Of a stretch of DNA of 64,000 bases, positions 1 through 64,000 are shown one piece after another. The notes under the pieces are model-generated. The model saw only the letters and a list, made by a program, of their open reading frames with translations. It ran no database searches and was not told the origin of the DNA. The stretch covers positions 8,370,001 to 8,434,000 of the forward strand of contig NZ_CP108046.1 in NCBI RefSeq assembly GCF_041435115.1, given 5' to 3'. The translations under genes were made by a program, and so were the position numbers. How positions within the stretch are numbered: position 1 is the stretch's first letter; each line of letters starts with the position of its first letter. Source of the DNA: Streptomyces sp. NBC_00289 (GTDB lineage Bacteria > Actinomycetota > Actinomycetes > Streptomycetales > Streptomycetaceae).

Positions 1-887
1 AGCAGCCGTACCTCCTCGACGAGAAGGTGTACGGCATCCCGTTCGACATCGGCATGATCGGGTTCTGGTACAACAAGGCGCTCTTCAAGCAGGCGGGCGT
101 GAGCGCGCCCCCGACCACCTGGAGCGGCTTCCTCGACGTCGTACGCAAGCTGAAGTCCGCCGGCATCACGCCCCTCGCCCTGGCCGGCAAGGAGAAGTGG
201 CCCGGCATGTACTACTGGGCCTACCTCGCGATGCGCACCGCCGGCGTCGACGCCCTGCGGAAGGCCGACGAGGACAAGGACTTCACGGGCGCCGGGTTCG
301 TCCAGGCCGGACAGCACCTCAAGGACCTCGTCGCGCTCAAGCCGTTCCAGAAGGGGTTCCTGGGCGCCGCCTACTCCACCCCCACCGGCCAGGCCGCCGC
401 GGTCGGCAACGCAAAGGCGGCGATGGAGCTCATGGGCCAGTGGGCCCCCGTCGTCGAGGCGGACGCGGGCAAGGGACTCGGCGACGACCTCGGGTTCTTC
501 CCGTTCCCGGCGGTCGAGGGCGGCAGGGGATCGATCACCGAGGTGTTCGGCGGAGGCGGCGGGCACGCCGTGCGCAAGGGCGCCCCGCAGGCGGCCCTCG
601 ACTTCCTGAAGTTCTTCGCCTCGCAGGCGACGGACCTCGAACTCGTCAAGAAGACCGGCGTGCTCCCGGTCGTCCCGGCCGCCGAGAGCGCCATCACCGA
701 CCCCAACATCCAGGCCGTACAGACACAGTTGAAGGCCGCCACCGGATTCCAGCTGTACCTCGACCAGGCCTACGCCCCAGCCGTCGGCCAGGAGATCAAC
801 GACAGTGTCGCCGGGCTGATCGCCGGCTCCAAGTCCCCCCAACAGGTCACCGAGTCGGTCACGAAGACCGCGAAGGAAGAGCAGTAA
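1..887 (+). CDS. Sugar ABC transporter substrate-binding protein, 5' end cut by window
   Basis: This is the C-terminal 294 residues of an extracellular solute-binding protein of the family-1 type (maltose/oligosaccharide class). The reading frame is open from base 3, so the signal peptide and N-terminal lobe lie outside the window. The visible part has the family's YGIPFDIGMIGFWYNK-type segment near the hinge and ends in a polar tail. It lies 6 nt upstream of two MalF/MalG-like permeases, so it is the ligand receptor of that importer. The xylanase that follows suggests xylo-oligosaccharides as ligand; this is an inference from position only. Confidence 0.9.
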   Translation, partial: QPYLLDEKVYGIPFDIGMIGFWYNKALFKQAGVSAPPTTWSGFLDVVRKLKSAGITPLALAGKEKWPGMYYWAYLAMRTAGVDALRKADEDKDFTGAGFVQAGQHLKDLVALKPFQKGFLGAAYSTPTGQAAAVGNAKAAMELMGQWAPVVEADAGKGLGDDLGFFPFPAVEGGRGSITEVFGGGGGHAVRKGAPQAALDFLKFFASQATDLELVKKTGVLPVVPAAESAITDPNIQAVQTQLKAATGFQLYLDQAYAPAVGQEINDSVAGLIAGSKSPQQVTESVTKTAKEEQ

Positions 888-893
888 CCGGCG

Positions 894-3858
<2,965 letters not shown>

Positions 3859-4911
3859 TCAGCCGTGCCGGGCCGGGGGCGCGGTGCTGGCCCGCACCAC
3901 CAGTTCCGTGCCCAGCTCCACCCGCGGCGAGTCCGGCTGCTCGCCGCGGGTCAGGCGCAACACCGTACGGGCGGCGAGTTTGCCCATCTCGGCGAGGGGC
4001 TGACGGACCGTCGTGAGGGGCGGCGCCGACCAGCGGACTTCCGGAAGGTCGTCGAAGCCGACCACGCTCATGTCCTCCGGCACCCTGAGTCCGCGCCGCC
4101 GCAGCGCCTCGATCGCGCCCAGTGCCATCTGGTCACTGGCCGCGAACACGGCGGTCGGCGGCTCGGGCAGGTCGAGAAGGGCGTTGCAGCCGGCGAAACC
4201 GGACTCGGGGCGGAAGTCCCCGGGCACGACGAGGGTCTCGTCGACGGCGAGACCGGCGTTCTCCAGGGCCGCGCGGTAGCCGTCGAAGCGGGCCCGTGAG
4301 CACAGCAGCCGGGGCGGCCCGGCGATCAGGCCGATCCTGCGGTGGCCCAGGGACAGCAGGTGCCCGGTGGCCGCGAGACCGCCGGACCAGTTGGCCGCTC
4401 CGACGGTGGGTGCGTCGATGGCGGGGGAGCCCGCCGGGTCGACCACCACCAGGGGGACGCCGAGGGCGCGCAGTTCCTCGTGCAGGACCGGCTCCAGGGC
4501 GGAGGTGACCAGGACGACCCCGCCGGAGGCACGGGCACGCAGGTTGCGCATCCACTCCCGGGCGTCGCCCGAACGTCCGTGCAGCGCCGATACCACGGTG
4601 CCGACGCCGGCCGTGTGGGCGACCTCCTCCACGCCCCGGATGATCTCCACCGCCCAGGGGCTGTCGAGGTCGTTGAAGACCAGGTCGATCAGGGCGGCAC
4701 GGGTGCCGGAGGCGGCGACGCGTTTGCGGTGGCCGTGCTGTCGCAGCAGGTCCTCGACGCGGGCCCGGGTCTGCGGCGACACGTCCGACCGGCCGTTGAC
4801 GACCCGGGAGACGGTCGGCACCGACACCCCGGCCCGACGGGCGATCTCCGTGATCGTGATCCTGCCCCGGGCCCCGGGTGCCGGTTCGGCCTCGGCCTCG
4901 CGTGCTGCCAC
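3859..4911 (-). CDS. LacI-family transcriptional regulator
   Basis: DNA-binding regulator of 350 aa with an N-terminal LacI helix-turn-helix (ITEIARRAGVSVPTVSRVVNG) and a periplasmic-binding-protein-like sensor domain ending in the usual SVVGFDDLPEVRWSAPPL motif. The GTG at 4911 is chosen because GGAGG lies 6 nt upstream; the longer frame adds about 32 poorly coding residues. It converges on the xylanase gene with no intergenic base between the stops, so the two transcripts must overlap. It likely represses the transport/xylanase operon in response to a xylan-derived sugar, by analogy with LacI proteins beside Streptomyces sugar operons. Confidence 0.92.
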   Translation of the reverse strand: MAAREAEAEPAPGARGRITITEIARRAGVSVPTVSRVVNGRSDVSPQTRARVEDLLRQHGHRKRVAASGTRAALIDLVFNDLDSPWAVEIIRGVEEVAHTAGVGTVVSALHGRSGDAREWMRNLRARASGGVVLVTSALEPVLHEELRALGVPLVVVDPAGSPAIDAPTVGAANWSGGLAATGHLLSLGHRRIGLIAGPPRLLCSRARFDGYRAALENAGLAVDETLVVPGDFRPESGFAGCNALLDLPEPPTAVFAASDQMALGAIEALRRRGLRVPEDMSVVGFDDLPEVRWSAPPLTTVRQPLAEMGKLAARTVLRLTRGEQPDSPRVELGTELVVRASTAPPARHG

Positions 4912-4936
4912 TACCCACCTCCGTCGACGTGCCCTG

Positions 4937-4965
4937 CGAAACTTCCAGAAGTCTTCCGGGAAACG
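4937..4965. promoter_or_regulatory. Candidate operator upstream of the LacI-family gene
   Basis: Upstream of the LacI-family start lies a dense set of GAA/TTC elements. They include CGAAACTTCC and the inverted repeat ACTTC-CA-GAAGT at 4941-4952, followed by CTTCCGGGAA. GAAACTTTC-like elements are known near xylanase genes of Streptomyces. Autoregulation is inferred, not shown. Confidence 0.4.
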
Positions 4966-5121
4966 GGTGGCTGTGGGAAGGGCCCACGCCCGCTCCGGGC
5001 ATCTCACACGGAGGACTACACGCAGTGACGGTGCCGGAACGTGTGTCGGGGCCGGCGCGCAGTCGGTCGCTGCGATCCGGCCCCTCAGGTCTCCGGGCGG
5101 TCGGTGGACCGCCCGGCCCGC

Positions 5122-5322
5122 TCAGGCGGCTGTCATCACGGCGCCCATCGGGCGGTGCGGCGCGATGATGCGGCCGTCGGGCAGGAGCTCACCGGTGTCC
5201 TCGAAGAGCAGAACGCCGTTGCACAGCAGGCTCCATCCCTGCTCCGGGTGGTGCGCCGTGAGGCGCGCGGATTCCCGGTCGGCGGAGCCGGCTGTCGGAC
5301 ACGGTGGCTGGTGCTGGCACAT
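5122..5322 (-). CDS. DUF5999 family small protein
   Basis: Small Streptomyces-restricted protein of 66 aa whose core (MCQHQPPCPTA, HHPEQGWSLLCNGV, LFEDTGELLPDG, APHRP) matches the DUF5999 family. Function is unknown. The two Cys and two His in the first residues could hold a metal, but this is only a guess. I set the start at MCQHQ because family members begin there. The frame stays open to an ATG at 5397 that has a better ribosome site (GGGGGGCGG), so a 91-residue form is possible. Confidence 0.8.
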   Translation of the reverse strand: MCQHQPPCPTAGSADRESARLTAHHPEQGWSLLCNGVLLFEDTGELLPDGRIIAPHRPMGAVMTAA

Positions 5323-5672
5323 GGATGGGATCTTTCGCTCTGTCGTGAAGTGTGAGATGGCTGTGGTGTCTGTCGTGCGGCGTGAAGCGTTGTTCATGGC
5401 CGCCCCCCGTTGTGTTTAGTCCTTCCGGACCCAGTGTTGCCCCATGGACGTCAATCCGCAGGTATTTCGCAGCACCTCTTCTCACAGGTTGATGACGCGA
5501 CACCCGCATTGATGGTTCATTGCGACCGGACTGTCACTCCCGGTGGTGTTCGGGGGCCGAACAGGGCTGGTCGGCACAGTCCAGGGCCTTATCGGCTCGG
5601 ACGAGCTATTCAATGCTCGTACGAGCAGAAGGGAGTTCGGTACGTCAGGCGGATTCACGTGTGCGCACAGCG
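5323..5672. other. Non-coding stretch upstream of the DUF5999 gene
   Basis: About 350 bp without a supported gene. It should hold the DUF5999 promoter; on the minus strand a TTGACG lies at 5453-5458, but I see no convincing -10 partner. The distal part holds two related palindromes at 5595-5626, annotated separately. Short frames here have non-Streptomyces codon bias and were left out. Confidence 0.5.
5595..5626. promoter_or_regulatory. Paired palindromes, likely tandem binding sites
   Basis: GCTCGGACGAGC at 5595-5606 and GCTCGTACGAGC at 5615-5626 differ by one base and are spaced 20 bp centre to centre, two helical turns. The second is a perfect 12-bp palindrome. Same-face spacing suggests cooperative binding of a dimeric regulator. 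The nearest gene is DUF5999, about 270 bp away. Confidence 0.5.
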
Positions 5673-5710
5673 TCGTACCCCGCCGGCCGGAATTCCGGAG
5701 CGGGGTACGA
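5673..5710 (-). terminator. Terminator-like nested stem-loop
   Basis: An 11-bp perfect inverted repeat (TCGTACCCCGC / GCGGGGTACGA) encloses a second palindrome, CCGGAATTCCGG. It lies 22 nt beyond the stop of the minus-strand gene at 5733 and has no T tract, as is usual for high-GC terminators. Confidence 0.7.
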
Positions 5711-5732
5711 GAGGCCGTCGCGCGGTGAAGTG

Positions 5733-6317
5733 TCAGGCGGGGGACGAGAGCAGTGGCGCCGGAGTCACCCGGTGGGTCAGGACCGGGAGCAGGTCGGCCA
5801 CCCGGTGCGGACGGTGGGCGGCGATGCCTGGCGGTGCCGGTGCCAGCGGGATCAGCAGGTCGGTGTCGGCGGGGTGGCCGGTGGCGCCGTCCGCGGTGTG
5901 GTCGCCGTGCAACCAGAGGGTGAGCATGTACAGGCCGGGGACCGACAGCAGGCGGGGCTGGTAGTGCTGCTGCACGGTCTCCGCCTGGCGCAGCGCGAGT
6001 TCGGTGGAGGCGATGTACGGACCCTCGAAGAAGCGTGAGAACGCCCAGCCGTCAGGGGTCAGCATGGTCTCGGCCGCGGCCACCGCACGGTCCCCGCAGC
6101 GGATCAGGAAACGCCACCCGGCCAGCCGGGTCGCCGGCACTCCCGCCGGGGTGATCTGCTCCAGCACGTGTACCGGTAGAGGCAGTTCGGGTGTGGTGGG
6201 CCCCTGAGCGCGCAGCAAGGAGGGAGTTCGGGCCTCGCGGACCGCGGTGGGGGAGGCCAGCGCGGTGAGGACGGAGCGAAGGGCGGGCGCGGGGGCCGGA
6301 GGGACATGCAGCGGCAT
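5733..6317 (-). CDS. Conserved hypothetical protein (actinobacterial)
   Basis: Protein of 194 aa with no family I can name. It has a Pro/Ala-rich N-terminus (MPLHVPPAPAPALRS), a mixed alpha/beta middle with TRLAGWRFLIRCGDRAVAAAE, and a segment FFEGPYIASTELALRQAE, with no signal peptide or membrane span. The ATG at 6317 is chosen because GAGAGG precedes it by about 9 nt. Codon bias is normal for Streptomyces, so it is a real gene. It appears monocistronic, with a strong stem-loop after the stop. Confidence 0.7.
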   Translation of the reverse strand: MPLHVPPAPAPALRSVLTALASPTAVREARTPSLLRAQGPTTPELPLPVHVLEQITPAGVPATRLAGWRFLIRCGDRAVAAAETMLTPDGWAFSRFFEGPYIASTELALRQAETVQQHYQPRLLSVPGLYMLTLWLHGDHTADGATGHPADTDLLIPLAPAPPGIAAHRPHRVADLLPVLTHRVTPAPLLSSPA

Positions 6318-6873
6318 GGTGGGTCGCCTCTCATTCGGCAGGCACAAGGGCGCGAGGGCGGGGGCGGACGGCGCTGTCAGCACACGGGGACAGAGAGACG
6401 GGTGCCCTGGTCGGTATACGCGTGGTGTGAGTGTGCCCTGCCGTGTGGCGCGTCATCAGGACGGCAGGACAAGGACCGCGGGCGCCGGCCTTCTGCCTTG
6501 TTCGCGGAGTTTATACGACATATGTTCACGCAGTGTTTCGGCTAGCTGTTTCCGCTGCGTGAAGCAAGGGTCTATTCGGTCGGCGATCCGCGGGAATCAT
6601 CCCGTTTCCCGGACGGCGGTACGCCGTTGACCTCGGGGAATGCCGGGCAGGCGGTCGGCCCATTCTCGTCGGCGTTTTTCACGAGTCATCCGGAGTGCCC
6701 GAAACTGCGTTCTGCCGCATGCCCGGTGAATGTGCCGCCGGTCACCTCCGACAGACTACCGGGCACCGGAGCGGCCTGGGACGTTATCGATCGCTTTCGC
6801 GGGGCATCATCCCACGTGACCCGCACACCGGCGGCCGGATCCTCGGCCCGCCCGCACCAAGGAGGACCCTTCG
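6318..6873. other. Long divergent intergenic region
   Basis: A 556-bp gap between two divergent genes, with lower GC than its surroundings around 6505-6545 (TTTATACGACATATG-type sequence) and 6650-6800. It must carry both promoters. I find no coding frame with Streptomyces codon bias and no confident operator. The ribosome site AAGGAGGA before 6874 is strong. Confidence 0.5.
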
Positions 6874-8391
6874 ATGGGCGAGAAGGTCGTGGCAGGGCCG
6901 TTCGACCTGTCCGATCGCCAGCGCTACCGCGACAAGCTCCGGCACAACCTGACGGGGCTGGAGCGACTCCTGGCCGAGAAGCGGTTCGATCGCCCACAGA
7001 ACCTCATGGGGCTGGAGATCGAATTGAATCTCACGGGCGAAGACGGCATGCCGAAAATGCTCAACGGGCAGGTTCTGGAACGCATCGCAAGTCGAGATTT
7101 CCAAACAGAACTCGCCATGTTCAACCTGGAAGTCAACATAGCCCCACATCGATTGGGGGGCCGTGTATTCGACCAACTAGCCGAGGAACTCCGAACCTCT
7201 CTGGCATATGCCGACCGGAAGGCGGGGGAAGTCGACGCGGGAATCGTGATGATCGGCATCCTGCCGACCCTCGACCGTGACGACCTGGTGTCCTCCAACC
7301 TCTCCGACGTCGACCGCTACGCCCTGCTCAACGAACAGATCGTGGCCGCCAGGGGCGAGGACTTCGTGCTCGACATCGACGGTGTGGAGCACCTCACCTG
7401 CACCTCGAAGTCCATCGCGCCGGAGGCCGCCTGCACCTCCGTGCAGCTGCACCTGCAGGTCACGCCCGGCCGCTTCGCCGCCGTCTGGAACGCCGCACAG
7501 GCCGTCGCCGCCGCCCAGGTCGCCGTCGGCGCCAACTCCCCCTTCCTGTTCGGCCGGGAACTGTGGCGCGAGTCGAGGCCCCCGCTGTTCCAGCAGTCCA
7601 CCGACACCCGGCCGCCCGAGCTCCAGGCCCAGGGCGTACGGCCGCGCACCTGGTTCGGAGAGCGGTGGATCACCTCGGCGTACGACCTGTTCGAGGAGAA
7701 CCTCCGCTACTTCCCGGCCCTCCTGCCGATCTGTGACGACGAGGACCCGCTCGCGGTGCTGGACGGCGGCGGTGTCCCGAATCTCTCCGAACTCGTCCTG
7801 CACAACGGCACCATCTACCGCTGGAACCGACCCGTCTACGGCATCGCGGACGGCGTCCCCCACCTGCGCGTCGAGAACCGCGTGCTGCCCGCCGGCCCCA
7901 CCATCACCGACGTCATCGCCAACGCGGCCTTCTACTACGGCCTCGTCCGTGCCCTCGCCGAGGAGTCGCGCCCGGTGTGGAGCAGGCTGCCGTTCGAGGC
8001 CGCCGCGGCCAACTTCGACGAAGCGTGCCGGCACGGCATCGACGCCCGACTGACCTGGCCCCGGCGCGGCCGGTACGGCGGCACGGCCGAGTACGACGCC
8101 GTCAGCCTCGTACGCGACGAACTGCTGCCGCTGGCCGCGGCCGGTCTCGACGCGTGGGGGGTCGAGCCCGCCGACCGTGACCTGTACCTCGGCGTGATCG
8201 AGGAGCGTTGCCGGCGCCGGACCAACGGGGCGACCTGGCAGGCGGCGACGTTCCACCGGGCGCTGGAGGGGGGCCTGTCGCGGGACGAGGCGCTGGCCGC
8301 CACGACACGGCGCTATCGCGAGCTGATGCATGTGGGGGAGCCCGTGCACACCTGGCCCGTGGGGCTGCGGGAGCCGGCGCCGCTGGGGTGA
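6874..8391 (+). CDS. GCS2-type glutamate--cysteine ligase family protein
   Basis: Cytoplasmic ligase-like enzyme of 505 aa in the GCS2 (glutamate-cysteine ligase family 2, YbdK/EgtA-like) group. These ATP-dependent enzymes join a carboxylate to an amine. The N-terminal MGLEIELNL segment carries the family's Glu pair, and LEVNIAP, VQLHLQVTP and LRVENRVLPAGPT segments fit the fold. The substrate cannot be read from the sequence; Streptomyces make mycothiol and ergothioneine rather than glutathione. Start: ATG with AAGGAGGA 7 nt upstream. Bases 7021-7200 are only about 53 percent GC, far below the rest of the gene. Confidence 0.85.
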   Translation: MGEKVVAGPFDLSDRQRYRDKLRHNLTGLERLLAEKRFDRPQNLMGLEIELNLTGEDGMPKMLNGQVLERIASRDFQTELAMFNLEVNIAPHRLGGRVFDQLAEELRTSLAYADRKAGEVDAGIVMIGILPTLDRDDLVSSNLSDVDRYALLNEQIVAARGEDFVLDIDGVEHLTCTSKSIAPEAACTSVQLHLQVTPGRFAAVWNAAQAVAAAQVAVGANSPFLFGRELWRESRPPLFQQSTDTRPPELQAQGVRPRTWFGERWITSAYDLFEENLRYFPALLPICDDEDPLAVLDGGGVPNLSELVLHNGTIYRWNRPVYGIADGVPHLRVENRVLPAGPTITDVIANAAFYYGLVRALAEESRPVWSRLPFEAAAANFDEACRHGIDARLTWPRRGRYGGTAEYDAVSLVRDELLPLAAAGLDAWGVEPADRDLYLGVIEERCRRRTNGATWQAATFHRALEGGLSRDEALAATTRRYRELMHVGEPVHTWPVGLREPAPLG

Positions 8392-8400
8392 ACCGCGGGG

Positions 8401-10170
8401 TCAGCCCTGCTCGCCCTGTGCTCCCGCCGCCACGATGGCCTTCAGGATCACCGAGTGGATCTGCGAGGGATCGCTGACCTCGTGGCCCGAGCCGCCGGTG
8501 GCCCTGGCGATCTGCTCGGCCTCCTGCCGGTCGGCGTCCGGGCCTACGGCTATCACGATCAGCGGGACCGGGCGCTCGGGGTTGGTGAGTGCCTGCAGTT
8601 TTTCGACGAGGTCGCCGCGCGAGATGCTGCCGGGATCCTGGTTCACCCCGTCCGTCAGCACGACCAGGGCGTTGAACTTGCCCTTGGCGTAGGAGGAGGT
8701 CGCCGCCTTGTACGCGGCGAGCGTGGTGTCGTACAGGCCGGTCGCGCCGTTGGGGACGGGTTCCAGACCGCTGAACGCCGCCGACAGCCGGTCGCGCTGG
8801 GTGCCGTTGCCGACGCGGTCGCCGAGCCGTTCGGTCGGCACGAGGACGCGGTAGTCCTTGTCGCCGTCCAGCTTCGTGGAGAACTTCCACAGACCGATCT
8901 CGTCCTCGGGCGTGAACGTGGCGAGCGCCTGGAGCAGGGAGGTCCTGGTGACGTCCATCCGTGAACGGCCGGTGTCCCGCACCGGTTCCGACATGGACGA
9001 GGAGGCGTCCACGACGGTGGTGATCCGGGCGCTCTGCACCGTGATCGTCCACATGCCGAGCGCCTCCTCGACGGCCGTCTCGGAGGCCGGCTGCGGGGCC
9101 GACTCCCCGTACGGCTGCGGACTGCTGCCACCGGCCCTGGCGACCACCGCGGCGGGGGCCTCGTCGCCGGTCCGGAACCCGAGCTTCTCCAGGAGCCTGC
9201 GCTGCGCGGGCTGGCGCAGATACGTCATGAAGCGGATCGCGGCCCGGCTCTGGTCGGTCGACAGGTGCGACTGGTCGACCAGTGTGTACGGGTAGTCGAG
9301 CCGCGGCGACCCGTCCTTCGGATAGAACATGTCCAGGTCGCCCGCGCCGTCGGCCGACGCGTTGTGCGTGAACGCCGACTGCTCGGTGAGGACCAGGGCC
9401 TGGTTGCGTTTCGGGTTGCCCCGCTCGGTGCCCGAGGAGTCGCGGGGCAGGGTGTCGAGAACCTGGCCGTCGGTGTCGGAGGTGCGCTGCGAGAGCGTCT
9501 TCATCATGGCCGCGGCCTGCGTGTCGCCGTCCTTGAGGCCGGCGGCGGCGGTGCTCAGCCGGGTGAGCGCGAGGAGCCCGGTCGCACTGCGCGCGGGGTC
9601 TGCCGCGCCCAGCTTGAGGGAGTCGTCCCGCAGGGTGGCTCCGGCCAGTTCGATCCAGCTGTACGTCTTCTTCGGCCACCCCAGCGACTTCGCGGCCGCG
9701 GGGACCATGGCCACCCCGACCGGGGTGGAGGCGACGTGGCCCGCCGAGGTGACCTGTGTCGCGGTCCGGTTCGCCGTGACCCGCTGGACCCACACGTCCG
9801 AGTCCGGCACCCACATCTGCACGTCGGACCGCTTCCCCGCCATGAGGGCGTCGGCGACCTTGTACGAGTCGCGTGCGGTCACCGTCACGGCGACGCACTG
9901 TCCGTCGGAGGTGATGTTCGCCGCGCGGGCCTGCCGGGCCGCGGCCGACAGGGCGGGCGCGAGGTCCGGGGAGGCGGCCAGCCTCAGCCGTACCGGGTCG
10001 TCCTGGCAGGAGGAACCGAAGGAGAGCAGTCCACTCCGCACCGCGGCGGCAGCGCCGCCGGCGACGGTGAGCACGAGGACCGTGGCGACGGCCACCGTGC
10101 GGCGGCGCGCGCGTACGCGGGGGTCGCTGCCGCCCGCCCCATACTGATCGGGCAAGCTGTGACGTCCCAT
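8401..10170 (-). CDS. Substrate-binding/VWA hybrid membrane-anchored protein
   Basis: Protein of 589 aa: an Arg-rich cytoplasmic tail, one membrane segment near residues 24-44 (AVATVLVLTVAGGAAAA), a solute-binding-protein-like extracellular region (about 55-350), and a C-terminal von Willebrand A domain (about 400-585). The metal-ion site motif DxSxS is present as VVDASSSM, with later T and D positions (GATGLYD, VVLTDGVN). VWA domains bind protein partners through a metal. The ligand of the binding-protein-like part is unknown. The ATG at 10170 has GGGAGGGG 10 nt upstream. It lies convergent with the ligase gene, 9 bp away. Confidence 0.85.
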   Translation of the reverse strand: MGRHSLPDQYGAGGSDPRVRARRRTVAVATVLVLTVAGGAAAAVRSGLLSFGSSCQDDPVRLRLAASPDLAPALSAAARQARAANITSDGQCVAVTVTARDSYKVADALMAGKRSDVQMWVPDSDVWVQRVTANRTATQVTSAGHVASTPVGVAMVPAAAKSLGWPKKTYSWIELAGATLRDDSLKLGAADPARSATGLLALTRLSTAAAGLKDGDTQAAAMMKTLSQRTSDTDGQVLDTLPRDSSGTERGNPKRNQALVLTEQSAFTHNASADGAGDLDMFYPKDGSPRLDYPYTLVDQSHLSTDQSRAAIRFMTYLRQPAQRRLLEKLGFRTGDEAPAAVVARAGGSSPQPYGESAPQPASETAVEEALGMWTITVQSARITTVVDASSSMSEPVRDTGRSRMDVTRTSLLQALATFTPEDEIGLWKFSTKLDGDKDYRVLVPTERLGDRVGNGTQRDRLSAAFSGLEPVPNGATGLYDTTLAAYKAATSSYAKGKFNALVVLTDGVNQDPGSISRGDLVEKLQALTNPERPVPLIVIAVGPDADRQEAEQIARATGGSGHEVSDPSQIHSVILKAIVAAGAQGEQG

Positions 10171-10357
10171 GGCGGTGATGCCCCTCCCTGTCGAACCTCG
10201 TGCCGCAGGACGGCCGTACGGCATGCGAAAGGGGGAGGTACGCCCCGTACGGCGTCCGTCCCCCAACGGCCTGTCACGCACGATTTTCGTAACTTCTTTC
10301 GAGACCCTAGCGGGGCCTTGGTGGGGATGAGGCAGGAATACTCAACTGGAGGCAGGT

Positions 10358-11158
10358 GTGCAGGCGGAGGCGGGCCCGGTGGCCGATTCTTTTCCGCAGG
10401 AGGGGCCCTCACGACGAATTCTCCGTGACGAGACACTGCTCGTTCTGGCGCTCTCGCTCGGTGCGAGTGGTGTGTCCGCCCTGATCAGCTTTGTCGGATC
10501 GGTCACGAAACCGGGGGGTCTCAAGAACCAGGCGACCACCCTCGTCGGCTCGGCCGCGCCCGGCCGTCCCTGGCTGGATCTCGCCTGGCAGCTGTTCGGG
10601 ATCGCCTCGGCGCTGGTGCCCGTCGCCCTGGTCGCCCACTTCCTGCTGCGGGAGGGGCAGGGCCTGCGCACGCTCGGCTTCGACCGCACCCGTCCCTGGC
10701 CCGACCTCGGCCGCGGGGCAGGCGTGGCGGCCGTGATCGGCAGCACCGGCATCGCGTTCTACCTGGCCGCGCGCGGGCTGGGCTTCAACCTCACGGTGGT
10801 GCCGGAGGCGCTGCCCGACGTGTGGTGGAAGTTCCCGGTGCTGATCCTCGCGGCATTGCAGAACGCGATCCTCGAAGAGGTCATCGTGGTCGGTTATCTG
10901 CTGCGCCGGCTCGGCCAGTTGGGCTGGACCCCGGGCACCGCCCTGGTGGCCAGTTCCGTACTGCGCGGCTCCTACCACCTCTACCAGGGCATCGGTGGCT
11001 TCCTCGGCAACATGGCCATGGGCGTGGTCTTCGTGTACCTGTACCGCCGCTGGGGCCGGGTGGGCCCCTTGGTGGTGGCGCATTCCCTGCTCGACATCGG
11101 GGCGTTCGTCGGCTACGCGCTGCTGGCCGGGAAGGTGGGCTGGCTGCCGACGGCCTGA
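10358..11158 (+). CDS. CPBP family intramembrane metalloprotease
   Basis: Polytopic membrane protein of 266 aa in the CPBP (CAAX protease and bacteriocin-processing, Abi) family. The catalytic EE-xxx-R motif is seen as EEVIVVGYLLRRL near residue 173, followed by a SSVLRGSYHLYQG segment (second motif, with His) and a late AHSLLD His motif. About seven hydrophobic segments surround these. The GTG at 10358 follows GGAGG by about 6 nt. Such proteases often cleave small membrane peptides; no peptide substrate gene is visible next to it. Confidence 0.88.
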   Translation: MQAEAGPVADSFPQEGPSRRILRDETLLVLALSLGASGVSALISFVGSVTKPGGLKNQATTLVGSAAPGRPWLDLAWQLFGIASALVPVALVAHFLLREGQGLRTLGFDRTRPWPDLGRGAGVAAVIGSTGIAFYLAARGLGFNLTVVPEALPDVWWKFPVLILAALQNAILEEVIVVGYLLRRLGQLGWTPGTALVASSVLRGSYHLYQGIGGFLGNMAMGVVFVYLYRRWGRVGPLVVAHSLLDIGAFVGYALLAGKVGWLPTA

Positions 11159-11168
11159 GCGGCCGGCC

Positions 11169-11198
11169 CAGGGGCGCACGCCGTCCCGTACGCCCCTG
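11169..11198 (+). terminator. Stem-loop between convergent genes
   Basis: CAGGGGCG at 11169-11176 and CGCCCCTG at 11191-11198 form an 8-bp perfect stem, 11 nt after the CPBP stop and before the convergent PhzF gene. Confidence 0.55.
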
Positions 11199-11249
11199 TG
11201 GTGCTCTTCCCCGCCCCCGGTCCGGCCGTACGGCGCTTCGCCCGCGCCG

Positions 11250-12059
11250 TCAGGCCAGCAGCTCCCCGTCGATCACCGTCACCGCGTGGCCGGTGAGGAG
11301 GGTGCGGTCGCCGCGCAGCTCCGTACGGACACGGCCGGAGCGCGGGGAGGCCTGCAGGCCGGTGAGGCGGGTGCGGCCGAGGCGTTCGGACCAGAAGGGG
11401 GCGAGGGCGGTGTGGGCGCTGCCGGTGACCGGGTCCTCGTCGATGCCGACGTTCGGGAAGAAGCAGCGGGAGACGAAGTCGTATCCCCGGCCCGGGTCCT
11501 CGGCGCGGGCGGTCGCGATGACGCCCCGCTCGGAGTAGGCGGCCAAAGCCTTGTGGTCGGGGGAGAGGGCGAGGACGGTCTTCTCGTCGGCGAGCTCCAG
11601 CAGCAGATCGCCGACGTTCGGCCCCGTGTCCAGAGCGGTGCGCGGTGCGGCGCCCAGGGCCTCGGCCACCCCGTCCGGGACGTCGACGGGGGTGAGCGGG
11701 GCCGTCGGGAAGTCCAGGGTGATCGAACCGTCCTCGTGGGGCGTCGCGACCAGGACGCCGCTGCGGGTGGCGAACCGTACCGGACCCTCGTGGGCGCCGG
11801 TGGTGTGCAGGACGTGGGCGGTGGCGAGCGTCGCGTGTCCGCACATGGCGACCTCGGCCGCGGGGGTGAACCAGCGCAGCGCCCAGTCCGCCGCCCCGCC
11901 CTCGGGCAACCGATGGGCGAAGGCGGTCTCGGCGTGGTTGACCTCCAGGGCCACCCGCTGGAGCCGGCCGTCGTCCGGGAAGGCGTCCAGAAGCAGCACC
12001 CCGGCCGGGTTGCCGGCGAAGGGACGGTCGGTGAAGGCGTCGACGATTCGGATACGCAT
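11250..12059 (-). CDS. PhzF family isomerase/epimerase-like protein
   Basis: Cytoplasmic protein of 269 aa with the PhzF fold (diaminopimelate-epimerase-like twin domains). It begins MRIRIVDAFTDRPFAGNPAGV and has the active-site Glu in NHAETAF. MCGHATLA and NVGIDEDPVTGSAH are the other family signatures. Stand-alone PhzF homologues outside phenazine clusters have unknown substrates, and no phenazine genes are near. The ATG at 12059 has no ribosome site, but TAGCTT lies 7 nt upstream, fitting a leaderless mRNA. Confidence 0.9.
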   Translation of the reverse strand: MRIRIVDAFTDRPFAGNPAGVLLLDAFPDDGRLQRVALEVNHAETAFAHRLPEGGAADWALRWFTPAAEVAMCGHATLATAHVLHTTGAHEGPVRFATRSGVLVATPHEDGSITLDFPTAPLTPVDVPDGVAEALGAAPRTALDTGPNVGDLLLELADEKTVLALSPDHKALAAYSERGVIATARAEDPGRGYDFVSRCFFPNVGIDEDPVTGSAHTALAPFWSERLGRTRLTGLQASPRSGRVRTELRGDRTLLTGHAVTVIDGELLA

Positions 12060-12350
12060 GACAACGAAGCTAGAGGCTGCGTGGCCTGCCTGACCAAGGC
12101 CAATTCCGGCGCGCTGGACCGATTTCCCGACACCGCCGGGAGCCACCCGGAGGGCGTCTTGCGCAGGAATCCCGACGCGCACCCGCACAGCCACCCCTAA
12201 GGCGGCCGAGGCCGCGGGCCCGACCTCGCCCATTGCGGGTGAGGCGCCCGGCGGCACCGTCGGCTGCGATGGAGGTGGCGACCGGGGAGGCACCGGAAGC
12301 TGCCCGGCGGACTGCGCCGGCGTCCCGGGCCGACTCGGCGAGGTGGCACC

Positions 12351-12881
12351 GTGAAGCACTGGCGGGCTCTGATCCTCCTGGGTACGGCCCGGTTCCTGAT
12401 GGTCCCGGCCACGTCGGTCATGAACGTGTCCGTCAGCCGGCCGGTCGAGGACTTCGACACCGAGGTCACCACCGGCGGGCCGCGGTTCACGGCCCGGAAC
12501 CTCGGCTCCGCGCTCATCGGATCGATCCTCATCGGCGCGCCGGCGAACGGCTTCACCTCACAGGTGGAGGACAACCCGCGGCTGTCGGAGGAAGCCCAGG
12601 GGCCGACCGGTGTCGCGCTGGAGGCAGGGATCAGCTCCGCTCCCACCTGCGAGGTGCGCTCGGCGGCGGAGCGCGCCGGGCTGCCGCCGGCCGAGGTCGA
12701 CGCCGTCGGGGACTCCTACGTGTCGGCACAGCTGCAGGGCCTGAAGGCGGCGATTCTCGCCACCGGAGGCATCACCCTCGCCGGCTTCCTCGTCACACGT
12801 CACCTGCCCACCGGCGGGGCGAGCCGCAGCAGGCGACCCGACATCACCGCTTCCGCCGACGCGCTCGACCGGGCGCGCTGA
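12351..12881 (+). pseudogene. MFS drug-efflux (DHA2-type) transporter, internal deletion remnant
   Basis: An open frame of 176 codons that fuses the first 40 or so residues of a DHA2 major-facilitator pump (MKHWRALILLGTARFLM, SVMNVSVSRPVEDFD) to its last 130 (NLGSALIGSILIG, FTSQVEDNPRLSEEAQ, AAILATGGITLAGFLVTRHLP). Roughly 350-400 residues holding most membrane helices are missing, with the junction near residues 42-50. The frame was kept, so it may still be translated, but it cannot be a transporter. Substitutions such as LMVPATS where LMVLDTS is usual suggest decay. Confidence 0.8.
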
Positions 12882-12923
12882 GTCCGCGCGGCCCCGGTGC
12901 CCCGACCCCGAAGGGAGGCCGCG

Positions 12924-13445
12924 ATGCCCGCGACCGGACAGAGGACAACCGGTGCGGCCGACAGCGCCGAGCGCCGGGCCGGCACCGACTACACCGGTGG
13001 CGTCTACGGTTCCATGATCGCCTCCTCCGTGATCCTGGGCGCCGGCACCCTGGGCTCGTTCCCGGTTCTGGAACTCGTGCTGCTGCTGGTACTCACCGGC
13101 GTGGCCTTCTGGATCGCGCATGTGCACGCCCAGTTGTTCGGCGCGCGCCTGGCCCAGCGAGACCTGAACCGCCGGATCGTGCTGCGTGTCTGCCGGGAGG
13201 AATGGCCGATCGTCGAGGCCGCCGGCCCGCCGGCGATCGCCGTGGCCGTCAGTCCGGCGCTGGGCCTCGACGTGGAGGGTGCCCTGTGGCTGGCGCTCGC
13301 CGTGGCCGTGGCCGGGCAGGTGGGCTGGTCGGCGGCCGCGGCACGGCAAGCGGGCGCGTCCTGGCGCCTGGTGGCCACCGCGGTCTCGGTGAATCTCCTG
13401 CTCGGGCTCCTGATCATCGCCTTCAAGCTGTTCCTCACGCATTGA
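12924..13445 (+). CDS. Hypothetical integral membrane protein
   Basis: Membrane protein of 173 aa with about four hydrophobic helices (SMIASSVILGAGTLGSF, LELVLLLVLTGVAFWIA, a central helix near GPPAIAVAVSPALGL, and LVATAVSVNLLLGLLIIAF at the C-terminus). I do not recognise a named family. The ATG at 12924 has AAGGGAGG 5 nt upstream. It lies 42 nt after the MFS remnant on the same strand and may once have been part of its operon. Functional role unknown. Confidence 0.75.
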   Translation: MPATGQRTTGAADSAERRAGTDYTGGVYGSMIASSVILGAGTLGSFPVLELVLLLVLTGVAFWIAHVHAQLFGARLAQRDLNRRIVLRVCREEWPIVEAAGPPAIAVAVSPALGLDVEGALWLALAVAVAGQVGWSAAAARQAGASWRLVATAVSVNLLLGLLIIAFKLFLTH

Positions 13446-13578
13446 CGCAGGTTGGGAAGCGTGTCCGGGCGAGTATCACCTTCGCGGGGTGAGGCCGTCC
13501 CGCCCGACGGGACGGACGATCGAAGGGCAGACGAAGGGCGCGGCCCGCCTGTCCCAGGCCACCGGGGGAGAGCAGCTG

Positions 13579-13776
13579 ATGCGCTATGAGATCCGCGTCG
13601 ACGGACACATGTCGGAGACGCTGACCAGTGCCTTCCCGGAACTCGAGCACGTGGTGATGTCCGGGCAGACCGTCCTGTTCGGACCAGTGATCGACGAGGC
13701 GCACCTGTACGGGCTGCTGGCCCGCTGCCGGTCGCTGGGTCTGCGGGTCCTGGAGATGCGCCAGCTGCCGGAGTGA
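13579..13776 (+). CDS. Small conserved hypothetical protein
   Basis: Protein of 65 aa (MRYEIRVDGHMSE start, FGPVIDEAHLYGLLARCRS, ending EMRQLPE). The alternation of strands and one helix suggests a compact alpha/beta fold. Two extra in-frame codon blocks upstream lack a ribosome site, whereas GGGGGAG precedes 13579. It looks like the small ligand- or protein-binding proteins often found in Streptomyces stress-gene blocks. No function can be assigned. Confidence 0.65.
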   Translation: MRYEIRVDGHMSETLTSAFPELEHVVMSGQTVLFGPVIDEAHLYGLLARCRSLGLRVLEMRQLPE

Positions 13777-13839
13777 TGTGCCGGAAGTGCCGCGGGGTGG
13801 TGACAGTGGGTTCCGGCTCGGCCGGGGTTCACCGAAGTC

Positions 13840-14421
13840 CTACAGCTGCGGCGGCTCCCGGCCCTGTCGGCGAAGACCCGCCTGGACGGCACCCGCGAGG
13901 ATCCGTGCGGCGACGCCCACGAGCATCAGTCCGCCGACCATCTGCAGCATCGTCGCCACCCGCCCGGTCTGCGAACGGGCGGTGATGTCGCCGTACCCGA
14001 CGGTGGAGAACGTGGTCAGGGTGAAGTACAGGGCGTCCGTTCGGGTGAGCGGTTCGCTGAAGGACCCGGGCGTGGATCGCTCCATCAGGTAGTAGCCGCT
14101 CGCGAAGAGCACCAGATACATCACCAGCGTCGCGACCAGGGCCTCGACGGCCTTCAGCCGGGGGTGCGGCGACTGCACGATGGCCCGGACCTCCCACCCG
14201 AAGACGAGGAACACCGCCACCAGGCCGATCGTGAGCAGGAGCGAGGTGTTGCCCGTGCCGCGTTCGTCGAACGGCAGCAGGTAGTACGCGGTGAGCAGGC
14301 CCACCGTGATGCCCACGGCACGCGCGAGGGCCAGGGCCGCCGCGCGCCGGTCGGGTTGTTTCCGGGAAGGAGCCCGCCCGGACCGGGCGGGCTCCTTCCC
14401 GGAAGCCGCTGGATCGTCCAT
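13840..14421 (-). CDS. Two-helix potassium channel (Ion_trans_2)
   Basis: Ion channel subunit of 193 aa with a K+ selectivity filter TVGYGD preceded by a pore helix (ALYFTLTTFS). A basic cytoplasmic N-terminus is followed by three to four membrane spans. No RCK/TrkA-N domain is fused, so gating by a cytosolic ligand is not indicated. I placed the start at MDDPAAS (14421); an ATG at 14472 would add 17 residues and neither has a clear ribosome site. A 43-bp near-perfect palindrome lies within codons 7-21 of this gene, an unusual place for such a structure. Confidence 0.85.
   Translation of the reverse strand: MDDPAASGKEPARSGRAPSRKQPDRRAAALALARAVGITVGLLTAYYLLPFDERGTGNTSLLLTIGLVAVFLVFGWEVRAIVQSPHPRLKAVEALVATLVMYLVLFASGYYLMERSTPGSFSEPLTRTDALYFTLTTFSTVGYGDITARSQTGRVATMLQMVGGLMLVGVAARILAGAVQAGLRRQGREPPQL
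14361..14403. repeat. 43-bp palindrome inside the K+ channel coding sequence
   Basis: Two 21-bp arms (14361-14381 and 14383-14403) are exact reverse complements around a single central A. The core is GGGAAGGAGCCCGCCC and its complement. It encodes Ser-Gly-Lys-Glu-Pro-Ala-Arg-Ser-Gly-Arg-Ala-Pro-Ser-Arg in the channel frame. As RNA it would form a very stable hairpin within about 60 nt of the start codon. Confidence 0.9.
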
Positions 14422-14497
14422 AGGCGTATCTTTGCCCGTTTTCGTCGCACACGGGCGCGTGGCTCCGGGCATTTCACTTCATCGCCTCGGCGGTGTG

Positions 14498-14526
14498 CGC
14501 GGATCACCCGCCGGGGGTGATCCGCG
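14498..14526. promoter_or_regulatory. 12-bp inverted repeat between divergent genes
   Basis: CGCGGATCACCC (14498-14509) and GGGTGATCCGCG (14515-14526) form a perfect 12-bp stem with a 5-nt loop, between the divergent K+ channel and HdeD genes. Either an operator for both or a hairpin that insulates the divergent promoters. Confidence 0.55.
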
Positions 14527-14622
14527 GGCAGCCGGCGGGCGGGACGCTGACCCGGTGAGGTCACCGCACACCGCCCCGTCGGCGGTCCGGAAGCGACCCG
14601 TCGGATCTCGCGAGGAGGAGCC

Positions 14623-15285
14623 ATGACCGTGTCGCGTGGTCCGACACCGCGTACCGGATCGGAACACAGGCCCGACGGGGCGGTCCCCGCAGCGATGGAG
14701 GACCCCGCCGACGTGCTGGCGAAACTCGGGCGGTCCTGGACGTGGATCCTCGCTTCGGCGATCACCACGCTCGTCCCCGGCATCCTGGTCCTGGTCTGGC
14801 CTGACGAGACCCTCAACGTGCTGGCGATCGTCATCGGCCTCTACCTGCTGGTGAGCGGGGCGTTCCGGTTCGTCGCCACCTTCGACCGCGACGAACACGG
14901 CGAGCGGCTGGCGGGTCTGCTCCTCGCGGTGCTGTACGTCCTGGCCGGAGTGCTGTGCCTGCGCAACCCGCTGCAGACGATCGCCGCGCTCTCGCTGATC
15001 GTCGGGATCGTCTGGCTGGTGTCCGGCATCCTCACCCTCTACACGGCCATCGCCGCCAAGGACCTGCCCCACCGCGGCTTCGTCCTCGGCGCCGCGGTGA
15101 TCGCCATTCTCGCCGGGATCGTGGTGCTCGCCCTGCCCGCCGAGTCCGCCCTGGCGCTGACCCGGCTGCTCGGTCTGTGGCTCGTGCTGCTGGGTCTGGT
15201 CGAGGTGGCCGTCGCCTTCGCGTGGCGGGCAGCCCTCCGCAGGTCACGTATCACGGAGCCGAGCGACCCGGCCGGGGCCGTCTGA
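14623..15285 (+). CDS. HdeD/DUF308 family membrane protein
   Basis: Integral membrane protein of 220 aa with six hydrophobic helices in three similar pairs, the DUF308/HdeD arrangement. In enteric bacteria HdeD is an acid-resistance membrane protein. In actinobacteria the role is unproven, but such genes often belong to general stress regulons. The ATG at 14623 follows CGAGGAGGA by about 7 nt. A polar N-terminal 25 residues precede the first helix (WTWILASAITTLVPGILVL). It starts a same-strand run of membrane and stress genes reaching 18370. Confidence 0.85.
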   Translation: MTVSRGPTPRTGSEHRPDGAVPAAMEDPADVLAKLGRSWTWILASAITTLVPGILVLVWPDETLNVLAIVIGLYLLVSGAFRFVATFDRDEHGERLAGLLLAVLYVLAGVLCLRNPLQTIAALSLIVGIVWLVSGILTLYTAIAAKDLPHRGFVLGAAVIAILAGIVVLALPAESALALTRLLGLWLVLLGLVEVAVAFAWRAALRRSRITEPSDPAGAV

Positions 15286-15459
15286 GCCTCCGTCCCGGCG
15301 CCCGTGCCGCCCCGGCCGGCGGCCCGCTCCGTGGCCCGGCCCGCAGGACCCGAGTTCCCGGCCGGTGCGGCGCCGGGGGCTCCGACACCCCTGACGAACG
15401 TCACCTCCCTGACGGCAGCCGAGCGCTGCCGGGAGCGGCACAAACCCCGAGGAGGAGCC

Positions 15460-16818
15460 ATGGACTCGTCCGGCAGCGCCCCCGAACCGTCCCACTCCGG
15501 CGGATCCGCGGAATCCGCTCCTGACCTGACCGCCGCGGAACGCGCGGAGTACGAGCGGCTGCGCCACGCCGAGGGAGTACGCCACCGAGGACTGCGCCGG
15601 GCGGGCGCCGGGATCCTGCTGGTGCTGACCGTGCTGCTCGCACCCCTGTCCGTCGTCGCCGTGTGGGTGAACGACATCGTCTCCGACACCGACCGGTACG
15701 TGGAGACCGTCGCGCCCCTGGCCTCGGACCCGGCCGTGCAGAAGACCCTGACCGACCGGCTGACCAACCGGGTGGTGAAAGAGGTGGACGTCGCGGCCGT
15801 GACGGACTCGCTCACCAAGGTCCTCAAGGACGCCGGCGCTCCGCCCAGCGTCGTGTCGGGAGCGCAGGCACTCGACGCTCCCCTGCGCTCCGCGGTGCAG
15901 ACCGTGGTGCACCGCAGCGTCGACCGGGTCATCACCAGCGATGTCTTCCGGCAGGCCTGGGAGGGCTCGAACCGGCGGGCGCACGCGGCGGTGGTGAACA
16001 TGCTCACCGGTGAGGGGAACGGCGCCCTGCGCGCCAAGGGAGACAGCATTCAGCTCGACATCGGAAGCGTGGTCGACCAGGTGAAGCAGCGCCTCGTCGA
16101 CCAGGGCTTCGACAAGGCGGCCGCCATCCCGGACAGCGAACGGACGGTCACCCTGTTCCGGACCGAGGAACTGGGCAAGGCACAGGACGGGATGCGCCTG
16201 CTGAACATCCTCGGCACCTGGCTGCCGGTGGTGACACTCGCCGTCGGCGCCCTCGCCGTGTGGACGGCTCCGGGGCACCGGCTGATGCTGATGATCACCT
16301 CTCTCGGCATCAGCCTGATGATGGTGGTGCTGCTCGTCGCACTGGCCGTCGTACGACGGGTCTACCTCGACGCGGTCCCGTCCGCGACACTGCCGCCCGA
16401 CACCGCCGCGGTCATCTACGACACGTTCCTCCGGTTCCTGCGTGACAGCACGCGCACCCTGCTCGTCGTCTTCCTGATCGTGGCGCTGACCGCCTATCTG
16501 TACGGCCCCGGACGAGTGGCCCGCTGGACGCGGGACGTGACCCACCGGGGCGCCACCGCGGCCGGCGCGACACTGAGCGGCGCGGGACTGCGCACCGGCT
16601 CCGCGGGGCGCTGGCTGACCACCCACCGGCCGTGGATCACCGGGGTGGCCATCGGGGCGGGCGCCCTGACGCTCCTGCTCTGGAACCACCCCACGATCGC
16701 CGGAGTCGTGCTCGTCGTCGGCCTGATCCTGATCGTGCTGGCCGTCGTGGCGGTACTCGCCGCCGCGGCCACCGAACCGGACAGGACCGCCCGCGGAGCG
16801 GGACGGCCGGGTCCGTGA
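15460..16818 (+). CDS. Conserved integral membrane protein with large extracytoplasmic domain
   Basis: Protein of 452 aa. A charged N-terminal coil (TAAERAEYERLRHAEG) leads to a first membrane helix near residues 45-70, a polar extracytoplasmic domain of about 180 residues rich in Val, Asp and Thr, and then about four more helices. The last two sit near the C-terminus (TGVAIGAGALTLLLW, VLVVGLILIVLAVVAVLAA). Homologues are frequent in Streptomyces but unnamed. The ATG at 15460 has GAGGAGGA upstream. It is likely co-transcribed with HdeD. Confidence 0.8.
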   Translation: MDSSGSAPEPSHSGGSAESAPDLTAAERAEYERLRHAEGVRHRGLRRAGAGILLVLTVLLAPLSVVAVWVNDIVSDTDRYVETVAPLASDPAVQKTLTDRLTNRVVKEVDVAAVTDSLTKVLKDAGAPPSVVSGAQALDAPLRSAVQTVVHRSVDRVITSDVFRQAWEGSNRRAHAAVVNMLTGEGNGALRAKGDSIQLDIGSVVDQVKQRLVDQGFDKAAAIPDSERTVTLFRTEELGKAQDGMRLLNILGTWLPVVTLAVGALAVWTAPGHRLMLMITSLGISLMMVVLLVALAVVRRVYLDAVPSATLPPDTAAVIYDTFLRFLRDSTRTLLVVFLIVALTAYLYGPGRVARWTRDVTHRGATAAGATLSGAGLRTGSAGRWLTTHRPWITGVAIGAGALTLLLWNHPTIAGVVLVVGLILIVLAVVAVLAAAATEPDRTARGAGRPGP

Positions 16819-16966
16819 GCGGCGCGCGTGCCCGGACGCGCGGTGCCGCGGACCGCGGCGGCCCGCACTCTCACCCGTCTCGGGTGAGCCGCCCGGTGCT
16901 TGCCGTGGGCACGCTGAGTACGTCACCGAACGGCTGCCGGGCGAAGGCCCGGGACGGAGGAAAGAC

Positions 16967-17440
16967 ATGAGTGGGCAGACGTACCTCGCCTACGACTATC
17001 CGCTGCTGAGCGTCTTCTGGTCCATGCTGTTGTTCTTCGTGTGGATCATGTGGTTCGTCCTGCTCTTCCGGATCGTCGTGGACATCTTCCGCGACGACAC
17101 GATGAGCGGCTGGGCCAAGGCCGGCTGGCTGGTGTTCGTCATCGTCCTGCCCTTCCTGGGCGTGTTCGTCTACGTGATCGCACGTGGGAAGAACATGGGC
17201 CGCCGCGAGGCGACGCAGGCGCGAGACCAGCAGAAGGCGTTCGACAGCTACATCCGCGAGACCGCCAAGGGTGGTGGCGAGGGAGGGACCAGCAGCGTCG
17301 ACGAACTCGCCAGGCTGTCCGAGATCCGTGCCCGCGGCGACATCTCGGACGACGAGTTCCGCAGGGCCAAGGAACTGGTGCTGAGCGGCTCCGGTCCGTC
17401 GGAACGCGCGGGCACCGCCCCCTCCGCATCCGCCCCCTGA
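16967..17440 (+). CDS. PLDc_N/SHOCT-domain membrane protein
   Basis: Protein of 157 aa. Two N-terminal membrane helices with the PLDc_N pattern (FFVWIMWFVLLFRIVVDIFRD, AGWLVFVIVLPFLGVFVYV) are followed by a charged linker and a C-terminal SHOCT domain (VDELARLSEIRARGDISDDE, FRRAKELVL). SHOCT is a short oligomerisation helix pair. Proteins of this layout are abundant in actinobacteria and associated with envelope stress, without a known activity. The ATG follows CGGAGGAAAG. Confidence 0.88.
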   Translation: MSGQTYLAYDYPLLSVFWSMLLFFVWIMWFVLLFRIVVDIFRDDTMSGWAKAGWLVFVIVLPFLGVFVYVIARGKNMGRREATQARDQQKAFDSYIRETAKGGGEGGTSSVDELARLSEIRARGDISDDEFRRAKELVLSGSGPSERAGTAPSASAP

Positions 17441-17530
17441 GGGCACCCACGGGTCAGACGCACGAGACCGGGACGGGGCGGTTCCCGCCGCCCCGTCCTC
17501 CCCACCCGCGAACCAGGAAGGCGGTAGCCG

Positions 17531-18370
17531 ATGTGCCGGTGGCTTGCCTACTCCGGAACACCCATCCTGCTCGACGCCATCCTCTACAGACCGGCCCACT
17601 CGCTGATCGACCAGAGCCTGCACTCCAAGCTGGGCGTCGAGACGACCAACGGTGACGGCTTCGGCGTCGGCTGGTACGCGACGGACGTCGACACCCCGGC
17701 GGTCGTCCGGGACACCGCCCCGGCGTGGAGCAACCGCAACCTGCGGGAGATCGCCAACCACGTCCGCTCGCACCAGTTCTTCGCGCACATCCGGGCCTCG
17801 ACCGGGACCGCCGTGCAGCAGACCAACTGCCATCCGTTCCGCCACGGTCACTGGATGTGGATGCACAACGGGGCGATCACCGACTTCCACCGGATGCGGC
17901 GCGACCTCGCCCTCGTCGTCGACCCGGAGCTGTTCCTCGACATCGAGGGGTCGACGGACTCGGAGATGATGTTCTTCCTGGCCCTCACCTTCGGCCTGGA
18001 AGAGGACCCACCGGGCGCCGTGGCACGGATGGCGGGCCTGGTGGAGGAGGTCGGTCACCGGCACGGGGTGGAGTTCCCGCTGCAGATGACGGTGGCCGTG
18101 ACCGACGGCCAGAGCCTGTGGGCCTTCCGCTACTCCAGCCAGGGCGCCTCCCGTTCGCTCTACTACAGCACCAAGGTGGAGACACTCCGGGCCCTCCACC
18201 CGGACGTGGCGTTCCTGCGGGGGATATCCGACGACACCCGCCTCTTCGTCTCCGAGCCCCTGGGTGACCTGCCCGGCGCCTGGAACGAGGTGCCCGAGAA
18301 CAGCTACGGCGTGGTGCGACCGGGAACGGACGACCAGGATTTGGTCCCCTTCGCCCCACAGGCCGCCTAG
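17531..18370 (+). CDS. Class II glutamine amidotransferase
   Basis: Ntn-hydrolase of 279 aa. The nucleophile is Cys2 (MCRWLAYSG), exposed after Met removal. TTNGDGFGVGWY, HIRASTG, NCHPFRHG-WMWMHNG and GSTDSEMMF are the substrate-binding motifs of the YafJ/EgtC-type GATase II family. EgtC removes glutamate in ergothioneine synthesis, but no egtB or egtD is nearby, so this is a paralogue of unknown substrate. Ribosome site AGGAAGGCGG. Last gene of the membrane/stress run. Confidence 0.88.
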   Translation: MCRWLAYSGTPILLDAILYRPAHSLIDQSLHSKLGVETTNGDGFGVGWYATDVDTPAVVRDTAPAWSNRNLREIANHVRSHQFFAHIRASTGTAVQQTNCHPFRHGHWMWMHNGAITDFHRMRRDLALVVDPELFLDIEGSTDSEMMFFLALTFGLEEDPPGAVARMAGLVEEVGHRHGVEFPLQMTVAVTDGQSLWAFRYSSQGASRSLYYSTKVETLRALHPDVAFLRGISDDTRLFVSEPLGDLPGAWNEVPENSYGVVRPGTDDQDLVPFAPQAA

Positions 18371-18457
18371 CCGGACCCCGACTCCCGCCTGACCTCGCCG
18401 AAGTCTCCGTGCGGTGCCCCGGACCTTCCCTTTCCGGGACCCGCACGGGGCAGGGGC

Positions 18458-18511
18458 TTGCCTTACGAACACTCCCGATATATCGTTGATGCATCGCGAC
18501 AGATCAACGAT
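18458..18511 (+). promoter_or_regulatory. padR promoter and overlapping operator
   Basis: TTGCCT (18458-18463), 17 nt, TATCGT (18481-18486) forms a good housekeeping promoter. A perfect 9-bp inverted repeat, ATCGTTGAT (18482-18490) and ATCAACGAT (18503-18511), covers the -10, and CGATATATCG (18476-18485) is a second palindrome. PadR proteins bind such sites, so autorepression is likely. Confidence 0.75.
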
Positions 18512-18528
18512 GGAATGGAGTGATGGCA

Positions 18529-19164
18529 ATGCGCAGCCACGGATTCGAGCGTGGACACGGCCGTCGACAGGACGGCCCGGGCCGGCGTGGCCAGGACGGC
18601 TTCGACGGACGGCGTGCGGCCTTCGGGCCCTTCGGGCCGGGTGGCCCCGGCGGCCCCGGTTTCGGCGGACCGGGCTTCGGTCCGGGCCCATGGGGCCCAA
18701 GGGGGCGCGGTGGACCGAGGGGACGGGCGCGGCGAGGCGATGTACGGGCCTCGATCCTGGCCCTGCTCAAAGACCGGCCCATGCACGGTTACGAGATGAT
18801 CCAGGAGATCGCCGAGCGCAGCGGCGGGGCGTGGAAGCCCAGCCCCGGTTCGGTGTACCCCACCCTCCAGTTGCTGGAGGACGAGGGGCTGATCATCAGC
18901 GCGAGTGAGGGCGGCAAGAAGCTTTTCTCGCTCACCGACTCCGGCCGTACGGCGGCCGAGGAGGGGCCCGACGCGCCGTGGGAGGAAGCCTCACGCGGCG
19001 TCGACTGGGAGGCCCTCGGTGAGATCCGGCAGGCCGGCTTCGGTCTGATGGAGGCCTTCGGCCAGGTCTGGAAGACCGGCAGCAAGGAGCAGCGGGAGAA
19101 GGCGCTGACCGTCATCAACGAGGCCCGCAAGAAGCTGTACCTGATCCTCGCCGACGAGGACTGA
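18529..19164 (+). CDS. PadR family transcriptional regulator
   Basis: Regulator of 211 aa. An unusual Gly/Pro/Phe-rich low-complexity N-terminus (about residues 28-68, repeats of GGPGF and FGPG) is followed by a PadR winged helix (ILALLKDRPMHGYEMIQEIA, PSPGSVYPTLQLLEDEGLI) and a C-terminal helical dimerisation region. I prefer the ATG at 18529 because GGAG lies 8 nt upstream; ATG 18523 is too close. No target gene adjoins it on the same strand, so the operator over its own promoter suggests at least autoregulation. Confidence 0.92.
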   Translation: MRSHGFERGHGRRQDGPGRRGQDGFDGRRAAFGPFGPGGPGGPGFGGPGFGPGPWGPRGRGGPRGRARRGDVRASILALLKDRPMHGYEMIQEIAERSGGAWKPSPGSVYPTLQLLEDEGLIISASEGGKKLFSLTDSGRTAAEEGPDAPWEEASRGVDWEALGEIRQAGFGLMEAFGQVWKTGSKEQREKALTVINEARKKLYLILADED

Positions 19165-19184
19165 CGGCCGATGGGCCGGTGAAG

Positions 19185-19214
19185 GGCGCCCCGCGGAGCG
19201 ATCCGCGGGGCGCC
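19185..19214 (+). terminator. Rho-independent-type terminator after padR
   Basis: GGCGCCCCGCGGA (19185-19197) pairs perfectly with TCCGCGGGGCGCC (19202-19214) around a GCGA tetraloop and is followed by TTC. It lies 20 nt past the padR stop and may also serve the convergent gene. Confidence 0.85.
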
Positions 19215-19256
19215 TTCGCGTGTGCGTGGGGGTGGCGTACGGCAGGGCCGCCGCTG

Positions 19257-19685
19257 TCAGGACACCAGTCCGGCCAGCTTGCGCAACGACTCGTTCAGGG
19301 CGGCCGTTCCCGAGTCCTTGAGCTTGCCCGCCATCAGCGACACGGCGGCACCGGTGAACTCGCCGTCGATGCGTACCAGCGTGGCGTCGCCGTCCGGTGT
19401 CAGGGTGTAGCGCGTGGCGACGGACACGGCCATCGGGCCCTTGCCGCGGATGGCGAGCACCCGGGCCGGCTCCAGCTCCTCGACGGTCCACTCGACCTCC
19501 GCCGGGAAGCCCATCAGCTTCATGTTCTCCTGGAAGGTCGCGCCCACTTCCAGGGTCGTCGGGCCGCCCTTCGGGAAGCTGGTGTGGGTCGCGTTCCACT
19601 CGCCGTAGGCGGACCAGTCCGTGAGCTGCGCCCACACCTTCTCGGCGGGGGCCTGGATGCGTGCCTCCGCGCTGACTTCGGCCAT
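19257..19685 (-). CDS. SRPBCC (START-like) family protein
   Basis: Small cytoplasmic protein of 142 aa with the SRPBCC/polyketide-cyclase helix-grip fold. Its N-terminal VSAEARIQAPAEKVWAQLTD is typical, followed by YGEWNATHTSFP and a long C-terminal helix (GTAALNESLRKLAGLV). Such proteins bind hydrophobic ligands in an internal cavity; the ligand is not predictable. The ATG has GAGGTGG 5 nt upstream. Confidence 0.88.
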   Translation of the reverse strand: MAEVSAEARIQAPAEKVWAQLTDWSAYGEWNATHTSFPKGGPTTLEVGATFQENMKLMGFPAEVEWTVEELEPARVLAIRGKGPMAVSVATRYTLTPDGDATLVRIDGEFTGAAVSLMAGKLKDSGTAALNESLRKLAGLVS

Positions 19686-19721
19686 GCGACCACCTCTTCG
19701 TGTCGGGCTACGGTGTCGCGG

Positions 19722-19750
19722 AACGTAGTCTCAAGGCCCCGAACATTCAA
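19722..19750 (-). promoter_or_regulatory. Promoter for the SRPBCC gene
   Basis: On the minus strand TTGAAT (19750-19745), 17 nt, TACGTT (19727-19722) matches the vegetative consensus and lies 36 nt upstream of the start codon at 19685. Confidence 0.65.
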
Positions 19751-19986
19751 TACTGATGAACCGTCAGGAAGTGTGGAGAGCCACGAGCGGGCACGATCGA
19801 GGGGCAGGCCGCCCTCATGACAGTGCCACGCGGCTCGGCAGGTCGGCGCGGTGCGGCCTCGGGGGAAAACGGCCTGATCTCATCCGTAGGGAGGAGATTC
19901 CGGCCACCGCGGTCCACTCTGCGTGGGAGGCGAAGATGCTTCCCCCCGGGGATGACCGGATGGGCGGCGGCTGATGGGGTAGGGGT

Positions 19987-20565
19987 GTGCACTCCCGTAT
20001 CCCCCGGCAGTCGGCCCACGGGCCGGACAGCCGGCGCTCGGACCACTCCGACCACCGTGACAACGATGCCAGGCTCAGCGCGGAACTGGCAGCGGTGTTC
20101 TCCGGCGCGCGCCGGCGGGCGGTCCGGGACGGGGACGCGCAGATCGACACGGCCCACCTGCTGCACTCGCTGCTCGAGTCCGACCCCGAAGTGCGGGAGG
20201 CCTTCGGTGAGGGACCGCAGGTGGCCCGTCTGCTCGGCTACCTCGTGCAGCGCAGCATCGGCTACGGCCTGCGCTGGCACGGCACCGTGGAGGACTCCGG
20301 CGGCCTGCCCGTCGTGACGGACCTCGCCGGATTCTCACCACTGGCCGCCGGCGCCCTGGAACGCGCCTGCGCACGGGCCGCCGGACGGGGCGGCGGACCG
20401 GCCAGGGGTGTCGACCTGCTCGCGGCGATCGTCGTGGATCACCAGGCCCGCGCCGTCGAGGTACTGGCCCGCGCCGGGATCGACGCCGCCGAACTGTCCG
20501 CCCGGATCGAGGGGAACCCCGAGGAACTCGACGAGTACGCCGGAGGCGGCGAGTCCGGCCGCTGA
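19987..20565 (+). CDS. Clp N-terminal-domain protein
   Basis: Protein of 192 aa made almost entirely of a Clp repeat (ClpA/ClpC N-terminal) domain: the ARRRAVRDGDAQIDTAHLLHSLL segment is the first repeat and DLLAAIVVDHQARAVEVLARAGID the second. There is no AAA ATPase, so it is not a chaperone by itself; it could act as a substrate adaptor for ClpC. GTG start at 19987 after a G-rich stretch (GTAGGGGT). The last 36 nt including the stop are duplicated directly downstream. Confidence 0.8.
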   Translation: MHSRIPRQSAHGPDSRRSDHSDHRDNDARLSAELAAVFSGARRRAVRDGDAQIDTAHLLHSLLESDPEVREAFGEGPQVARLLGYLVQRSIGYGLRWHGTVEDSGGLPVVTDLAGFSPLAAGALERACARAAGRGGGPARGVDLLAAIVVDHQARAVEVLARAGIDAAELSARIEGNPEELDEYAGGGESGR

Positions 20566-20601
20566 GACGAGTACGCCGGAGGCGGCGAACCCGGCCGCTG
20601 A
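20530..20601 (+). repeat. 36-bp tandem duplication of a gene 3' end with its stop
   Basis: Bases 20530-20565 (last 12 codons of the Clp-N gene, including TGA) are repeated at 20566-20601 with 34 of 36 identities. The repeat length keeps frame, so the duplication would be silent behind the first stop. Confidence 0.92.
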
Positions 20602-20715
20602 AGGGTCACCGCTCTCCGGCTGCCGCCAGCCGATGAGATTCCCGGCCGCCGTCCAGGCAGTGAGACAGGAGTCAACCGGGGTGACGCTCATGTCGTGCCC
20701 TGTCATCATGGGCCG

Positions 20716-21714
20716 GTGCACACGTCTGAAAGCGGTCGGGGCGACCGCACACGAGGTTTCGGGCTCGGCCTCGCCCTGGTGTCCGCGCTCGCCTTCGGCG
20801 GCTCCGGTGTCGCGGCCAAGCCGCTGATCGAGGCGGGCCTCGACCCGCTCCACGTGGTGTGGCTGCGGGTGACCGGCGCGGCCCTGGTGATGCTGCCGGT
20901 CGCCGTACGCCACCGCGCGTTGCTGCGCGGCCGCCCGGCCCTGCTCGCCGGATTCGGGCTGCTCGCCGTCGCCGGTGTCCAGGCCTGCTACTTCGCCGCG
21001 ATCAGCCGCATTCCCGTCGGGGTCGCGCTGCTCGTCGAGTACCTGGCGCCCGCCCTCGTCCTCGGCTGGGTGCGCTTCGTGCAGCGGCGGCCGGTGACGC
21101 GCGCCGCCGCGCTCGGAGTGGTCCTCGCGGTCGGCGGACTCGCCTGTGTCGTCGAGGTCTGGTCGGGCCTGAGCTTCGACGCCCTCGGTCTCCTCCTCGC
21201 GCTCGGCGCCGCCTGCTGCCAGGTCGGCTACTTCGTCCTCTCCGACCAGGGCAGCGCATCCGGCGACCGGGCTCCCGACCCGCTCGGCGTGATCGCGTAC
21301 GGCCTGCTGGTCGGGACCGCCGTACTGACCGTCGTCGCCCGCCCCTGGACCATGGACTGGTCGGTGCTCGGCCGCTCGGCGGAGATGAACGGCACCCCCG
21401 TCGCGGCCGGTCTGCTGCTGGCCTGGATCGTGCTGATCGCCACGGTCCTCGCCTACGTCACCGGCGTGCTGTCGGTGCGCCGGCTCTCCCCGCAGGTCGC
21501 GGGCGTCGTGGCCTGCCTCGAAGCGGTCATCGCCACCGTCCTCGCCTGGGTCCTGCTCGGCGAGCACCTCTCGGCGCCGCAGATCGTCGGCGGCGCGGTG
21601 GTCCTGGCCGGCGCGTTCATCGCCCAGACGTCGGCGCCCGGCGGCAACCCGGCCGAACCGGCCGCGGGCAAGGAGGAGGAACGCGAGTTGTCGGCCCGCG
21701 GGACTGCGGCCTAG
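20716..21714 (+). CDS. EamA/DMT family transporter
   Basis: Polytopic membrane protein of 332 aa with ten helices in two EamA repeats, the drug/metabolite transporter fold. Conserved bits include LAFGGSGVAAKPLIEAGL, the LLVEYLAPALVLGW loop and, in repeat two, the ACLEAVIATVLAWVLLGE motif. Likely an exporter of an amino acid or similar metabolite; the substrate cannot be read. I set the GTG at 20716 because CATCAT lies 6 nt upstream with no ribosome site (leaderless). The C-terminal tail is charged and cytoplasmic. Confidence 0.9.
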   Translation: MHTSESGRGDRTRGFGLGLALVSALAFGGSGVAAKPLIEAGLDPLHVVWLRVTGAALVMLPVAVRHRALLRGRPALLAGFGLLAVAGVQACYFAAISRIPVGVALLVEYLAPALVLGWVRFVQRRPVTRAAALGVVLAVGGLACVVEVWSGLSFDALGLLLALGAACCQVGYFVLSDQGSASGDRAPDPLGVIAYGLLVGTAVLTVVARPWTMDWSVLGRSAEMNGTPVAAGLLLAWIVLIATVLAYVTGVLSVRRLSPQVAGVVACLEAVIATVLAWVLLGEHLSAPQIVGGAVVLAGAFIAQTSAPGGNPAEPAAGKEEERELSARGTAA

Positions 21715-21823
21715 GTCAGGCGGGCCGGGTTCGGCGGTCGAGGGCCGGCGGCCCAGGCGTTGCGGTCCAGGCCGGGTCCGACCGTCCCGTCGGCCGCCCG
21801 GCCGGGAACCGTTCGGCACCGTC

Positions 21824-21972
21824 TACACTGCGGATCATGCATTCGCGCGCGCTCGTACTTCCGCCTCCGGCCGCTTGAGGCGGGCCCTCCGGTAAGGCCG
21901 CCCGGCGCGTGTCGTCGGGCCGAACGGTGCTGCCCGCAGACGAAGTCCGCGGACCCCGCGATGCGGTGGTCC
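21824..21972 (+). promoter_or_regulatory. Leader-peptide attenuator region
   Basis: TACACT (21824-21829) is a -10 placed 7 nt before a 13-codon leader frame. Its stop abuts a first hairpin (GGCGGGCC with GGCCGCC, 21879-21902). A second hairpin (GGACCCCGC, loop GAT, GCGG-T-GGTCC, 21951-21972) lies 43 nt before the transporter start. This is the layout of a translation-sensing attenuator. Confidence 0.5.
21837..21878 (+). CDS. Putative leader peptide MHSRALVLPPPAA
   Basis: A 13-residue frame on its own leaderless start (ATG 7 nt after TACACT). The sequence contains Leu-Val-Leu followed by three prolines, and Pro-Pro-Pro is a known ribosome-stalling motif. It could therefore sense translation speed or an amino acid and control the downstream DMT transporter. 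The role is inferred from position and hairpins only. Confidence 0.45.
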   Translation: MHSRALVLPPPAA

Positions 21973-22015
21973 CTTCCCGAACTTCGCGCCCTGTGCGCAA
22001 CTGCGGAGAGAACAC

Positions 22016-22990
22016 GTGTCGAACAACGCTGTCGGCCTGCCCGTCGGGCGAGGCCTGCTCTATCTGATCGTCGCCGGTGTCGCCTGGGGCACCGCGGGCG
22101 CGGCCGCCTCCCTGGTCTACCGGGCCAGTGACATGGGGGCCGTCACCCTTTCCTTCTGGCGCTGCGCGGCCGGACTGGTCCTGCTGTCCGCCGCCCGCCT
22201 GCTGCGCCCGCGCACCCGGCCCGCCGTGGCGGGGCCGCGCGGCCGCGGGGTCCTGCGGGCGGGGATGACGGGGCTGGCCCTCGCCGTCTTCCAGACGAGC
22301 TACTTCGCGGCCGTCGAGGCCACCGGACTCGCCGTGGCGACCGTCGTCACGCTCGGCGCCGGGCCCGTGCTCATCGCGCTCGGCGCACGGCTGACCCTGG
22401 GGGAGCGCCTCGGCGGGGCGGGTGCCGCCGCCGTCGCCGGGGCGCTCGTCGGTCTCGGGGTGCTGGTCCTCGGCGGCGGGGAGGCGGACGTACGCCCGTC
22501 GGGTGTGCTGCTGGCGCTGGTGTCCGCGGCCGGATACAGCGTGATGACGCTGCTCACCCGACGATGGGGCCGCGACGGCGGGACGGACGCCGCCGGTACG
22601 TCGGTGGCCGCGTTCGCGGTGACGAGCCTGTGCCTGCTGCCGTTCGCGCTGGCCGAGGGGCTGGTGCCGCACAGCGCCGACCCGGTGCGCGTCCTGTGGC
22701 TCCTGGCCTTCGTCGCGGCCGTTCCCACGGCCCTCGCCTACGCCCTGTACTTCGCGGGCGCGGCCGTCGTCCGGTCCGCCACCGTGTCCGTGATCATGCT
22801 GCTCGAGCCGGTCAGCGCGGCGGTGCTGGCCGTCGCCGTGCTCGGCGAGCGGCTCACCGCGGCCACGCTGGCCGGCACGGCGCTGATGCTGGGTTCGGTC
22901 GCCGCGCTCGCGGTGGCCGAGGCGCGAGGCGCGGGGGCGAAGGCGCGGGGCGCGGGAGCGGAGGAACCGGTTCCGGCGCCGACGGGCTGA
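22016..22990 (+). CDS. EamA/DMT family transporter
   Basis: Second DMT transporter, 324 aa, ten predicted helices. It starts with a short tail then [20 protein letters not shown], and has a [19 protein letters not shown] segment and the late [19 protein letters not shown] motif of EamA repeat two. The GTG at 22016 is preceded by GGAGAGA. It differs clearly from its neighbour at 20716, so it is not a recent duplicate. The upstream leader-peptide region suggests regulation by attenuation. Possibly an amino-acid or toxic-metabolite exporter. Confidence 0.9.
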
Positions 22991-23090
22991 CGGCCGTCGG
23001 CGAAACTCGGCCCGTGTGCGGGGTGCGGGTCCGGGCTGCGCCGGGTGCGGCCGGGCGGCATCGGGAACCCCGAGCGGCACCGGGTCACTC

Positions 23091-23317
23091 CGGGCGGGAC
23101 CTTCGCGGAAGGGTCCCGTCGCCTGTCAGGCCCTGCGCCTGCGCAGCGGATGTGCGCGCGTAGCCGCGTCGCCCGGGCCGGCTTTGGTCCGGGTGGCGCC
23201 GGGTCCGTCCGGGGGCCTGAGTCGTGTCGGGCGGGACGTGCTCGGGAGGGTCCCGTCGCCTGTCAGGCTCCGCGTCTGCGCAGCAGGTGTGCGCGTGCCG
23301 CCGTGTCGCCCGGGGCG
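23091..23317. repeat. Direct duplication of the PaiB gene 3' end and terminator
   Basis: About 90 bp at 23091-23180 recur at 23228-23317, a constant offset of 137 bp. The second copy holds the last 18 codons and stop (23263-23265) of the paiB-like gene; the first carries the matching stop at 23126-23128. Each copy is led by a GGGAC...GGTCCC hairpin, so the terminator was duplicated with the gene end. Confidence 0.85.
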
Positions 23318-23895
23318 GAGCGGTCGGCCAGTCCGGCGGCGATGCGGTCCTGTACAGCGTCGGGCTTCTTGCCCGCGTACTTGAACTTCGCCCGCACGCC
23401 CACCACGTCGAGCCGCAGACCGCGGATACCGGGCAGCAGTCGGCCGTACGGCTCCTCGCCCACCGCCGCCCGTGCCGAGCCGCCCTCCGGCTGGAAGTGA
23501 CCGACCTGCCGGTTGAGCAGCTCGGCCTTCTCGGCCGGGTCGTCGACGACCCGGGCCCGGCACCGCAGTTGCACGGCGGCGTACAGGCTGGTGGGTGTGC
23601 CGTGTTCGGGTGCTTCCTCGGGGGCGGCCTGCCACGGTCCGGGGACGAACGCGTAGTCGTCCACCACGCTCAGCAGGACGTCCGGGTTCGCCTCAAGGGC
23701 GGGCCACAGGGGGTTGGGGCGCGCGAGATGCGTGACGACCTCGGCCCGCTCGGCGTCGTAGGCGAAGTGCAGGGGCTGGACCTGCGGCGGCTCGCCCGGC
23801 GGGCCGTTCACCGCGAGCTGCCCGAAGTCGTGGGTGGCGAGCCACCGCTGCCACTCGGTGTCGTCGTGGGGCGCGTCCCAGGGATGGATCAGCAT
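23263..23895 (-). CDS. PaiB-type FMN-binding negative regulator family protein
   Basis: Protein of 210 aa matching the FMN-binding PaiB/putative negative transcriptional regulator family (split-barrel flavin fold, related to PNPOx). Signatures include the start MLIHPWDAPHDDTEW, PLHFAYD, HLARPNPLW and the late KFKYAGKKPDAVQDRIAAGL segment. Its ATG overlaps the TGA of the preceding PPOX gene (TGATG), so the two flavoproteins are translationally coupled. The Bacillus homologue affects sporulation and degradative enzyme genes; no such role is shown here. Confidence 0.88.
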   Translation of the reverse strand: MLIHPWDAPHDDTEWQRWLATHDFGQLAVNGPPGEPPQVQPLHFAYDAERAEVVTHLARPNPLWPALEANPDVLLSVVDDYAFVPGPWQAAPEEAPEHGTPTSLYAAVQLRCRARVVDDPAEKAELLNRQVGHFQPEGGSARAAVGEEPYGRLLPGIRGLRLDVVGVRAKFKYAGKKPDAVQDRIAAGLADRSAPGDTAARAHLLRRRGA

Positions 23896-24578
23896 CAGAG
23901 GGCCCTGATGTTCGCGGGGAGCTCGGTGCCGGGGGCCAGGTCGGCGTCGGCGACGGGCGCCTCGTACCCCTTGCGCAGCGGGACGACGCCGGCCCAGTGG
24001 GGGAGGGCGAGGTCCTCGGGTTCGTCGTTGACGCCGCCCGTGCGGAGCTTGGCGGAGACCTCGTCGAGGTCGAGGCGGATGACGGCGGTGGCGGCCAGCT
24101 CCTTCTTGTTGGCCGGCCGGGAGTCGGAGGACCGGCCCGGTACGACGTGGTCGACCAGCGCGTCCAGGGCCAGCCGCTTCTCCTCGGGGTCCGTCACGTC
24201 GTGCGCGACGCCGTGCACGACCACGGACCGGTAGTTGATCGAGTGGTGGAAGGCCGAGCGGGCCAGGATCAGCGCGTCGACGTGCGTGACCGTGAGGCAC
24301 ACCGGCAGGCCGGGGTCCGCCTGTCCGGTCATCCGCAGCGGCCGCGAGCCCGTCGAGCCGTGGACGTAGAGCCGGTCGCCGACCCGGCCGTAGAGCGTGG
24401 GCAGGACGACCGGAGCGCCGTCCCGGACGAACCCCAGGTGGCAGACGTAGGCCGCGTCGAGTATGGAGTGCACCAGCTCCCTGTCGTAGGAGGCCCGGTC
24501 GGGGGACCGGGTGGGGACGGTGCGGTCGGTCGGCGTGTAGACGGTGGGCTGCGACGTCGGCCGCTCGGTCTCCTGCAT
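23895..24578 (-). CDS. Pyridoxamine 5'-phosphate oxidase family protein
   Basis: Split-barrel flavoprotein of 227 aa, first gene of the pair with the PaiB-like gene. The core AAYVCHLGFVRDGAPVVLPT is the flavin-binding strand pair, followed by LYVHGSTGSRPLR and NYRSVVVHG. Start chosen at 24578 because TGGAG precedes it by 6-7 nt; an ATG at 24590 is also in frame. It is divergent from a MocR-type regulator, and PNPOx-like genes beside MocR genes often concern vitamin B6 metabolism. Confidence 0.85.
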   Translation of the reverse strand: MQETERPTSQPTVYTPTDRTVPTRSPDRASYDRELVHSILDAAYVCHLGFVRDGAPVVLPTLYGRVGDRLYVHGSTGSRPLRMTGQADPGLPVCLTVTHVDALILARSAFHHSINYRSVVVHGVAHDVTDPEEKRLALDALVDHVVPGRSSDSRPANKKELAATAVIRLDLDEVSAKLRTGGVNDEPEDLALPHWAGVVPLRKGYEAPVADADLAPGTELPANIRAL

Positions 24579-24613
24579 TGCGTACTCCATTGCACTAGTG
24601 CATAATCTGCTTT
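24578..24613. promoter_or_regulatory. Divergent promoter with palindromic operator
   Basis: TTGCGT (24578-24583), 17 nt, CATAAT (24601-24606), then 7 nt to the GTG of the MocR gene, a leaderless promoter. The perfect palindrome TGCACTAGTGCA (24591-24602) lies between -35 and -10 and upstream of the divergent flavoprotein gene, a natural MocR binding site. Confidence 0.7.
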
Positions 24614-25945
24614 GTGCTAGGAGAATATCGGATCGAAGGTCGGCGCGCAGCGGAGATTGCGTCAAGCGTCGAGCGCGCGGTGGGCTCGGGTGAGCTGGAG
24701 CCGGGGCAACTGCTGCCCGCCATGCGGGACTTGGCGACCGAGCTGGGCGTGAATCCCAACACCGTCGCGGCCGCGTACCGCACCCTGCGCGAGCGCGGCG
24801 TCATCGAGACCGCCGGGCGCCGGGGCAGCCGGGTGCGGCCCACACCCGCCACCACGGGACGCGAGCACATCCGGGTCCACGTACCCGAAGGGGTGCGGGA
24901 CGTGTCGAACGGCAACCCGGACCCGGCGCTGCTGCCCTCCCTGGCGAGCGCCTTTACCGCGGCCGCCGAGCTCGCCGACCGGGATCCGGTGCTGTACGGA
25001 GACGGGCCGGTGGAGCCGGAGCTGGCGCTCCGCGCGCGAGCCGAGCTGGACGCCGACGGGGTGCCGGAGGGGCCCCTCGCCATCACCTCGGGCTCGCTCG
25101 ACGCCATCGAGCGCGTCCTCGCGGCCCACCTCAGACCCGGCGACGCCGTCGCCGTCGAGGACCCGGGATGGGGGAGCCTGCTCGACCTCGTCCCGGCGCT
25201 CGGCCTGCGTACCGAACCCGTCGGCGTGGACGACGAAGGGCCGCTGCCCGACGACGTCCGCCGCGCCCTGGAGGGCGGGGCCCGCGCCCTGATCGTCACC
25301 GACCGGGCGCAGAACCCGACCGGTGCCGTGGTGAGCGCAGGGCGCGCGGACGCCCTGCGGTCCGTGCTGCGCGAGTACCCGGATACCCTTTTGATCGAGG
25401 ACGACCACGGACACGGGATCGTCGACCTGCCCCTGCGTCCGCTGGCCGGGGTCACCCACGGTTGGGTGTTCGTGCGCTCGGTCGCCAAGGCGTACGGACC
25501 CGACCTGCGGCTCGCCGTGCTGACCGGGGACGCCGTCACCCTCGACCGGGTCCGCGGCCGTCAGCGGCTCGGGCCCGGCTGGGTCAGCAGGATCACCCAG
25601 CGGGCCGTGGCCCGGCTGCTGGCGGACGGCGCCCTCGACACGGCGGCGGTGGCCGCCGCGTACCGCGGACGACGGGACCTGCTGATCGGCGCGCTCGCGG
25701 ACCGCGGGGTCGGGGCGCACGGGCGGAGCGGGCTGAACGTGTGGATCCCCGTGCCCGACGAGACCGGGGCCGTCGCGCGGCTGCTGCACGCGGGCTGGGC
25801 CGTCGCGCCCGGTGCGCGGTTCCGGATGAGCGCGCCGCCGGGCATCCGGGTCACCGTCTCCACGCTGACGGACGACGAGATTTTGGCGCTGGCGGACGCG
25901 GTTGGCTCCGCGGTGGGTTCGGCGGCGGGTCGGGGGTACGTCTAG
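24614..25945 (+). CDS. MocR-type GntR/aminotransferase regulator
   Basis: Protein of 443 aa: an N-terminal GntR winged helix (LEPGQLLPAMRDLATELGVN, NTVAAAYRTLRERGVIE) fused to a fold-type I aminotransferase domain. The PLP lysine is in RSVAKAYGPDLRLA near residue 297, with EDPGWGS and TDRAQNPTGAV motifs before it. MocR proteins sense PLP or an amino acid adduct and control adjacent genes, here the divergent PNPOx-like pair. GTG 24614 is 7 nt after a -10, so the mRNA should be leaderless. Confidence 0.9.
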   Translation: MLGEYRIEGRRAAEIASSVERAVGSGELEPGQLLPAMRDLATELGVNPNTVAAAYRTLRERGVIETAGRRGSRVRPTPATTGREHIRVHVPEGVRDVSNGNPDPALLPSLASAFTAAAELADRDPVLYGDGPVEPELALRARAELDADGVPEGPLAITSGSLDAIERVLAAHLRPGDAVAVEDPGWGSLLDLVPALGLRTEPVGVDDEGPLPDDVRRALEGGARALIVTDRAQNPTGAVVSAGRADALRSVLREYPDTLLIEDDHGHGIVDLPLRPLAGVTHGWVFVRSVAKAYGPDLRLAVLTGDAVTLDRVRGRQRLGPGWVSRITQRAVARLLADGALDTAAVAAAYRGRRDLLIGALADRGVGAHGRSGLNVWIPVPDETGAVARLLHAGWAVAPGARFRMSAPPGIRVTVSTLTDDEILALADAVGSAVGSAAGRGYV

Positions 25946-26010
25946 GGCGTGCGGTTCGCTTCCGGCCGGTCGTCGGCGTCGCATTCCGTGCGGGGTGTCG
26001 TGGGCGACTG

Positions 26011-26410
26011 CGGGTGCGTTGTGGCTGGGTGCGCAGTTCCCCGCGCTCCTTGTGGGGCTGTCGGCCGGTGGTTGCGCAGTTCCCCGCGCCCCTAGCGGGG
26101 CTGGCGCCCCGTGGTGCGCGGTTCGCCGCGCCTACTGGGCTGGCGGCGTGTTCTGGCTGCGGGTGCGTTGTGGGTGGGTGCGCAGTTCCCCGCGCCCCTT
26201 GTGGGGCTGTCGGCCGGTGGTTGCGCAGTTCCCCGCGCCCGTGCGCGGTTCCCCGCCCCCTGGCGGGGTTGTCGGCCGGTGGTGCGCGGTTCGCCGCGTC
26301 CCTTGGGCTGGTGGCGTGTTCTGGCTGCGGATGCGTTGTGGCTGGGCGCGCAGTTCCCCGCGCCCCTACCGGGGCTGGCGCCCCGTGGTGCGCGGTTCGC
26401 CGCGCCCCTA
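26011..26410. repeat. Nested tandem repeat array
   Basis: Three large units begin at 26011, 26160 and 26328 with a near-identical opening of GCGTTGTGGSTGGG type. Inside them the short element GCGCAGTTCCCCGCGCCCCT or its variant GCGCGGTTCGCCGCGCCCCT occurs about nine times (26031, 26074, 26116, 26180, 26223, 26243, 26284, 26348, 26390). This element is abundant in Streptomyces intergenic DNA. The last copy runs into the convergent-side gene and supplies its stop codon (26408-26410). Confidence 0.88.
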
Positions 26411-27364
26411 CTGGGCTGTCGGGTTGGGTTGGGGGCGTGGGTGGGCCTGGGTCAGGGCTGCTCCGGTCAGGATGATCGCCGCGCCTACCGGGGTCGACCA
26501 GGTCAGTGATTCGCCCAGGATCACCACGCCCGCGGCGGTTGCGATGACCGGGATGAAGTAGGTGACCATCTGGGCCGTCGTGGGGCCGACCTCGGCGACG
26601 ATGCCGTACTGGAGGAGCATGGCCAGGCCCGTGCCGAGGGCGCCCAGCGCCGCGATCGCGAGCAGGGGTGGGACCGGGAAGCGGGTTGGCCAGCCGGTGA
26701 AGAGCGGGGTGACCACGGCCAGTTGGAGCGTGGCCAGCATCAACTGGGCGCCGGTCAGGGACAGGTGCGAGTGACCGGTGCCGGTCAGGGTGCGGCGGAC
26801 GTAGATCCAGCCGATCGGGTAGCTGAGCGAGGCCAGCAGGGCCGTCGCCGTGCCGGTGGCGTCCAGGCCGTGGAAGCCCTGCCAGACGCCGAGGACGGTC
26901 AGGACACCCAGGAAGCCCAGGCCGAGTCCCGCCACCCGCGCCCGCGTCGGCCGGTCCTCGGAGAGGGCGACCAGGGAGAGGGCCATGCCCCACAGGGGGG
27001 AGGTCGCGTTGCAGATGCCGGCGAGGGTGGAGGGGAGCGTCAGCTCCGCGTAGGCGAAGAGGGAGAAGGGCAGCGCGTTCAGGAGGAACGCGGCGACCGC
27101 CAGATGACCCCAGGTGCGCCCGCCGCGCGGAAGCCGCTCACGCTTCGTCGCCATCGCCGCCGCGAGCACCGCCGTACCGAACACCAGACGGCCCAGCGTG
27201 ACCTGGAAGGGGGCGTACCCCTCGGTGCCCACCTTGATCAGCAGGAAGCTGAAACCCCAGATCAGCGAGAGGACGCCGAAACGGACGCGCCAGTCGAGCG
27301 TCGGACGGGTGCGGGGCGCGACGGGGGCCGGGTCGCGGGTGGCGGTCGTGGCGGCGGTGCTCAT
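26408..27364 (-). CDS. EamA/DMT family transporter
   Basis: Third DMT transporter in the window, 318 aa with ten helices. The first helix reads RFGVLSLIWGFSFLLIKVG, and repeat two ends in TYFIPVIATAAGVVILGESL, the usual EamA motif. The ATG at 27364 was chosen because MSTAATTATRDP gives a short tail before helix one; the longer frame lacks coding bias. It is divergent from a LysR gene that probably controls it. The last residues (PTAQ) and the stop are encoded by the adjoining repeat element. Confidence 0.9.
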   Translation of the reverse strand: MSTAATTATRDPAPVAPRTRPTLDWRVRFGVLSLIWGFSFLLIKVGTEGYAPFQVTLGRLVFGTAVLAAAMATKRERLPRGGRTWGHLAVAAFLLNALPFSLFAYAELTLPSTLAGICNATSPLWGMALSLVALSEDRPTRARVAGLGLGFLGVLTVLGVWQGFHGLDATGTATALLASLSYPIGWIYVRRTLTGTGHSHLSLTGAQLMLATLQLAVVTPLFTGWPTRFPVPPLLAIAALGALGTGLAMLLQYGIVAEVGPTTAQMVTYFIPVIATAAGVVILGESLTWSTPVGAAIILTGAALTQAHPRPQPNPTAQ

Positions 27365-27400
27365 GTCGACCACGATGAAGGAGACGACCTCGTAGCACAA

Positions 27401-27438
27401 GCGAGAATTCGCGCGACGTATCTCGTAGAGTTACTTAC
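27401..27438 (+). promoter_or_regulatory. LysR gene promoter and probable operator
   Basis: TAGAGT (27426-27431) lies 7 nt before the ATG of the LysR gene, a leaderless arrangement. Upstream CGAGA (27402-27406) and TCTCG (27421-27425) form an inverted repeat between the divergent genes, where LysR proteins usually bind. Confidence 0.5.
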
Positions 27439-28341
27439 ATGTTGAACCTGGAGCGCCTCCGCACCCTCGACGCCCTCGCCCGGCACGGTTCGGTCAGCGG
27501 CGCGGCCGAGGGGCTGCACATCACGACGTCCGCCGTGTCCCAGCAGATGTCGAAGCTGGAGCGGGAGGTCGGGCAGCAGCTCCTCGCCAAGAACGGGCGG
27601 GGTGTGCGGCTCACGGACGCGGGCCGGCTGCTCGCGGAGCACGCGGGGCGCATCCTGTCGCAGGTCGAGCTCGCCCAGTCCGACCTGGAGGCGCAGCGGG
27701 GACAGGTCGTCGGCGAGTTGAGACTGTCGGCGTTCCCGACCGCCGCGCGCGGACTCTTCCCCGTCGCGCTGGCCGCGCTGCGCGCCCGGCATCCCGCGTT
27801 GCGGATCCGCTCGAGCGAGCTGGAGCCGGAGGCCGGGATCAGGGGAGTGGTCCGCGGGGACCTGGACCTGGCCGTGGTGCTCGACTGGTACAACAAGCCG
27901 ATGCCGCTGCCCGACGGCCTGGTCAAGGCGCCCGTTCTGGACGACCCGGCGGACGTGGCGATGCCGGTCGGCCACCGGCTCGCCGGCCGTCAGGAGGTGG
28001 ACCTCGCGGAGTTCGCCGAGGACGAGTGGATCACCTGGGCCGAGGGGGAGTTCTGCCACGAGTGGCTGATGTTCACGCTGCGCTCCCGCGGCATCGAGCC
28101 GATCGTCGGCCATCGCGCCGCCGAGACGCACACCCAGCTCGGACTGGTCGCCGCGGGACTCGGCGTCTGCGTCGCCCCGCTGCTGGGCCGCCATCCGATG
28201 CCCGCGGGGGTCGTGACGGTGCCACTGACCCAGCGCGTGCGCCGGCATGTGTACGTCGTCTGGCGCGCGGACGCCGACCGCCGCCCGTCGATCCGGGCGG
28301 CGGTCCAGGCGCTGCGGGCCGCGGGGGAGAAGGTCGGCTGA
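27439..28341 (+). CDS. LysR family transcriptional regulator
   Basis: Regulator of 300 aa with the classic N-terminal LysR winged helix (LERLRTLDALARHGSVSGAA, TTSAVSQQMSKLEREVGQQL) and a periplasmic-binding-like effector domain. GELRLSAFPTAARGLFPVAL opens the first lobe. It is divergent from a DMT transporter, a common pairing in which the regulator activates an amino-acid or metabolite exporter. The start has no ribosome site. Confidence 0.92.
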   Translation: MLNLERLRTLDALARHGSVSGAAEGLHITTSAVSQQMSKLEREVGQQLLAKNGRGVRLTDAGRLLAEHAGRILSQVELAQSDLEAQRGQVVGELRLSAFPTAARGLFPVALAALRARHPALRIRSSELEPEAGIRGVVRGDLDLAVVLDWYNKPMPLPDGLVKAPVLDDPADVAMPVGHRLAGRQEVDLAEFAEDEWITWAEGEFCHEWLMFTLRSRGIEPIVGHRAAETHTQLGLVAAGLGVCVAPLLGRHPMPAGVVTVPLTQRVRRHVYVVWRADADRRPSIRAAVQALRAAGEKVG

Positions 28342-28425
28342 CCAGGAGCTGTCAGGCCGGCCACGGCGTGGACGCGGGGTGTGGCGCGCCGCTGCCCCCC
28401 TCGACCGTGACCGGTCGGGCGGCCC

Positions 28426-28893
28426 CTACGCGGCGCCCAGCTTGCTGAAGTCCCAGGAGACGATCTTCTCGGGGGTCAGCCGCACCCAGGCGTGCCGGCC
28501 GTCGTGCGGCATCTCCTCCAGCCCGAAGTTCTTGCGGGCGAACAGGGTCTCCGGGACGTCGAGTTCCGCGCGCAGTTCCCCGGTGCGCGGGCTCTCGCCC
28601 ACGAACTCCACCGTCCCGGAAAGCTCGACTCCGCGCAGGTCGTCGTACTCCTCGCCGGTGTCGATCACAATCGCGACCCGTGGGTCGCGCCGTAGATCGG
28701 CCCAGCGCTTGCTGCGCACCACGGAGTACAGCCACAGCGAGTTGCCGTCCCAGGCGAACCACAGGGCACTGACATGCGGAGCGCCGTCGGCCGACACGGT
28801 GGCGACCCGGCAGGTGCGCTGGCCGGTGAGGAACTCGTCCAGCTCGCCCGGCGTCATCATGATCTTCCGGCCCCGGCGTTGAGCGACGGTCAT
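28426..28893 (-). CDS. PPOX-class F420-dependent oxidoreductase family protein
   Basis: Split beta-barrel flavin/deazaflavin-binding protein of 155 aa. Its core RTCRVATVSADGAPHVSALWFAWD is the cofactor-binding sheet, followed by RSKRWADLRRDPRVAIVID and a C-terminal WVRLTPEKIVSWDFSKL. Family members use F420, FMN or bind heme; Streptomyces make F420. ATG 28893 has AGGGGG 5 nt upstream. It is divergent from an isochorismatase-like gene, with a long inverted repeat between them. Confidence 0.87.
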   Translation of the reverse strand: MTVAQRRGRKIMMTPGELDEFLTGQRTCRVATVSADGAPHVSALWFAWDGNSLWLYSVVRSKRWADLRRDPRVAIVIDTGEEYDDLRGVELSGTVEFVGESPRTGELRAELDVPETLFARKNFGLEEMPHDGRHAWVRLTPEKIVSWDFSKLGAA

Positions 28894-28908
28894 GCGGCCC
28901 CCTCTTTC

Positions 28909-28952
28909 TCTCACGTCGTGTCAGAGGAGAGATCCTCTGACATCACGTCAGA
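28909..28952. promoter_or_regulatory. Extended operator between divergent genes
   Basis: Arms 28909-28928 and 28933-28952 match at 17 of 20 positions in inverted orientation around GAGA, with a perfect core GTCAGAGGA. The motif TGACRTSACGT recurs in both arms. The site is 16 bp before one start codon and 79 bp before the other, so one repressor could silence both genes. Confidence 0.75.
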
Positions 28953-29030
28953 AAAGGATGGGTCGTCTTCCGTCCACACGCAATGGTGGCTAGTCTCGCC
29001 CGCCCACGCCATCGGCGACCAGGGGGCATC

Positions 29031-29681
29031 ATGCCGTCGCGCGAACAGCTCAGCCACCTCCTCGACCCCACGAGCACGGTTCTGCTCACCGTCGAGTGCC
29101 AGCGGGGCGTCGTGGGCCCCGACAGCGCGCTGCCCGAACTCGCCCGGGAGGCACGCTCCTCCGGCACCCTCTCCCGCATCGCCCGGCTGGTCGCCGCCGC
29201 GCACGAGAACGGGATCCAGGTGATCCACGCCATCGCCGAGCGCCGCCCGGACGGCCGGGGCGCGAGCCGCAACGCCCGGCTGTTCCGCGCGGCCGAACGG
29301 CTGCCCGTCCAGCAGCTGTCCGGCAGCACCGCGGTCCGGGTGGTCGCCCCGATCGAGGTCGCCGAACAGGACATCGTGGTACGGCGGCTGCACGGTGTGT
29401 CCCCGGTCCACGGCACCGAGCTCGACGCCCTGCTGCGCAACCTCGGCTGCCGCACGCTGGTCGTGACCGGCGTCTCGGCCAACGTGGCGGTTCCGGCCGC
29501 CGTCTTCGACGCCGTGAACCTCGGCTACACCGCCGTCGTGCCGACGGACGCCATCGCGGGGGTGCCCTCCGAGTACACCCCCGTGATGATCCGCCACACG
29601 CTGGCCCTGGTGGCGACCCTCACGACCACCGACGAGGTCCTCGGCTGCATCGAGCGGCCACCCCGGACGGGACGCGGCTGA
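29031..29681 (+). CDS. Isochorismatase-like cysteine hydrolase family, catalytic Cys missing
   Basis: Protein of 216 aa with the isochorismatase fold (STVLLTVECQRGVVG, then LVAAAHENGIQVIHAIAER). The region that normally reads TNxCVE is VTGVSANVAVPAAVFDAV, with Ala where the nucleophilic Cys should be, and the first catalytic Asp is replaced by Glu in TVECQ. It may be a non-hydrolytic binding protein or use altered chemistry. ATG 29031 after AGGGGG. Convergent with the Rieske gene, only 3 bp between the stops. Confidence 0.85.
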   Translation: MPSREQLSHLLDPTSTVLLTVECQRGVVGPDSALPELAREARSSGTLSRIARLVAAAHENGIQVIHAIAERRPDGRGASRNARLFRAAERLPVQQLSGSTAVRVVAPIEVAEQDIVVRRLHGVSPVHGTELDALLRNLGCRTLVVTGVSANVAVPAAVFDAVNLGYTAVVPTDAIAGVPSEYTPVMIRHTLALVATLTTTDEVLGCIERPPRTGRG

Positions 29682-29684
29682 CGC

Positions 29685-30116
29685 TCACGCCAGCTTGATG
29701 TCCTCCCCTGCCACGGTGATCGCGACGGCCGGCAGCGGCTTGGTCGCGGGGACCTTCTTGACGCTGCCGTCCTCGATGGAGAACTCGCTGTGGTGGCACG
29801 GACAGACGATGACGCCGTTGGCCACCTTCGTCACCGGGCAGCCCGCGTGCGTGCACTTGTACGAGAAGGCCTTGAACTTGCCCGCCGTCGGCTGGGTGAC
29901 CACCACCCCGGCGTCGTTGAATATCTTGCCGCCGCCCTCGGGGATGTCCGAGGTCTTGGCGATGGCCTCGCCCGACGCGCCCGAGGCGGAAGCGCTGTCC
30001 TTCTTGTCCTCCGACCCGCACGCCGTCAGCGCGACGGCGACCCCGGCCGCTCCTACCGCCGCCACGACGGTGCGACGGCTGGGACCGGCGGTGGGTTGAA
30101 CCGATTCGCTGGTCAT
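29685..30116 (-). CDS. Rieske 2Fe-2S lipoprotein
   Basis: Exported iron-sulfur protein of 143 aa. A twin-Arg signal (PSRRTVVAAVGAAGVAVA) ends in a lipobox (LTAC), so it is likely Tat-exported and lipid-anchored. A Ser-rich linker leads to the Rieske domain with CTHAGCP and CPCHHSEF, giving the two Cys and two His ligands of the cluster. It is not next to cytochrome bc1 genes; small Rieske lipoproteins like this act as stand-alone electron carriers of unknown partner. Start ATG 30116 with AGGAAGGGAA upstream. Confidence 0.9.
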   Translation of the reverse strand: MTSESVQPTAGPSRRTVVAAVGAAGVAVALTACGSEDKKDSASASGASGEAIAKTSDIPEGGGKIFNDAGVVVTQPTAGKFKAFSYKCTHAGCPVTKVANGVIVCPCHHSEFSIEDGSVKKVPATKPLPAVAITVAGEDIKLA

Positions 30117-30250
30117 GCTGACGTTCCCTTCCTCGGATGTTCGGTGATCTGTCAAGCAGTACGGCCCGCCGGTACCCGCTGTTCAGACGGCCGCCCAGAT
30201 GGTGCGCGGCCGACGTCCGGAGGCCGCGAACACCCCAGTAGCCTGGGGCG

Positions 30251-31006
30251 ATGCTCAAGGAAGCCATCGCGACCCGCTACATCACGCCCCTGCGTGAGGG
30301 CGGCTCCCTGCCGGGGCTCGTCGAGGCCGACGACCTCGGGACGTACGTCATGAAGTTCACCGGCGCCGGTCAGGGCCGCAAGACGCTGGTCGCCGAGGTC
30401 GTCTGCGGGGAACTGGCCCGGCGGCTGGGATTCCGGGTCCCCCGGATCGTGACACTCGACCTCGATCCCGTCCTGGGCCTCGGGGAACCCGACCAGGAGG
30501 TGCAGGAGCTGCTCAAGGCCAGCGGCGGCACCAACCTCGGCATGGACTTCCTGTCCGGCGCGCTCGGCTTCGACCCCCTCGCCTTCGCGGTGAGCAGCGA
30601 GGAGGCGGGCCGGATCGTCTGGTTCGACGCGCTGGTCAACAACGTCGACCGCTCCTGGCGCAACCCGAACCTGCTGGTGTGGCGGGGCGAGGTGTGGCTC
30701 ATCGACCATGGCGCGACCATGATCTGGCACCACAGCTGGCGCGGTGCGGAGGCCTCGGCGGCCCGTCCCTACGGCATCGCCGACCACGCGCTCAGGCCCT
30801 TCCAGCCGGACATCGCGGCCGCCGCGGCCGCACTGGCGCCGCTGGTCACCGAGGAACTCCTCGCCGAGGTCACCGCCGCGGTCCCGGACGTCTGGCTCGC
30901 GGACGAGCCCGGCTTCGACACGCCGGACGACCTGCGGCGGGCGTACGCCCGGCCGTTGCTCGCGCGCGCCGCCCGCATCCACGAGCGCATCGAGGGGGAC
31001 AAGTGA
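30251..31006 (+). CDS. HipA-like kinase
   Basis: Protein of 251 aa in the HipA-like/PI-kinase-like fold. An N-terminal nucleotide-binding part (TYVMKFTGAGQGRKTLVAE, with Lys) precedes the catalytic loop NNVDRSWRNPNLL (Asp133) and the metal-binding DHG (Asp152 in LIDHGATM). It lacks a HipB-type partner and the long HipA N-domain. TAGCCT lies 6 nt before the ATG, so the mRNA is leaderless. It is coupled by a 4-nt overlap to a DUF3037 gene. The substrate is unknown; HipA itself phosphorylates glutamyl-tRNA synthetase. Confidence 0.83.
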   Translation: MLKEAIATRYITPLREGGSLPGLVEADDLGTYVMKFTGAGQGRKTLVAEVVCGELARRLGFRVPRIVTLDLDPVLGLGEPDQEVQELLKASGGTNLGMDFLSGALGFDPLAFAVSSEEAGRIVWFDALVNNVDRSWRNPNLLVWRGEVWLIDHGATMIWHHSWRGAEASAARPYGIADHALRPFQPDIAAAAAALAPLVTEELLAEVTAAVPDVWLADEPGFDTPDDLRRAYARPLLARAARIHERIEGDK

Positions 31007-31386
31007 GCGACCGGGACGTCTTCGAGTACGCGGTGCTGCGGGTCGTGCCCCGGGTGGAGCGCGGCGAGTGCATCAACGCCGGGGTGCTCGTGTACTGCCG
31101 GGCGAAGACCTACGTGGGGGTGCGCACGCACCTCGACGAGGCCAGGCTGCTGGCCCTCGACCCGGCCGCGGACGTGGCCGGAGTACGGGCCGCGCTGCGC
31201 GCCGTCGAGGGCGTGTGCGGCGGCGGGACGGGGGCGGGACAGGCGGCGTCCGACGACGCCGGACGGCGCTTCCGCTGGCTGATCGCGCCCCGCTCCACGG
31301 TCGTCCAGCCGGGGCCCGTGCACACCGGTCTGACCGCCGATCCGGCGGCCGAGGCGGAGCGGTTGCTCGAACTGCTGGTGAGGTAA
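31003..31386 (+). CDS. DUF3037 family protein
   Basis: Protein of 127 aa matching DUF3037, starting VSDRDVFEYAVLRVVPRVER, then ECINAGVLVYC and FRWLIAPRSTVVQPG-type segments. The GTG overlaps the kinase TGA (GTGA), so it is made with the kinase in fixed ratio. The pair is recurrent in bacteria, which suggests DUF3037 modulates or is the target of the HipA-like kinase. No enzymatic motif is visible. Confidence 0.82.
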   Translation: MSDRDVFEYAVLRVVPRVERGECINAGVLVYCRAKTYVGVRTHLDEARLLALDPAADVAGVRAALRAVEGVCGGGTGAGQAASDDAGRRFRWLIAPRSTVVQPGPVHTGLTADPAAEAERLLELLVR

Positions 31387-31411
31387 TGGATCACACCCGC
31401 CTCGTGTGACG

Positions 31412-31472
31412 TTGACACCGGGTGCCAGGGCTTCTAGCGTCACGTCTGCTGAAGGTACTAAGCGGTCGCTCA
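31412..31472 (+). promoter_or_regulatory. SDR operon promoter and TetR-like operator
   Basis: TTGACA (31412-31417), 17 nt, TAGCGT (31435-31440) is a canonical vegetative promoter. Downstream TAAGCGGTCGCTCA (31459-31472) is a short inverted repeat (AGCG-GT-CGCT core) of the type bound by TetR proteins and would lie in the early transcribed region. Confidence 0.7.
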
Positions 31473-31512
31473 CCAGATGGGCGTACTTTCTCAAGGGCGA
31501 GGAGAACCAGCA

Positions 31513-32274
31513 ATGTCCACCACTGAGCAGCGGGTCGCCGTGGTCACCGGCGGGGCGCGCGGCATCGGCGCCGCCACCGCCGTACGACTGGCCGCCGAGG
31601 GTCGCGCGGTCGCGGTGATCGACCTCGACGAGGCCGCCTGCAAGGACACCGTCGAGAAGATCACCGCGGCGGGCGGCAGGGCCCTCGCGGTCGGCGCGGA
31701 CGTCTCCGACGAGGCCCAGGTCGAGGCCGCGATCGCGCGCGTCGCCGCCGAACTCGGCGCACCGACCATCCTGGTCAACAACGCGGGCGTGCTGCGCGAC
31801 AACCTGCTGTTCAAGATGAGCGCCGGTGACTGGGACACGGTCATGAACGTGCACCTGCGCGGCGCCTTCCTGATGGCGAAGGCCGTCCAGAAGCACATGG
31901 TCGACGCCGGCTTCGGCCGCATCGTCAACCTCTCCTCGTCGTCCGCCCTCGGCAACCGGGGCCAGGCCAACTACTCCGCCGCCAAGGCCGGTCTGCAGGG
32001 CTTCACCAAGACCCTCGCCAAGGAACTCGGCAAGTTCGGCATCACCGCCAACTCCGTCGCCCCCGGCTTCATCGCCACCGACATGACCGCGGCCACCGCC
32101 GCGCGCGTGGGCATGGGCTTCGAGGACTTCAAGGCCGCGGCCGCCACCCAGATCCCCGTGGCCCGGGTCGGCGACCCGGACGACATCGCCAACGCGATCG
32201 CCTTCTTCACGGGCGAGGCGGCCGGCTTCGTTTCCGGCCAGGTGCTGTACGTCGCCGGCGGACCGCTCGACTAG
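31513..32274 (+). CDS. fabG: 3-oxoacyl-ACP reductase-like SDR
   Basis: Classical short-chain dehydrogenase of 253 aa. NADP-binding TGGARGIGAATA, NNAGVLRDN, the catalytic Ser in NLSSSS, and YSAAKAG (Tyr/Lys) are all present. It resembles FabG: it would reduce a beta-ketoacyl thioester to the hydroxy form. FAS-II genes are not adjacent, so it may serve a separate beta-oxidation or polyester route. AGGAGA is 7 nt before the ATG. First of a two-gene operon with another SDR, 18 nt apart. Confidence 0.87.
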   Translation: MSTTEQRVAVVTGGARGIGAATAVRLAAEGRAVAVIDLDEAACKDTVEKITAAGGRALAVGADVSDEAQVEAAIARVAAELGAPTILVNNAGVLRDNLLFKMSAGDWDTVMNVHLRGAFLMAKAVQKHMVDAGFGRIVNLSSSSALGNRGQANYSAAKAGLQGFTKTLAKELGKFGITANSVAPGFIATDMTAATAARVGMGFEDFKAAAATQIPVARVGDPDDIANAIAFFTGEAAGFVSGQVLYVAGGPLD

Positions 32275-32292
32275 GACCGGAGGAAAACGGAC

Positions 32293-33054
32293 ATGACCGC
32301 ACTGCCTGAACTCTCCGGAAAGGTCGCCCTCGTCACGGGTGCCAGCCGCGGGATCGGTTACGGCGTCGCCGAGGCGTTCATCGCCCGCGGCGACCGGGTC
32401 TGCATCACGGGCCGCAACGAGGACGCCCTCAAGGAGGCCGTCGAGGCGCTCGGCGCCGACCGGGTCATCGGCGTGGCCGGCAAGGCCCACGACGAGGCCC
32501 ACCAGGCCGTCGCCGTCGAGCGCGCCATGGAGGCCTTCGGCCGCGTCGACTTCCTGGTCAACAATGCCGGTACGAACCCGGTGTTCGGACCGATCGCCGA
32601 CCTCGACCTGGGCGTGGCGCGCAAGGTCTTCGAGACCAACGTGATCTCCGCGCTCGGCTTCGCGCAGCGAACCTGGCACGCCTGGCAGAAGGACAACGGC
32701 GGAGCGATCGTCAACATCGCCTCCGTCGCGGGCGTCTCCGCCTCGCCGTTCATCGGCGCGTACGGCGTCAGCAAGGCCGCGATGATCAACCTGACCCTCC
32801 AGCTGGCGCACGAGTTCGCGCCCGGCGTACGGGTCAACTCGATCGCCCCGGCCGTCGTGAAGACCAAGTTCGCCACGGCCCTGTACGAGGGCCGCGAGGC
32901 GGAGGCCGCCGCCGCCTACCCGCTGGCCCGGCTCGGCGTCCCCTCCGACATCGGCGGCGCCGCCGCGTTCCTGACGTCGGAGCAGTCCGACTGGATCACC
33001 GGCCAGACGCTCGTCGTCGACGGCGGCATCTTCCTGAACGCCGGCGTGGGCTGA
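32293..33054 (+). CDS. SDR family oxidoreductase
   Basis: Second SDR, 253 aa, with TGASRGIGYGVAEAF (nucleotide binding), NNAGTNPVFGP, NIASVAGVSASPF (catalytic Ser) and YGVSKAAM (Tyr/Lys). The NNAGTNP pattern is close to FabG-like enzymes of fatty acid or steroid metabolism. Ribosome site GGAGGAAAA. Co-transcribed with the upstream fabG-like gene and ended by a strong terminator. Confidence 0.88.
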   Translation: MTALPELSGKVALVTGASRGIGYGVAEAFIARGDRVCITGRNEDALKEAVEALGADRVIGVAGKAHDEAHQAVAVERAMEAFGRVDFLVNNAGTNPVFGPIADLDLGVARKVFETNVISALGFAQRTWHAWQKDNGGAIVNIASVAGVSASPFIGAYGVSKAAMINLTLQLAHEFAPGVRVNSIAPAVVKTKFATALYEGREAEAAAAYPLARLGVPSDIGGAAAFLTSEQSDWITGQTLVVDGGIFLNAGVG

Positions 33055-33065
33055 TCTTCCCCGCC

Positions 33066-33106
33066 TCGGCACGGGCGCCCGTCGACAGAAACGGCGCCCG
33101 TGCCGA
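33066..33106 (+). terminator. Terminator after the SDR operon
   Basis: TCGGCACGGGCGCC (33066-33079) and GGCGCCCGTGCCGA (33093-33106) form a perfect 14-bp stem with a 13-nt loop, 12 nt past the SDR stop. Confidence 0.85.
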
Positions 33107-33179
33107 CGTACAGGAAACGCACAGACCGATGACAACGTCGTCATCGCCGCGGCGATCAAGAAGGCCCTTTCCGGGTAGG

Positions 33180-33207
33180 TTGACGGGCCGGAACGCTGCG
33201 GTATGGT
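33180..33207 (+). promoter_or_regulatory. Promoter of the peptide-binding lipoprotein gene
   Basis: TTGACG (33180-33185), 16 nt, TATGGT (33202-33207), about 39 nt before the GTG start at 33246. Confidence 0.65.
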
Positions 33208-33245
33208 CTGCCGACCCTTGGTACGGCAGATCGAGGAGCGTGCGC

Positions 33246-34826
33246 GTGTTCAACCGGAATCGATGCCTGCGGCGGGTGGCGGCCATCGCGTCCATATCGT
33301 CCCTGGTGGCTGGGTGCGGCGTTTTGTCGTCGGACTCCTCCGGGGACCAGGGGCCGATCATGGTGGGCACCACCAGTGCCCCCAGCACGCTGGATCCGGC
33401 CGCGTCCTGGGACGGCTCCTGGGAGCTGTTCCGCAATGTCTTCCAGACGCTGCTCGCCTATCCCACGGGTGCGACGACGCCCCAGCCGGACGCCGCCAAG
33501 TGCCGCTTCACCGGCAGCTCGAACACGACGTACAGCTGTGAACTGCGCGAGGGCCTGAAGTTCGCCGACGGGGACACTCTCGACGCACAGGCCGTGAAGC
33601 ACTCGATCGACCGGATCCGGAAGATCAACGTGTCCGGCGGACCCGCCGGGCTGCTGGGCAGCCTGGACCGCGTACAGGTGCTCGGGAACCGCGAGGTCGT
33701 CTTCCACCTCAACAAGTCCGACGCCACCTTCCCGTTCGTGCTCGCCACCCCCGCCATGTCCATCGTCGACCCCGACGACTATCCGGCCGGGTCCCTCCGC
33801 AAGGACAGCAAGGTGTCCGGCTCCGGGCCGTACCGGCTGGAGTCCTACGAGGAGGGCAAGGAGGCCGTACTCGTCCGCAACGACGAGTACAAGGGCTTCG
33901 CCGAGCGCAAGAACGACGCGGTGACCATCCGTTACTTCCAGAGCTCGGCCACCATGGTCAAGGCGCTGCGGGACAAGCAGATCGACGTGACGTACCGCGG
34001 TCTCGCCGCCGACGACATCGTCGCCCTCCAGGCCAAGAACTCCGACCGGGAGCTCCAGCTGATCGAGGGCTCCGGCACCGACATCAACTACCTGGTGTTC
34101 AACCCGAAGGACCCGTGGGCGAGCAAGACCGCCGTCCGCCGGGCCATCGCCCAGCTCGTCGACCGGGGGGCGATCGCGCACAAGATCTACAAGGGCACCG
34201 TTGACCCGCTGTACTCCATGGTCCCCAAGGGGCTCACCGGTCACACCACCGGCTTCTTCGACGACTACGGCGACCCCAGCACCTCCAAGGCGCGCCGGCT
34301 CCTGTCGGAGGCGGGCATCACCCAGCGCGTGCCGCTCACCCTCTGGTACACGACGGACCGCTACGGCTCGGAGACCGCCAAGGAGTTCAAGGAGCTCAAG
34401 ACCCAGCTCGAGAGCTCCGGCCTCTTCACCATCACCCTCAAGAGCCGCCCCTGGAAGACGTACGTCGAGGGCTACCAGAAGGGCGAGTACCCGGTCTTCG
34501 GGCGCGGCTGGTTCCCCGACTTCCCGGACGCCGAGAACTTCATCGCCCCGTTCGTGGGCACCCAGAACGCCCTCGGTACGCCGTACGCGGCACCGAAGAT
34601 CACCGACGTGCTGTTGCCCCGCTCGCGCGGGGAGAGCGACCGCGGCAACGTGGTGGAGGAGTTCGAGGAGGCGCAGCAGATCCTCGTCGACGACGCCCGG
34701 CTGCTGCCCCTGTGGCAGGGCCGGCAGTTCGTGGCGGCCAGCGTCGACGTCTCCGGGGCCGAGCGGGCGCTCGACCCGTCGACGATCATGACGATGTGGG
34801 ACCTGTCCCGGAAGACCAGCTGGTAG
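33246..34826 (+). CDS. Peptide ABC transporter substrate-binding lipoprotein
   Basis: Lipoprotein of 526 aa, solute-binding family 5 (oligopeptide/nickel type). A short signal with lipobox (SSLVAGC) is followed by the family's TLDPAASWDGSWELFRNVFQ, LREGLKFADGDTLDA, and SGSGPYRLESYEEGK segments. GTG 33246 is preferred over 33240 because GAGGAG is then 7 nt upstream. No permease or ATPase gene adjoins it, so it is an orphan binding protein, which must use a remote permease or act as a sensor. Confidence 0.9.
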   Translation: MFNRNRCLRRVAAIASISSLVAGCGVLSSDSSGDQGPIMVGTTSAPSTLDPAASWDGSWELFRNVFQTLLAYPTGATTPQPDAAKCRFTGSSNTTYSCELREGLKFADGDTLDAQAVKHSIDRIRKINVSGGPAGLLGSLDRVQVLGNREVVFHLNKSDATFPFVLATPAMSIVDPDDYPAGSLRKDSKVSGSGPYRLESYEEGKEAVLVRNDEYKGFAERKNDAVTIRYFQSSATMVKALRDKQIDVTYRGLAADDIVALQAKNSDRELQLIEGSGTDINYLVFNPKDPWASKTAVRRAIAQLVDRGAIAHKIYKGTVDPLYSMVPKGLTGHTTGFFDDYGDPSTSKARRLLSEAGITQRVPLTLWYTTDRYGSETAKEFKELKTQLESSGLFTITLKSRPWKTYVEGYQKGEYPVFGRGWFPDFPDAENFIAPFVGTQNALGTPYAAPKITDVLLPRSRGESDRGNVVEEFEEAQQILVDDARLLPLWQGRQFVAASVDVSGAERALDPSTIMTMWDLSRKTSW

Positions 34827-34854
34827 GCCCGGGTCGCCGCGACCGCGGTGCCGA

Positions 34855-34877
34855 TTGTCAGTGGCCGCCTGTAGGTT
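34855..34877 (+). promoter_or_regulatory. PafBC-type (RecA-independent) damage promoter of ung
   Basis: TTGTCAGTG (34855-34863), exactly 8 nt, TAGGTT (34872-34877). This is the TTGTCRGTG-N8-TAnnnT architecture of PafBC-dependent promoters described in mycobacteria. It sits about 57 nt before the ung start codon. The assignment rests on sequence match. Confidence 0.75.
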
Positions 34878-34933
34878 CTGTGGCCTGGAAGCGATCGCAC
34901 CGCGCAGTCGCCGCACACCGTAAGGAAGTTGAC

Positions 34934-35617
34934 GTGACCGACATCGCCATGCTGCCCGGGTCCTGGCGCGGGATCCTGGGTGACGAACTGCAGCAGCCCT
35001 ACTTCAAGGAGCTGACGGAGTTCGTCGAGGAGGAGCGGGCGAAGGGTCCCGTCCACCCGCCCCGCGAGGAGGTCTTCGCCGCGCTGGACGCCACGCCGTA
35101 CGAGAGCGTGAAGGTCCTGGTCCTCGGCCAGGACCCGTACCACGGCGAGGGCCAGGGACACGGCCTGTGCTTCTCGGTGCGTCCCGGGGTGCGCACACCG
35201 CCCTCCCTGCGCAACATCTACAAGGAGATGAAGGAGGAGCTCGGCCTGCCCGTCCCGGACAACGGCTATCTGATGCCGTGGGCCCGGCAGGGCGTCCTGC
35301 TCCTCAACGCGGTGCTCACCGTCCGCGGCGGCGAGGCCAACTCGCACAAGGGCAGAGGCTGGGAGAAGTTCACCGACGCGGTGATCCGCGCGGTGGCCGA
35401 CCGGCCCGACCCGGCGGTGTTCGTCCTGTGGGGCAACTACGCGCAGAAGAAGCTCCCCCTGATCGACGAGACGCGGCACATCGTGGTCAAGGGCGCGCAT
35501 CCCTCGCCGCTGTCGGCGAAGAAGTTCTTCGGCTCCCGCCCGTTCACGCAGATCAACGAGGCGATCGCCCGGCAGGGCCACGAGCCGATCGACTGGCGCG
35601 TCCCGAACCTCGGCTGA
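34934..35617 (+). CDS. ung: Uracil-DNA glycosylase
   Basis: Family-1 uracil-DNA glycosylase of 227 aa that removes uracil from DNA in base-excision repair. The catalytic water-activating Asp is residue 67 in GQDPYHG, NAVLTV carries the uracil-recognition segment, and HPSPLS (His near 190) is the DNA-intercalation motif. The GTG at 34934 follows AAGGAAG by 6-7 nt. Streptomyces often have two ung copies. The damage-type promoter supports a repair role. Confidence 0.96.
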   Translation: MTDIAMLPGSWRGILGDELQQPYFKELTEFVEEERAKGPVHPPREEVFAALDATPYESVKVLVLGQDPYHGEGQGHGLCFSVRPGVRTPPSLRNIYKEMKEELGLPVPDNGYLMPWARQGVLLLNAVLTVRGGEANSHKGRGWEKFTDAVIRAVADRPDPAVFVLWGNYAQKKLPLIDETRHIVVKGAHPSPLSAKKFFGSRPFTQINEAIARQGHEPIDWRVPNLG

Positions 35618-35668
35618 GTGCCACCTGGCCGGTTCCCGCCGAACCGGACCGGTGCGGCCTGACGGGGA

Positions 35669-35691
35669 TTGTCAGTCGCCGGCGTTAGCGT
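35669..35691 (+). promoter_or_regulatory. PafBC-type promoter of the TPR gene
   Basis: TTGTCAGTC (35669-35677), 8 nt, TAGCGT (35686-35691). Same layout as the ung promoter about 0.8 kb upstream, with one base different in the distal element. It lies 36 nt before the GTG at 35727. Confidence 0.7.
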
Positions 35692-35726
35692 CGGGAGGGA
35701 CAGCCGACGAGCGCGCGGAGGACAGG

Positions 35727-36245
35727 GTGGCGGAGCGACAGGAGCGGGCGGCCCCGGATGCCGTGATGACACGGATCGGGCAGGTCGTGATCCTGCATCA
35801 CGCGGGCGACCGTGAGGAGGCCCGGCACCGCTTCCTCGGCCTGTGGGCGGAGATCGGCGAGGACGGCGACCCACTGCACCGGTGCACGCTGGCGCACTAC
35901 CTGGCCGACACACAGGACGACCCGTTCGACGAACTCGCCTGGGATCTGAGGGCGCTGACCGCCGCCGAGGAGCTCACGGCCGACCGGCTCGCCGAGCACG
36001 GGGCCGCGCTCGCCGTCCGCGCTCTCTACCCCTCGCTGCACCTGAACCTGGCCGCCGACTACGTGAAGCTCGGCCGTGCCGAGGCCGCCCGCACCCATCT
36101 GCGCCGCGCCCGGGGCGCCGCCGACGCCCTGACCGACGACAGCTACGGCGACGGGGTGCGCGCGGCGATCAGCCGCCTGGAGTTGCGGCTCGGGGACGGC
36201 AGCGCCTCGGGCGGCGGCGGGTGGGGGCCCAGACAGCGGCCCTGA
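35727..36245 (+). CDS. Tetratricopeptide-repeat-like protein
   Basis: Protein of 172 aa, mostly helical, with paired-helix repeats of TPR character (ALAVRALYPSLHLNLAADYVKLGRAEAARTHLRRA near residues 95-135). It ends in a Gly-rich tail and has no catalytic motif; TPR scaffolds mediate protein contacts. GTG 35727 lies after GGAGGACAGG. Because it has its own PafBC-type promoter it may take part in the DNA-damage response. Convergent with a lipoprotein gene. Confidence 0.75.
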   Translation: MAERQERAAPDAVMTRIGQVVILHHAGDREEARHRFLGLWAEIGEDGDPLHRCTLAHYLADTQDDPFDELAWDLRALTAAEELTADRLAEHGAALAVRALYPSLHLNLAADYVKLGRAEAARTHLRRARGAADALTDDSYGDGVRAAISRLELRLGDGSASGGGGWGPRQRP

Positions 36246-36246
36246 C

Positions 36247-36266
36247 AGCGCCGCCCGAACGGCGCT
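36247..36266. terminator. Short bidirectional terminator
   Basis: AGCGCCG (36247-36253) and CGGCGCT (36260-36266) form a 7-bp stem in the 27-bp gap between convergent genes. Confidence 0.5.
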
Positions 36267-36272
36267 TCCGTC

Positions 36273-36752
36273 TCAGCGCCCGTAGGCCTGCCCGCAGATG
36301 ACTGCCTCGGGACTGTCCGCCTGCCAGCCGCCGTACTGCTTGCCGAGGGCGCAGACATCGGTGTGCTGCCGGACGTCTCCGCGGACGGACTCGGACACGT
36401 CGGGGATCTCGACCCGGGGCCGTCGCGGATGCCGGGGTGGTGGGAGTGGCGTGCGGGTGTGCGGGTGCTGGGCGGGAGGCGGCTGTTGCCGTGTGGCGGG
36501 TGGCGCCACCCGGCGAGGCACGGGGACGGCCGCCCGTGGACTGCGGGACGGGCCGATGAGCTCCAGGGCCTCCCGGGCCGGCGCCTGCACGATCTGCGGC
36601 TCGGCCCGGCCGTCCGGGCGGGGCGCCGCCGTCGGCTGGGCCGGAGCCGCCGGCGGGCCGGAGAAGGGTGGGCGCTGGACCGTCACACAGCCGGACAGGG
36701 CCGAAACGGCCACGGCGGCCAGGAGCGTTGCGGTGGTCGTCGTTCGATGCAC
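36273..36752 (-). CDS. Small lipoprotein, Pro/Arg-rich
   Basis: Secreted lipoprotein of 159 aa. An N-terminal signal (TTTTATLLAAVAVSA) ends in lipobox LSGC, followed by a long Pro/Arg-rich linker and a C-terminal module with two Cys (VCALGKQYGGWQADSPEAVI, CGQAYGR), which probably form a disulfide outside the cell. GTG start at 36752. The C-terminal Cys module recurs in small Streptomyces secreted proteins. Function unknown; perhaps wall-associated. Confidence 0.72.
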   Translation of the reverse strand: MHRTTTTATLLAAVAVSALSGCVTVQRPPFSGPPAAPAQPTAAPRPDGRAEPQIVQAPAREALELIGPSRSPRAAVPVPRRVAPPATRQQPPPAQHPHTRTPLPPPRHPRRPRVEIPDVSESVRGDVRQHTDVCALGKQYGGWQADSPEAVICGQAYGR

Positions 36753-36894
36753 CCGCGCAACTCTGCTCGGTCGGGCCCGCTCCGGGACAGCGGACCGACC
36801 GAGGTTGCCCCACACGGGTGATCTCCTGCCCCTTACGGAGGGCGCGGAGTGGGCGTGGGTGACGCTGGTCGGTTCGGCGGCCCGGGCCCGAGCG

Positions 36895-36923
36895 CGGTCC
36901 CGGGGTGTTCGGTTCCGGGACCG
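36895..36923 (-). terminator. Terminator after the DinB-like gene
   Basis: CGGTCCCGG (36895-36903) and CCGGGACCG (36915-36923) form a perfect 9-bp stem, 8 nt past the stop of the minus-strand DinB-like gene. The rest of 36753-36931 holds nothing else I can support. Confidence 0.65.
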
Positions 36924-36931
36924 GGCCCGGT

Positions 36932-37444
36932 TCACTCCCCGGTGGCGCCGTCGACGCGCTCGCGGATCAGGTCGGCGTGGCCGTTGTGGCGCGCGTACTC
37001 CTCGATCATGTGGGTGTAGATCCAGCGCAGGCTGAAGGGTTCGTCCGTGGACCGGCTCCTGCCCTTGGAGAGGTCGTCGAGGGCGAAACCGGCCGCGATC
37101 CGCCGGGCGGTGTCGATCTCGGTCTGCCAGGTGGCGCGGGCCTCCTCCCACGTGTCCGCCTCGGTGAGGTGGAACTCGCCGTCCCGGTCCTCCTCGGTGT
37201 AGTAGATCGGCCCCGGGGCGTCGCCCGCCAGGACCTTGCGGAACCAGCCCCGCTCCACCTCGGCCATGTGCCGCACCAACCCCATCAGGGACAGTTCGGA
37301 CGGTTCCACCGAAGCGGTCCTGAGCTGGGCGTCGGTCAGCCCCTCGCACTTCCACGCGAGGGTCTGCCGGTGGTAGTCCAGCCAGCCCTCCAGCATGGTG
37401 CGTTCGTCGGCGTTCTGGGCGGGTTCACTGCGCTGCGTCGTCAT
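36932..37444 (-). CDS. DinB family protein (DUF664)
   Basis: Four-helix-bundle protein of 170 aa of the DinB/DUF664 type. ERTMLEGWLDYHRQTLAWKC opens helix one, LVRHMAEVERGWF carries the first metal His, and IYTHMIEEYARHNGHADLI the last His pair. Members bind a divalent metal; in mycothiol-using bacteria related proteins act as mycothiol-dependent transferases, so this may be a thiol transferase. Start ATG 37444, where the ribosome site is weak. Confidence 0.87.
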   Translation of the reverse strand: MTTQRSEPAQNADERTMLEGWLDYHRQTLAWKCEGLTDAQLRTASVEPSELSLMGLVRHMAEVERGWFRKVLAGDAPGPIYYTEEDRDGEFHLTEADTWEEARATWQTEIDTARRIAAGFALDDLSKGRSRSTDEPFSLRWIYTHMIEEYARHNGHADLIRERVDGATGE

Positions 37445-37562
37445 GCCTGCATGGTGACCCAACCCGGCGGGGCACACCCTGTGCTTTTCTCCCGTGCCCG
37501 GCCCGCGCGGCCCCCCCGTATGCTTCCGGGTGGCTCAGCAGGCAACCGGTAGAGGAGACCCA

Positions 37563-38468
37563 GTGAAGGTCGGCTGCATCGGACTCGGCGACATCGCGCG
37601 GAAGGCCTATCTGCCCGTCCTCGCCGTGCAGCCCGGAGTCGAACTGCATCTGCAGACCCGGACCCCCGCCACGCTGGACCGCGTCGCCGACGAGCTCCAC
37701 CTGCCCGGCCCGCAGCGTCACCCCGACCTGGACGCGCTCCTCGCGCAGGGCCTCGACGCCGCGTTCGTGCACGCCCCCACCACCGCCCACCCGGACATCG
37801 TCACCCGGCTGCTCGACGCCGGCGTACCGACCTACGTCGACAAGCCGCTCGCGTACGAACTGGCCGACTCCGAACGGCTGGTGGCACTCGCCGAGCGGCG
37901 GAACGTGAGCCTCGCCGTCGGCTTCAACCGGCGCTACGCCCCCGCCTACGCGCAGTGCGCCGAGCACCCGCGCGAGCTGATCCTCCTGCAGAAGAACCGC
38001 ATCGGCCTGCCGGAGGAGCCGCGGCCGATGATCCTCGACGACTTCATCCACGTCGTCGACACACTGCGCTTCCTGGCGCCCGGCCCGGTCGACGACGTGA
38101 CCGTGCGCGCCCGCGTCGTGGACGGCCTGCTGCACCACGTGGTGCTGCAGCTCTCCGCCGAAGGCTTCACCGCGCTCGGCGTGATGAACCGGCTCAGCGG
38201 CTCCGCGGAGGAGATCCTCGAGGTGTCCGGGCAGGACACCAAGCGTCAGGTGCTCAACCTCGCCGAGGTGATCGACCACAAGGGACAGCCGACTCTGCGG
38301 CGGCGCGGGGACTGGGTGCCGGTGGCCCGGCAGCGCGGCATCGAACAGGCGGTGCTGGCCTTCCTCGACGCCGTGCGCGCGGGCAAGGTGCTCAGCGCCC
38401 GGGACGCGCTGGCGACTCACGAACTGTGCGAGCGGGTGGTCCTAGCGGTTCAGGAGCGAGCCGCCTGA
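37563..38468 (+). CDS. Gfo/Idh/MocA family oxidoreductase
   Basis: Rossmann oxidoreductase of 301 aa. GCIGLGDIARKAYLPVL binds NAD(P), VDKPLAYEL is the EKP-like catalytic lysine motif, and GFNRRYAPAYA follows. The C-terminal domain contains DFIHVVDTLRFL. GTG 37563 follows GAGGAGA. Sugar or inositol substrates are typical but the exact one is unknown. Its last 77 bp overlap the 3' end of the convergent Lnt gene. Confidence 0.87.
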   Translation: MKVGCIGLGDIARKAYLPVLAVQPGVELHLQTRTPATLDRVADELHLPGPQRHPDLDALLAQGLDAAFVHAPTTAHPDIVTRLLDAGVPTYVDKPLAYELADSERLVALAERRNVSLAVGFNRRYAPAYAQCAEHPRELILLQKNRIGLPEEPRPMILDDFIHVVDTLRFLAPGPVDDVTVRARVVDGLLHHVVLQLSAEGFTALGVMNRLSGSAEEILEVSGQDTKRQVLNLAEVIDHKGQPTLRRRGDWVPVARQRGIEQAVLAFLDAVRAGKVLSARDALATHELCERVVLAVQERAA

Positions 38469-40020
38469 GCCGCAGGGTCCGTGCGCCCTCGGCGGCACAC
38501 CACGCGGCGAGGATCAGCAGCGCCGCGTGCGCCGGCCAGTCACCGTAGCGGACGTACGGGGTGATGCCGTGCGCCAGCGGGACGGCGTACACCTGCTCGG
38601 TGCTCGCGTCGGTGCCGAGCCAGGAACCGAGGCGCTGCCCGCTCGGGCCGTAGACGGCGGACACTCCCGTCAGCGTCGCGTGCACCATCGGCCGGCCCGT
38701 CTCGGCGGCACGCAGCGCGGCCAGCGAGGCATGCTGCTCGGGGGCCCAGGTGTGCTGGAACGTCGAGGTCGAGGACTGGGCGACCAGTACGTCGGCACCG
38801 TCGTCGGCGAGATGGCGGCTCATGTCGGGGAACGCGGTCTCGAAGCACACCATCGGGCCGACGCGCAGCCCGTGCCCCACGTTCATGACCACCTGCTCCG
38901 TGCCACGCCTGCGGTCCTCGCCGGCCGCCTTGCCGACGGAGGTCGCCCAGCCGAGCAGGGAGCGGGCCGGAACGTACTCGCCGAAGGGGACCAGCCGCAT
39001 CTTGTCGTAGCGGTCGCCGGTGAGGCCTCGCGGGCCGACGAGGACCGAACCCTTGTAGATGCCGGGCTTGTCGGACCGCCGTGCGTCCACGTTGACCAGG
39101 ACGTCGGCCCCGGTCGCGCGCGAGAGCGCGGCGATCCGCCGGGCGAGATCCGGGCGCTCGACGAGGTCGAAGCCGACGCTGCTCTCGCCCCAGACGATCA
39201 GGTCGACGTCCTGACCGACCAGCCGGCGGGTGAGCTGCTCCTCACGGTCGAACCGGCGGTCGCCGCTCACGGTGCCGTCGACGACGCCCGGCTGCACCAC
39301 GGCTATCCGGACCTCGCCGTCGACATCCGGACGCGGCGACCACACCCAGGCCGCGGAGGTGGCGGCGGCGGTGGCGACCAGACCGGCCACGGCGGGCATC
39401 CGGGACTCGCGGACCGACACGAGTACGGCGACCGCGACGTTGACCGCCACCACCAGGAAGCTCAGCAGCCACACCCCGCCGACCGACGCGAGCCGCAGTG
39501 CCGGTTCCAGTTGCCACTGGCTGGAGCCGAGCATCCCCCACGGACCGCCCAGGCCCTGCCAGGAACGGACCAGTTCGACCGTCAGCCAGCCCGAGGGCAG
39601 CACGAGGAGGGCGCCCACCACCTGGCCGCGGCCAGGTGTCGCGGCCAGGAACCGGCGCACGAGCATGCCCCACGGGGCCCACAGCGCGCCGAGCAGCGCG
39701 GCGATGACGAACGTGAAGACATGCAGGCTGGGCAGCAGCCAGTGGTGCATCGCCAGCATGAACCCGAAGCCGCCGCCCCAGCCGTCGTACGCCGCCCGTT
39801 TCCCGGTCGGCGCGGAGCGGGCCAGCGCGATCCACGGCACCAGGGCGATGTAGGCGAACCACCACAGGGACGGGGCGGGGAAGGCGAGCACGGGCAGGGC
39901 GCCCGCCAGGGCGGCGACGGCCGAACGCCGCCACGGCGAGGCGAGCCACCCGTCCACGACGGATACGGCGGTCGTCGAACGCCGCCGGGCGAAGGCAGGC
40001 CGGTGGCCGAAGGTCTCCAT
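38392..40020 (-). CDS. lnt: Apolipoprotein N-acyltransferase
   Basis: Membrane enzyme of 542 aa that transfers a third acyl chain to the N-terminal Cys of lipoproteins. About six to seven helices precede a periplasmic nitrilase-like domain with the catalytic triad: Glu in VWGESSV, Lys in DKMRLVPFGEYVP, Cys in VCFETAFP. A last helix (HAALLILAAWCAAEGA) ends it. ATG 40020 with GGGGAG 6 nt upstream. The 3' end overlaps the convergent Gfo/Idh/MocA gene by 77 bp. Streptomyces often carry two Lnt copies. Confidence 0.93.
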   Translation of the reverse strand: METFGHRPAFARRRSTTAVSVVDGWLASPWRRSAVAALAGALPVLAFPAPSLWWFAYIALVPWIALARSAPTGKRAAYDGWGGGFGFMLAMHHWLLPSLHVFTFVIAALLGALWAPWGMLVRRFLAATPGRGQVVGALLVLPSGWLTVELVRSWQGLGGPWGMLGSSQWQLEPALRLASVGGVWLLSFLVVAVNVAVAVLVSVRESRMPAVAGLVATAAATSAAWVWSPRPDVDGEVRIAVVQPGVVDGTVSGDRRFDREEQLTRRLVGQDVDLIVWGESSVGFDLVERPDLARRIAALSRATGADVLVNVDARRSDKPGIYKGSVLVGPRGLTGDRYDKMRLVPFGEYVPARSLLGWATSVGKAAGEDRRRGTEQVVMNVGHGLRVGPMVCFETAFPDMSRHLADDGADVLVAQSSTSTFQHTWAPEQHASLAALRAAETGRPMVHATLTGVSAVYGPSGQRLGSWLGTDASTEQVYAVPLAHGITPYVRYGDWPAHAALLILAAWCAAEGARTLRLRRLAPEPLGPPARTVRESPARPGR

Positions 40021-40091
40021 AGGGCGCTCCCCTACCCAGCGGACGGCTCCAGTGTGCCTGCCGGCGGCGATCTCGGACAGAGGACGCCGGT

Positions 40092-40595
40092 TCAGTTGAC
40101 CACAGGCGCCGGCTGCCGCTCGGGCAGACGGCGCCACTTCTCCTGGACGACCACGGCGCGCAGCCGCCAGCCGTCGTCCGTCCGCAGCAGCCCGAACGCG
40201 TAGCGGCCGCCGCACACGAAGTCCGGTGCGGCCGCTCCGGCCTCGTCCCCGGCGAACCGCATCGGATTGACATAGTCGGCCCGGACCTCGGCCGTGTCGC
40301 CCGCGTCCTGGTCGAGGAGGCCGAACCGGATCCGCCGGTTGACGATCAGATGCTGCCGCATCGGGAACAGCCGCATGCTCTCCGCGAGCCATCCGACGAC
40401 CGTCCCGGCGTCCCCCTCGACACCTCCCGCCGACCGGTAGTCCGCCCGCCCACCCGGCGCGAACAGCCCCCGGTACGCCTCCCAGTCGCCGTCGTCCACC
40501 GCCGCCGCGTAGTCGGTGATCAGTTCGTCGACGGCCAGTCGGTCCATCACGGTCGCGAGCTCCACACGCTGCGTCATCGGCTCAGTGTTGGGCAT
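40092..40595 (-). CDS. SnoaL-like (NTF2 fold) protein
   Basis: Protein of 167 aa with the NTF2/SnoaL-like cone fold, opening with VMDRLAVDELITDYAAAVDD, then DWEAYRGLFAPGG and the late GGRYAFGLLRTDDGWRLRAV strand pair. The family includes dehydratases, cyclases and isomerases, and often partners SDR enzymes; a SDR gene is divergent here. ATG 40595 has GCGGAG about 9 nt upstream; MTQRV at 40577 is possible. Confidence 0.85.
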   Translation of the reverse strand: MPNTEPMTQRVELATVMDRLAVDELITDYAAAVDDGDWEAYRGLFAPGGRADYRSAGGVEGDAGTVVGWLAESMRLFPMRQHLIVNRRIRFGLLDQDAGDTAEVRADYVNPMRFAGDEAGAAAPDFVCGGRYAFGLLRTDDGWRLRAVVVQEKWRRLPERQPAPVVN

Positions 40596-40756
40596 GTTCA
40601 GAGCTCCGCCAAGGGGCACGCGGCGACATTCGGTGGCCTCGGGGCGCATCCCGGCCGGATCGACCGGTCGAGGGGAGGGAATCCGCAGGTCGGTACTTGG
40701 TGCGTCACCGGGGCCTCCCGTGACCGCGTGGGGTCGGCTACGGTCATGGGCGATCG

Positions 40757-40768
40757 ATGATCGATCAT
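40757..40768. promoter_or_regulatory. Palindrome in the divergent promoter
   Basis: ATGATCGATCAT is a perfect 12-bp palindrome within GATCGATGATCGATC, 22 bp before the SDR start and 161 bp before the SnoaL-like start. Candidate TetR-type operator; also TACGGT at 40739-40744 could be a -10. Confidence 0.45.
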
Positions 40769-40790
40769 TCCACTGAGTTTTGGAGGACTC

Positions 40791-41534
40791 ATGACACGTC
40801 GTCCCGTCACGGTCGTCACCGGGGGCAGTCGGGGGATCGGCGCCGCGACCTGTCGGCGGCTCGCCGTGGACGGCCACGACGTCGTGGTGGGATACGTCCG
40901 GGACGCCGGAGCGGCGGAGGCGGTGGCCGACGAGGTGCGGGAGGCCGGCGGCCGTTGCGTCACCGTGGCCGGGGACACGGCGGTCGAGGCGGACGTCGAG
41001 CGGCTCTTCGACACGGCGGAGCGGCGGCTCGGGCCGGTGACCGGCCTGGTGAACAACGCCGGGGTGACCGGGCCGCTCGGCCGGCTGGTCGACGCCGACT
41101 CAGCGGACCTGCGCCGGGTCCTGGACGTCAACCTCCTGGGCACCCTGCTGTGTTCACGCCGGGCGGCGCAGCTCATGACCGCGCGGGGCTCCGGCGTGAT
41201 CGTGAACGTGTCGTCGGCCGCCGCCACCCTCGGCAGTCCCGGGGAGTACGTCCACTACGCCGCGACCAAGGCGGCCGTGGACGCCCTGACCCTGGGTCTG
41301 GCCAGGGAACTCGGCCCGGAGGGTGTGCGGGTCAACGCGGTCGCGCCCGGGGTCGTCGACACCGAGATGCACGCCGCGATGGGCGCCCCGGACCGGGCCG
41401 CGCGTGCCGCCCCGTCGATTCCGCTGCGGCGCCCGGGCAGGGCGGAGGAGATCGCCGCCGCGATCGCGTGGCTGCTGTCGCCGGACGCGTCGTACGCGAC
41501 GGGCGCGGTGCTGCGGGTGTCGGGCGGACGGTGA
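40791..41534 (+). CDS. SDR family oxidoreductase
   Basis: Classical SDR of 247 aa. TGGSRGIGAATC, NNAGVTGPLG, NVSSAAA and YAATKAAV (catalytic Tyr/Lys) are seen, with the C-terminal TGAVLRVSGG. TGGAGGACTC precedes the ATG. The divergent SnoaL-like gene suggests both modify one small ring compound. The gene ends only 3 bp from the convergent CPT-like gene. Confidence 0.9.
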   Translation: MTRRPVTVVTGGSRGIGAATCRRLAVDGHDVVVGYVRDAGAAEAVADEVREAGGRCVTVAGDTAVEADVERLFDTAERRLGPVTGLVNNAGVTGPLGRLVDADSADLRRVLDVNLLGTLLCSRRAAQLMTARGSGVIVNVSSAAATLGSPGEYVHYAATKAAVDALTLGLARELGPEGVRVNAVAPGVVDTEMHAAMGAPDRAARAAPSIPLRRPGRAEEIAAAIAWLLSPDASYATGAVLRVSGGR

Positions 41535-41537
41535 GGC

Positions 41538-42107
41538 TCAGCGGGTGGCGCGCAGCCGCTCGAAGGCGGTCGGCGTGGGTCTCGCCGTCAGGAAGTCCCT
41601 GATACGGCCGGCGCAGTCCCGGGGAGTGGAGCGGCTGGTGTCGCACTCGACGTCGTAGACGCCGTGGCTGTGCACCTGTCGCAGCTGGCGCACGGCGAGG
41701 CCGGACGGCCGGTCGGCGCGCTCTCGCTCGCGGCGCTCCAGCTCCTCCAACGGGCAGTGCACGCCGACCAGTACGACGTCCTGCGGCACGAAGAGCGAGA
41801 GGCAGTCCGTGAGTCGCCACTCGGCGCTCAACACATGGTCCATGACGACGTTGTTGCCCGCGGCGGCCATGCCGGCGACCGCCCGGTGGAAGCCCTGCCA
41901 GGTGCGGTGCAGTACGGCGTCGAGCCGGTCCGGCGGGATCTCGGTGCGGGAGCGCATCGCGTGGAACGCGTCGACGGGCATGTGGAAGTACGGTTCGTCG
42001 AGCATCCGCAGCAGCTCGCCCGCGATGCTCGACTTGCCCGAACTGGACGTGCCGTTGAGGAAGACGACCAGGCCGCGACGCGGCGGAACGCTGTCCAGGT
42101 GCTGCAC
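41538..42107 (-). CDS. CPT-like (chloramphenicol phosphotransferase family) kinase
   Basis: P-loop kinase of 189 aa related to chloramphenicol 3-O-phosphotransferase. Walker A is GTSSSGKSS; the Asp in PVDAFHAMRSR and the lid-region LEELERRERERADRP fit the family. The GTG at 42107 has AGGA 5 nt upstream. The true substrate need not be chloramphenicol; many actinobacterial CPT homologues are of unknown specificity. It lies 50 nt after a small gene under a PafBC-type promoter, so it may be damage-induced. Confidence 0.83.
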   Translation of the reverse strand: MQHLDSVPPRRGLVVFLNGTSSSGKSSIAGELLRMLDEPYFHMPVDAFHAMRSRTEIPPDRLDAVLHRTWQGFHRAVAGMAAAGNNVVMDHVLSAEWRLTDCLSLFVPQDVVLVGVHCPLEELERRERERADRPSGLAVRQLRQVHSHGVYDVECDTSRSTPRDCAGRIRDFLTARPTPTAFERLRATR

Positions 42108-42157
42108 GGGGATCCTGCCGAAAGTGTCCGGTCGCTGTGGATACGCGGTGGCCGGTT

Positions 42158-42337
42158 TCAGGCCGCCTCGACGACCTCGCCCCGGATCGCCGCCGCCCAC
42201 TCGACCACCAACCGCTCGTACGCCGCCCGCTCCTGGGCCGTCAGGGAACCGCCGGCGCGCAGCCAGAGCGCACGGATCTGCTCGTTGACCTGGGCGGCGG
42301 ACCGTACGGAACCAGAGGTGTGGGAATCGGGGAACAT
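42158..42337 (-). CDS. Small conserved helical protein
   Basis: Protein of 59 aa starting MFPDSHTSGSVRSAAQVNEQ and predicted to be two helices (AAQVNEQIRALWLRAG, TAQERAAYERLVVEWAAAIR). No known family. It is leaderless: TACGCT ends 7 nt before the ATG. First gene of the operon with the CPT-like kinase, so it could be a regulator or partner of that kinase. Confidence 0.68.
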   Translation of the reverse strand: MFPDSHTSGSVRSAAQVNEQIRALWLRAGGSLTAQERAAYERLVVEWAAAIRGEVVEAA

Positions 42338-42344
42338 GCGGACA

Positions 42345-42367
42345 AGCGTAGGCGCAAGCACTGACAG
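42345..42367 (-). promoter_or_regulatory. PafBC-type promoter of the small-ORF/CPT operon
   Basis: On the minus strand CTGTCAGTG (42367-42359), 8 nt, TACGCT (42350-42345), then 7 nt to the ATG. One base differs from the ung element. Third example in the window. Confidence 0.68.
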
Positions 42368-42438
42368 TCCGCTACCGGACGGCTACGCATCACCTATGGG
42401 CTTGGTCACGGGAAAATCTCGGGGCCGCCGCCCACGGC

Positions 42439-43314
42439 TCAGCCCGCCGACTCCGCGGCGTGCGGGCTCAGCGAACCCGTCGCGACCAGGGCGATGATCA
42501 CGATGCCGAGCGCGATGCGGTACCAGACGAACGGCATGAAGCTCTTGGTCGTGATGAACTTCATGAACCACGCGATGACGGCGTAGCCGGAGACGAAGGC
42601 GATCACCGTCGCGAAGATCGTCGGCCCCCAGGACACATGGTCGCTGCCCACCGCGTCCTTGAGCTCGAAGAGGCCGGAGGCGAGCACCGCGGGGATGGCG
42701 AGGAGGAAGGAGTAGCGGGCCGCGGCCTCGCGCTTGTATCCCATCAGGAGACCGCCGCTGATGGTGGCCCCGGAGCGGGAGACGCCGGGGACGAGGGCCA
42801 TGGCCTGACAGAGGCCGAAGATCAGGCCGTCCTTCACGCTCAGGTCCTGCAGGGCCTTGCGCTGCTTGGGGGCCCGGTGACGGCCGCCGGTCTCGTCGCG
42901 CGCCGCCATCCGGTCGGCGAAGCCGAGGACGACACCCATCACGATCAGCATGGTCGCGGTGATCCGCAGATCCCGGAACGGTCCCTCGATCTGATCCTTG
43001 AGCGTCACGCCCAGCACGCCGATCGGGATCGAGCCGACGATCACCAGCCAGCCCATCTGGGCGTCGTGGTCCTGGCGCATCGCCTTGTTCGTGAGCGAGC
43101 GGGCCCAGGCCGAGATGATCCGCGCGATGTCCTTGCGGAAGTAGATCAGTACGGCCGCCTCCGTGCCGATCTGGGTGATCGCCGTGAAGGCCGCGCCCGG
43201 GTCCTTCCAGCCGGAGAAGGCCGCGGTCAGCCGCAGGTGCGCGCTGGAGGAGACGGGGAGGAACTCGGTCAGCCCCTGGACGAGTCCGAGGATGAGGGAT
43301 TCAAACCAAGACAT
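42439..43314 (-). CDS. uppP: Undecaprenyl-diphosphatase
   Basis: Membrane phosphatase (BacA/UppP) of 291 aa that recycles undecaprenyl pyrophosphate for wall synthesis. ILGLVQGLTEFLPVSSSAHL and PGVSRSGATISGGL are the two catalytic signatures (Glu and Arg). Eight helices are predicted. ATG 43314 lacks a clear ribosome site. It is a likely source of basal bacitracin tolerance. Confidence 0.95.
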   Translation of the reverse strand: MSWFESLILGLVQGLTEFLPVSSSAHLRLTAAFSGWKDPGAAFTAITQIGTEAAVLIYFRKDIARIISAWARSLTNKAMRQDHDAQMGWLVIVGSIPIGVLGVTLKDQIEGPFRDLRITATMLIVMGVVLGFADRMAARDETGGRHRAPKQRKALQDLSVKDGLIFGLCQAMALVPGVSRSGATISGGLLMGYKREAAARYSFLLAIPAVLASGLFELKDAVGSDHVSWGPTIFATVIAFVSGYAVIAWFMKFITTKSFMPFVWYRIALGIVIIALVATGSLSPHAAESAG

Positions 43315-43516
43315 GAAGTTACGGAGTCCAAGCGCTGATTGTGGGAGGGGCGAGGGGCGCACCGACCCGCCGGGTTCGGTGATCGTGGGTGTCGACGGGC
43401 AGCGTAGCGTCCCGAGGTGACATGCCCGGCACAGGGGTTTGGTGGACGGGTGGGCCATGTGCCGCCCGCGGAAGCCCTGTTCGGCCGACGGCGGGAAGCG
43501 GGAGGTGGGAGGCGGT

Positions 43517-43987
43517 TCAGGCCGCCGCCGGGCCCCTCACCGTCCAGCCTGGCGCCTGCGGGTGGGCCGTCAGGTCCTCGTGGTGCACCTCGTCACCGCA
43601 GGCCCGGCAGCTGACGACGGGCAGCAGCTCGTTGCCGCAGGAGTGCTCGATCACCATGGGGCGGTCGTCGTCCGGGCGGAGATGGCGGTCGCCCCAGGCC
43701 ATGAGGGTCATCAGCACCGGCTCCAGCTCGAGCCCCGCCTGGGTGGGCCGGTACTCGAAGCGCTGCGGCCGCTCGCTGTAGGCGCGCTTTTTGAGGATGC
43801 CGGCGTCGACGAGGCGGCGCAGCCGCGTGGCCAGGACGTCGCGTGGGGCGCCGATGTTGCGCACCAGCTGGTCGAAGCGGCTGTTGCCGAGGCACACCTC
43901 CCGCAGGACGAGCAGGGAGTACTTCTCGCCGACCAGTGCCAGGGCGTCGGCGATGGAACAGGGGCGCGGGTCCTTGGAGGCGGCCAT
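43517..43987 (-). CDS. HxlR family transcriptional regulator
   Basis: Winged-helix regulator of 156 aa: CSIADALALVGEKYSLLVLR is the signature with the family Cys, followed by FDQLVRNIGAPRDVLATRLR and the wing ERPQRFEYRPTQAG. The C-terminal part adds two Cys pairs (EHSCGNELLPVVSCRACGDE), possibly a metal-binding knuckle. TAGACT lies 7 nt before the ATG (leaderless). It is divergent from the thiolase gene it probably represses. Confidence 0.9.
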   Translation of the reverse strand: MAASKDPRPCSIADALALVGEKYSLLVLREVCLGNSRFDQLVRNIGAPRDVLATRLRRLVDAGILKKRAYSERPQRFEYRPTQAGLELEPVLMTLMAWGDRHLRPDDDRPMVIEHSCGNELLPVVSCRACGDEVHHEDLTAHPQAPGWTVRGPAAA

Positions 43988-44011
43988 GAAGCTCAGTCTA
44001 GGTGAGGGTTC

Positions 44012-44101
44012 GGTTTTCCAACTCATCGGTTCGGCTTCAGCATGCTGGAAGGTTTGTTTTTCCAACCCACGGGGTTATGGTGAGTTCGGATTTCCTACTC
44101 A
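44012..44101. promoter_or_regulatory. Three direct repeats, HxlR operators
   Basis: GGTTTTCCAACTCA (44012), GTTTTTCCAACCCA (44056) and GGATTTCCTACTCA (44088) share a 14-bp core at spacings of 44 and 32 bp. The middle copy also sits in TGGAA-N9-TTCCA. They fill the gap between the HxlR gene and the thiolase gene. Confidence 0.72.
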
Positions 44102-44149
44102 CCGGTAATCGCCCCGGTCACCGCCCGGGCGGCCAAGGAGGCCCGCACC

Positions 44150-45319
44150 ATGCGTGACGCAGTCATCGTCGAAGCCGTACGCACCCCCGTGGGCAAGGGC
44201 AAGCCCAACGGCGCCCTCGCGCACGTCCACCCCGTCGAACTCCTCGCCCACACCCTGCGCACCCTCGTCGAGCGTTCCGGAGTGGATCCGGCGCTGATCG
44301 ACGACGTCATCGGCGGCACCGTCGACCAGGTCGGCGAGCAGGCCATGAACACCACCCGCTACGCCGTCCTGTCCGCGGGCTTCCCGGAGACCGTCCCCGC
44401 GACCACGGTGGACCGGCAGTGCGGCTCCTCCCAGCAGGCCGTGCACTTCGCGGCGCAGGGCGTCATCTCCGGCGCGTACGACCTCGTGGTCGCCTGCGGA
44501 GTCGAGTCGATGAGTCGCGTGCCGATGTGGTCGAACGTGCCGTCCGGCAAGGACCCCTTCGGTCCCGGGGTCGCCGAGCGCTACCGGGAGGGCCTCGTCC
44601 CGCAGGGCATCAGCGCCGAACTCATCGCCGCGAAGTGGTCGGTCACGCGCGAGCAGATGGACTCCTTCGCGGTCTCCTCGCACCAGAAGGCCGCCGCCGC
44701 CTGGGACGCGGGGCTCTTCGACGCCGAGGTGGCTCCGCTGGACGGCGTCACCCGCGACGAGTGCGTACGGCCGGCCAGCACCACCGAGATCCTCGCCGGT
44801 CTCAGGCCCGCCTATCACGACCCGGCCTTCGCCGAGCGCTTCCCGCAGATCGAGTGGAACGTGACCGCCGGCAATGCCAGTCCCGTCAACGACGGGGCGT
44901 CCGCCGTGCTCATCACCTCCAGCGAGACCGCGGCCCGGCTCGGACTGCGCCCGCTCGCCCGGCTGCACAGCTTCGCGGTCACCGGCTCCGACCCGCTCCT
45001 GATGCTCACCGGCGTCATCCCGGCCACCGAGAAGGTCCTGCGCCGGGCATCCCTGACGCTCGACGACATCGACCTGTTCGAGGTCAACGAGGCGTTCTCC
45101 AGCGTGGTCCTGGCCTGGCGTCAGGAGACCGGCGCCGACCTCGCGAAGGTCAACGTCCACGGCGGCGCCATCGCCATCGGGCACCCCCTCGGGGCGAGCG
45201 GCACCCGCCTGACGACCACCCTCGTGCACGCGATGCGCGAGCGCGGCGCCCGCTACGCCCTCCAGACGATGTGCGAGGCGGGCGGACTCGCCAACGCGAT
45301 GATCCTGGAGTCGGTGTAG
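44150..45319 (+). CDS. Acetyl-CoA acyltransferase (thiolase)
   Basis: Degradative-type thiolase of 389 aa. Nucleophile Cys in DRQCGSSQQ (about residue 89), His in GHPLGASG and the second Cys in MCEAGGLAN are present. It cleaves or makes beta-ketoacyl-CoA. AAGGAGG precedes the ATG. The divergent HxlR gene and the repeats between them suggest induction by a metabolite or redox signal. No hydrogenase or enoyl-CoA partner is adjacent. Confidence 0.93.
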   Translation: MRDAVIVEAVRTPVGKGKPNGALAHVHPVELLAHTLRTLVERSGVDPALIDDVIGGTVDQVGEQAMNTTRYAVLSAGFPETVPATTVDRQCGSSQQAVHFAAQGVISGAYDLVVACGVESMSRVPMWSNVPSGKDPFGPGVAERYREGLVPQGISAELIAAKWSVTREQMDSFAVSSHQKAAAAWDAGLFDAEVAPLDGVTRDECVRPASTTEILAGLRPAYHDPAFAERFPQIEWNVTAGNASPVNDGASAVLITSSETAARLGLRPLARLHSFAVTGSDPLLMLTGVIPATEKVLRRASLTLDDIDLFEVNEAFSSVVLAWRQETGADLAKVNVHGGAIAIGHPLGASGTRLTTTLVHAMRERGARYALQTMCEAGGLANAMILESV

Positions 45320-45365
45320 CCGAAGCGGCGGTGTCCTGCGGGACCGGTGCGGTCGGTGTGACCGT

Positions 45366-46148
45366 CTACCGGCCGCGCAGGTGGTGGCGCTTGCGCCAGG
45401 CCACCACCGCGCCGACCAGAGCGGGTGCGGCGATGCAGGCCATCGCGATCAGGAAGGCCGGCGATGTCGGTGTCGAGGCGCGGGCACCGGCGACGACATA
45501 CGCGGCGGTGTTCGGGATCGAACCGAGGGCGGTCGCGAGCAGGAACGGGAGGTAGCCCATGCGCGAGACGGCCGCGCAGTAGTTCGCGGCCCAGAACGGC
45601 ACCCCGGGAAACAGCCGTGCCGCCAGCATCGAGCGGAAGCCGTGCCGGCTGAGCTGGCCGTCCGCCGCCCGCAGCCACCGGCCGCGCAGCATGGGACGCA
45701 GTGCGTCCTGGCCGAGTATCCGGCCGAGCCCGAAGGCGACGCCGGCCCCGAGCACCGTGCCCGCCAGGGCCGCACCGACGCCCAGTTGGGTGCCGAAGAG
45801 CGCGCCCGCCGCCAGGTTCAGCAGCGGCCGCGGCACGAACGCCACGGTGCACAGACCGTAGGCCGCCCCGAAGACCACCGCCGCGGCGGCTCCGCCGAGC
45901 TGTGGCGGCCAACCGTCCGACAGGAGCCGCTGCGGGTGGAACAGCAGCACGGTCGAGGCGGCCGCCGCGAGCAGGACGACGAGCAGGGACAGCCGCGACC
46001 ACGGCGAGAGCAGTGCTCTCCTGAAGCGGGCGGTGAGGCCCGTCGGCAGGACGGGCGAGACCGTGGGGACGGTGACGGGGAGCTCCGTGGCGGCGGCCCG
46101 GGGACGGGCCAAGGCGGTGCCCCCAGAGCGGGTGGTGGCATCGAGCAT
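45366..46148 (-). CDS. TVP38/TMEM64 (SNARE-associated/DedA-like) membrane protein
   Basis: Membrane protein of 260 aa with about five helices and the VTT domain. FVPRPLLNLAAGALFG and GRILGQDALRPML followed by LAARLFPGVPFWAANYCAAVSR form the re-entrant core. Homologues are lipid scramblases or transporters in eukaryotes. TAGTGT lies 6 nt before the ATG. It is divergent from an AlkD-like gene, with only a 49-bp gap containing both promoters. Confidence 0.88.
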   Translation of the reverse strand: MLDATTRSGGTALARPRAAATELPVTVPTVSPVLPTGLTARFRRALLSPWSRLSLLVVLLAAAASTVLLFHPQRLLSDGWPPQLGGAAAAVVFGAAYGLCTVAFVPRPLLNLAAGALFGTQLGVGAALAGTVLGAGVAFGLGRILGQDALRPMLRGRWLRAADGQLSRHGFRSMLAARLFPGVPFWAANYCAAVSRMGYLPFLLATALGSIPNTAAYVVAGARASTPTSPAFLIAMACIAAPALVGAVVAWRKRHHLRGR

Positions 46149-46197
46149 CCGGTGACACTAACCGACTTGTGTGTGTGATCGCCGTATGGTTCGTCTC

Positions 46198-46920
46198 ATG
46201 AGCGTCACAGACGCGGGCACTTCGGACGTGCCCCACAGTCGGCTCGCCGACACCGTGCTGGCACGGCTGACGGCCACGTACGCGGCCGCGGCGGACCCCG
46301 AACGGGCCGTGGCGATGCGCGCGTACATGAAGGACGCGGCACCCTTCCTGGGCCTGGCCACGCCCGTACGCCGCGCCCTGTCCCGCACCGTCCTGTGGGG
46401 CACCGCACATCCCGACGAGGCCGCATGCACCGCGATCGCCCTGCGCTGCTGGCAGCTCCCCGCACGTGAGTACCACTACTTCGCCGTCGACTACCTGCGC
46501 CGCCACGCGCGCGTGTGCTCCTCCGGATTCCTGCCCGTGGCCCGGTACCTCGTCGGCACCGTCCCCTGGTGGGACACCGTCGACCCGCTCGCCGCGCACG
46601 TCGTCGGCGCACTGGTCGCGGCCGACCCCGAACTGACCTCGGACATGGACAGCTGGATCGCGGACGACGACCTCTGGGTCGTCCGCACCGCCCTGCTGCA
46701 CCAACTGAGTTACCGACAACACACCGACACCGAGCGGCTCTTCGCCTACTGCCTGCTCCAGTCCGGCCACCCGGACTTCTTCATCCGCAAGGCGATCGGC
46801 TGGTGTCTGCGCGAGTACGCGAAGACCGACCCGCAGGCCGTACGCACCTTCCTGGCCCGGGAGCGCGGGCGGTTCGCCCCACTTTCGGTGCGAGAGGCAC
46901 TGAAGAACATCGGCGCGTAG
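46198..46920 (+). CDS. DNA alkylation repair (AlkD-like) protein
   Basis: HEAT-repeat-like protein of 240 aa of the DNA alkylation repair family. It is helical throughout, with AMRAYMKDAAPFLGLATPVRR, YHYFAVDYLRRHAR, WWDTVDPLAAHVVG and FIRKAIGWCLREYAKTDPQA as characteristic pieces. In Bacillus AlkD excises alkylated bases without flipping. TATGGT lies 7 nt before the ATG, so leaderless. A TTGTGTGTG element is 9 nt from the -10, close to but not the PafBC spacing. Confidence 0.9.
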   Translation: MSVTDAGTSDVPHSRLADTVLARLTATYAAAADPERAVAMRAYMKDAAPFLGLATPVRRALSRTVLWGTAHPDEAACTAIALRCWQLPAREYHYFAVDYLRRHARVCSSGFLPVARYLVGTVPWWDTVDPLAAHVVGALVAADPELTSDMDSWIADDDLWVVRTALLHQLSYRQHTDTERLFAYCLLQSGHPDFFIRKAIGWCLREYAKTDPQAVRTFLARERGRFAPLSVREALKNIGA

Positions 46921-46974
46921 ACACCGGAGCCGACACCCCCCGAAAACCATTCGACGTCGGGCAAAGCGTCGGCG

Positions 46975-47088
46975 ATGATCGGCGTCATGTTCCGGTATGC
47001 CTTCGTCCTCGCAGCATCCGCAGTCGCGGATGCCCCGAAGGCTGCCGTTCCCGTTCTCGTGGCAGCCGTCGACGGCGCCCGAAGCTGA
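46975..47088 (+). CDS. Possible short ORF upstream of EF-Tu3
   Basis: A 37-codon frame beginning [19 protein letters not shown]. It overlaps a perfect 8-bp hairpin (GCATCCGC, AGTC, GCGGATGC at 47014-47033). Codon choice is mixed, no ribosome site is present, and homologues are unknown, so it may be only part of the tuf 5' leader. Otherwise the 295-bp gap 46921-47215 shows nothing firm. Confidence 0.2.
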
Positions 47089-47215
47089 CCCTCTCCGGAT
47101 CGTCCGGCGGACCCCGCAGGGGGAGGGTCGGCAACTCCAGGGGGTCCCCGTCCCGGCCGCGCCCGACGCGCCGCGACCACCACACGGCACCACCGAGAGG
47201 CTTCGAGGTCCCGCC

Positions 47216-48385
47216 ATGCCCAAGACGGCATACGTACGCACCAAACCGCATCTGAACATCGGCACCATGGGTCACGTCGACCACGGCAAGACCACCCTGA
47301 CCGCCGCCATCACCAAGGTCCTCGCCGACCGCGGGGCGTCCACCTTCGTGCCGTTCGACCGCATCGACCGGGCGCCGGAGGAGGCCGCGCGCGGCATCAC
47401 CATCAACATCGCGCACGTCGAGTACGAGACCGACACCCGGCACTACGCGCACGTGGACATGCCGGGCCACGCCGACTACGTCAAGAACATGGTCACCGGG
47501 GCCGCGCAGCTCGACGGGGCGATCCTCGTCGTCTCCGCGCTCGACGGGATCATGCCGCAGACCGCCGAACACGTGCTGCTCGCCCGGCAGGTCGGCGTCG
47601 ACCACATCGTCGTCGCCCTCAACAAGGCGGACGCGGGCGACGAGGAGCTCTCCGACCTGGTGGAGCTGGAGGTGCGCGAGTTGCTCAGTTCGCACGGGTA
47701 CGGCGGCGACGCCGTGCCCGTCGTACGGGTCTCGGGCCTGAAGGCCCTCGAAGGGGACCCGCGCTGGACGGCCTCGGTCGAGGCGCTGCTCGACGCGGTG
47801 GACACCTATGTGCCCATGCCCGAGCGGTATCTGGACGCGCCGTTCCTCATGCCGGTCGAGAACGTGCTCACCATCACCGGCCGGGGCACGGTCGTGACCG
47901 GCGCGGTCGAGCGCGGCAGGGTGCGGGTCGGTGACCGCATCGAGGTCCTCGGCGCCTCGCTGGAGACGGTGGTCACCGGCGTGGAGACCTTCGGCAAGCC
48001 CATGGAGGAGGCGCAGGCGGGGGACAACGTGGCGCTGCTGCTGCGGGGTGTGCCACGTGACGGCGTGCGCCGCGGACACGTGGTCGCGGCGCCCGGCAGC
48101 GTCGCGCCGAGCCGCCGCTTCGCCGCGCAGGTGTACGTCCTCTCCGCGCGCGAAGGGGGTCGTACGACGCCGGTGTCGACCGGCTACCGGCCGCAGTTCT
48201 ACATCCGCACGGCGGACGTGGTCGGTGACATCGACCTCGGTGAGACGGTGGTGGCCCGGCCCGGCGACACGGTCACCATGACGGTCGAACTCGGCCGTGA
48301 CGTGCCGCTGGAGCCGGGGCTCGGCTTCGCCATCCGGGAGGGCGGCCGCACGGTGGGCGCCGGCACGGTGACGTCGGTCGGTTGA
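47216..48385 (+). CDS. tuf3: Divergent elongation factor Tu (EF-Tu3 type)
   Basis: GTPase of 389 aa with all EF-Tu domains. P-loop GHVDHGKT, switch [16 protein letters not shown]3 [12 protein letters not shown] (Met where DCPGH is usual) and G4 NKAD. The G5 region reads VSGLKAL rather than SALKAL. The divergence and the lack of ribosomal or fusA genes alongside match the second, stringently controlled tuf of Streptomyces, not the main tuf1. It may take over under stress or antibiotic exposure. Confidence 0.9.
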
Positions 48386-48391
48386 CGAGGT

Positions 48392-48421
48392 GGGTGTCCG
48401 TCCCCGCGCGGGCGGACACCC
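48392..48421 (+). terminator. Terminator after EF-Tu3
   Basis: GGGTGTCCG (48392-48400) and CGGACACCC (48413-48421) form a perfect 9-bp stem with a GC-rich 12-nt loop that can pair further. It starts 6 nt past the stop codon. Confidence 0.75.
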
Positions 48422-48423
48422 AT

Positions 48424-48451
48424 CCGGTTGCCGGTTGCCGGTTGCCGGTTG
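48424..48451 (+). repeat. Heptamer tandem repeat CCGGTTG x4
   Basis: Four exact head-to-tail copies of CCGGTTG, directly after the terminator stem. Its complement resembles the neighbouring CGAACGG tract. Confidence 0.95.
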
Positions 48452-48464
48452 CTGGTGGCCTTGG

Positions 48465-48548
48465 CGAACGGCGAACGGCGAACGGCGAACGGCGAACGGC
48501 GAACGGCGAACGGCGAACGGCGAACGGCGAACGGCGAACGGCGACCGG
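48465..48548 (+). repeat. Heptamer tandem repeat CGAACGG x11 plus one variant
   Basis: Eleven exact head-to-tail copies of CGAACGG (48465-48541) and one CGACCGG (48542-48548). A 7-bp unit is prone to slippage, so copy number should vary between strains. It ends about 28 bp before the -10 of the next gene, next to the expected -35 position. Confidence 0.97.
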
Positions 48549-48587
48549 CGGACACGTCCGCGCCCGCGTCCCCGGCACAATGGACCG

Positions 48588-49433
48588 GTGAACGAGCCCA
48601 TACCCGTGCTGCGCCCCGTCGACCACGGGACCGCCAAGCTGATGCCCGACATCGACCGGAAGCGGGCCTGGCTGCTGACCGTCGACGGGGCACCGCAGTC
48701 GTACGTCGACCTGGACGACCCGACGCATCTGGAGTTCGAGTACACGCGGCGGCTCGGGCACGTCCTGGACACCGTCGCGGAGCCGGGCCGTCCGCTGGAC
48801 GTGCTGCATCTCGGCGGTGGGGCCCTCACACTGCCCCGGTATCTGGCCGCGACCCGGCCCGGCTCGCGGCAGGACGTCGTCGAGGCCGACCGGGGCCTGC
48901 TGGAGCTGGTCGCCGAGTACCTGCCCCTGCCGGGCGGCGCCGGCACCACGGTGCACGCGGCGGACGCCCGGGCCTGGCTGGAGGCCGCCCCCACGGCCTG
49001 CGCCGACGTCCTCGTCGCCGACGTCTTCGGCGGCTCACGGGTCCCCGCACACCTGACGTCACTCGCCTACGCCCGGGAGGCCGGGCGGGTCCTGCGCGAC
49101 GGCGGGGTCTATCTCGCGAACCTCGCCGACGCCGCGCCCTTCGCCTTCCTGCGCTCCCAACTCGCCACTTTCGCGGCGGTGTTCGAGGAGCTCGTGCTGA
49201 TCGCCGAACCGGGGGTCCTGCGCGGGCGCCGCTTCGGCAACGCGGTGCTCGTCGCCGCTCGGCACCCCGTCGACACCCACGCCCTGGCCCGGCTCACCGC
49301 AGCCGACGCGTTCCCGGCACGGGTCGAACACGGCGCCGCCCTGCGCGACTTCGTCGGCGGCGCGCGACCGGTCCGGGACGAGGACGCCGTACCGTCACCC
49401 GAGCCACCCGGGGGAGCGTTCGGCATCGGCTGA
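48588..49433 (+). CDS. Spermidine synthase-like protein
   Basis: Methyltransferase-fold protein of 281 aa related to spermidine synthases. DVLHLGGGALTLPRYLAATR is the nucleotide/SAM-type motif, with VVEADRGLLELV following. It lacks the full polyamine-binding DAYD box and is shorter than the fused MFS versions, so the substrate is unclear. GTG 48588 is 6 nt after CACAAT (leaderless). The heptamer tracts are just upstream. Confidence 0.83.
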   Translation: MNEPIPVLRPVDHGTAKLMPDIDRKRAWLLTVDGAPQSYVDLDDPTHLEFEYTRRLGHVLDTVAEPGRPLDVLHLGGGALTLPRYLAATRPGSRQDVVEADRGLLELVAEYLPLPGGAGTTVHAADARAWLEAAPTACADVLVADVFGGSRVPAHLTSLAYAREAGRVLRDGGVYLANLADAAPFAFLRSQLATFAAVFEELVLIAEPGVLRGRRFGNAVLVAARHPVDTHALARLTAADAFPARVEHGAALRDFVGGARPVRDEDAVPSPEPPGGAFGIG

Positions 49434-49439
49434 AGGGCC

Positions 49440-49463
49440 GCCGCCCCGTCCGCCCGGGGCGGC
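49440..49463. terminator. Bidirectional terminator
   Basis: GCCGCCCCG (49440-49448) and CGGGGCGGC (49455-49463), a 9-bp perfect stem with a 6-nt loop between convergent genes. Confidence 0.75.
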
Positions 49464-49474
49464 CCCACGACCTG

Positions 49475-50488
49475 TCAGCCGCCCGTGGGCTCCCCGTGCA
49501 GCCGCACCGTGCCGAGGATCTTCATGATGGTCTCCTTGGGAACCTCGTCCTTGACGCCCTTGGCGCCGTAGAAGTTCCAGGACACGAAGTCACCGGCCGA
49601 GTTCTTGAAGCCGAACGTGACCGCCTTGCCGTCGCTCGCGCACTTGCCCTTGCGGGGCGTGTTCGTCGACTCGGCCCAGCCGACACTGCCCTTGACGCCC
49701 GACGTGGTCGTGAAGGGCGTGGCCTTCTTGTCGAAGGTCACGGTCTTCTTGTCCGGCTGGGTGTAGCCGCCGTAGATCCACCAGGCGGGGGTGTTGATCG
49801 CGATCTCGTCGGCGCTCTTGGCGCCGTTGGCACCCTTGGTGCCCGCCGCGGCCAGCGCCGTGTCGTCGGTCCTGCCGTCCTTGTCGTCGTCGCTGGTGCA
49901 CCACTTCGACTTGTCGAACGCCGGGGCCGACATGGTGATGAGCGGTTTGGCGTCGTCCGACTTGTCGTCCTCGAAGCCGATGGTGAGCCCCGGGTCCTGG
50001 ACCTCCCAGTCCGCAGGCACGTCGAACGCCGTACCCCACTTGGGGTTGATGACGACCTTCCAGCCCTTGATCGTCGGCTGCTCGGCGTCGCCACCTCGCG
50101 GATTGCCCGCGGAGGCGGAGGCGGACGCGCTCGCGTCGGCGGACGAGGCGCTCGCGGACGGCTTGCCGTTCTTGCCGCCGTTCGCCTCCGTCTCCTTGTC
50201 CCCGTCCTTGCCCAGAACCAGGAATCCGGTCACACCGGCGGCCACGACCACAGCCGTCGCCGCGACGACGGCGATCACCTTCGTCCTGTTCCCGCCACCA
50301 CCGCGCGGTGGCTCCGGCGCGCCCACCGGGCCGGTGGCACCCCACTGCGGCTGCTGCGCATAGGGGTTGGTCTGCTGGTAGTCGGGCTGCTGGTACGGAT
50401 TCGGCTGCTGGTACCCCGGCTGCTGGTAGGGGTTGTTCTGCTGTTGCGGGTTCTGCTCGCCCCCGGGCGGCTGCTGTCCTGGCCACAT
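49475..50488 (-). CDS. Gln/Pro-rich membrane-anchored hypothetical protein
   Basis: Protein of 337 aa. Residues 1-60 are a Gln/Asn/Pro/Tyr repeat tract (PYQQPGYQQPNPYQQPDYQQ), then one membrane helix (VIAVVAATAVVVAAGVTGFLVL), a Ser/Ala linker and an extracytoplasmic beta-rich domain with several Trp and Cys (KWCTSDDDKDG, WWIYGGY). The C-terminal domain is seen in many Streptomyces proteins without known role. TAGGGT lies 8 nt upstream of the ATG at 50488. Confidence 0.75.
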   Translation of the reverse strand: MWPGQQPPGGEQNPQQQNNPYQQPGYQQPNPYQQPDYQQTNPYAQQPQWGATGPVGAPEPPRGGGGNRTKVIAVVAATAVVVAAGVTGFLVLGKDGDKETEANGGKNGKPSASASSADASASASASAGNPRGGDAEQPTIKGWKVVINPKWGTAFDVPADWEVQDPGLTIGFEDDKSDDAKPLITMSAPAFDKSKWCTSDDDKDGRTDDTALAAAGTKGANGAKSADEIAINTPAWWIYGGYTQPDKKTVTFDKKATPFTTTSGVKGSVGWAESTNTPRKGKCASDGKAVTFGFKNSAGDFVSWNFYGAKGVKDEVPKETIMKILGTVRLHGEPTGG

Positions 50489-50640
50489 GGGCAGCAACCC
50501 TAGTGCGGTCATGGACACGATTCGGTCACCGGGGCTTGTCAGGGACGTAGCAAAATCTGGACCGAGCCTGACCCCGTGGCGATACGGCTCTCGCCACGCC
50601 GCCCTGGCCAGCTGAGGCTACTCGTGGGTAACGTGACGCC

Positions 50641-51093
50641 ATGAGCGCAGATCAGATGTCGATCGGCGAGTTGCTCGCCGCCACGGTGCCGATGGTTCGG
50701 ACGCTGAACCTCGAGTACCTGGAAACCACGCCGGAAAAGGCCGTGCTGGCCCTTCCGGACCAGAGCGAGTACCGCAACCACGTGGGCGGGCCGCACGCCG
50801 GAGCGATGTTCACGCTGGGCGAGTCGGCCAGCGGGGCGATCGTGCTGGCCGCCTTCGGGGACCAGCTCTCGCGTGCGGTGCCGCTGCCGGTCACCGCCGA
50901 GATCGCGTTCAAGAAGATCGCTCTCGGACCGGTGAAGGCCACCGCGACCCTGGGCCGCCCGGCCGCCGAGGTCGTCGCCGAGCTCGACCAGGGCAAGCGT
51001 CCGGAGTTCCCGGTGACCGTCGCGATCCAGCGCGAAGACGGGGCCGTGACCGGAGAGATGACCGTGATCTGGACACTGCGTCCCAACGGCTGA
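50641..51093 (+). CDS. DUF4442 hot-dog-fold thioesterase-like protein
   Basis: Protein of 150 aa with the hot-dog fold of PaaI/YiiD thioesterases. YRNHVGGPHAGAMFTLGESASG carries the long helix with Glu, and AEIAFKKIALGPVKATATL is a central strand pair. Likely an acyl-CoA or acyl-ACP thioesterase of unknown chain. TAACGT lies 6 nt before the ATG (leaderless). Convergent with galU. Confidence 0.85.
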   Translation: MSADQMSIGELLAATVPMVRTLNLEYLETTPEKAVLALPDQSEYRNHVGGPHAGAMFTLGESASGAIVLAAFGDQLSRAVPLPVTAEIAFKKIALGPVKATATLGRPAAEVVAELDQGKRPEFPVTVAIQREDGAVTGEMTVIWTLRPNG

Positions 51094-51120
51094 ACAACCG
51101 GACGGCTGAGCCGTGGTGAC

Positions 51121-51158
51121 GTGGGCCCGGTCGGGTGGGTGAGCCGACCGGGGCCCAC
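51121..51158. terminator. Terminator between DUF4442 gene and galU
   Basis: GTGGGCCCGGTCGG (51121-51134) pairs with CCGACCGGGGCCCAC (51144-51158) with one bulged base, a strong stem in the 74-bp gap between convergent genes. Confidence 0.85.
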
Positions 51159-51167
51159 GGCGTCCGG

Positions 51168-52130
51168 TCAGGCCGCGAGGTGGCGGCGGTCGGCCGCGGG
51201 GCTGTCCAGTCCCGCCACGAAGTCCTTGAGCCAGGCCGTGAACTCGGGCCCCAGGTCCGGCCGGTCGCAGGCCAGCCGGACCACCGTGCGCAGGTAGTCG
51301 GCCTTGTCGCCGGTGTCGTAACGCAGCCCGTCGAAGACGACTCCGTGCACCGTGCCGCCCGCGGCGAGCTCCTGGAGGGCGTCGGTCAGCTGGATCTCGC
51401 CGCCCCGGCCGGGAGGAGTGCGCTCCAGGGTGTCGAAGACGGCGGGGTCGAGGACGTAGCGGCCGATGACGGCGTAGCCGCTCGGCGCGTCCTGGCGGGA
51501 GGGCTTCTCGACCAGGCCGGTGACGCGGACGACACCGTCCTCGCCGGTCGTCTCGACGGCGGCGCACCCGTAGAGGTGGATCTGCTCCGGGGGGACCTTC
51601 ATCAGGGCGACCACGCTGCCGGAGTAACGGTCCCGGACGTCGAGCATCCGGCTGAGCAGGGTCTCGCGCGGGTCGATCAGGTCGTCGCCGAGCAGGACCG
51701 CGAAGGGCTGGTCGCCGACGTGCCGGCGGGCGCAGAGCACCGCGTGGCCCAGGCCGAGGGGCTCGCCCTGGCGGATGTGATGGATGTTGGCCAGGCGGGC
51801 GGGATCGCGCACGGCGTCCAGGCGGACCGCGTCGCCCTTGGCCGCGAGCGCCTGCTCCAGCTCGACGGCGTTGTCGAAGTGGTCCTCGATCGCCCGCTTG
51901 TGCCGGCCGGTGACCATCAGGACGTCGTCCAGTCCGGCCGCGGCCGCCTCTTCGACGACGTACTGGATGGCGGGTTTGTCGACCACCGGCAGCATCTCCT
52001 TCGGTGTCGCCTTGGTGGCGGGCAGGAAGCGGGTGCCGAGCCCGGCGGCCGGCACGACGGCCTTGCGGACCGTGCGGGGACGGGCGGGGGCGGAGTCGGA
52101 GGTCGTGTGGGGGGCGATCATGCGACTCAT
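51168..52130 (-). CDS. galU: UTP--glucose-1-phosphate uridylyltransferase
   Basis: Nucleotidyltransferase of 320 aa that makes UDP-glucose. VVPAAGLGTRFLPATKATPKEML is the nucleotide-binding signature (19 and more residues conserved), followed by DKPAIQYVVEEA, GLGHAVLCA, LLGDDLID and VEKPS. Start ATG 52130 chosen; ATG 52121 is in frame and neither has a strong ribosome site. UDP-glucose feeds wall teichoic and exopolysaccharide synthesis. Confidence 0.94.
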   Translation of the reverse strand: MSRMIAPHTTSDSAPARPRTVRKAVVPAAGLGTRFLPATKATPKEMLPVVDKPAIQYVVEEAAAAGLDDVLMVTGRHKRAIEDHFDNAVELEQALAAKGDAVRLDAVRDPARLANIHHIRQGEPLGLGHAVLCARRHVGDQPFAVLLGDDLIDPRETLLSRMLDVRDRYSGSVVALMKVPPEQIHLYGCAAVETTGEDGVVRVTGLVEKPSRQDAPSGYAVIGRYVLDPAVFDTLERTPPGRGGEIQLTDALQELAAGGTVHGVVFDGLRYDTGDKADYLRTVVRLACDRPDLGPEFTAWLKDFVAGLDSPAADRRHLAA

Positions 52131-52502
52131 GGTGGTCCACGGGGATGGGAGCCGGCCGAGAGGAACATCGGAGGTTCCTGTGGGCCGGGCCGCGGGCCGT
52201 TGACCGGCGCCGAACGTTGGAGATTTCGTGTGCCGACCGTCGTCCGGTGCACACAACTCGGCGCCCCTGGACCCGCGATGTAGTAAACGGACAAGGATAC
52301 CGGCGGTAACTTTTCTGAATTCACCTCGTTTTGAACATGAGTCACTCGAACTTCTTGTTTGCTGCGCGTTGTTCGTGCGAAGGTGAGCCGCCTCACAGCA
52401 GCCCGTACCTGACGCGGCATAGGTATGCACCAATCAGGCACCTGCTTTCCGGTGGGCGCGCGAATTCCCATGCCGTCCTGCGGCTCGGAAGGAAATGGTT
52501 CA
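52131..52502. other. Divergent intergenic region, AT-richer centre
   Basis: 372 bp between galU and the ricin-domain gene. The centre (52275-52370) is clearly AT-richer and should hold both promoters. The stem GTGAG-CCGC-CTCAC (52383-52396) and a GAGGAAC...GGTTCCT hairpin near 52160 are the only structures I can point to. CATAGG at 52418 could be a -10 for the plus-strand gene. No gene fits. Confidence 0.45.
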
Positions 52503-54392
52503 GTGCAATCCCCGTTCCCCCCACGACCTCCGTTCCCCCCACGTCCCGGAGCCGGTCCCGAGGAATCCGACCGCAACCTCGTGGCAGGGCTGGGCGCGCA
52601 CGACACGGACGCCCGCGCCCTCGCGCTGCTGTTCGCCCGGCACTGGCGGCCGACCTACGAGTACTCCGTCATCTGCCTGGCCTCTTCGACCAGTACGGCG
52701 GCGATGGCGGCCACCGCCGCCTTCCACCGGGTACTCGCACGGCCGACCGGTGGTGCCCTGCGCCCGCAACTCCTCGCGGCGGTCCGGGACACCGCCAGGG
52801 AGTGGGCCGCGGACGACGGAATTTCCGCTCTGCTGCCGGAACTCCGCAAACCGACCGGCGGCCGGGGTCTGCTTGCCGCGAGGTCCGTCACCCCGGAAAG
52901 GCGACGGCTCGCCGAGCGCGCATTCCAAGCTCTTCCGGGAGCATCACAATGTCTGCTCTGGCACACCGAGGTGGAGGCCGAGCCCATATCCGTACCGGCG
53001 GGTCTGCTGGGAGTGGACACCGGTACCGCGACGGCCGCGAAGGAGCAGGCGCGGGAGCAATTCCGGGCGGGCTGCGTACGAGCCCACCGGGAACTCGCGC
53101 CGAGCCGGGAATGCCGCTTCTACAACCGCCTGCTCGACGTCCCGATCCGCCGTGGCGGCGCCCTGCTGCCCGACGTCCGGAAGCATCTGACGCAGTGCCG
53201 CTTCTGCCGGCACGCCGCCGAGCAGCTCAGCCACTTCGAGGACGCACTCGACGTACTGCTCGCCGAAACCGTCCTCGGCTGGGGCGCCCGCCGCTATCTC
53301 GACTCGCGGCCCGGCCGCGGCAGCGGCCCGCCCCCGTCGGCCGAGCCCGGCGCCCGGCCCCGGGCCGGCGGGCGCCACCGCCCGCCGACCGGCTCCTTCG
53401 CCGTGCCGCGCCGGCCCTCGAAGGCCCTGGTCGTGGGCGCCGGAATCACCTCGCTCGCCCTGCTGGTCACCGTGCTGGCCGCCAGAGGCTGGTCCGACGA
53501 GGGCGTTTCCGGGCCCCGTGCCACCTGGGGAGTGCCGAGTGTCAGCTCCGCCGGGTCGGGTGTCACGTCCGAGTCGTCCTCCGCCTCCGCCGGATCCCCT
53601 TCGGCCGCCCTGGTGGGGCGGTCCGGTGAGATCGGACACGGCAGACTCCGCAACCTGGACGTCGATCTGTGCCTCGGAGTTCGAGACGGTCGGATCGAAA
53701 ACGGGGCGGAGACCGCACTGACGGCGTGTTCGTCCGCCGGATCCCAGCAGTGGTCGTACCAGGACGACGGGCTGCTGCGCAGCGCCGCCGACCCGACCCT
53801 CTGCCTCGACTCCGACGCGGACACGGAGATGGTCGTCCTGGCCGACTGCCTGGTGCACGCCGGTGAGGTCCGCTACGACCTCACCGTCCGGGGCGAACTG
53901 CTGCTGCGCCGGGGCGAGGGGCTGCTCGTCGCGCCCGGCGCGGGCAGGCATCTGGTCGTCACCGCGCGCGACGGGTCGACCGAGCAGCGCTGGCTGCTCG
54001 AACCCTCGGGTGAGGGCACGGGAGCGACGGAGAAGAAGAAGGAGGACAGTCCGTCGGGACGCCCTGGCGGCCCACCCGACGAACCGGCGTCACCGGAGGG
54101 TGTCGCCCCACCGCCGCCCGACGGCGGGTCCCCGCCGCGGCGACCGGAGGACGCGCCGCAGCAGCAGCAGCCGCGATACGAGACGCGTGTCGCCCAGGTC
54201 GGCCACGGCACCGGTAGCGGTACGGACACCGGCAGTGGCAGTGGCAGTGGCAGCGGGGCCGGGGCGGGTGCAGGGCACGACGAGCCGCCGAAACCCTCCG
54301 ACGCGGCCGACGCACTCGCGTCCGGAGCCCTGGACACCGCCTCGTCGGTCGTCGGCACCGCCACGACCGCTCTCGGGTCCCTTCTCGGATAG
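52503..54392 (+). CDS. Sigma-like/zinc-finger/ricin-lectin hybrid protein
   Basis: Protein of 629 aa with a modular layout: residues 20-200 resemble the helical region 2-like part of ECF sigma factors (DTDARALALLFARHWRPTYEY), then an anti-sigma-type HLTQCRFC zinc motif near residue 226, one membrane helix (LVVGAGITSLALLVTVLAA), and an extracytoplasmic ricin-B-type lectin domain (LRNLDVDLCLGV, LTACSSAGSQQWSY, TLCLDSDAD). A Pro-rich, then Ser-Gly repeat tail follows. GTG 52503 has AAGGAAA upstream. Confidence 0.78.
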   Translation: MQSPFPPRPPFPPRPGAGPEESDRNLVAGLGAHDTDARALALLFARHWRPTYEYSVICLASSTSTAAMAATAAFHRVLARPTGGALRPQLLAAVRDTAREWAADDGISALLPELRKPTGGRGLLAARSVTPERRRLAERAFQALPGASQCLLWHTEVEAEPISVPAGLLGVDTGTATAAKEQAREQFRAGCVRAHRELAPSRECRFYNRLLDVPIRRGGALLPDVRKHLTQCRFCRHAAEQLSHFEDALDVLLAETVLGWGARRYLDSRPGRGSGPPPSAEPGARPRAGGRHRPPTGSFAVPRRPSKALVVGAGITSLALLVTVLAARGWSDEGVSGPRATWGVPSVSSAGSGVTSESSSASAGSPSAALVGRSGEIGHGRLRNLDVDLCLGVRDGRIENGAETALTACSSAGSQQWSYQDDGLLRSAADPTLCLDSDADTEMVVLADCLVHAGEVRYDLTVRGELLLRRGEGLLVAPGAGRHLVVTARDGSTEQRWLLEPSGEGTGATEKKKEDSPSGRPGGPPDEPASPEGVAPPPPDGGSPPRRPEDAPQQQQPRYETRVAQVGHGTGSGTDTGSGSGSGSGAGAGAGHDEPPKPSDAADALASGALDTASSVVGTATTALGSLLG

Positions 54393-54507
54393 GCCGGTTC
54401 CTTCGTCGGTGGCCCAGGCCTCCTCGGCAGTGGGCGCGGCCCGCCGCGACCCGCACGGGCGGATTCGTGGGCGACGCGTGGGCCGTCGTCGTGTCCCGGT
54501 GACCCGG

Positions 54508-54549
54508 TAGGCTTCCCGGCGTGCGCCCTTCGTGGCGCACGCCGGGAAG
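54508..54549 (+). promoter_or_regulatory. DedA promoter overlapped by a 16-bp inverted repeat
   Basis: TAGGCT (54508-54513) predicts a transcript start near 54520. CTTCCCGGCGTGCGCC (54512-54527) and GGCGCACGCCGGGAAG (54534-54549) are exact complements around CTTCGT, so the repeat covers the start point and the first 30 nt of mRNA. Operator or 5' mRNA hairpin. Confidence 0.7.
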
Positions 54550-54574
54550 AGACGCACAACGGGAGGAACCGGCG

Positions 54575-55225
54575 TTGCACGTCCAGGAATGGCTCGACAC
54601 GGTGCCCGCGGTCGCCGTCTATGCCGTGGTAGGGCTCGTCATCGGTCTGGAGAGCCTGGGCATCCCGCTGCCGGGCGAGATCATCCTGGTCTCGGCGGCG
54701 CTGCTGTCCTCCCAGCACTCGGGCATCAATCCCGTGATCCTCGGCGCCTGCGCCAGCCTCGGCGCGGTCGTCGGTGACTCCATCGGCTACGCCATCGGCC
54801 GCAAGGGCGGGCGGCCGCTGCTGGCCTGGCTCGGCGGCAAGTTCCCCAAGCACTTCAGCGAGGGGCACATCGCGACCGCCGAGCGGTCCTTCGAGAAGTG
54901 GGGCATGTGGGCGGTCTTCTTCGGCCGCTTCGTCGCCCTGCTGCGCATCTTCGCCGGGCCGCTCGCGGGCGTGCTGCGGATGCCGTACTGGAAGTTCCTC
55001 ATCGCCAACGTCCTCGGCGGCATCATCTGGGCCGGTGGCACGACCGCCGTCATCTACTACGTCGGTGTGGTCGCCGAGTCCTGGCTGAAGCGCTTCTCGT
55101 GGCTCGGGCTGGTGGCGGCCGTGCTCATCGGGCTGACCTCGATGCTGGTGCTCAAGCGCAAGGCGAAGAAGGTACAGGCCGCGCCGCGGGAGACCGAGCC
55201 GGAAGCTGTGCCGGCCGCGGAGTAG
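54575..55225 (+). CDS. DedA family membrane protein
   Basis: DedA protein of 216 aa with about five helices. The family's first segment LVIGLESLGIPLPGEIILVS and the FGRFVALLRIFAGPLAGV (Arg pair) motif are present. DedA proteins recycle undecaprenyl phosphate or other lipids and support membrane potential. I propose TTG 54575 because GGGAGGAA lies 8 nt upstream. A leaderless GTG at 54521 would add 18 residues and conflicts with the hairpin. Confidence 0.9.
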   Translation: MHVQEWLDTVPAVAVYAVVGLVIGLESLGIPLPGEIILVSAALLSSQHSGINPVILGACASLGAVVGDSIGYAIGRKGGRPLLAWLGGKFPKHFSEGHIATAERSFEKWGMWAVFFGRFVALLRIFAGPLAGVLRMPYWKFLIANVLGGIIWAGGTTAVIYYVGVVAESWLKRFSWLGLVAAVLIGLTSMLVLKRKAKKVQAAPRETEPEAVPAAE

Positions 55226-55247
55226 GCCTCGGCCTGCCTCTTCGGAC

Positions 55248-55778
55248 TTACCCTTCGTGCACCTCGCGGTGGGCCTTGGCCAGTTCCGCGTACATCGTGC
55301 CGTTCAGCGAGATGCCCTCGCGCTCCTCGGTCGTCAGCTCCCGCCTGACCTTGGCGGGTACCCCCGCGACCAGTGAGCCCGGGGGGACCCGCATGCCCTG
55401 CGGGACCAACGCCTGCGCGGCGACCAGGGAACCGGCGCCGATCACCGCCCCGTTGAGGACGGTGGCGCCCATGCCGATCAGGCAGTCGTCCTCGACGGTC
55501 GCCCCGTGCACGACGGCGTTGTGGCCGATGGAGACGCGCTCGCCGATGGAGATCGGGAAGCCCGGGTCGACGTGCAGCGTGCAGTTGTCCTGGACGTTGC
55601 TGTGCGCGCCGACGACGATCGGCCCGCAGTCCGCCCGCAGCACCGCGCCGTACCAGACGCTCGCGCCCGGGTGCAGCGTCACCTCGCCGATCACCACGGA
55701 CGTGGGCGCCGTGAACGCCTCCGGGTCCACCTGCGGGTCCTTGCCGCCGATGCCCGTGATCAGCGCCCTGTGCGTCAT
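55248..55778 (-). CDS. Gamma-class carbonic anhydrase-like protein
   Basis: Left-handed beta-helix protein of 176 aa. Hexapeptide repeats with SVWYGAVLRADCGPIVVG, NVQDNCTLHV, SIGHNAVVHG and LIGMGATVLN carry the His ligands of gamma carbonic anhydrases (YrdA/PaaY type), which bind Zn or Fe. Most such homologues have weak or unknown activity. ATG 55778 after GGAGACGGAG. Convergent with DedA. Confidence 0.9.
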   Translation of the reverse strand: MTHRALITGIGGKDPQVDPEAFTAPTSVVIGEVTLHPGASVWYGAVLRADCGPIVVGAHSNVQDNCTLHVDPGFPISIGERVSIGHNAVVHGATVEDDCLIGMGATVLNGAVIGAGSLVAAQALVPQGMRVPPGSLVAGVPAKVRRELTTEEREGISLNGTMYAELAKAHREVHEG

Positions 55779-55893
55779 CTCCGTCTCCCCGCTCCTCGGT
55801 GCCCGGTACCCCGGCACCGTACGCCATCCGGTGGGGCGAAGATCACAGGGCTACGGCCACGTCGGGCCGGGGCGCGCTGAGTACGGTGTGCGG

Positions 55894-56649
55894 GTGCCGA
55901 AGCGCAAGAACACGTTCTCATCATGGCGGCGCGGCCTCCCGCAGCGCGCCGTCCACGCGGTCTGGGCCTGGGTGCAGCGCACCGGCTCCGTCACCGCGGC
56001 GCACCCGGGACGCTTCCGCTTCGGCGCGCTGGGCACGGGCACCCGGCTGGCCTTCCCGCTCGGCACGGTCTTCGGCGAACCCTGGATCCACCTGGGCGCC
56101 CACTGCATCGTCGGCGAACAGGTCACTCTGACCGCCGGCCTGATGCCCGACCTCGACCTGGGCCCGGACCCGATCCTGCGCATCGGCGACGGAGTCGTGC
56201 TGGGGCGCGGCAGCCACGTCATCGCCGACACCACGGTCACCATCGGCAGCGACTGCTATTTCGGGCCGTACGTCTACGTCACGTCCACGAACCACTCCTA
56301 CGACGATCCGCACGAGCCCATCGGCAAGCAGTGGCCGCGGATGGAGCCGGTGCAGATCGGTTCCGGATGCTGGATCGGGACCGGCGCGGTGATCCTGCCG
56401 GGAGCGCGCATCGGGCGCAACGTGGTGGTGGCGGCGGGCGCCGTCGTACGGGGTGTGGTGCCCGACCACGCCGTGGTCGCCGGGGCGCCGGCCCGCGTCG
56501 TACGGCGGTGGACGTCCGTCGACGGCTGGCAGCCGCCGCTCAGGACCCCCGCGCCGGTGCCGATCCCCGACGGTGTCACGCCGGATCAGCTGCGCGCGCT
56601 GGCGGAGCTGGACGAGGAGACGGCGGCGAAACTCGCCGAGATGGACTGA
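55894..56649 (+). CDS. Hexapeptide-repeat acyltransferase
   Basis: O-acyltransferase of 251 aa with a left-handed beta-helix. An N-terminal basic stretch (KRKNTFSSWRRG) precedes the helix (ILRIGDGVVLGRGSHVIAD, IGSDCYFGPYVYV), then the catalytic His in TNHSYDD and IGTGAVILPGARIGRNVVVAAG. Family members acetylate sugars or other acceptors. TACGGT is 6 nt before GTG 55894 (leaderless). Substrate unknown. Confidence 0.85.
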   Translation: MPKRKNTFSSWRRGLPQRAVHAVWAWVQRTGSVTAAHPGRFRFGALGTGTRLAFPLGTVFGEPWIHLGAHCIVGEQVTLTAGLMPDLDLGPDPILRIGDGVVLGRGSHVIADTTVTIGSDCYFGPYVYVTSTNHSYDDPHEPIGKQWPRMEPVQIGSGCWIGTGAVILPGARIGRNVVVAAGAVVRGVVPDHAVVAGAPARVVRRWTSVDGWQPPLRTPAPVPIPDGVTPDQLRALAELDEETAAKLAEMD

Positions 56650-56702
56650 GCCGGCGCCGGCGCGCTCACAGCCGCCTCGCTCACGGCCGCCACCCCGGCG
56701 CA

Positions 56703-56727
56703 CGCCACGGCCGCCGAGGCCGTGGCG
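56703..56727. terminator. Bidirectional terminator
   Basis: CGCCACGGCC (56703-56712) and GGCCGTGGCG (56718-56727) form a perfect 10-bp stem with a 5-nt loop between convergent genes. Confidence 0.75.
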
Positions 56728-56745
56728 GCCTGCCGGCCCGCGCTC

Positions 56746-57603
56746 TCAGCCGGTGGCCAGCAGCAGCGTGCCGACCAGGGCGAGCCCCGCGCCCGCCGCC
56801 TGGATCGCCCGCAGGCGTTCGCTCAGGAACCCGCGCGCGGCCAGCGCGGTCACGACCGGGTACAGCGAGGCGAGGACGGCGGCCACGGTGACCGGGCCGT
56901 GCTGGGCGGCGACGGAGTACGTGCCGTTCGCCGCGACGTCGGCGAGTCCGACGAAGCCCAGCGCCGGCAGGAAACCCCACGGGAAGCCGGCCTCCGGGAG
57001 CGCGTCCCCGCCCCGCTTCACCGAGACGTACAGCGCGGCGCCACCCGTGGCGACGTTGGTCACCCGCTGCACGAAGAGGGCGAGGAACAGACCGGTGACG
57101 GTCGTCGACGCCTCCGCGATGAGGGCGAACACCGTGCCGAAACCGAGCGCGGCGACCAGCGAGAGCAGCAGTGCCTGCCGCTGCACGGAGGCGCCCCTCA
57201 GCTGCGGTCCGCCCGCCAGGACCACCCCCGCGACGGCGACCGCGATCCCCCCGACCTGTACGAGCCCCGGCCGTTCGCCGAGGAAGAGGCCCACTCCGAC
57301 GGGCACGGCCACGCTCAGCGTGGCGAGCGGGGAGACGACGCCCATGGGGCCGAGCGCGAGGGCCTTGTAGAAGGCGAGCAGGGCGACCGGGCCGACCAGG
57401 CCGGCGGCGAACGCGAACCACAGGCGCGGCCCGGCCTCGCTCCAGCCGCCGGTGGCCACCACGATCGCGCCGAGCACGACCGCCGCGATGCCCTGCGAGA
57501 CGACGACCACGGTGAGCGCGGGGACGCGCCGGGTGAGCAGTCCGCCGCCGAAGTCGGCCAAGCCCCACAGCAGGCTGGTGGCCAGGGCGAAGAATGCTGT
57601 CAC
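56746..57603 (-). CDS. EamA/DMT family transporter
   Basis: Fourth DMT transporter, 285 aa, ten helices. It begins directly with a membrane helix (FFALATSLLWGLADFGGGLL) and has LASLYPVVTALAARGFLSERL as the second EamA motif. GTG 57603 has GAGG 6 nt upstream. It is divergent from an XRE/cupin regulator, which probably controls it; such pairs often export amino acids or cadaverine-like compounds. Confidence 0.9.
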   Translation of the reverse strand: MTAFFALATSLLWGLADFGGGLLTRRVPALTVVVVSQGIAAVVLGAIVVATGGWSEAGPRLWFAFAAGLVGPVALLAFYKALALGPMGVVSPLATLSVAVPVGVGLFLGERPGLVQVGGIAVAVAGVVLAGGPQLRGASVQRQALLLSLVAALGFGTVFALIAEASTTVTGLFLALFVQRVTNVATGGAALYVSVKRGGDALPEAGFPWGFLPALGFVGLADVAANGTYSVAAQHGPVTVAAVLASLYPVVTALAARGFLSERLRAIQAAGAGLALVGTLLLATG

Positions 57604-57758
57604 GGTCTGCCTCGCAGTACAGTTCGGTGGACGATCCGGTGCACCACACCGTAGTGCAGTGGAATGGACTCAGTCATCCATAATACTGGCCGAACCGCCG
57701 TGGGTGACCCTCCGGGGCACCGGACGCGACGGACGGGCGAGAACGTCCGGCGACAGAC

Positions 57759-57820
57759 GGACGGAACGCGGACGGAAGACGGACGAAGGATGGACGGAAT
57801 GACGGACGGAATGGACGGAA
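57759..57820 (+). repeat. Degenerate GACGGAA repeats before the XRE gene
   Basis: Five copies of GACGGAA (about 57760, 57771, 57793, 57805, 57814) in 62 bp, two of them preceded by TG. The last copy overlaps the ribosome-site position of the GTG at 57822. Divergent region 57604-57758 upstream holds the promoters. Confidence 0.7.
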
Positions 57821-57821
57821 C

Positions 57822-58394
57822 GTGTCGGACCTCGACCTGCTGAACCAGTCCCTGGCGCGCAACGTCAAGCGCTGGCGCACCGAGCGCGGCTTCACCCTGG
57901 ACGCGCTGGCCGCCCGCGCCGGGGTCAGCCGCGGCATGCTCATCCAGATCGAGCAGGCCCGGACCAACCCCAGCATCGGCACGGTCGTGAAGATCGGTGA
58001 CGCGCTCGGGGTCAGCATCACCACCCTGCTCGACTACGAGCAGGGCCCGAAGGTCCGCGTCGTCCCCGCCGAAGGCGCCGTGCGTCTGTGGCACACCGAC
58101 GCCGGCAGCTACAACCGGCTGCTCGCGGGTGCCGAGGCGCCCGGCCCGCTCGAGATGTGGGACTGGCATCTCATGCCGGGCGAGAGCAGCCTCTCGGACC
58201 CGCACCCCACCGGTACGGTCGAACTCGTCCACGTCACGGCGGGGGAACTCACGCTCACTGTCGACGGCGTGCGGCACCGTGTCCCCGCCGGAGCGACCGC
58301 CACCTTCGAGGCGAACACCCCGCACACGTACGGCAACGACGGTGACGTACCCATGGACATGGTGATGGCCGTCTCGGTCCCGCCCGTGCACTGA
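57822..58394 (+). CDS. XRE family regulator with cupin sensor domain
   Basis: Regulator of 190 aa: N-terminal XRE helix-turn-helix (NVKRWRTERGFTLDALAARAG, SRGMLIQIEQARTNPSIGTV) and a C-terminal cupin barrel (HPTGTVELVHVTAGELTLTV, with His). Cupin/XRE proteins sense small organics and repress an adjacent exporter or catabolic gene; here the divergent DMT gene. GTG 57822 with GGACGGAA upstream. Confidence 0.92.
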   Translation: MSDLDLLNQSLARNVKRWRTERGFTLDALAARAGVSRGMLIQIEQARTNPSIGTVVKIGDALGVSITTLLDYEQGPKVRVVPAEGAVRLWHTDAGSYNRLLAGAEAPGPLEMWDWHLMPGESSLSDPHPTGTVELVHVTAGELTLTVDGVRHRVPAGATATFEANTPHTYGNDGDVPMDMVMAVSVPPVH

Positions 58395-58437
58395 GATCCC
58401 TCACGGGGCGCGGCCGACCGGCTGTTAGCGTGCGGTC

Positions 58438-58995
58438 ATGCGCGCACCCATCGGGAACTTCGACCAGGCCACCCCCGCTCCCGACTGCCTCGACGAGCTG
58501 ATCGGCCCGGTCGCCGACGCCGTACGCCAGTGGCGCGGCAGCGTCCCCGCCGACCGGATCGTCCACGTCGACACCGACCCCCGGTGGGCCGACACGGCGG
58601 TCTTCGTCGAGCACTACGGACGGGAGCTGCTCGAGCAGTCGGCGAACTGTGTGGTCGTCGCGGGCAAGCGGGGTGGTGAGTCCACCCTCGCCGCATGCGT
58701 CGTGCTGTCCACCACCCGGGTCGACGTCAACGGCGTCGTGCGCCGACAACTCGGCGCACGCAAGGCCTCGTTCGCCTCCATGGACACCGCTACGGGCGAG
58801 ACCGGCATGGAGTACGGCGGCATCACCCCGATCGGACTGCCCGACGGCTGGCCCGTGTTGGTGGACTCGGCCGTCGTGGATCTGCCGTACGTGCTGGTCG
58901 GCAGCGGACGCCGGCGCGGCAAACTGCTGGTGCCGGGCAAGGCGTTCGCGGAACTGCCCGGAGCGGTGGTGATCGAGGGGCTCGGGACTGCCTGA
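58438..58995 (+). CDS. YbaK/EbsC family protein
   Basis: Protein of 185 aa with the YbaK aminoacyl-tRNA editing fold. CVVVAGKRGGESTLAACVVLSTTRVDVNG and LGARKASFASMDTATGETGMEYGGITPIG are the core; the Lys in ARKASFA is the usual catalytic position. Likely deacylates a mischarged tRNA. TAGCGT is 6 nt before the ATG (leaderless). The 3' end is part of a 28-bp tandem duplication. Confidence 0.88.
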   Translation: MRAPIGNFDQATPAPDCLDELIGPVADAVRQWRGSVPADRIVHVDTDPRWADTAVFVEHYGRELLEQSANCVVVAGKRGGESTLAACVVLSTTRVDVNGVVRRQLGARKASFASMDTATGETGMEYGGITPIGLPDGWPVLVDSAVVDLPYVLVGSGRRRGKLLVPGKAFAELPGAVVIEGLGTA

Positions 58996-59040
58996 CCTCG
59001 GGCGTCCGAGAGCTCGGGACGGCCTGACCTCGGGCGTCCG
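58981..59040 (+). repeat. Tandem duplication spanning the YbaK stop codon
   Basis: 58981-59008 recurs at 59013-59040 with 27 of 28 identities and a 32-bp period. The first copy includes the YbaK TGA (58993-58995); the second repeats it. Confidence 0.9.
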
Positions 59041-59058
59041 GAAGACCTCGGGTGCGGC

Positions 59059-60216
59059 TCAGGCCGTCAGGTGGTGGGCCAGCGCGAGGTGCGGGTCGCT
59101 CTCGCCGGGGGCCGGCGCCGGATCGGCGTGCACCAGGGCGGCGGTGAGTCGCGGAACGGCGTGCAGCAGAGCGTGTTCCGCCTCGACGGCGACCGCGTGC
59201 GCCGCCCGCACCGTCACGTCGCCGTCCACCACGACCACCACCTCGGCGCGCAGGCGGTGACCGATCCAGCGCAGGCGCACCTCGCCCACCTCGCGCACGC
59301 CGGCCACCTCGCGCAGGGCCTGCTCGGCCCGGTCCACCAGAGCCGGGTCGACGGCGTCCATCACCCGCCGGAACACCTCGCGCGCCGCGTCCCGCAGCAC
59401 CAGCACGATCGCCGCGGTGATCGCCAACCCCACGACAGGGTCCGCCAGTTGCCAGCCGAGCGCCGCGCCGCCCGCGCCCAACAGCACGGCCAGTGACGTG
59501 AATCCGTCGGTACGGGCGTGGAGTCCGTCCGCGACCAGCGCGGCCGAGCCGATGGCGCGGCCGACCCGGATCCGGTAACGCGCCACCCACTCGTTGCCCG
59601 CGAAACCCACCAGCGCGGCCACGGCGACCGCCGGAACATGGGTGAGCGGGCGCGGGTCGAGCAGCCGGTCGACCGCCGCCCACGCCGCGAAGGCGGCGGA
59701 CGCGGCGATGGTCAGCACGATCGCGATGCCCGCCAGGTCCTCGGCCCGTCCGTACCCGTACGTGAAGCGCCGCGTGGCCACCCGCCGGCCCAGCACGAAG
59801 GCGATCCCGAGCGGTACGGCGGTCAGCGCGTCCGCCGCGTTGTGCACCGTGTCGCCGAGCAGCGCCACCGAACCGGAGACGGCCACCACGACCGCCTGCG
59901 CCAGGGCCGTCACACCGAGCACCGCCAGCGACACCCACAGGGCGCGCATTCCGCGCGCCGAGGTCTCCAGCGCGGAGTCCAGCTTGTCGGCCGTCTCGTG
60001 CGAATGGGGGGTGAGGAGGTGGCCGAGGCGGTGGGTGAGGCGGTGACGCGGGCGACGTTCGTCGCCTCGGGGGTGCCCGTGACCGTGGCCGTCACCGGAA
60101 TGGTGCCCGTGCCCCTGATCGCGGTCGGGACGGGCGTGGGAGTGGGTGGTCTCGTGCCCGTGCCCGTGCCCGTGTCCGTGGTCGTGGTCGTGTCCGTGGT
60201 CGTGCCGGTCCCTCAC
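59059..60216 (-). CDS. Cation diffusion facilitator (Zn/Co/Cd efflux)
   Basis: Metal/H+ antiporter of 385 aa with six helices. A His/Asp/Gly-rich N-terminus (about 55 residues, repeats of DHGH and GHGH) probably buffers metal. HD motifs are in GDTVHNAADAL (helix two) and DGLHARTDG (helix five), each His/Asp pair of the transport site. A C-terminal cytosolic ferredoxin-like domain follows. GTG 60216 with AAGGGAA upstream. Divergent from an ArsR metal sensor. Confidence 0.93.
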   Translation of the reverse strand: MRDRHDHGHDHDHGHGHGHGHETTHSHARPDRDQGHGHHSGDGHGHGHPRGDERRPRHRLTHRLGHLLTPHSHETADKLDSALETSARGMRALWVSLAVLGVTALAQAVVVAVSGSVALLGDTVHNAADALTAVPLGIAFVLGRRVATRRFTYGYGRAEDLAGIAIVLTIAASAAFAAWAAVDRLLDPRPLTHVPAVAVAALVGFAGNEWVARYRIRVGRAIGSAALVADGLHARTDGFTSLAVLLGAGGAALGWQLADPVVGLAITAAIVLVLRDAAREVFRRVMDAVDPALVDRAEQALREVAGVREVGEVRLRWIGHRLRAEVVVVVDGDVTVRAAHAVAVEAEHALLHAVPRLTAALVHADPAPAPGESDPHLALAHHLTA

Positions 60217-60275
60217 GTCGGTTCCCTTCGCTGCGGGGAGTGGACGTGTGACGCCCACGACGTCATTATGTGCGT

Positions 60276-60635
60276 ATGAGCGCACGCATGCACCTGTCAC
60301 CTGCGCACGATGCGCACCCGCGCACCCCCGGCGAGGAGCAGTTCGCCCTCGCCGCCGAGCTCCTCGCCCTGCTCGGCGACCGCACCCGGCTCGCCCTGCT
60401 GCACGCACTGACCAGGGGAGAAGCCGACGTTACGACGCTCACCGAGGCGTGCGGGGCGGCCCGGCCGGCCGTCAGTCAGCACCTGGCCCGGCTGCGTCTC
60501 GCGGGACTCGTGAACACCCGCAAAGAGGGGCGCCGGGTGGTCTACGCACTCCGGGACGGGCACCTGCGCCGACTGGTCGACGAGGCGCTGAACGTGGCCG
60601 ACCACCGGCTCAGCGACCGCCCTCCGCACGACTGA
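60276..60635 (+). CDS. ArsR family metal-sensing regulator
   Basis: Regulator of 119 aa with an ArsR winged helix: LLALLGDRTRLALLHALTRG and ARPAVSQHLARLRLAGLVNTR. Few Cys, with His-rich ends (MHLSPAHDAH and DHRLSDRPPHD), as in Zn/Ni/Co sensors rather than Cys-based arsenic sensors. CATTAT is 6 nt before ATG 60276 (leaderless). GTGCG-N6-CGCAC at 60270-60285 is a possible operator. It likely represses the divergent CDF pump. Confidence 0.9.
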   Translation: MSARMHLSPAHDAHPRTPGEEQFALAAELLALLGDRTRLALLHALTRGEADVTTLTEACGAARPAVSQHLARLRLAGLVNTRKEGRRVVYALRDGHLRRLVDEALNVADHRLSDRPPHD

Positions 60636-60661
60636 GCCGCGCCGCAGCCGAATCGGGGCCC

Positions 60662-60711
60662 GCGCCTCACGCGTCCACGCGCCTCACGCGTCCACGCGTC
60701 CACGCGTCCAC
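60662..60711 (+). repeat. GCGTCCAC-based tandem repeats
   Basis: GCGCCTCACGCGTCCAC occurs twice in tandem (60662-60678, 60679-60695), followed by two further GCGTCCAC (60696-60711). It fills the gap between convergent genes. Confidence 0.9.
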
Positions 60712-60726
60712 GCGTCCTCACGTGAA

Positions 60727-60741
60727 GCTGCCTTCGGCAGC
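60727..60741. terminator. TTCG-loop hairpin
   Basis: GCTGCC-TTC-GGCAGC, i.e. a C(UUCG)G tetraloop hairpin in RNA, 45 bp from the PobA stop. Probably a weak bidirectional terminator. Confidence 0.5.
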
Positions 60742-60786
60742 GCGAACTCACCTTCCGGCCTCCCGGCGCCCGGTCTCCCGGCGGTA

Positions 60787-62010
60787 CTAGAAGCCCGCGT
60801 CCTTGCCGAGGTACTGCTCCGCGAACGCGGCTGCCGCGGTGGGGGAGCCGAAGACGCGGCGCAGCCGGGCGAGCGTGGTGCCCGCGCGGTACGGATCACC
60901 CGATGACGCGCCGTGGTACACCTCGGACAGCCACTGGGAGAACTCCTGGTAGTCCCACACCCGCCCCAGACACGCCTCCGAGTAGTCGTTCAGCCCGCTG
61001 CCGTCGCCCTTCGTGAGGTGGGCGACGAGTCCGTCGCCGAGCAGGAAGGCGTCGTGCAGCGCGAGGTTCATGCCCTTCGCCGCGATCGGCGCGGTGAGGT
61101 GGGCGGCGTCCCCGGCCAGGAAGAGACGGCCGAAGCGCATCGGCTCGACCACGTAGTTGTGCATGTCCAGCACGCGCTTCTCGATCAGCCGCCCCTCATT
61201 GAGCGGCGGGGCTCCCGCCGCGGTGAGCCGCTGCCGGAGTTCGGCCCAGACGCGTTCGTGCGGCCAGTTCTCCGGGTCGTCGCCCGGCGGGCATTCGAGG
61301 TAGTAGCGGGTCACCTCGGGGCTGCGGGCCATGTGCCCGGCGAAGCCGTCCGGGTGGATGCCGAAGACGACGCAGTCGTCGGACGGCGGCGCCTCCGCGA
61401 GCAGCGCCAGCCAGCCGATGCCGTAGTCGTGCCGCGAGATGTGGACACGCCCGGGCGGCAGCGAGGCCCGGGTCACTCCGCGCGCCCCGTCGCACCCCGC
61501 GACGAAGTCCGTCTGGACCACCTGTCGTCGACCGGTTTCGGGGCAGGTGTACGACACCGAGGGCCGGGCCGTGTCCAGATCGTGCAGTTCGACGTCGCGC
61601 ACGCCGAAGCGCACGTCTCCGCCGCGCACCTCCGCGTACTCGCGCACCAGGTCCGTCACCAGCAAGGGCTGCGGATAGACGAAGTGGTGATGCCCGGTCA
61701 GCCCGGCGTAGGCGAACCGGTATCGCTCCCCGGCGAACCGGAACTCGCATTCCTCGTGCACCTGTGCCCGCTCCAGCAGGGTGTCGGCGAGACCACGCTG
61801 CTGGAGCCCGCGCACGGCCCACTCCTCCAGCACGCCCGCCCGGGGCCGCTGTTCGATGAACGCGCGTGTCTCGGTCTCGAGGACCAGGCAGTCGACGGAG
61901 GCGGCCCGCAGGATGTTGGCGACGGTGAGACCGGCCGGACCGGCACCCACGACGACCACCGGAAAGCGGTGTGCGGCAAGGGAGTTGGGGTGGGGGGAGA
62001 CGGAAGTCAC
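60787..62010 (-). CDS. pobA: 4-hydroxybenzoate 3-monooxygenase
   Basis: FAD monooxygenase of 407 aa (usual length about 394) that turns 4-hydroxybenzoate into protocatechuate for the beta-ketoadipate pathway. VVVGAGPAGLTVANIL binds FAD, RPRAGVLEEWAV and HHHFVYPQPLLVTDL are PHBH signatures, CDGARGVTR is the DG motif, and GRLFLAGDAAHLTAPIAAKG the second FAD site. Leaderless GTG: CATAAT is 6 nt upstream. No pca genes are adjacent. Confidence 0.9.
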   Translation of the reverse strand: MTSVSPHPNSLAAHRFPVVVVGAGPAGLTVANILRAASVDCLVLETETRAFIEQRPRAGVLEEWAVRGLQQRGLADTLLERAQVHEECEFRFAGERYRFAYAGLTGHHHFVYPQPLLVTDLVREYAEVRGGDVRFGVRDVELHDLDTARPSVSYTCPETGRRQVVQTDFVAGCDGARGVTRASLPPGRVHISRHDYGIGWLALLAEAPPSDDCVVFGIHPDGFAGHMARSPEVTRYYLECPPGDDPENWPHERVWAELRQRLTAAGAPPLNEGRLIEKRVLDMHNYVVEPMRFGRLFLAGDAAHLTAPIAAKGMNLALHDAFLLGDGLVAHLTKGDGSGLNDYSEACLGRVWDYQEFSQWLSEVYHGASSGDPYRAGTTLARLRRVFGSPTAAAAFAEQYLGKDAGF

Positions 62011-62016
62011 GCGGAC

Positions 62017-62045
62017 ATTATGTCGATGCGGGAGAACCGGTTCTA
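62017..62045 (-). promoter_or_regulatory. pobA promoter and palindromic operator
   Basis: On the minus strand TAGAAC (62045-62040), 17 nt, CATAAT (62022-62017). The perfect palindrome AGAACCGGTTCT (62033-62044) covers the -35 edge and overlaps the stop codon of the CoA-binding gene. Candidate site for a PobR/IclR-type regulator, which is not in the window. Confidence 0.6.
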
Positions 62046-62450
62046 GCGCAGCCGGGGGATCTCGATGGCGGGGCAGCGGTCCATCACCATCTCCACTCCC
62101 GCGGCCCGGGTGCGGTCGTACGCGTCCTCGTCGATGACGCCGAGCTGGAACCAGACGGCCCGGGCGCCCTTCGCGACCGCCTCGTCGGCGACCGCCCCGG
62201 CGAGGTCGCCGTTCACGAAGACGTCGACCACGTCCACGTCGAAGGGGATGTCCGCGAGGGAGGCGTATCCCTGCTCTCCGTGCACCGTCTCGGCCTTGGG
62301 GTGGACGGGCACGACGCGCTTGCCGAAGCGCTGGAGCACCTCGGCCACGCCGTACGCGGCACGCCGCTGGTTGGAGGACAGGCCGACCACCGCCCAGGTG
62401 TCGCCGAGCCCGGTGAGAATCCTGCGGATCGTTTCCTCGTCGCCGTACAC
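62043..62450 (-). CDS. CoA-binding domain protein
   Basis: Rossmann-fold CoA-binding protein of 135 aa (YccU type). TWAVVGLSSNQRRAAYGVAEVL is the dinucleotide-like motif and VDVVDVFVNGDLAGAVADEA follows. These proteins bind CoA or acyl-CoA, role unclear. GTG 62450 with AGGAGA 6 nt upstream. It lies upstream of pobA on the same strand, 32 bp apart, so read-through is possible. Confidence 0.88.
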   Translation of the reverse strand: MYGDEETIRRILTGLGDTWAVVGLSSNQRRAAYGVAEVLQRFGKRVVPVHPKAETVHGEQGYASLADIPFDVDVVDVFVNGDLAGAVADEAVAKGARAVWFQLGVIDEDAYDRTRAAGVEMVMDRCPAIEIPRLR

Positions 62451-62635
62451 CGTCGGTCTCCTCGGGGCCTCGTGGATGAACTGGGAAGGAAGCAGAACCG
62501 GGAAGAACTGCCCTGTTCGACAACGGGTGAGGGCAGGCGGTGATTCCCGGTCCCCGGCGCCGCGGGATTCCGCCACCTTGTCGGATTTCGCGGGACGTGG
62601 CTGCACACGGGCGTCCGCCCGCCTACGCTCACCTC

Positions 62636-63379
62636 GTGCTGCGCATCATCGACGCCCGAACCGGCGAGCCCGTCGACGCCGCCCCCGCCCGACGGGGCCT
62701 GACCCGGGTCGTGGCCCATGCCCCGGGCTCCGACACCAGTGCCCTGCGGGTGCTGCTGGTCGCCGACCTCCTCGTCCGGACCCTGGAGCTCGGCGGCACG
62801 CCGGTCTGGGCGCTGCTGACCGGTGAGCGGGAGCAGGCGGAGCTGCGGGCGGGCGCCGCGGACCTCGGCATCCGGCCGTTCGAGGACAGCCGGGACGTCA
62901 GCGCGGGTCTGGGCGAGGCCCAGGTCATCCAGGTGGCGGGGAAGGGCGTGGCCGTGCCGGAGGGAGTACGGGTCGAGGTCGCGCAGGTCGACGTGGAACC
63001 GTCCGCCGGGCCGGCTGCCGGGCCCGGTCCGTTCGTCGGCGCCGATCCCGCCGCGCTTCGCCTCGCCCTGGTCTCCCGGGAGCGCGGCACACCCCTGCGG
63101 CTCGACGCGGAGGCGCTGGGCGACGCCGAGGAGACCCTCGCGCGCTGGCGTCGCGCGGTCGCGGGCTGGGCGCGCAAGCCGTCGCGGCCCGTCCCCGACG
63201 AGGTGCGCGTACAGCTCCGCGACGCCTGGGAGGACGACCTGAACGTGCCCGAGGTCCTGCGCCTCCTGCGCTCGGTGGAGACCTCGGACCTGCCGGACGG
63301 CGCCCGCTTCGAGACGTACGCCTACGCGGACCGGCTGCTCGGCCTCGAACTCACCCGCGACCTGGGATCGCCGCTGTGA
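62636..63379 (+). CDS. Degenerate cysteinyl-tRNA synthetase/MshC-like protein
   Basis: Protein of 247 aa that resembles a shrunken CysRS or MshC: LRIIDARTGEPVDAAP opens like the N-terminal strand, VADLLVRTLELGG like helix two, and the C-terminal LRDAWEDDLNVPEVLRLLRS like the DALR helices. The zinc ligands, HIGH and KMSKS motifs are absent, so it should not aminoacylate. Leaderless GTG 62636 after TACGCT and 6 nt. Coupled by GTGA to the SixA gene. Confidence 0.65.
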   Translation: MLRIIDARTGEPVDAAPARRGLTRVVAHAPGSDTSALRVLLVADLLVRTLELGGTPVWALLTGEREQAELRAGAADLGIRPFEDSRDVSAGLGEAQVIQVAGKGVAVPEGVRVEVAQVDVEPSAGPAAGPGPFVGADPAALRLALVSRERGTPLRLDAEALGDAEETLARWRRAVAGWARKPSRPVPDEVRVQLRDAWEDDLNVPEVLRLLRSVETSDLPDGARFETYAYADRLLGLELTRDLGSPL

Positions 63380-63918
63380 CCGCGCGGTCGGGAGCAGGCC
63401 CGCTGCGCCGGCTGGTCGTGCTGCGGCATGCCAAGTCCGCCTGGCCCGAGGGCGTCGCCGACCACGAGCGCCCGCTCGCTCCGCGCGGCCGCCGGGACGC
63501 GCCCGCGGTGGGCCGTGCGCTCGCCGAGGCCGACTGCCTGCCGGATCTCGCCCTGTGCTCCACCGCCGTACGCGCCCGTCAGACCTGGGACCTGGCCGCC
63601 GCCCAGTGGGCCACCCCGCCGCCGGTGCGCCACGACGCCCGGCTGTACGCCGCCGACGTGGCCGAGCTGACGGAGGTCCTGCACGGCGTGGCGGCCCAGG
63701 TCGAGACGCTGCTGCTGGTCGGCCACAACCCCGGCCTCGAGGAACTCGTCCTCGAACTCGCCGGAGACGGCCTGGGTGACGCGCTGGACCGGGTCCGCGT
63801 GAAGTTCCCGACCTCGGCGGTGGCCGTCCTGGCCTGGCACGGCCCGTCCTGGCGTGCTCTGGCCCCCGGTACGGCGCTGCTGACGGACCTGATCGTGGCG
63901 CGCGGGACGAAACGCTGA
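63376..63918 (+). CDS. SixA-type histidine phosphatase
   Basis: Phosphohistidine phosphatase-like protein of 180 aa. RHAKSAW is the catalytic RHG/RHA box, ALCSTAVRARQTW and VGHNPGLEEL give the second His. SixA dephosphorylates phosphohistidine in phosphorelays; the partner is unknown. GTG 63376 overlaps the previous TGA. Last gene; 63919-64000 shows no feature. Confidence 0.9.
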   Translation: MTARSGAGPLRRLVVLRHAKSAWPEGVADHERPLAPRGRRDAPAVGRALAEADCLPDLALCSTAVRARQTWDLAAAQWATPPPVRHDARLYAADVAELTEVLHGVAAQVETLLLVGHNPGLEELVLELAGDGLGDALDRVRVKFPTSAVAVLAWHGPSWRALAPGTALLTDLIVARGTKR

Positions 63919-64000
63919 GCCGGGGTCTGTCACCCGGAGACGCACGAGCCGTGGCCCGCGCCCCGGCGCGGACATCCGCGAGAGCGCGTTTCCCGTGTGG

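Follow-up and report, generated by a model that had tools for sequence, protein, structure and literature searches.

The locus described here raises the question of whether three short elements upstream of nearby genes in a Streptomyces genome belong to one class of promoter, and which of the genes behind them would then be part of a DNA-damage regulon. In an initial annotation of the window (the whole 64-kb stretch of DNA that was analysed), the three elements were assigned the architecture of PafBC-dependent promoters, and a TPR gene, a 59-aa ORF and a CPT-like kinase were proposed as new regulon candidates close to ung. The PafBC-dependent or RecA-NDp promoters of mycobacteria are reportedly the subject of work by Gamulin in 2004 and by Mueller in 2018 and 2021. 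The features concerned are listed below; the spacing of exactly 8 nt claimed for all three elements is borne out by both direct reading and pattern search.

34855..34877, plus strand: candidate PafBC-type (RecA-NDp) promoter of ung, TTGTCAGTG-GCCGCCTG-TAGGTT, spacing N8
34934..35617, plus strand: ung, uracil-DNA glycosylase, GTG start (Pfam UDG, 5e-16)
35669..35691, plus strand: candidate PafBC-type promoter of the TPR gene, TTGTCAGTC-GCCGGCGT-TAGCGT, spacing N8
35727..36245, plus strand: 172-aa TPR-like all-helical protein (best Pfam match TPR_4, 1.4e-5, slightly below the cut-off)
41538..42107, minus strand: CPT-like P-loop kinase, which follows the 59-aa ORF at a distance of 50 nt (Pfam CPT, 9e-52)
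42158..42337, minus strand: 59-aa ORF, small two-helix protein
42345..42367, minus strand: candidate PafBC-type promoter of the 59-aa ORF, CTGTCAGTG-CTTGCGCC-TACGCT, spacing N8
42370..42386, minus strand: conserved block GTAGC-N4-CGGTAGCG, a short distance upstream of the 59-aa promoter (consensus of 61 orthologues)

The window contains three matches to the core pattern TGTCRGTS-N8-TANNNT, against a mean of 0.02 in dinucleotide shuffles, with none of 100 shuffles reaching three. A search of the whole genome (11.0 Mb), the check proposed with the initial annotation, yielded 52 matches versus three for the reversed-pattern control. When the gap was opened to 3–15 nt the genome gave 72 matches, 52 of them with a gap of 8 and the remaining 20 distributed over the other 12 spacings; because the reversed control of this loose pattern gave 44 matches spread over all 13 spacings, the excess is confined to gap 8. 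The window, genome and spacing counts together reject a chance origin of the matches.

Twenty of the 52 sites precede replication or repair genes or operons, which include ung, recA, uvrA, uvrB, ruvC, dnaE, dnaG, dnaX, rpsF-ssb and ogt, as well as two UvrD genes and those for an HhH-GPD glycosylase and a RecD2-type protein. The motif is also found before an ECF-type sigma gene (L012; Sigma70_r2/r4_2 and NTF2 domains), and Wadjet anti-plasmid operons were located behind the same motif; at L238 all four PADLOC type-2 models of Wadjet (jetA-jetB-jetC-jetD) match. The sites have a marked position relative to gene starts: a start codon lies 6–10 nt after TANNNT at 23 of the 52 (15 from the automatic gene call and the eight at which the start was corrected by hand), and 11–21 nt after it at none. 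The objection that the motif might lie equally often inside coding regions fails for the class, as the automatic call places eight of the 52 sites within coding sequence and, after re-reading of the starts, three overlap another gene (L011 and L047 wholly, L009 at its last 19 bases). The L011 site, in the end of a gene identified by eye as threonine-dehydratase-like, is best read as a coding coincidence.

The genome encodes the corresponding regulator genes. A single locus holds pafA (Pup ligase), pafB (WYL and WCX domains), pafC (HTH_PafC, WYL and WCX domains), tatC and helY, the last of which is itself preceded by the motif, 10 nt upstream. The motif was enriched in all 12 same-genus genomes (622 matches versus 16 in the control, summed) and in all 11 genomes searched behind the named loci (623 versus 10, summed); among 23 genomes, one of them Kitasatospora, each had 25–85 sites against 0–5 in the control. 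A PafC match was found in 35 of 35 genomes of the host's class, with 1021 motif matches versus 44 in the control (summed), and 20 named genomes out of 60 that have no PafC match gave 44 versus 43 (summed). Since a genome from another class may combine a PafC-type HTH with no motif excess (G109, G149 and G171, for example, have 0 matches), PafC alone does not predict the exact motif, and its presence as a sufficient predictor across the phylum is not supported.

The published M. tuberculosis PafBC motif is TGTCGG, TGTCAG or TGTCAC followed by N10-TA-N3-T (PMC8151990). With these hexamers and this spacing, the presence of pafBC, the repair targets and the placement at gene starts, the proposed PafBC-type architecture holds as far as sequence reaches, and the three sites are probably promoters of the PafBC (RecA-NDp) class.

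The three motifs are conserved to very different degrees before orthologues. The ung motif is exact in 30/30 genus loci and in 77/80 named loci, with one mismatch in the other three, and the gene itself was matched in 100 of 101 genus genomes; ung is thus firmly assigned, by sequence, as a gene with a PafBC-type promoter, and would have a 5′ UTR of about 50 nt. At the 59-aa ORF the start codon is 7 nt downstream of TACGCT, and all 61 ungapped orthologues have TANNNT 6–7 nt ahead of their start, so that its message is apparently leaderless. Its promoter motif is matched exactly at 20 of 30 genus loci, the other 10 differing by one to three letters, and in 17 of the 37 named loci with a match. 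A third-codon-position excess over 61 orthologues indicates that the ORF is translated, its predicted structure has a pLDDT of 80, and no match to it was found in Pfam, NCBIfam, PDB sequences or phage records. The 59-aa ORF is, on sequence conservation, a well-supported regulon candidate, and the motif is conserved before the orthologues of both this ORF and ung.

The same is not true of the TPR gene. The protein, predicted to form eight helices (pTM 0.78), was matched in 91 of 101 genus genomes, but only 9 of 30 relatives and 10 of 78 named-locus orthologues carry an exact copy of the full motif, a further 16 of the 78 have one mismatch, and many relatives have TGCCGGTG or worse; TAGCGT, by contrast, was counted by eye upstream of the gene in 29 of 30 relatives. 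These figures would fit an ordinary housekeeping promoter with a conserved TAGCGT, at which TGTCAGTC in this strain matches by accident or was gained recently, a reading to which we give somewhat less than an even chance. It accounts poorly for exact sites that recur at the right place in several relatives, far above chance: of the 108 exact matches in 1.5 Mb of named loci, 10 precede the TPR gene, and the reversed control gave 0. The TPR gene promoter is at best a lineage-specific site of the PafBC type, and PafBC-type control of this gene would operate only in this strain and some relatives.

The CPT-like kinase is rejected as a conserved regulon member; the three proposed candidates are unevenly supported. 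A search at 1e-20 recovered the kinase from 21 of 101 genus genomes, and tblastn at 1e-5 from four of 80 named loci, where contig ends cut some loci and not all absences are real. At the seven distant CPT loci examined, no exact motif lies within 300 nt before the extrapolated start. In six of the 21 genomes (our own, G011, G017, G049, G063 and G097, the matches in G063 and G097 being partial) the kinase gene is the neighbour of the 59-aa gene and follows it in the same orientation; in G014 the two are convergent. Cotranscription with the 59-aa ORF is possible, and the kinase may be carried along behind that gene in a minority of species. It matches PDB 1grq at 5e-14 and shares the Pfam CPT match with chloramphenicol phosphotransferase (PDB 1grq, 1qhx), but it scores 75 bits against the NCBIfam CPT equivalog NF033114, far below the cut-off of 250, and a resistance function is therefore not indicated.

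A regulator other than PafBC has been proposed for promoters of this kind. Start-site mapping in S. lividans defined a TGTC-12-TANNNT promoter class in which COG L is over-represented (PMC6742748), and its authors proposed that the ECF-type sigma factor SLIV_13900/SCO4895 reads this class and regulates repair genes. They report that the 12-nt-spacer peak is absent from the S. coelicolor HrdB regulon, that two sigma genes, including SLIV_13900/SCO4895 itself, have a class promoter, and that one sigma gene was co-expressed with repair genes under ciprofloxacin in a study cited there (PMC6742748). TANNNT is, however, the −10 box of the general promoter set in the same source, which mentions neither PafBC nor RecA-NDp, and the layout is that of PafBC promoters, which use the housekeeping sigma factor (PMC11804915). 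The ECF-type sigma gene L012 carries the motif here too, but a regulator's target may resemble the regulator. Promoters of ECF sigma factors have a −35 element of the GGAAC type, whereas the 52 sites show no further conserved upstream element (in the 50 positions that precede the TGTC half-site, 0.25 bits is exceeded only at the two columns next to it) and no −35 of ECF type. We regard the sigma factor as a very unlikely reader of these sites.

Control of the cluster by LexA and the SOS response would be in line with S. venezuelae, where LexA controls recA, ruvC and other genes (PMC9380542), but is highly improbable: SOS-box-like sites with three or fewer mismatches are at chance level in the window (31 versus 26.5 expected) and the stretches from the motifs to the three starts contain no such site, for which reason SOS control of these three promoters is rejected. 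The promoters might instead be constitutive ones of core replication and repair genes, with no response to damage; several targets are indeed housekeeping genes (rpsF, dnaE, dnaG, murB, folB), and the S. lividans start sites were presumably mapped without deliberate damage, which counts in favour of this view. It is made very unlikely by the damage activation of the same motif in M. tuberculosis (PMC8151990) and by the UV induction reported for SCO6735 of S. coelicolor, which lies behind a RecA-NDp promoter (PMC5087735).

In the preferred reading, that of PafBC-type promoters, PafBC would act as their activator, and ung and the 59-aa gene would respond to DNA damage. By analogy with mycobacteria, PafBC would be activated by the single-stranded DNA that arises from damage and would then bridge the housekeeping sigma factor and the TGTCRGTG element, centred near −26, allowing RNA polymerase to start from the TANNNT box without a −35. 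Four observations weigh against this reading: the outcome of an initial S. venezuelae search given in PMC9380542, the PafC-bearing genomes of other classes that lack a motif excess, the poorly conserved TPR site and the 59-aa loci at which the motif is inexact. More broadly, the data are compatible, with a likelihood that we put just short of even, with a large PafBC-type regulon in Streptomyces and other Actinomycetia, biased toward leaderless messages, repeatedly recruiting Wadjet operons and including the 59-aa protein. If so, DNA damage or the single-stranded DNA of incoming elements would raise repair and plasmid defence together, and the S. lividans class, so far left to an unproven sigma factor and here offered a candidate regulator, would be re-assigned to PafBC. 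The site sets also extend the damage-response candidates by Wadjet operons and a conserved 59-aa protein. A RecA/LexA-independent damage response in Streptomyces is stated as open in PMC9380542, according to which an initial search pointed to a lack of conservation of the M. smegmatis motif in S. venezuelae; the site sets described here make this response directly testable and supply a list of targets.

The promoter class itself is already known as RecA-NDp. With the mycobacterial promoters the present set shares TGTCRG-N10-TA-N3-T, the lack of a −35, the position before repair genes and pafBC in the Pup locus (PMC8151990, PMC8223512, PMC11804915), and it differs in the fifth position, which is A in 45 of the 52 genomic sites and G in the form that PMC8151990 cites for M. 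smegmatis, and in its many leaderless-looking targets, its 59-aa family and Wadjet. The layout, correctly described at the outset as known in mycobacteria, is not limited to them: RecA-NDp promoters of Streptomyces are described in PMC5087735, citing work of 2002 and 2004, and those of recA and SCO6735 (PMC5087735, PMC9411070; Ahel 2002, as cited there) are of the same type and from the same genus. As far as these sources go they treat single genes, whereas the present set is genome-wide, with spacing and orthologue tests. The S. lividans class has the identical geometry of TGTC, 12 nt and TANNNT and the same enrichment in replication and repair, and was assigned to a sigma factor without a link to PafBC (PMC6742748). 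What is new is the 59-aa family, the Wadjet operons behind the same promoter and the link between these three literatures.

Three promoters with a PafBC-type (RecA-NDp) pattern, TGTCRGTS-N8-TANNNT, had been proposed from inspection of the window, and direct reading confirmed their positions exactly:

34855-34877 (+): motif before ung
35669-35691 (+): motif before a TPR protein gene
42345-42367 (-): motif before a 59-aa ORF
A CPT-like kinase gene lies 50 nt downstream of the 59-aa ORF, at 41538..42107 (-).

The core pattern has no other match in the window, where shuffles gave an expectation of 0.02. The whole genome (11.0 Mb) contains 52 matches, versus 3 for the reversed pattern used as control. 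When the gap was allowed to range from 3 to 15, 72 matches were obtained, 52 with a gap of 8 and 20 in the remaining 12 spacings together; as the reversed looser-gap pattern gave 44 matches across all spacings, the excess is confined to gap 8. A variant with a 9-nt spacer is found at G000:C1:2549018-2549040 (+; own-genome coordinates) beside motif site L034; the gene diverging from it matches the PafC-type HTH weakly and may encode another regulator of the WYL type.

The motif is also enriched elsewhere in the class, several of the following counts being sums made from tables, with one genome per species. Within a 296-genome phylum sample, 12 genomes of the same genus hold 25-80 matches each (622 versus 16 for the control in total) and 23 other genomes of the class add up to 399 versus 28, while the 11 genomes reached via loci from named strains total 623 versus 10. 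Individual values were 47 versus 0 for S. griseus, 64 versus 1 for S. violaceoruber NRRL S-981 and 52 versus 1 for Kitasatospora aureofaciens. The excess follows PafC imperfectly, as a genome outside the class can carry PafC and yet show no excess (at most 14 candidates were scored per genome).

A simple gene caller placed 8 of the 52 sites within coding sequence. These were re-read by hand, a procedure biased towards a promoter reading, and L009, L010, L025, L042, L048 and L049 have a fitting start codon 7-10 nt behind the motif; the L009 site also overlaps the final 19 bases of the preceding gene, and at L048 a weak gene call on the opposite strand was set aside. The sites L011 and L047 are wholly inside another gene, leaving 3/52 sites that overlap one. 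The start codon follows TANNNT by 6-10 nt at 23 sites (15 by automatic call, 8 after hand-corrected starts), 11-21 nt at none, 22-100 nt at 23 and longer at 6. Since the cluster at 6-7 nt coincides with the expected transcription start position, leaderless transcripts are to be expected at many of these sites; they make up about 20% of messages in S. lividans (PMC6742748).

A Pfam scan covered the proteins downstream of 48 of the 49 non-window sites (L011 left out) and the window genes, and replication, recombination or repair genes follow 20/52 sites. Named by Pfam domains, which are no proof of function, these targets comprise ung, recA, uvrA, uvrB, ruvC, dnaE, dnaG, dnaX, ogt, rpsF followed by ssb, two UvrD helicases, an HhH-GPD glycosylase, a RecD2-type protein, a PD-(D/E)XK nuclease and an RNase_T exonuclease. 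They also include what we take, from domain content, to be HelY, a RadA-like ATPase, a RarA-like ATPase and a DinG-like helicase. Among the genes behind the other 32 sites are housekeeping, transport and hydrolase genes as well as unknown ones. The motif precedes two separate YjbR-family genes (L002 and L003), and further non-repair genes (L026, L044, L030, L053) encode a mycothiol-isomerase-like SCP_3 protein, TerD, SUKH-4 and a protein matching PADLOC SWIM_XIII.

Conservation of the motif differs among the window genes. The ung gene, with a match in 100/101 genus genomes and up to 94% identity to named Streptomyces loci, which would place this genome in Streptomyces, carries it exactly at all 30 genus loci examined and at 77/80 named loci, the other three having one mismatch. 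Between ung and the TPR promoter, a CCGGTTC/GAACCGG hairpin recognized by eye (35629-35647, +) could separate the two transcripts.

The 59-aa ORF stands as a regulon candidate. It has matches in 77/101 genus genomes, some of them paralogues only, and the motif is exact in 20 of the 30 best loci; the other 10 have TANNNT in place and keep GTCAG but differ from TGTCAGTS at one to three of its remaining letters. Of the 37 named loci where the ORF was matched, 17 carry the motif exactly and 7 miss it by a single letter; a few others are weak matches, probably paralogues. TANNNT is present in 61/61 ungapped orthologues and the GTCAG letters in at least 90%. Pairwise differences among the 59 distinct sequences from these orthologues number 18191, 12510 and 29790 at codon positions 1, 2 and 3; the excess at third positions shows that the ORF is translated. 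The protein, modeled with good local confidence as a two-helix hairpin, had no family match in the Pfam, NCBIfam and PDB sequence searches. Directly upstream of its promoter lies GTAGC-N4-CGGTAGCG (42370-42386, -), whose named letters are at least 90% conserved in the 61 orthologues. Second matches to the protein occur in many genus genomes; the own-genome paralogue (G000:C1:1812396-1812533, -; L239) lies next to an ORF recognized by eye as a ROK-like regulator.

For the TPR gene (matches in 91/101 genus genomes; model of eight helices with good overall confidence), its proposed regulon membership may hold for this strain, which has the motif, but hardly for most of its orthologues, the motif being exact in 9/30 genus and 10/78 named loci. 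TAGCGT, counted by eye, is kept in 29/30 relatives while the TGTC half drifts, so that PafBC control, if real, must have come or gone during the history of the genus. The CPT-like kinase, also put forward initially, lies in line close behind the 59-aa gene at four fetched loci (own, L227, L228, L229), but is convergent with it at L230, occurs in 21/101 genus genomes and has no exact motif upstream at seven distant loci; its link to DNA damage is thus weak.

One of the 52 sites lies 7 nt before jetA, heading a jetABCD operon (Wadjet, PADLOC type 2; G000:C1:7164878; loci L038 and L238:1879-10349). No report of such promoter control of Wadjet, in Streptomyces or in connection with DNA damage, was found by title in literature searches, and the available text of PMC10482375 mentions neither DNA damage nor promoters. 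Among the 30 best-scoring jetA loci of the genus search, 9 (own included) have the exact motif, always before the jetA match and on its strand; the 130.7 kb examined hold no other exact motif, and the control gives none. Of the seven loci closely related to this operon (identity of 68% or more, counting its own locus), five carry the exact motif followed after 7 nt by a start codon, L266 has one mismatch and L272 lacks it. The other four exact loci are divergent (26-31% identity). The 28 further best-scoring loci of the class search include 4 with the exact motif, all upstream, one from the same genus, and 0 control matches.

The original descriptions of RecA-NDp promoters reportedly date from 2002 and 2004. 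Such promoters are described for Streptomyces recA and before the UV-inducible SCO6735 in PMC5087735 and PMC9411070. In S. lividans, promoters with TGTC-12-TANNNT are enriched for COG L and give no peak in the HrdB set, and a sigma factor was proposed as their regulator; PafBC and RecA-NDp go unmentioned in the available text (PMC6742748). At L012, the motif precedes the gene of an ECF-type sigma factor that ends in an NTF2/SnoaL-like tail and may be a relative of that proposed factor. According to PMC9380542, which leaves the question open, an initial search suggested that S. venezuelae does not conserve the motif of M. smegmatis. No published Streptomyces PafBC regulon was found among the titles and abstract openings listed from a literature collection with few subscription journals.

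In this genome, pafB (WYL, WCX) and pafC (HTH_PafC, WYL, WCX) are flanked by the Pup ligase gene on one side and tatC-helY on the other; the helY start follows a motif site by 10 nt. The best explanation, we infer, is a shared mode of action, in which Streptomyces PafBC would act at these sites as its mycobacterial counterpart does. The M. tuberculosis PafBC motif derived from expression data, TGTCGG, TGTCAG or TGTCAC followed by N10-TA-N3-T (PMC8151990), has a geometry identical to that of the Streptomyces sites described here.
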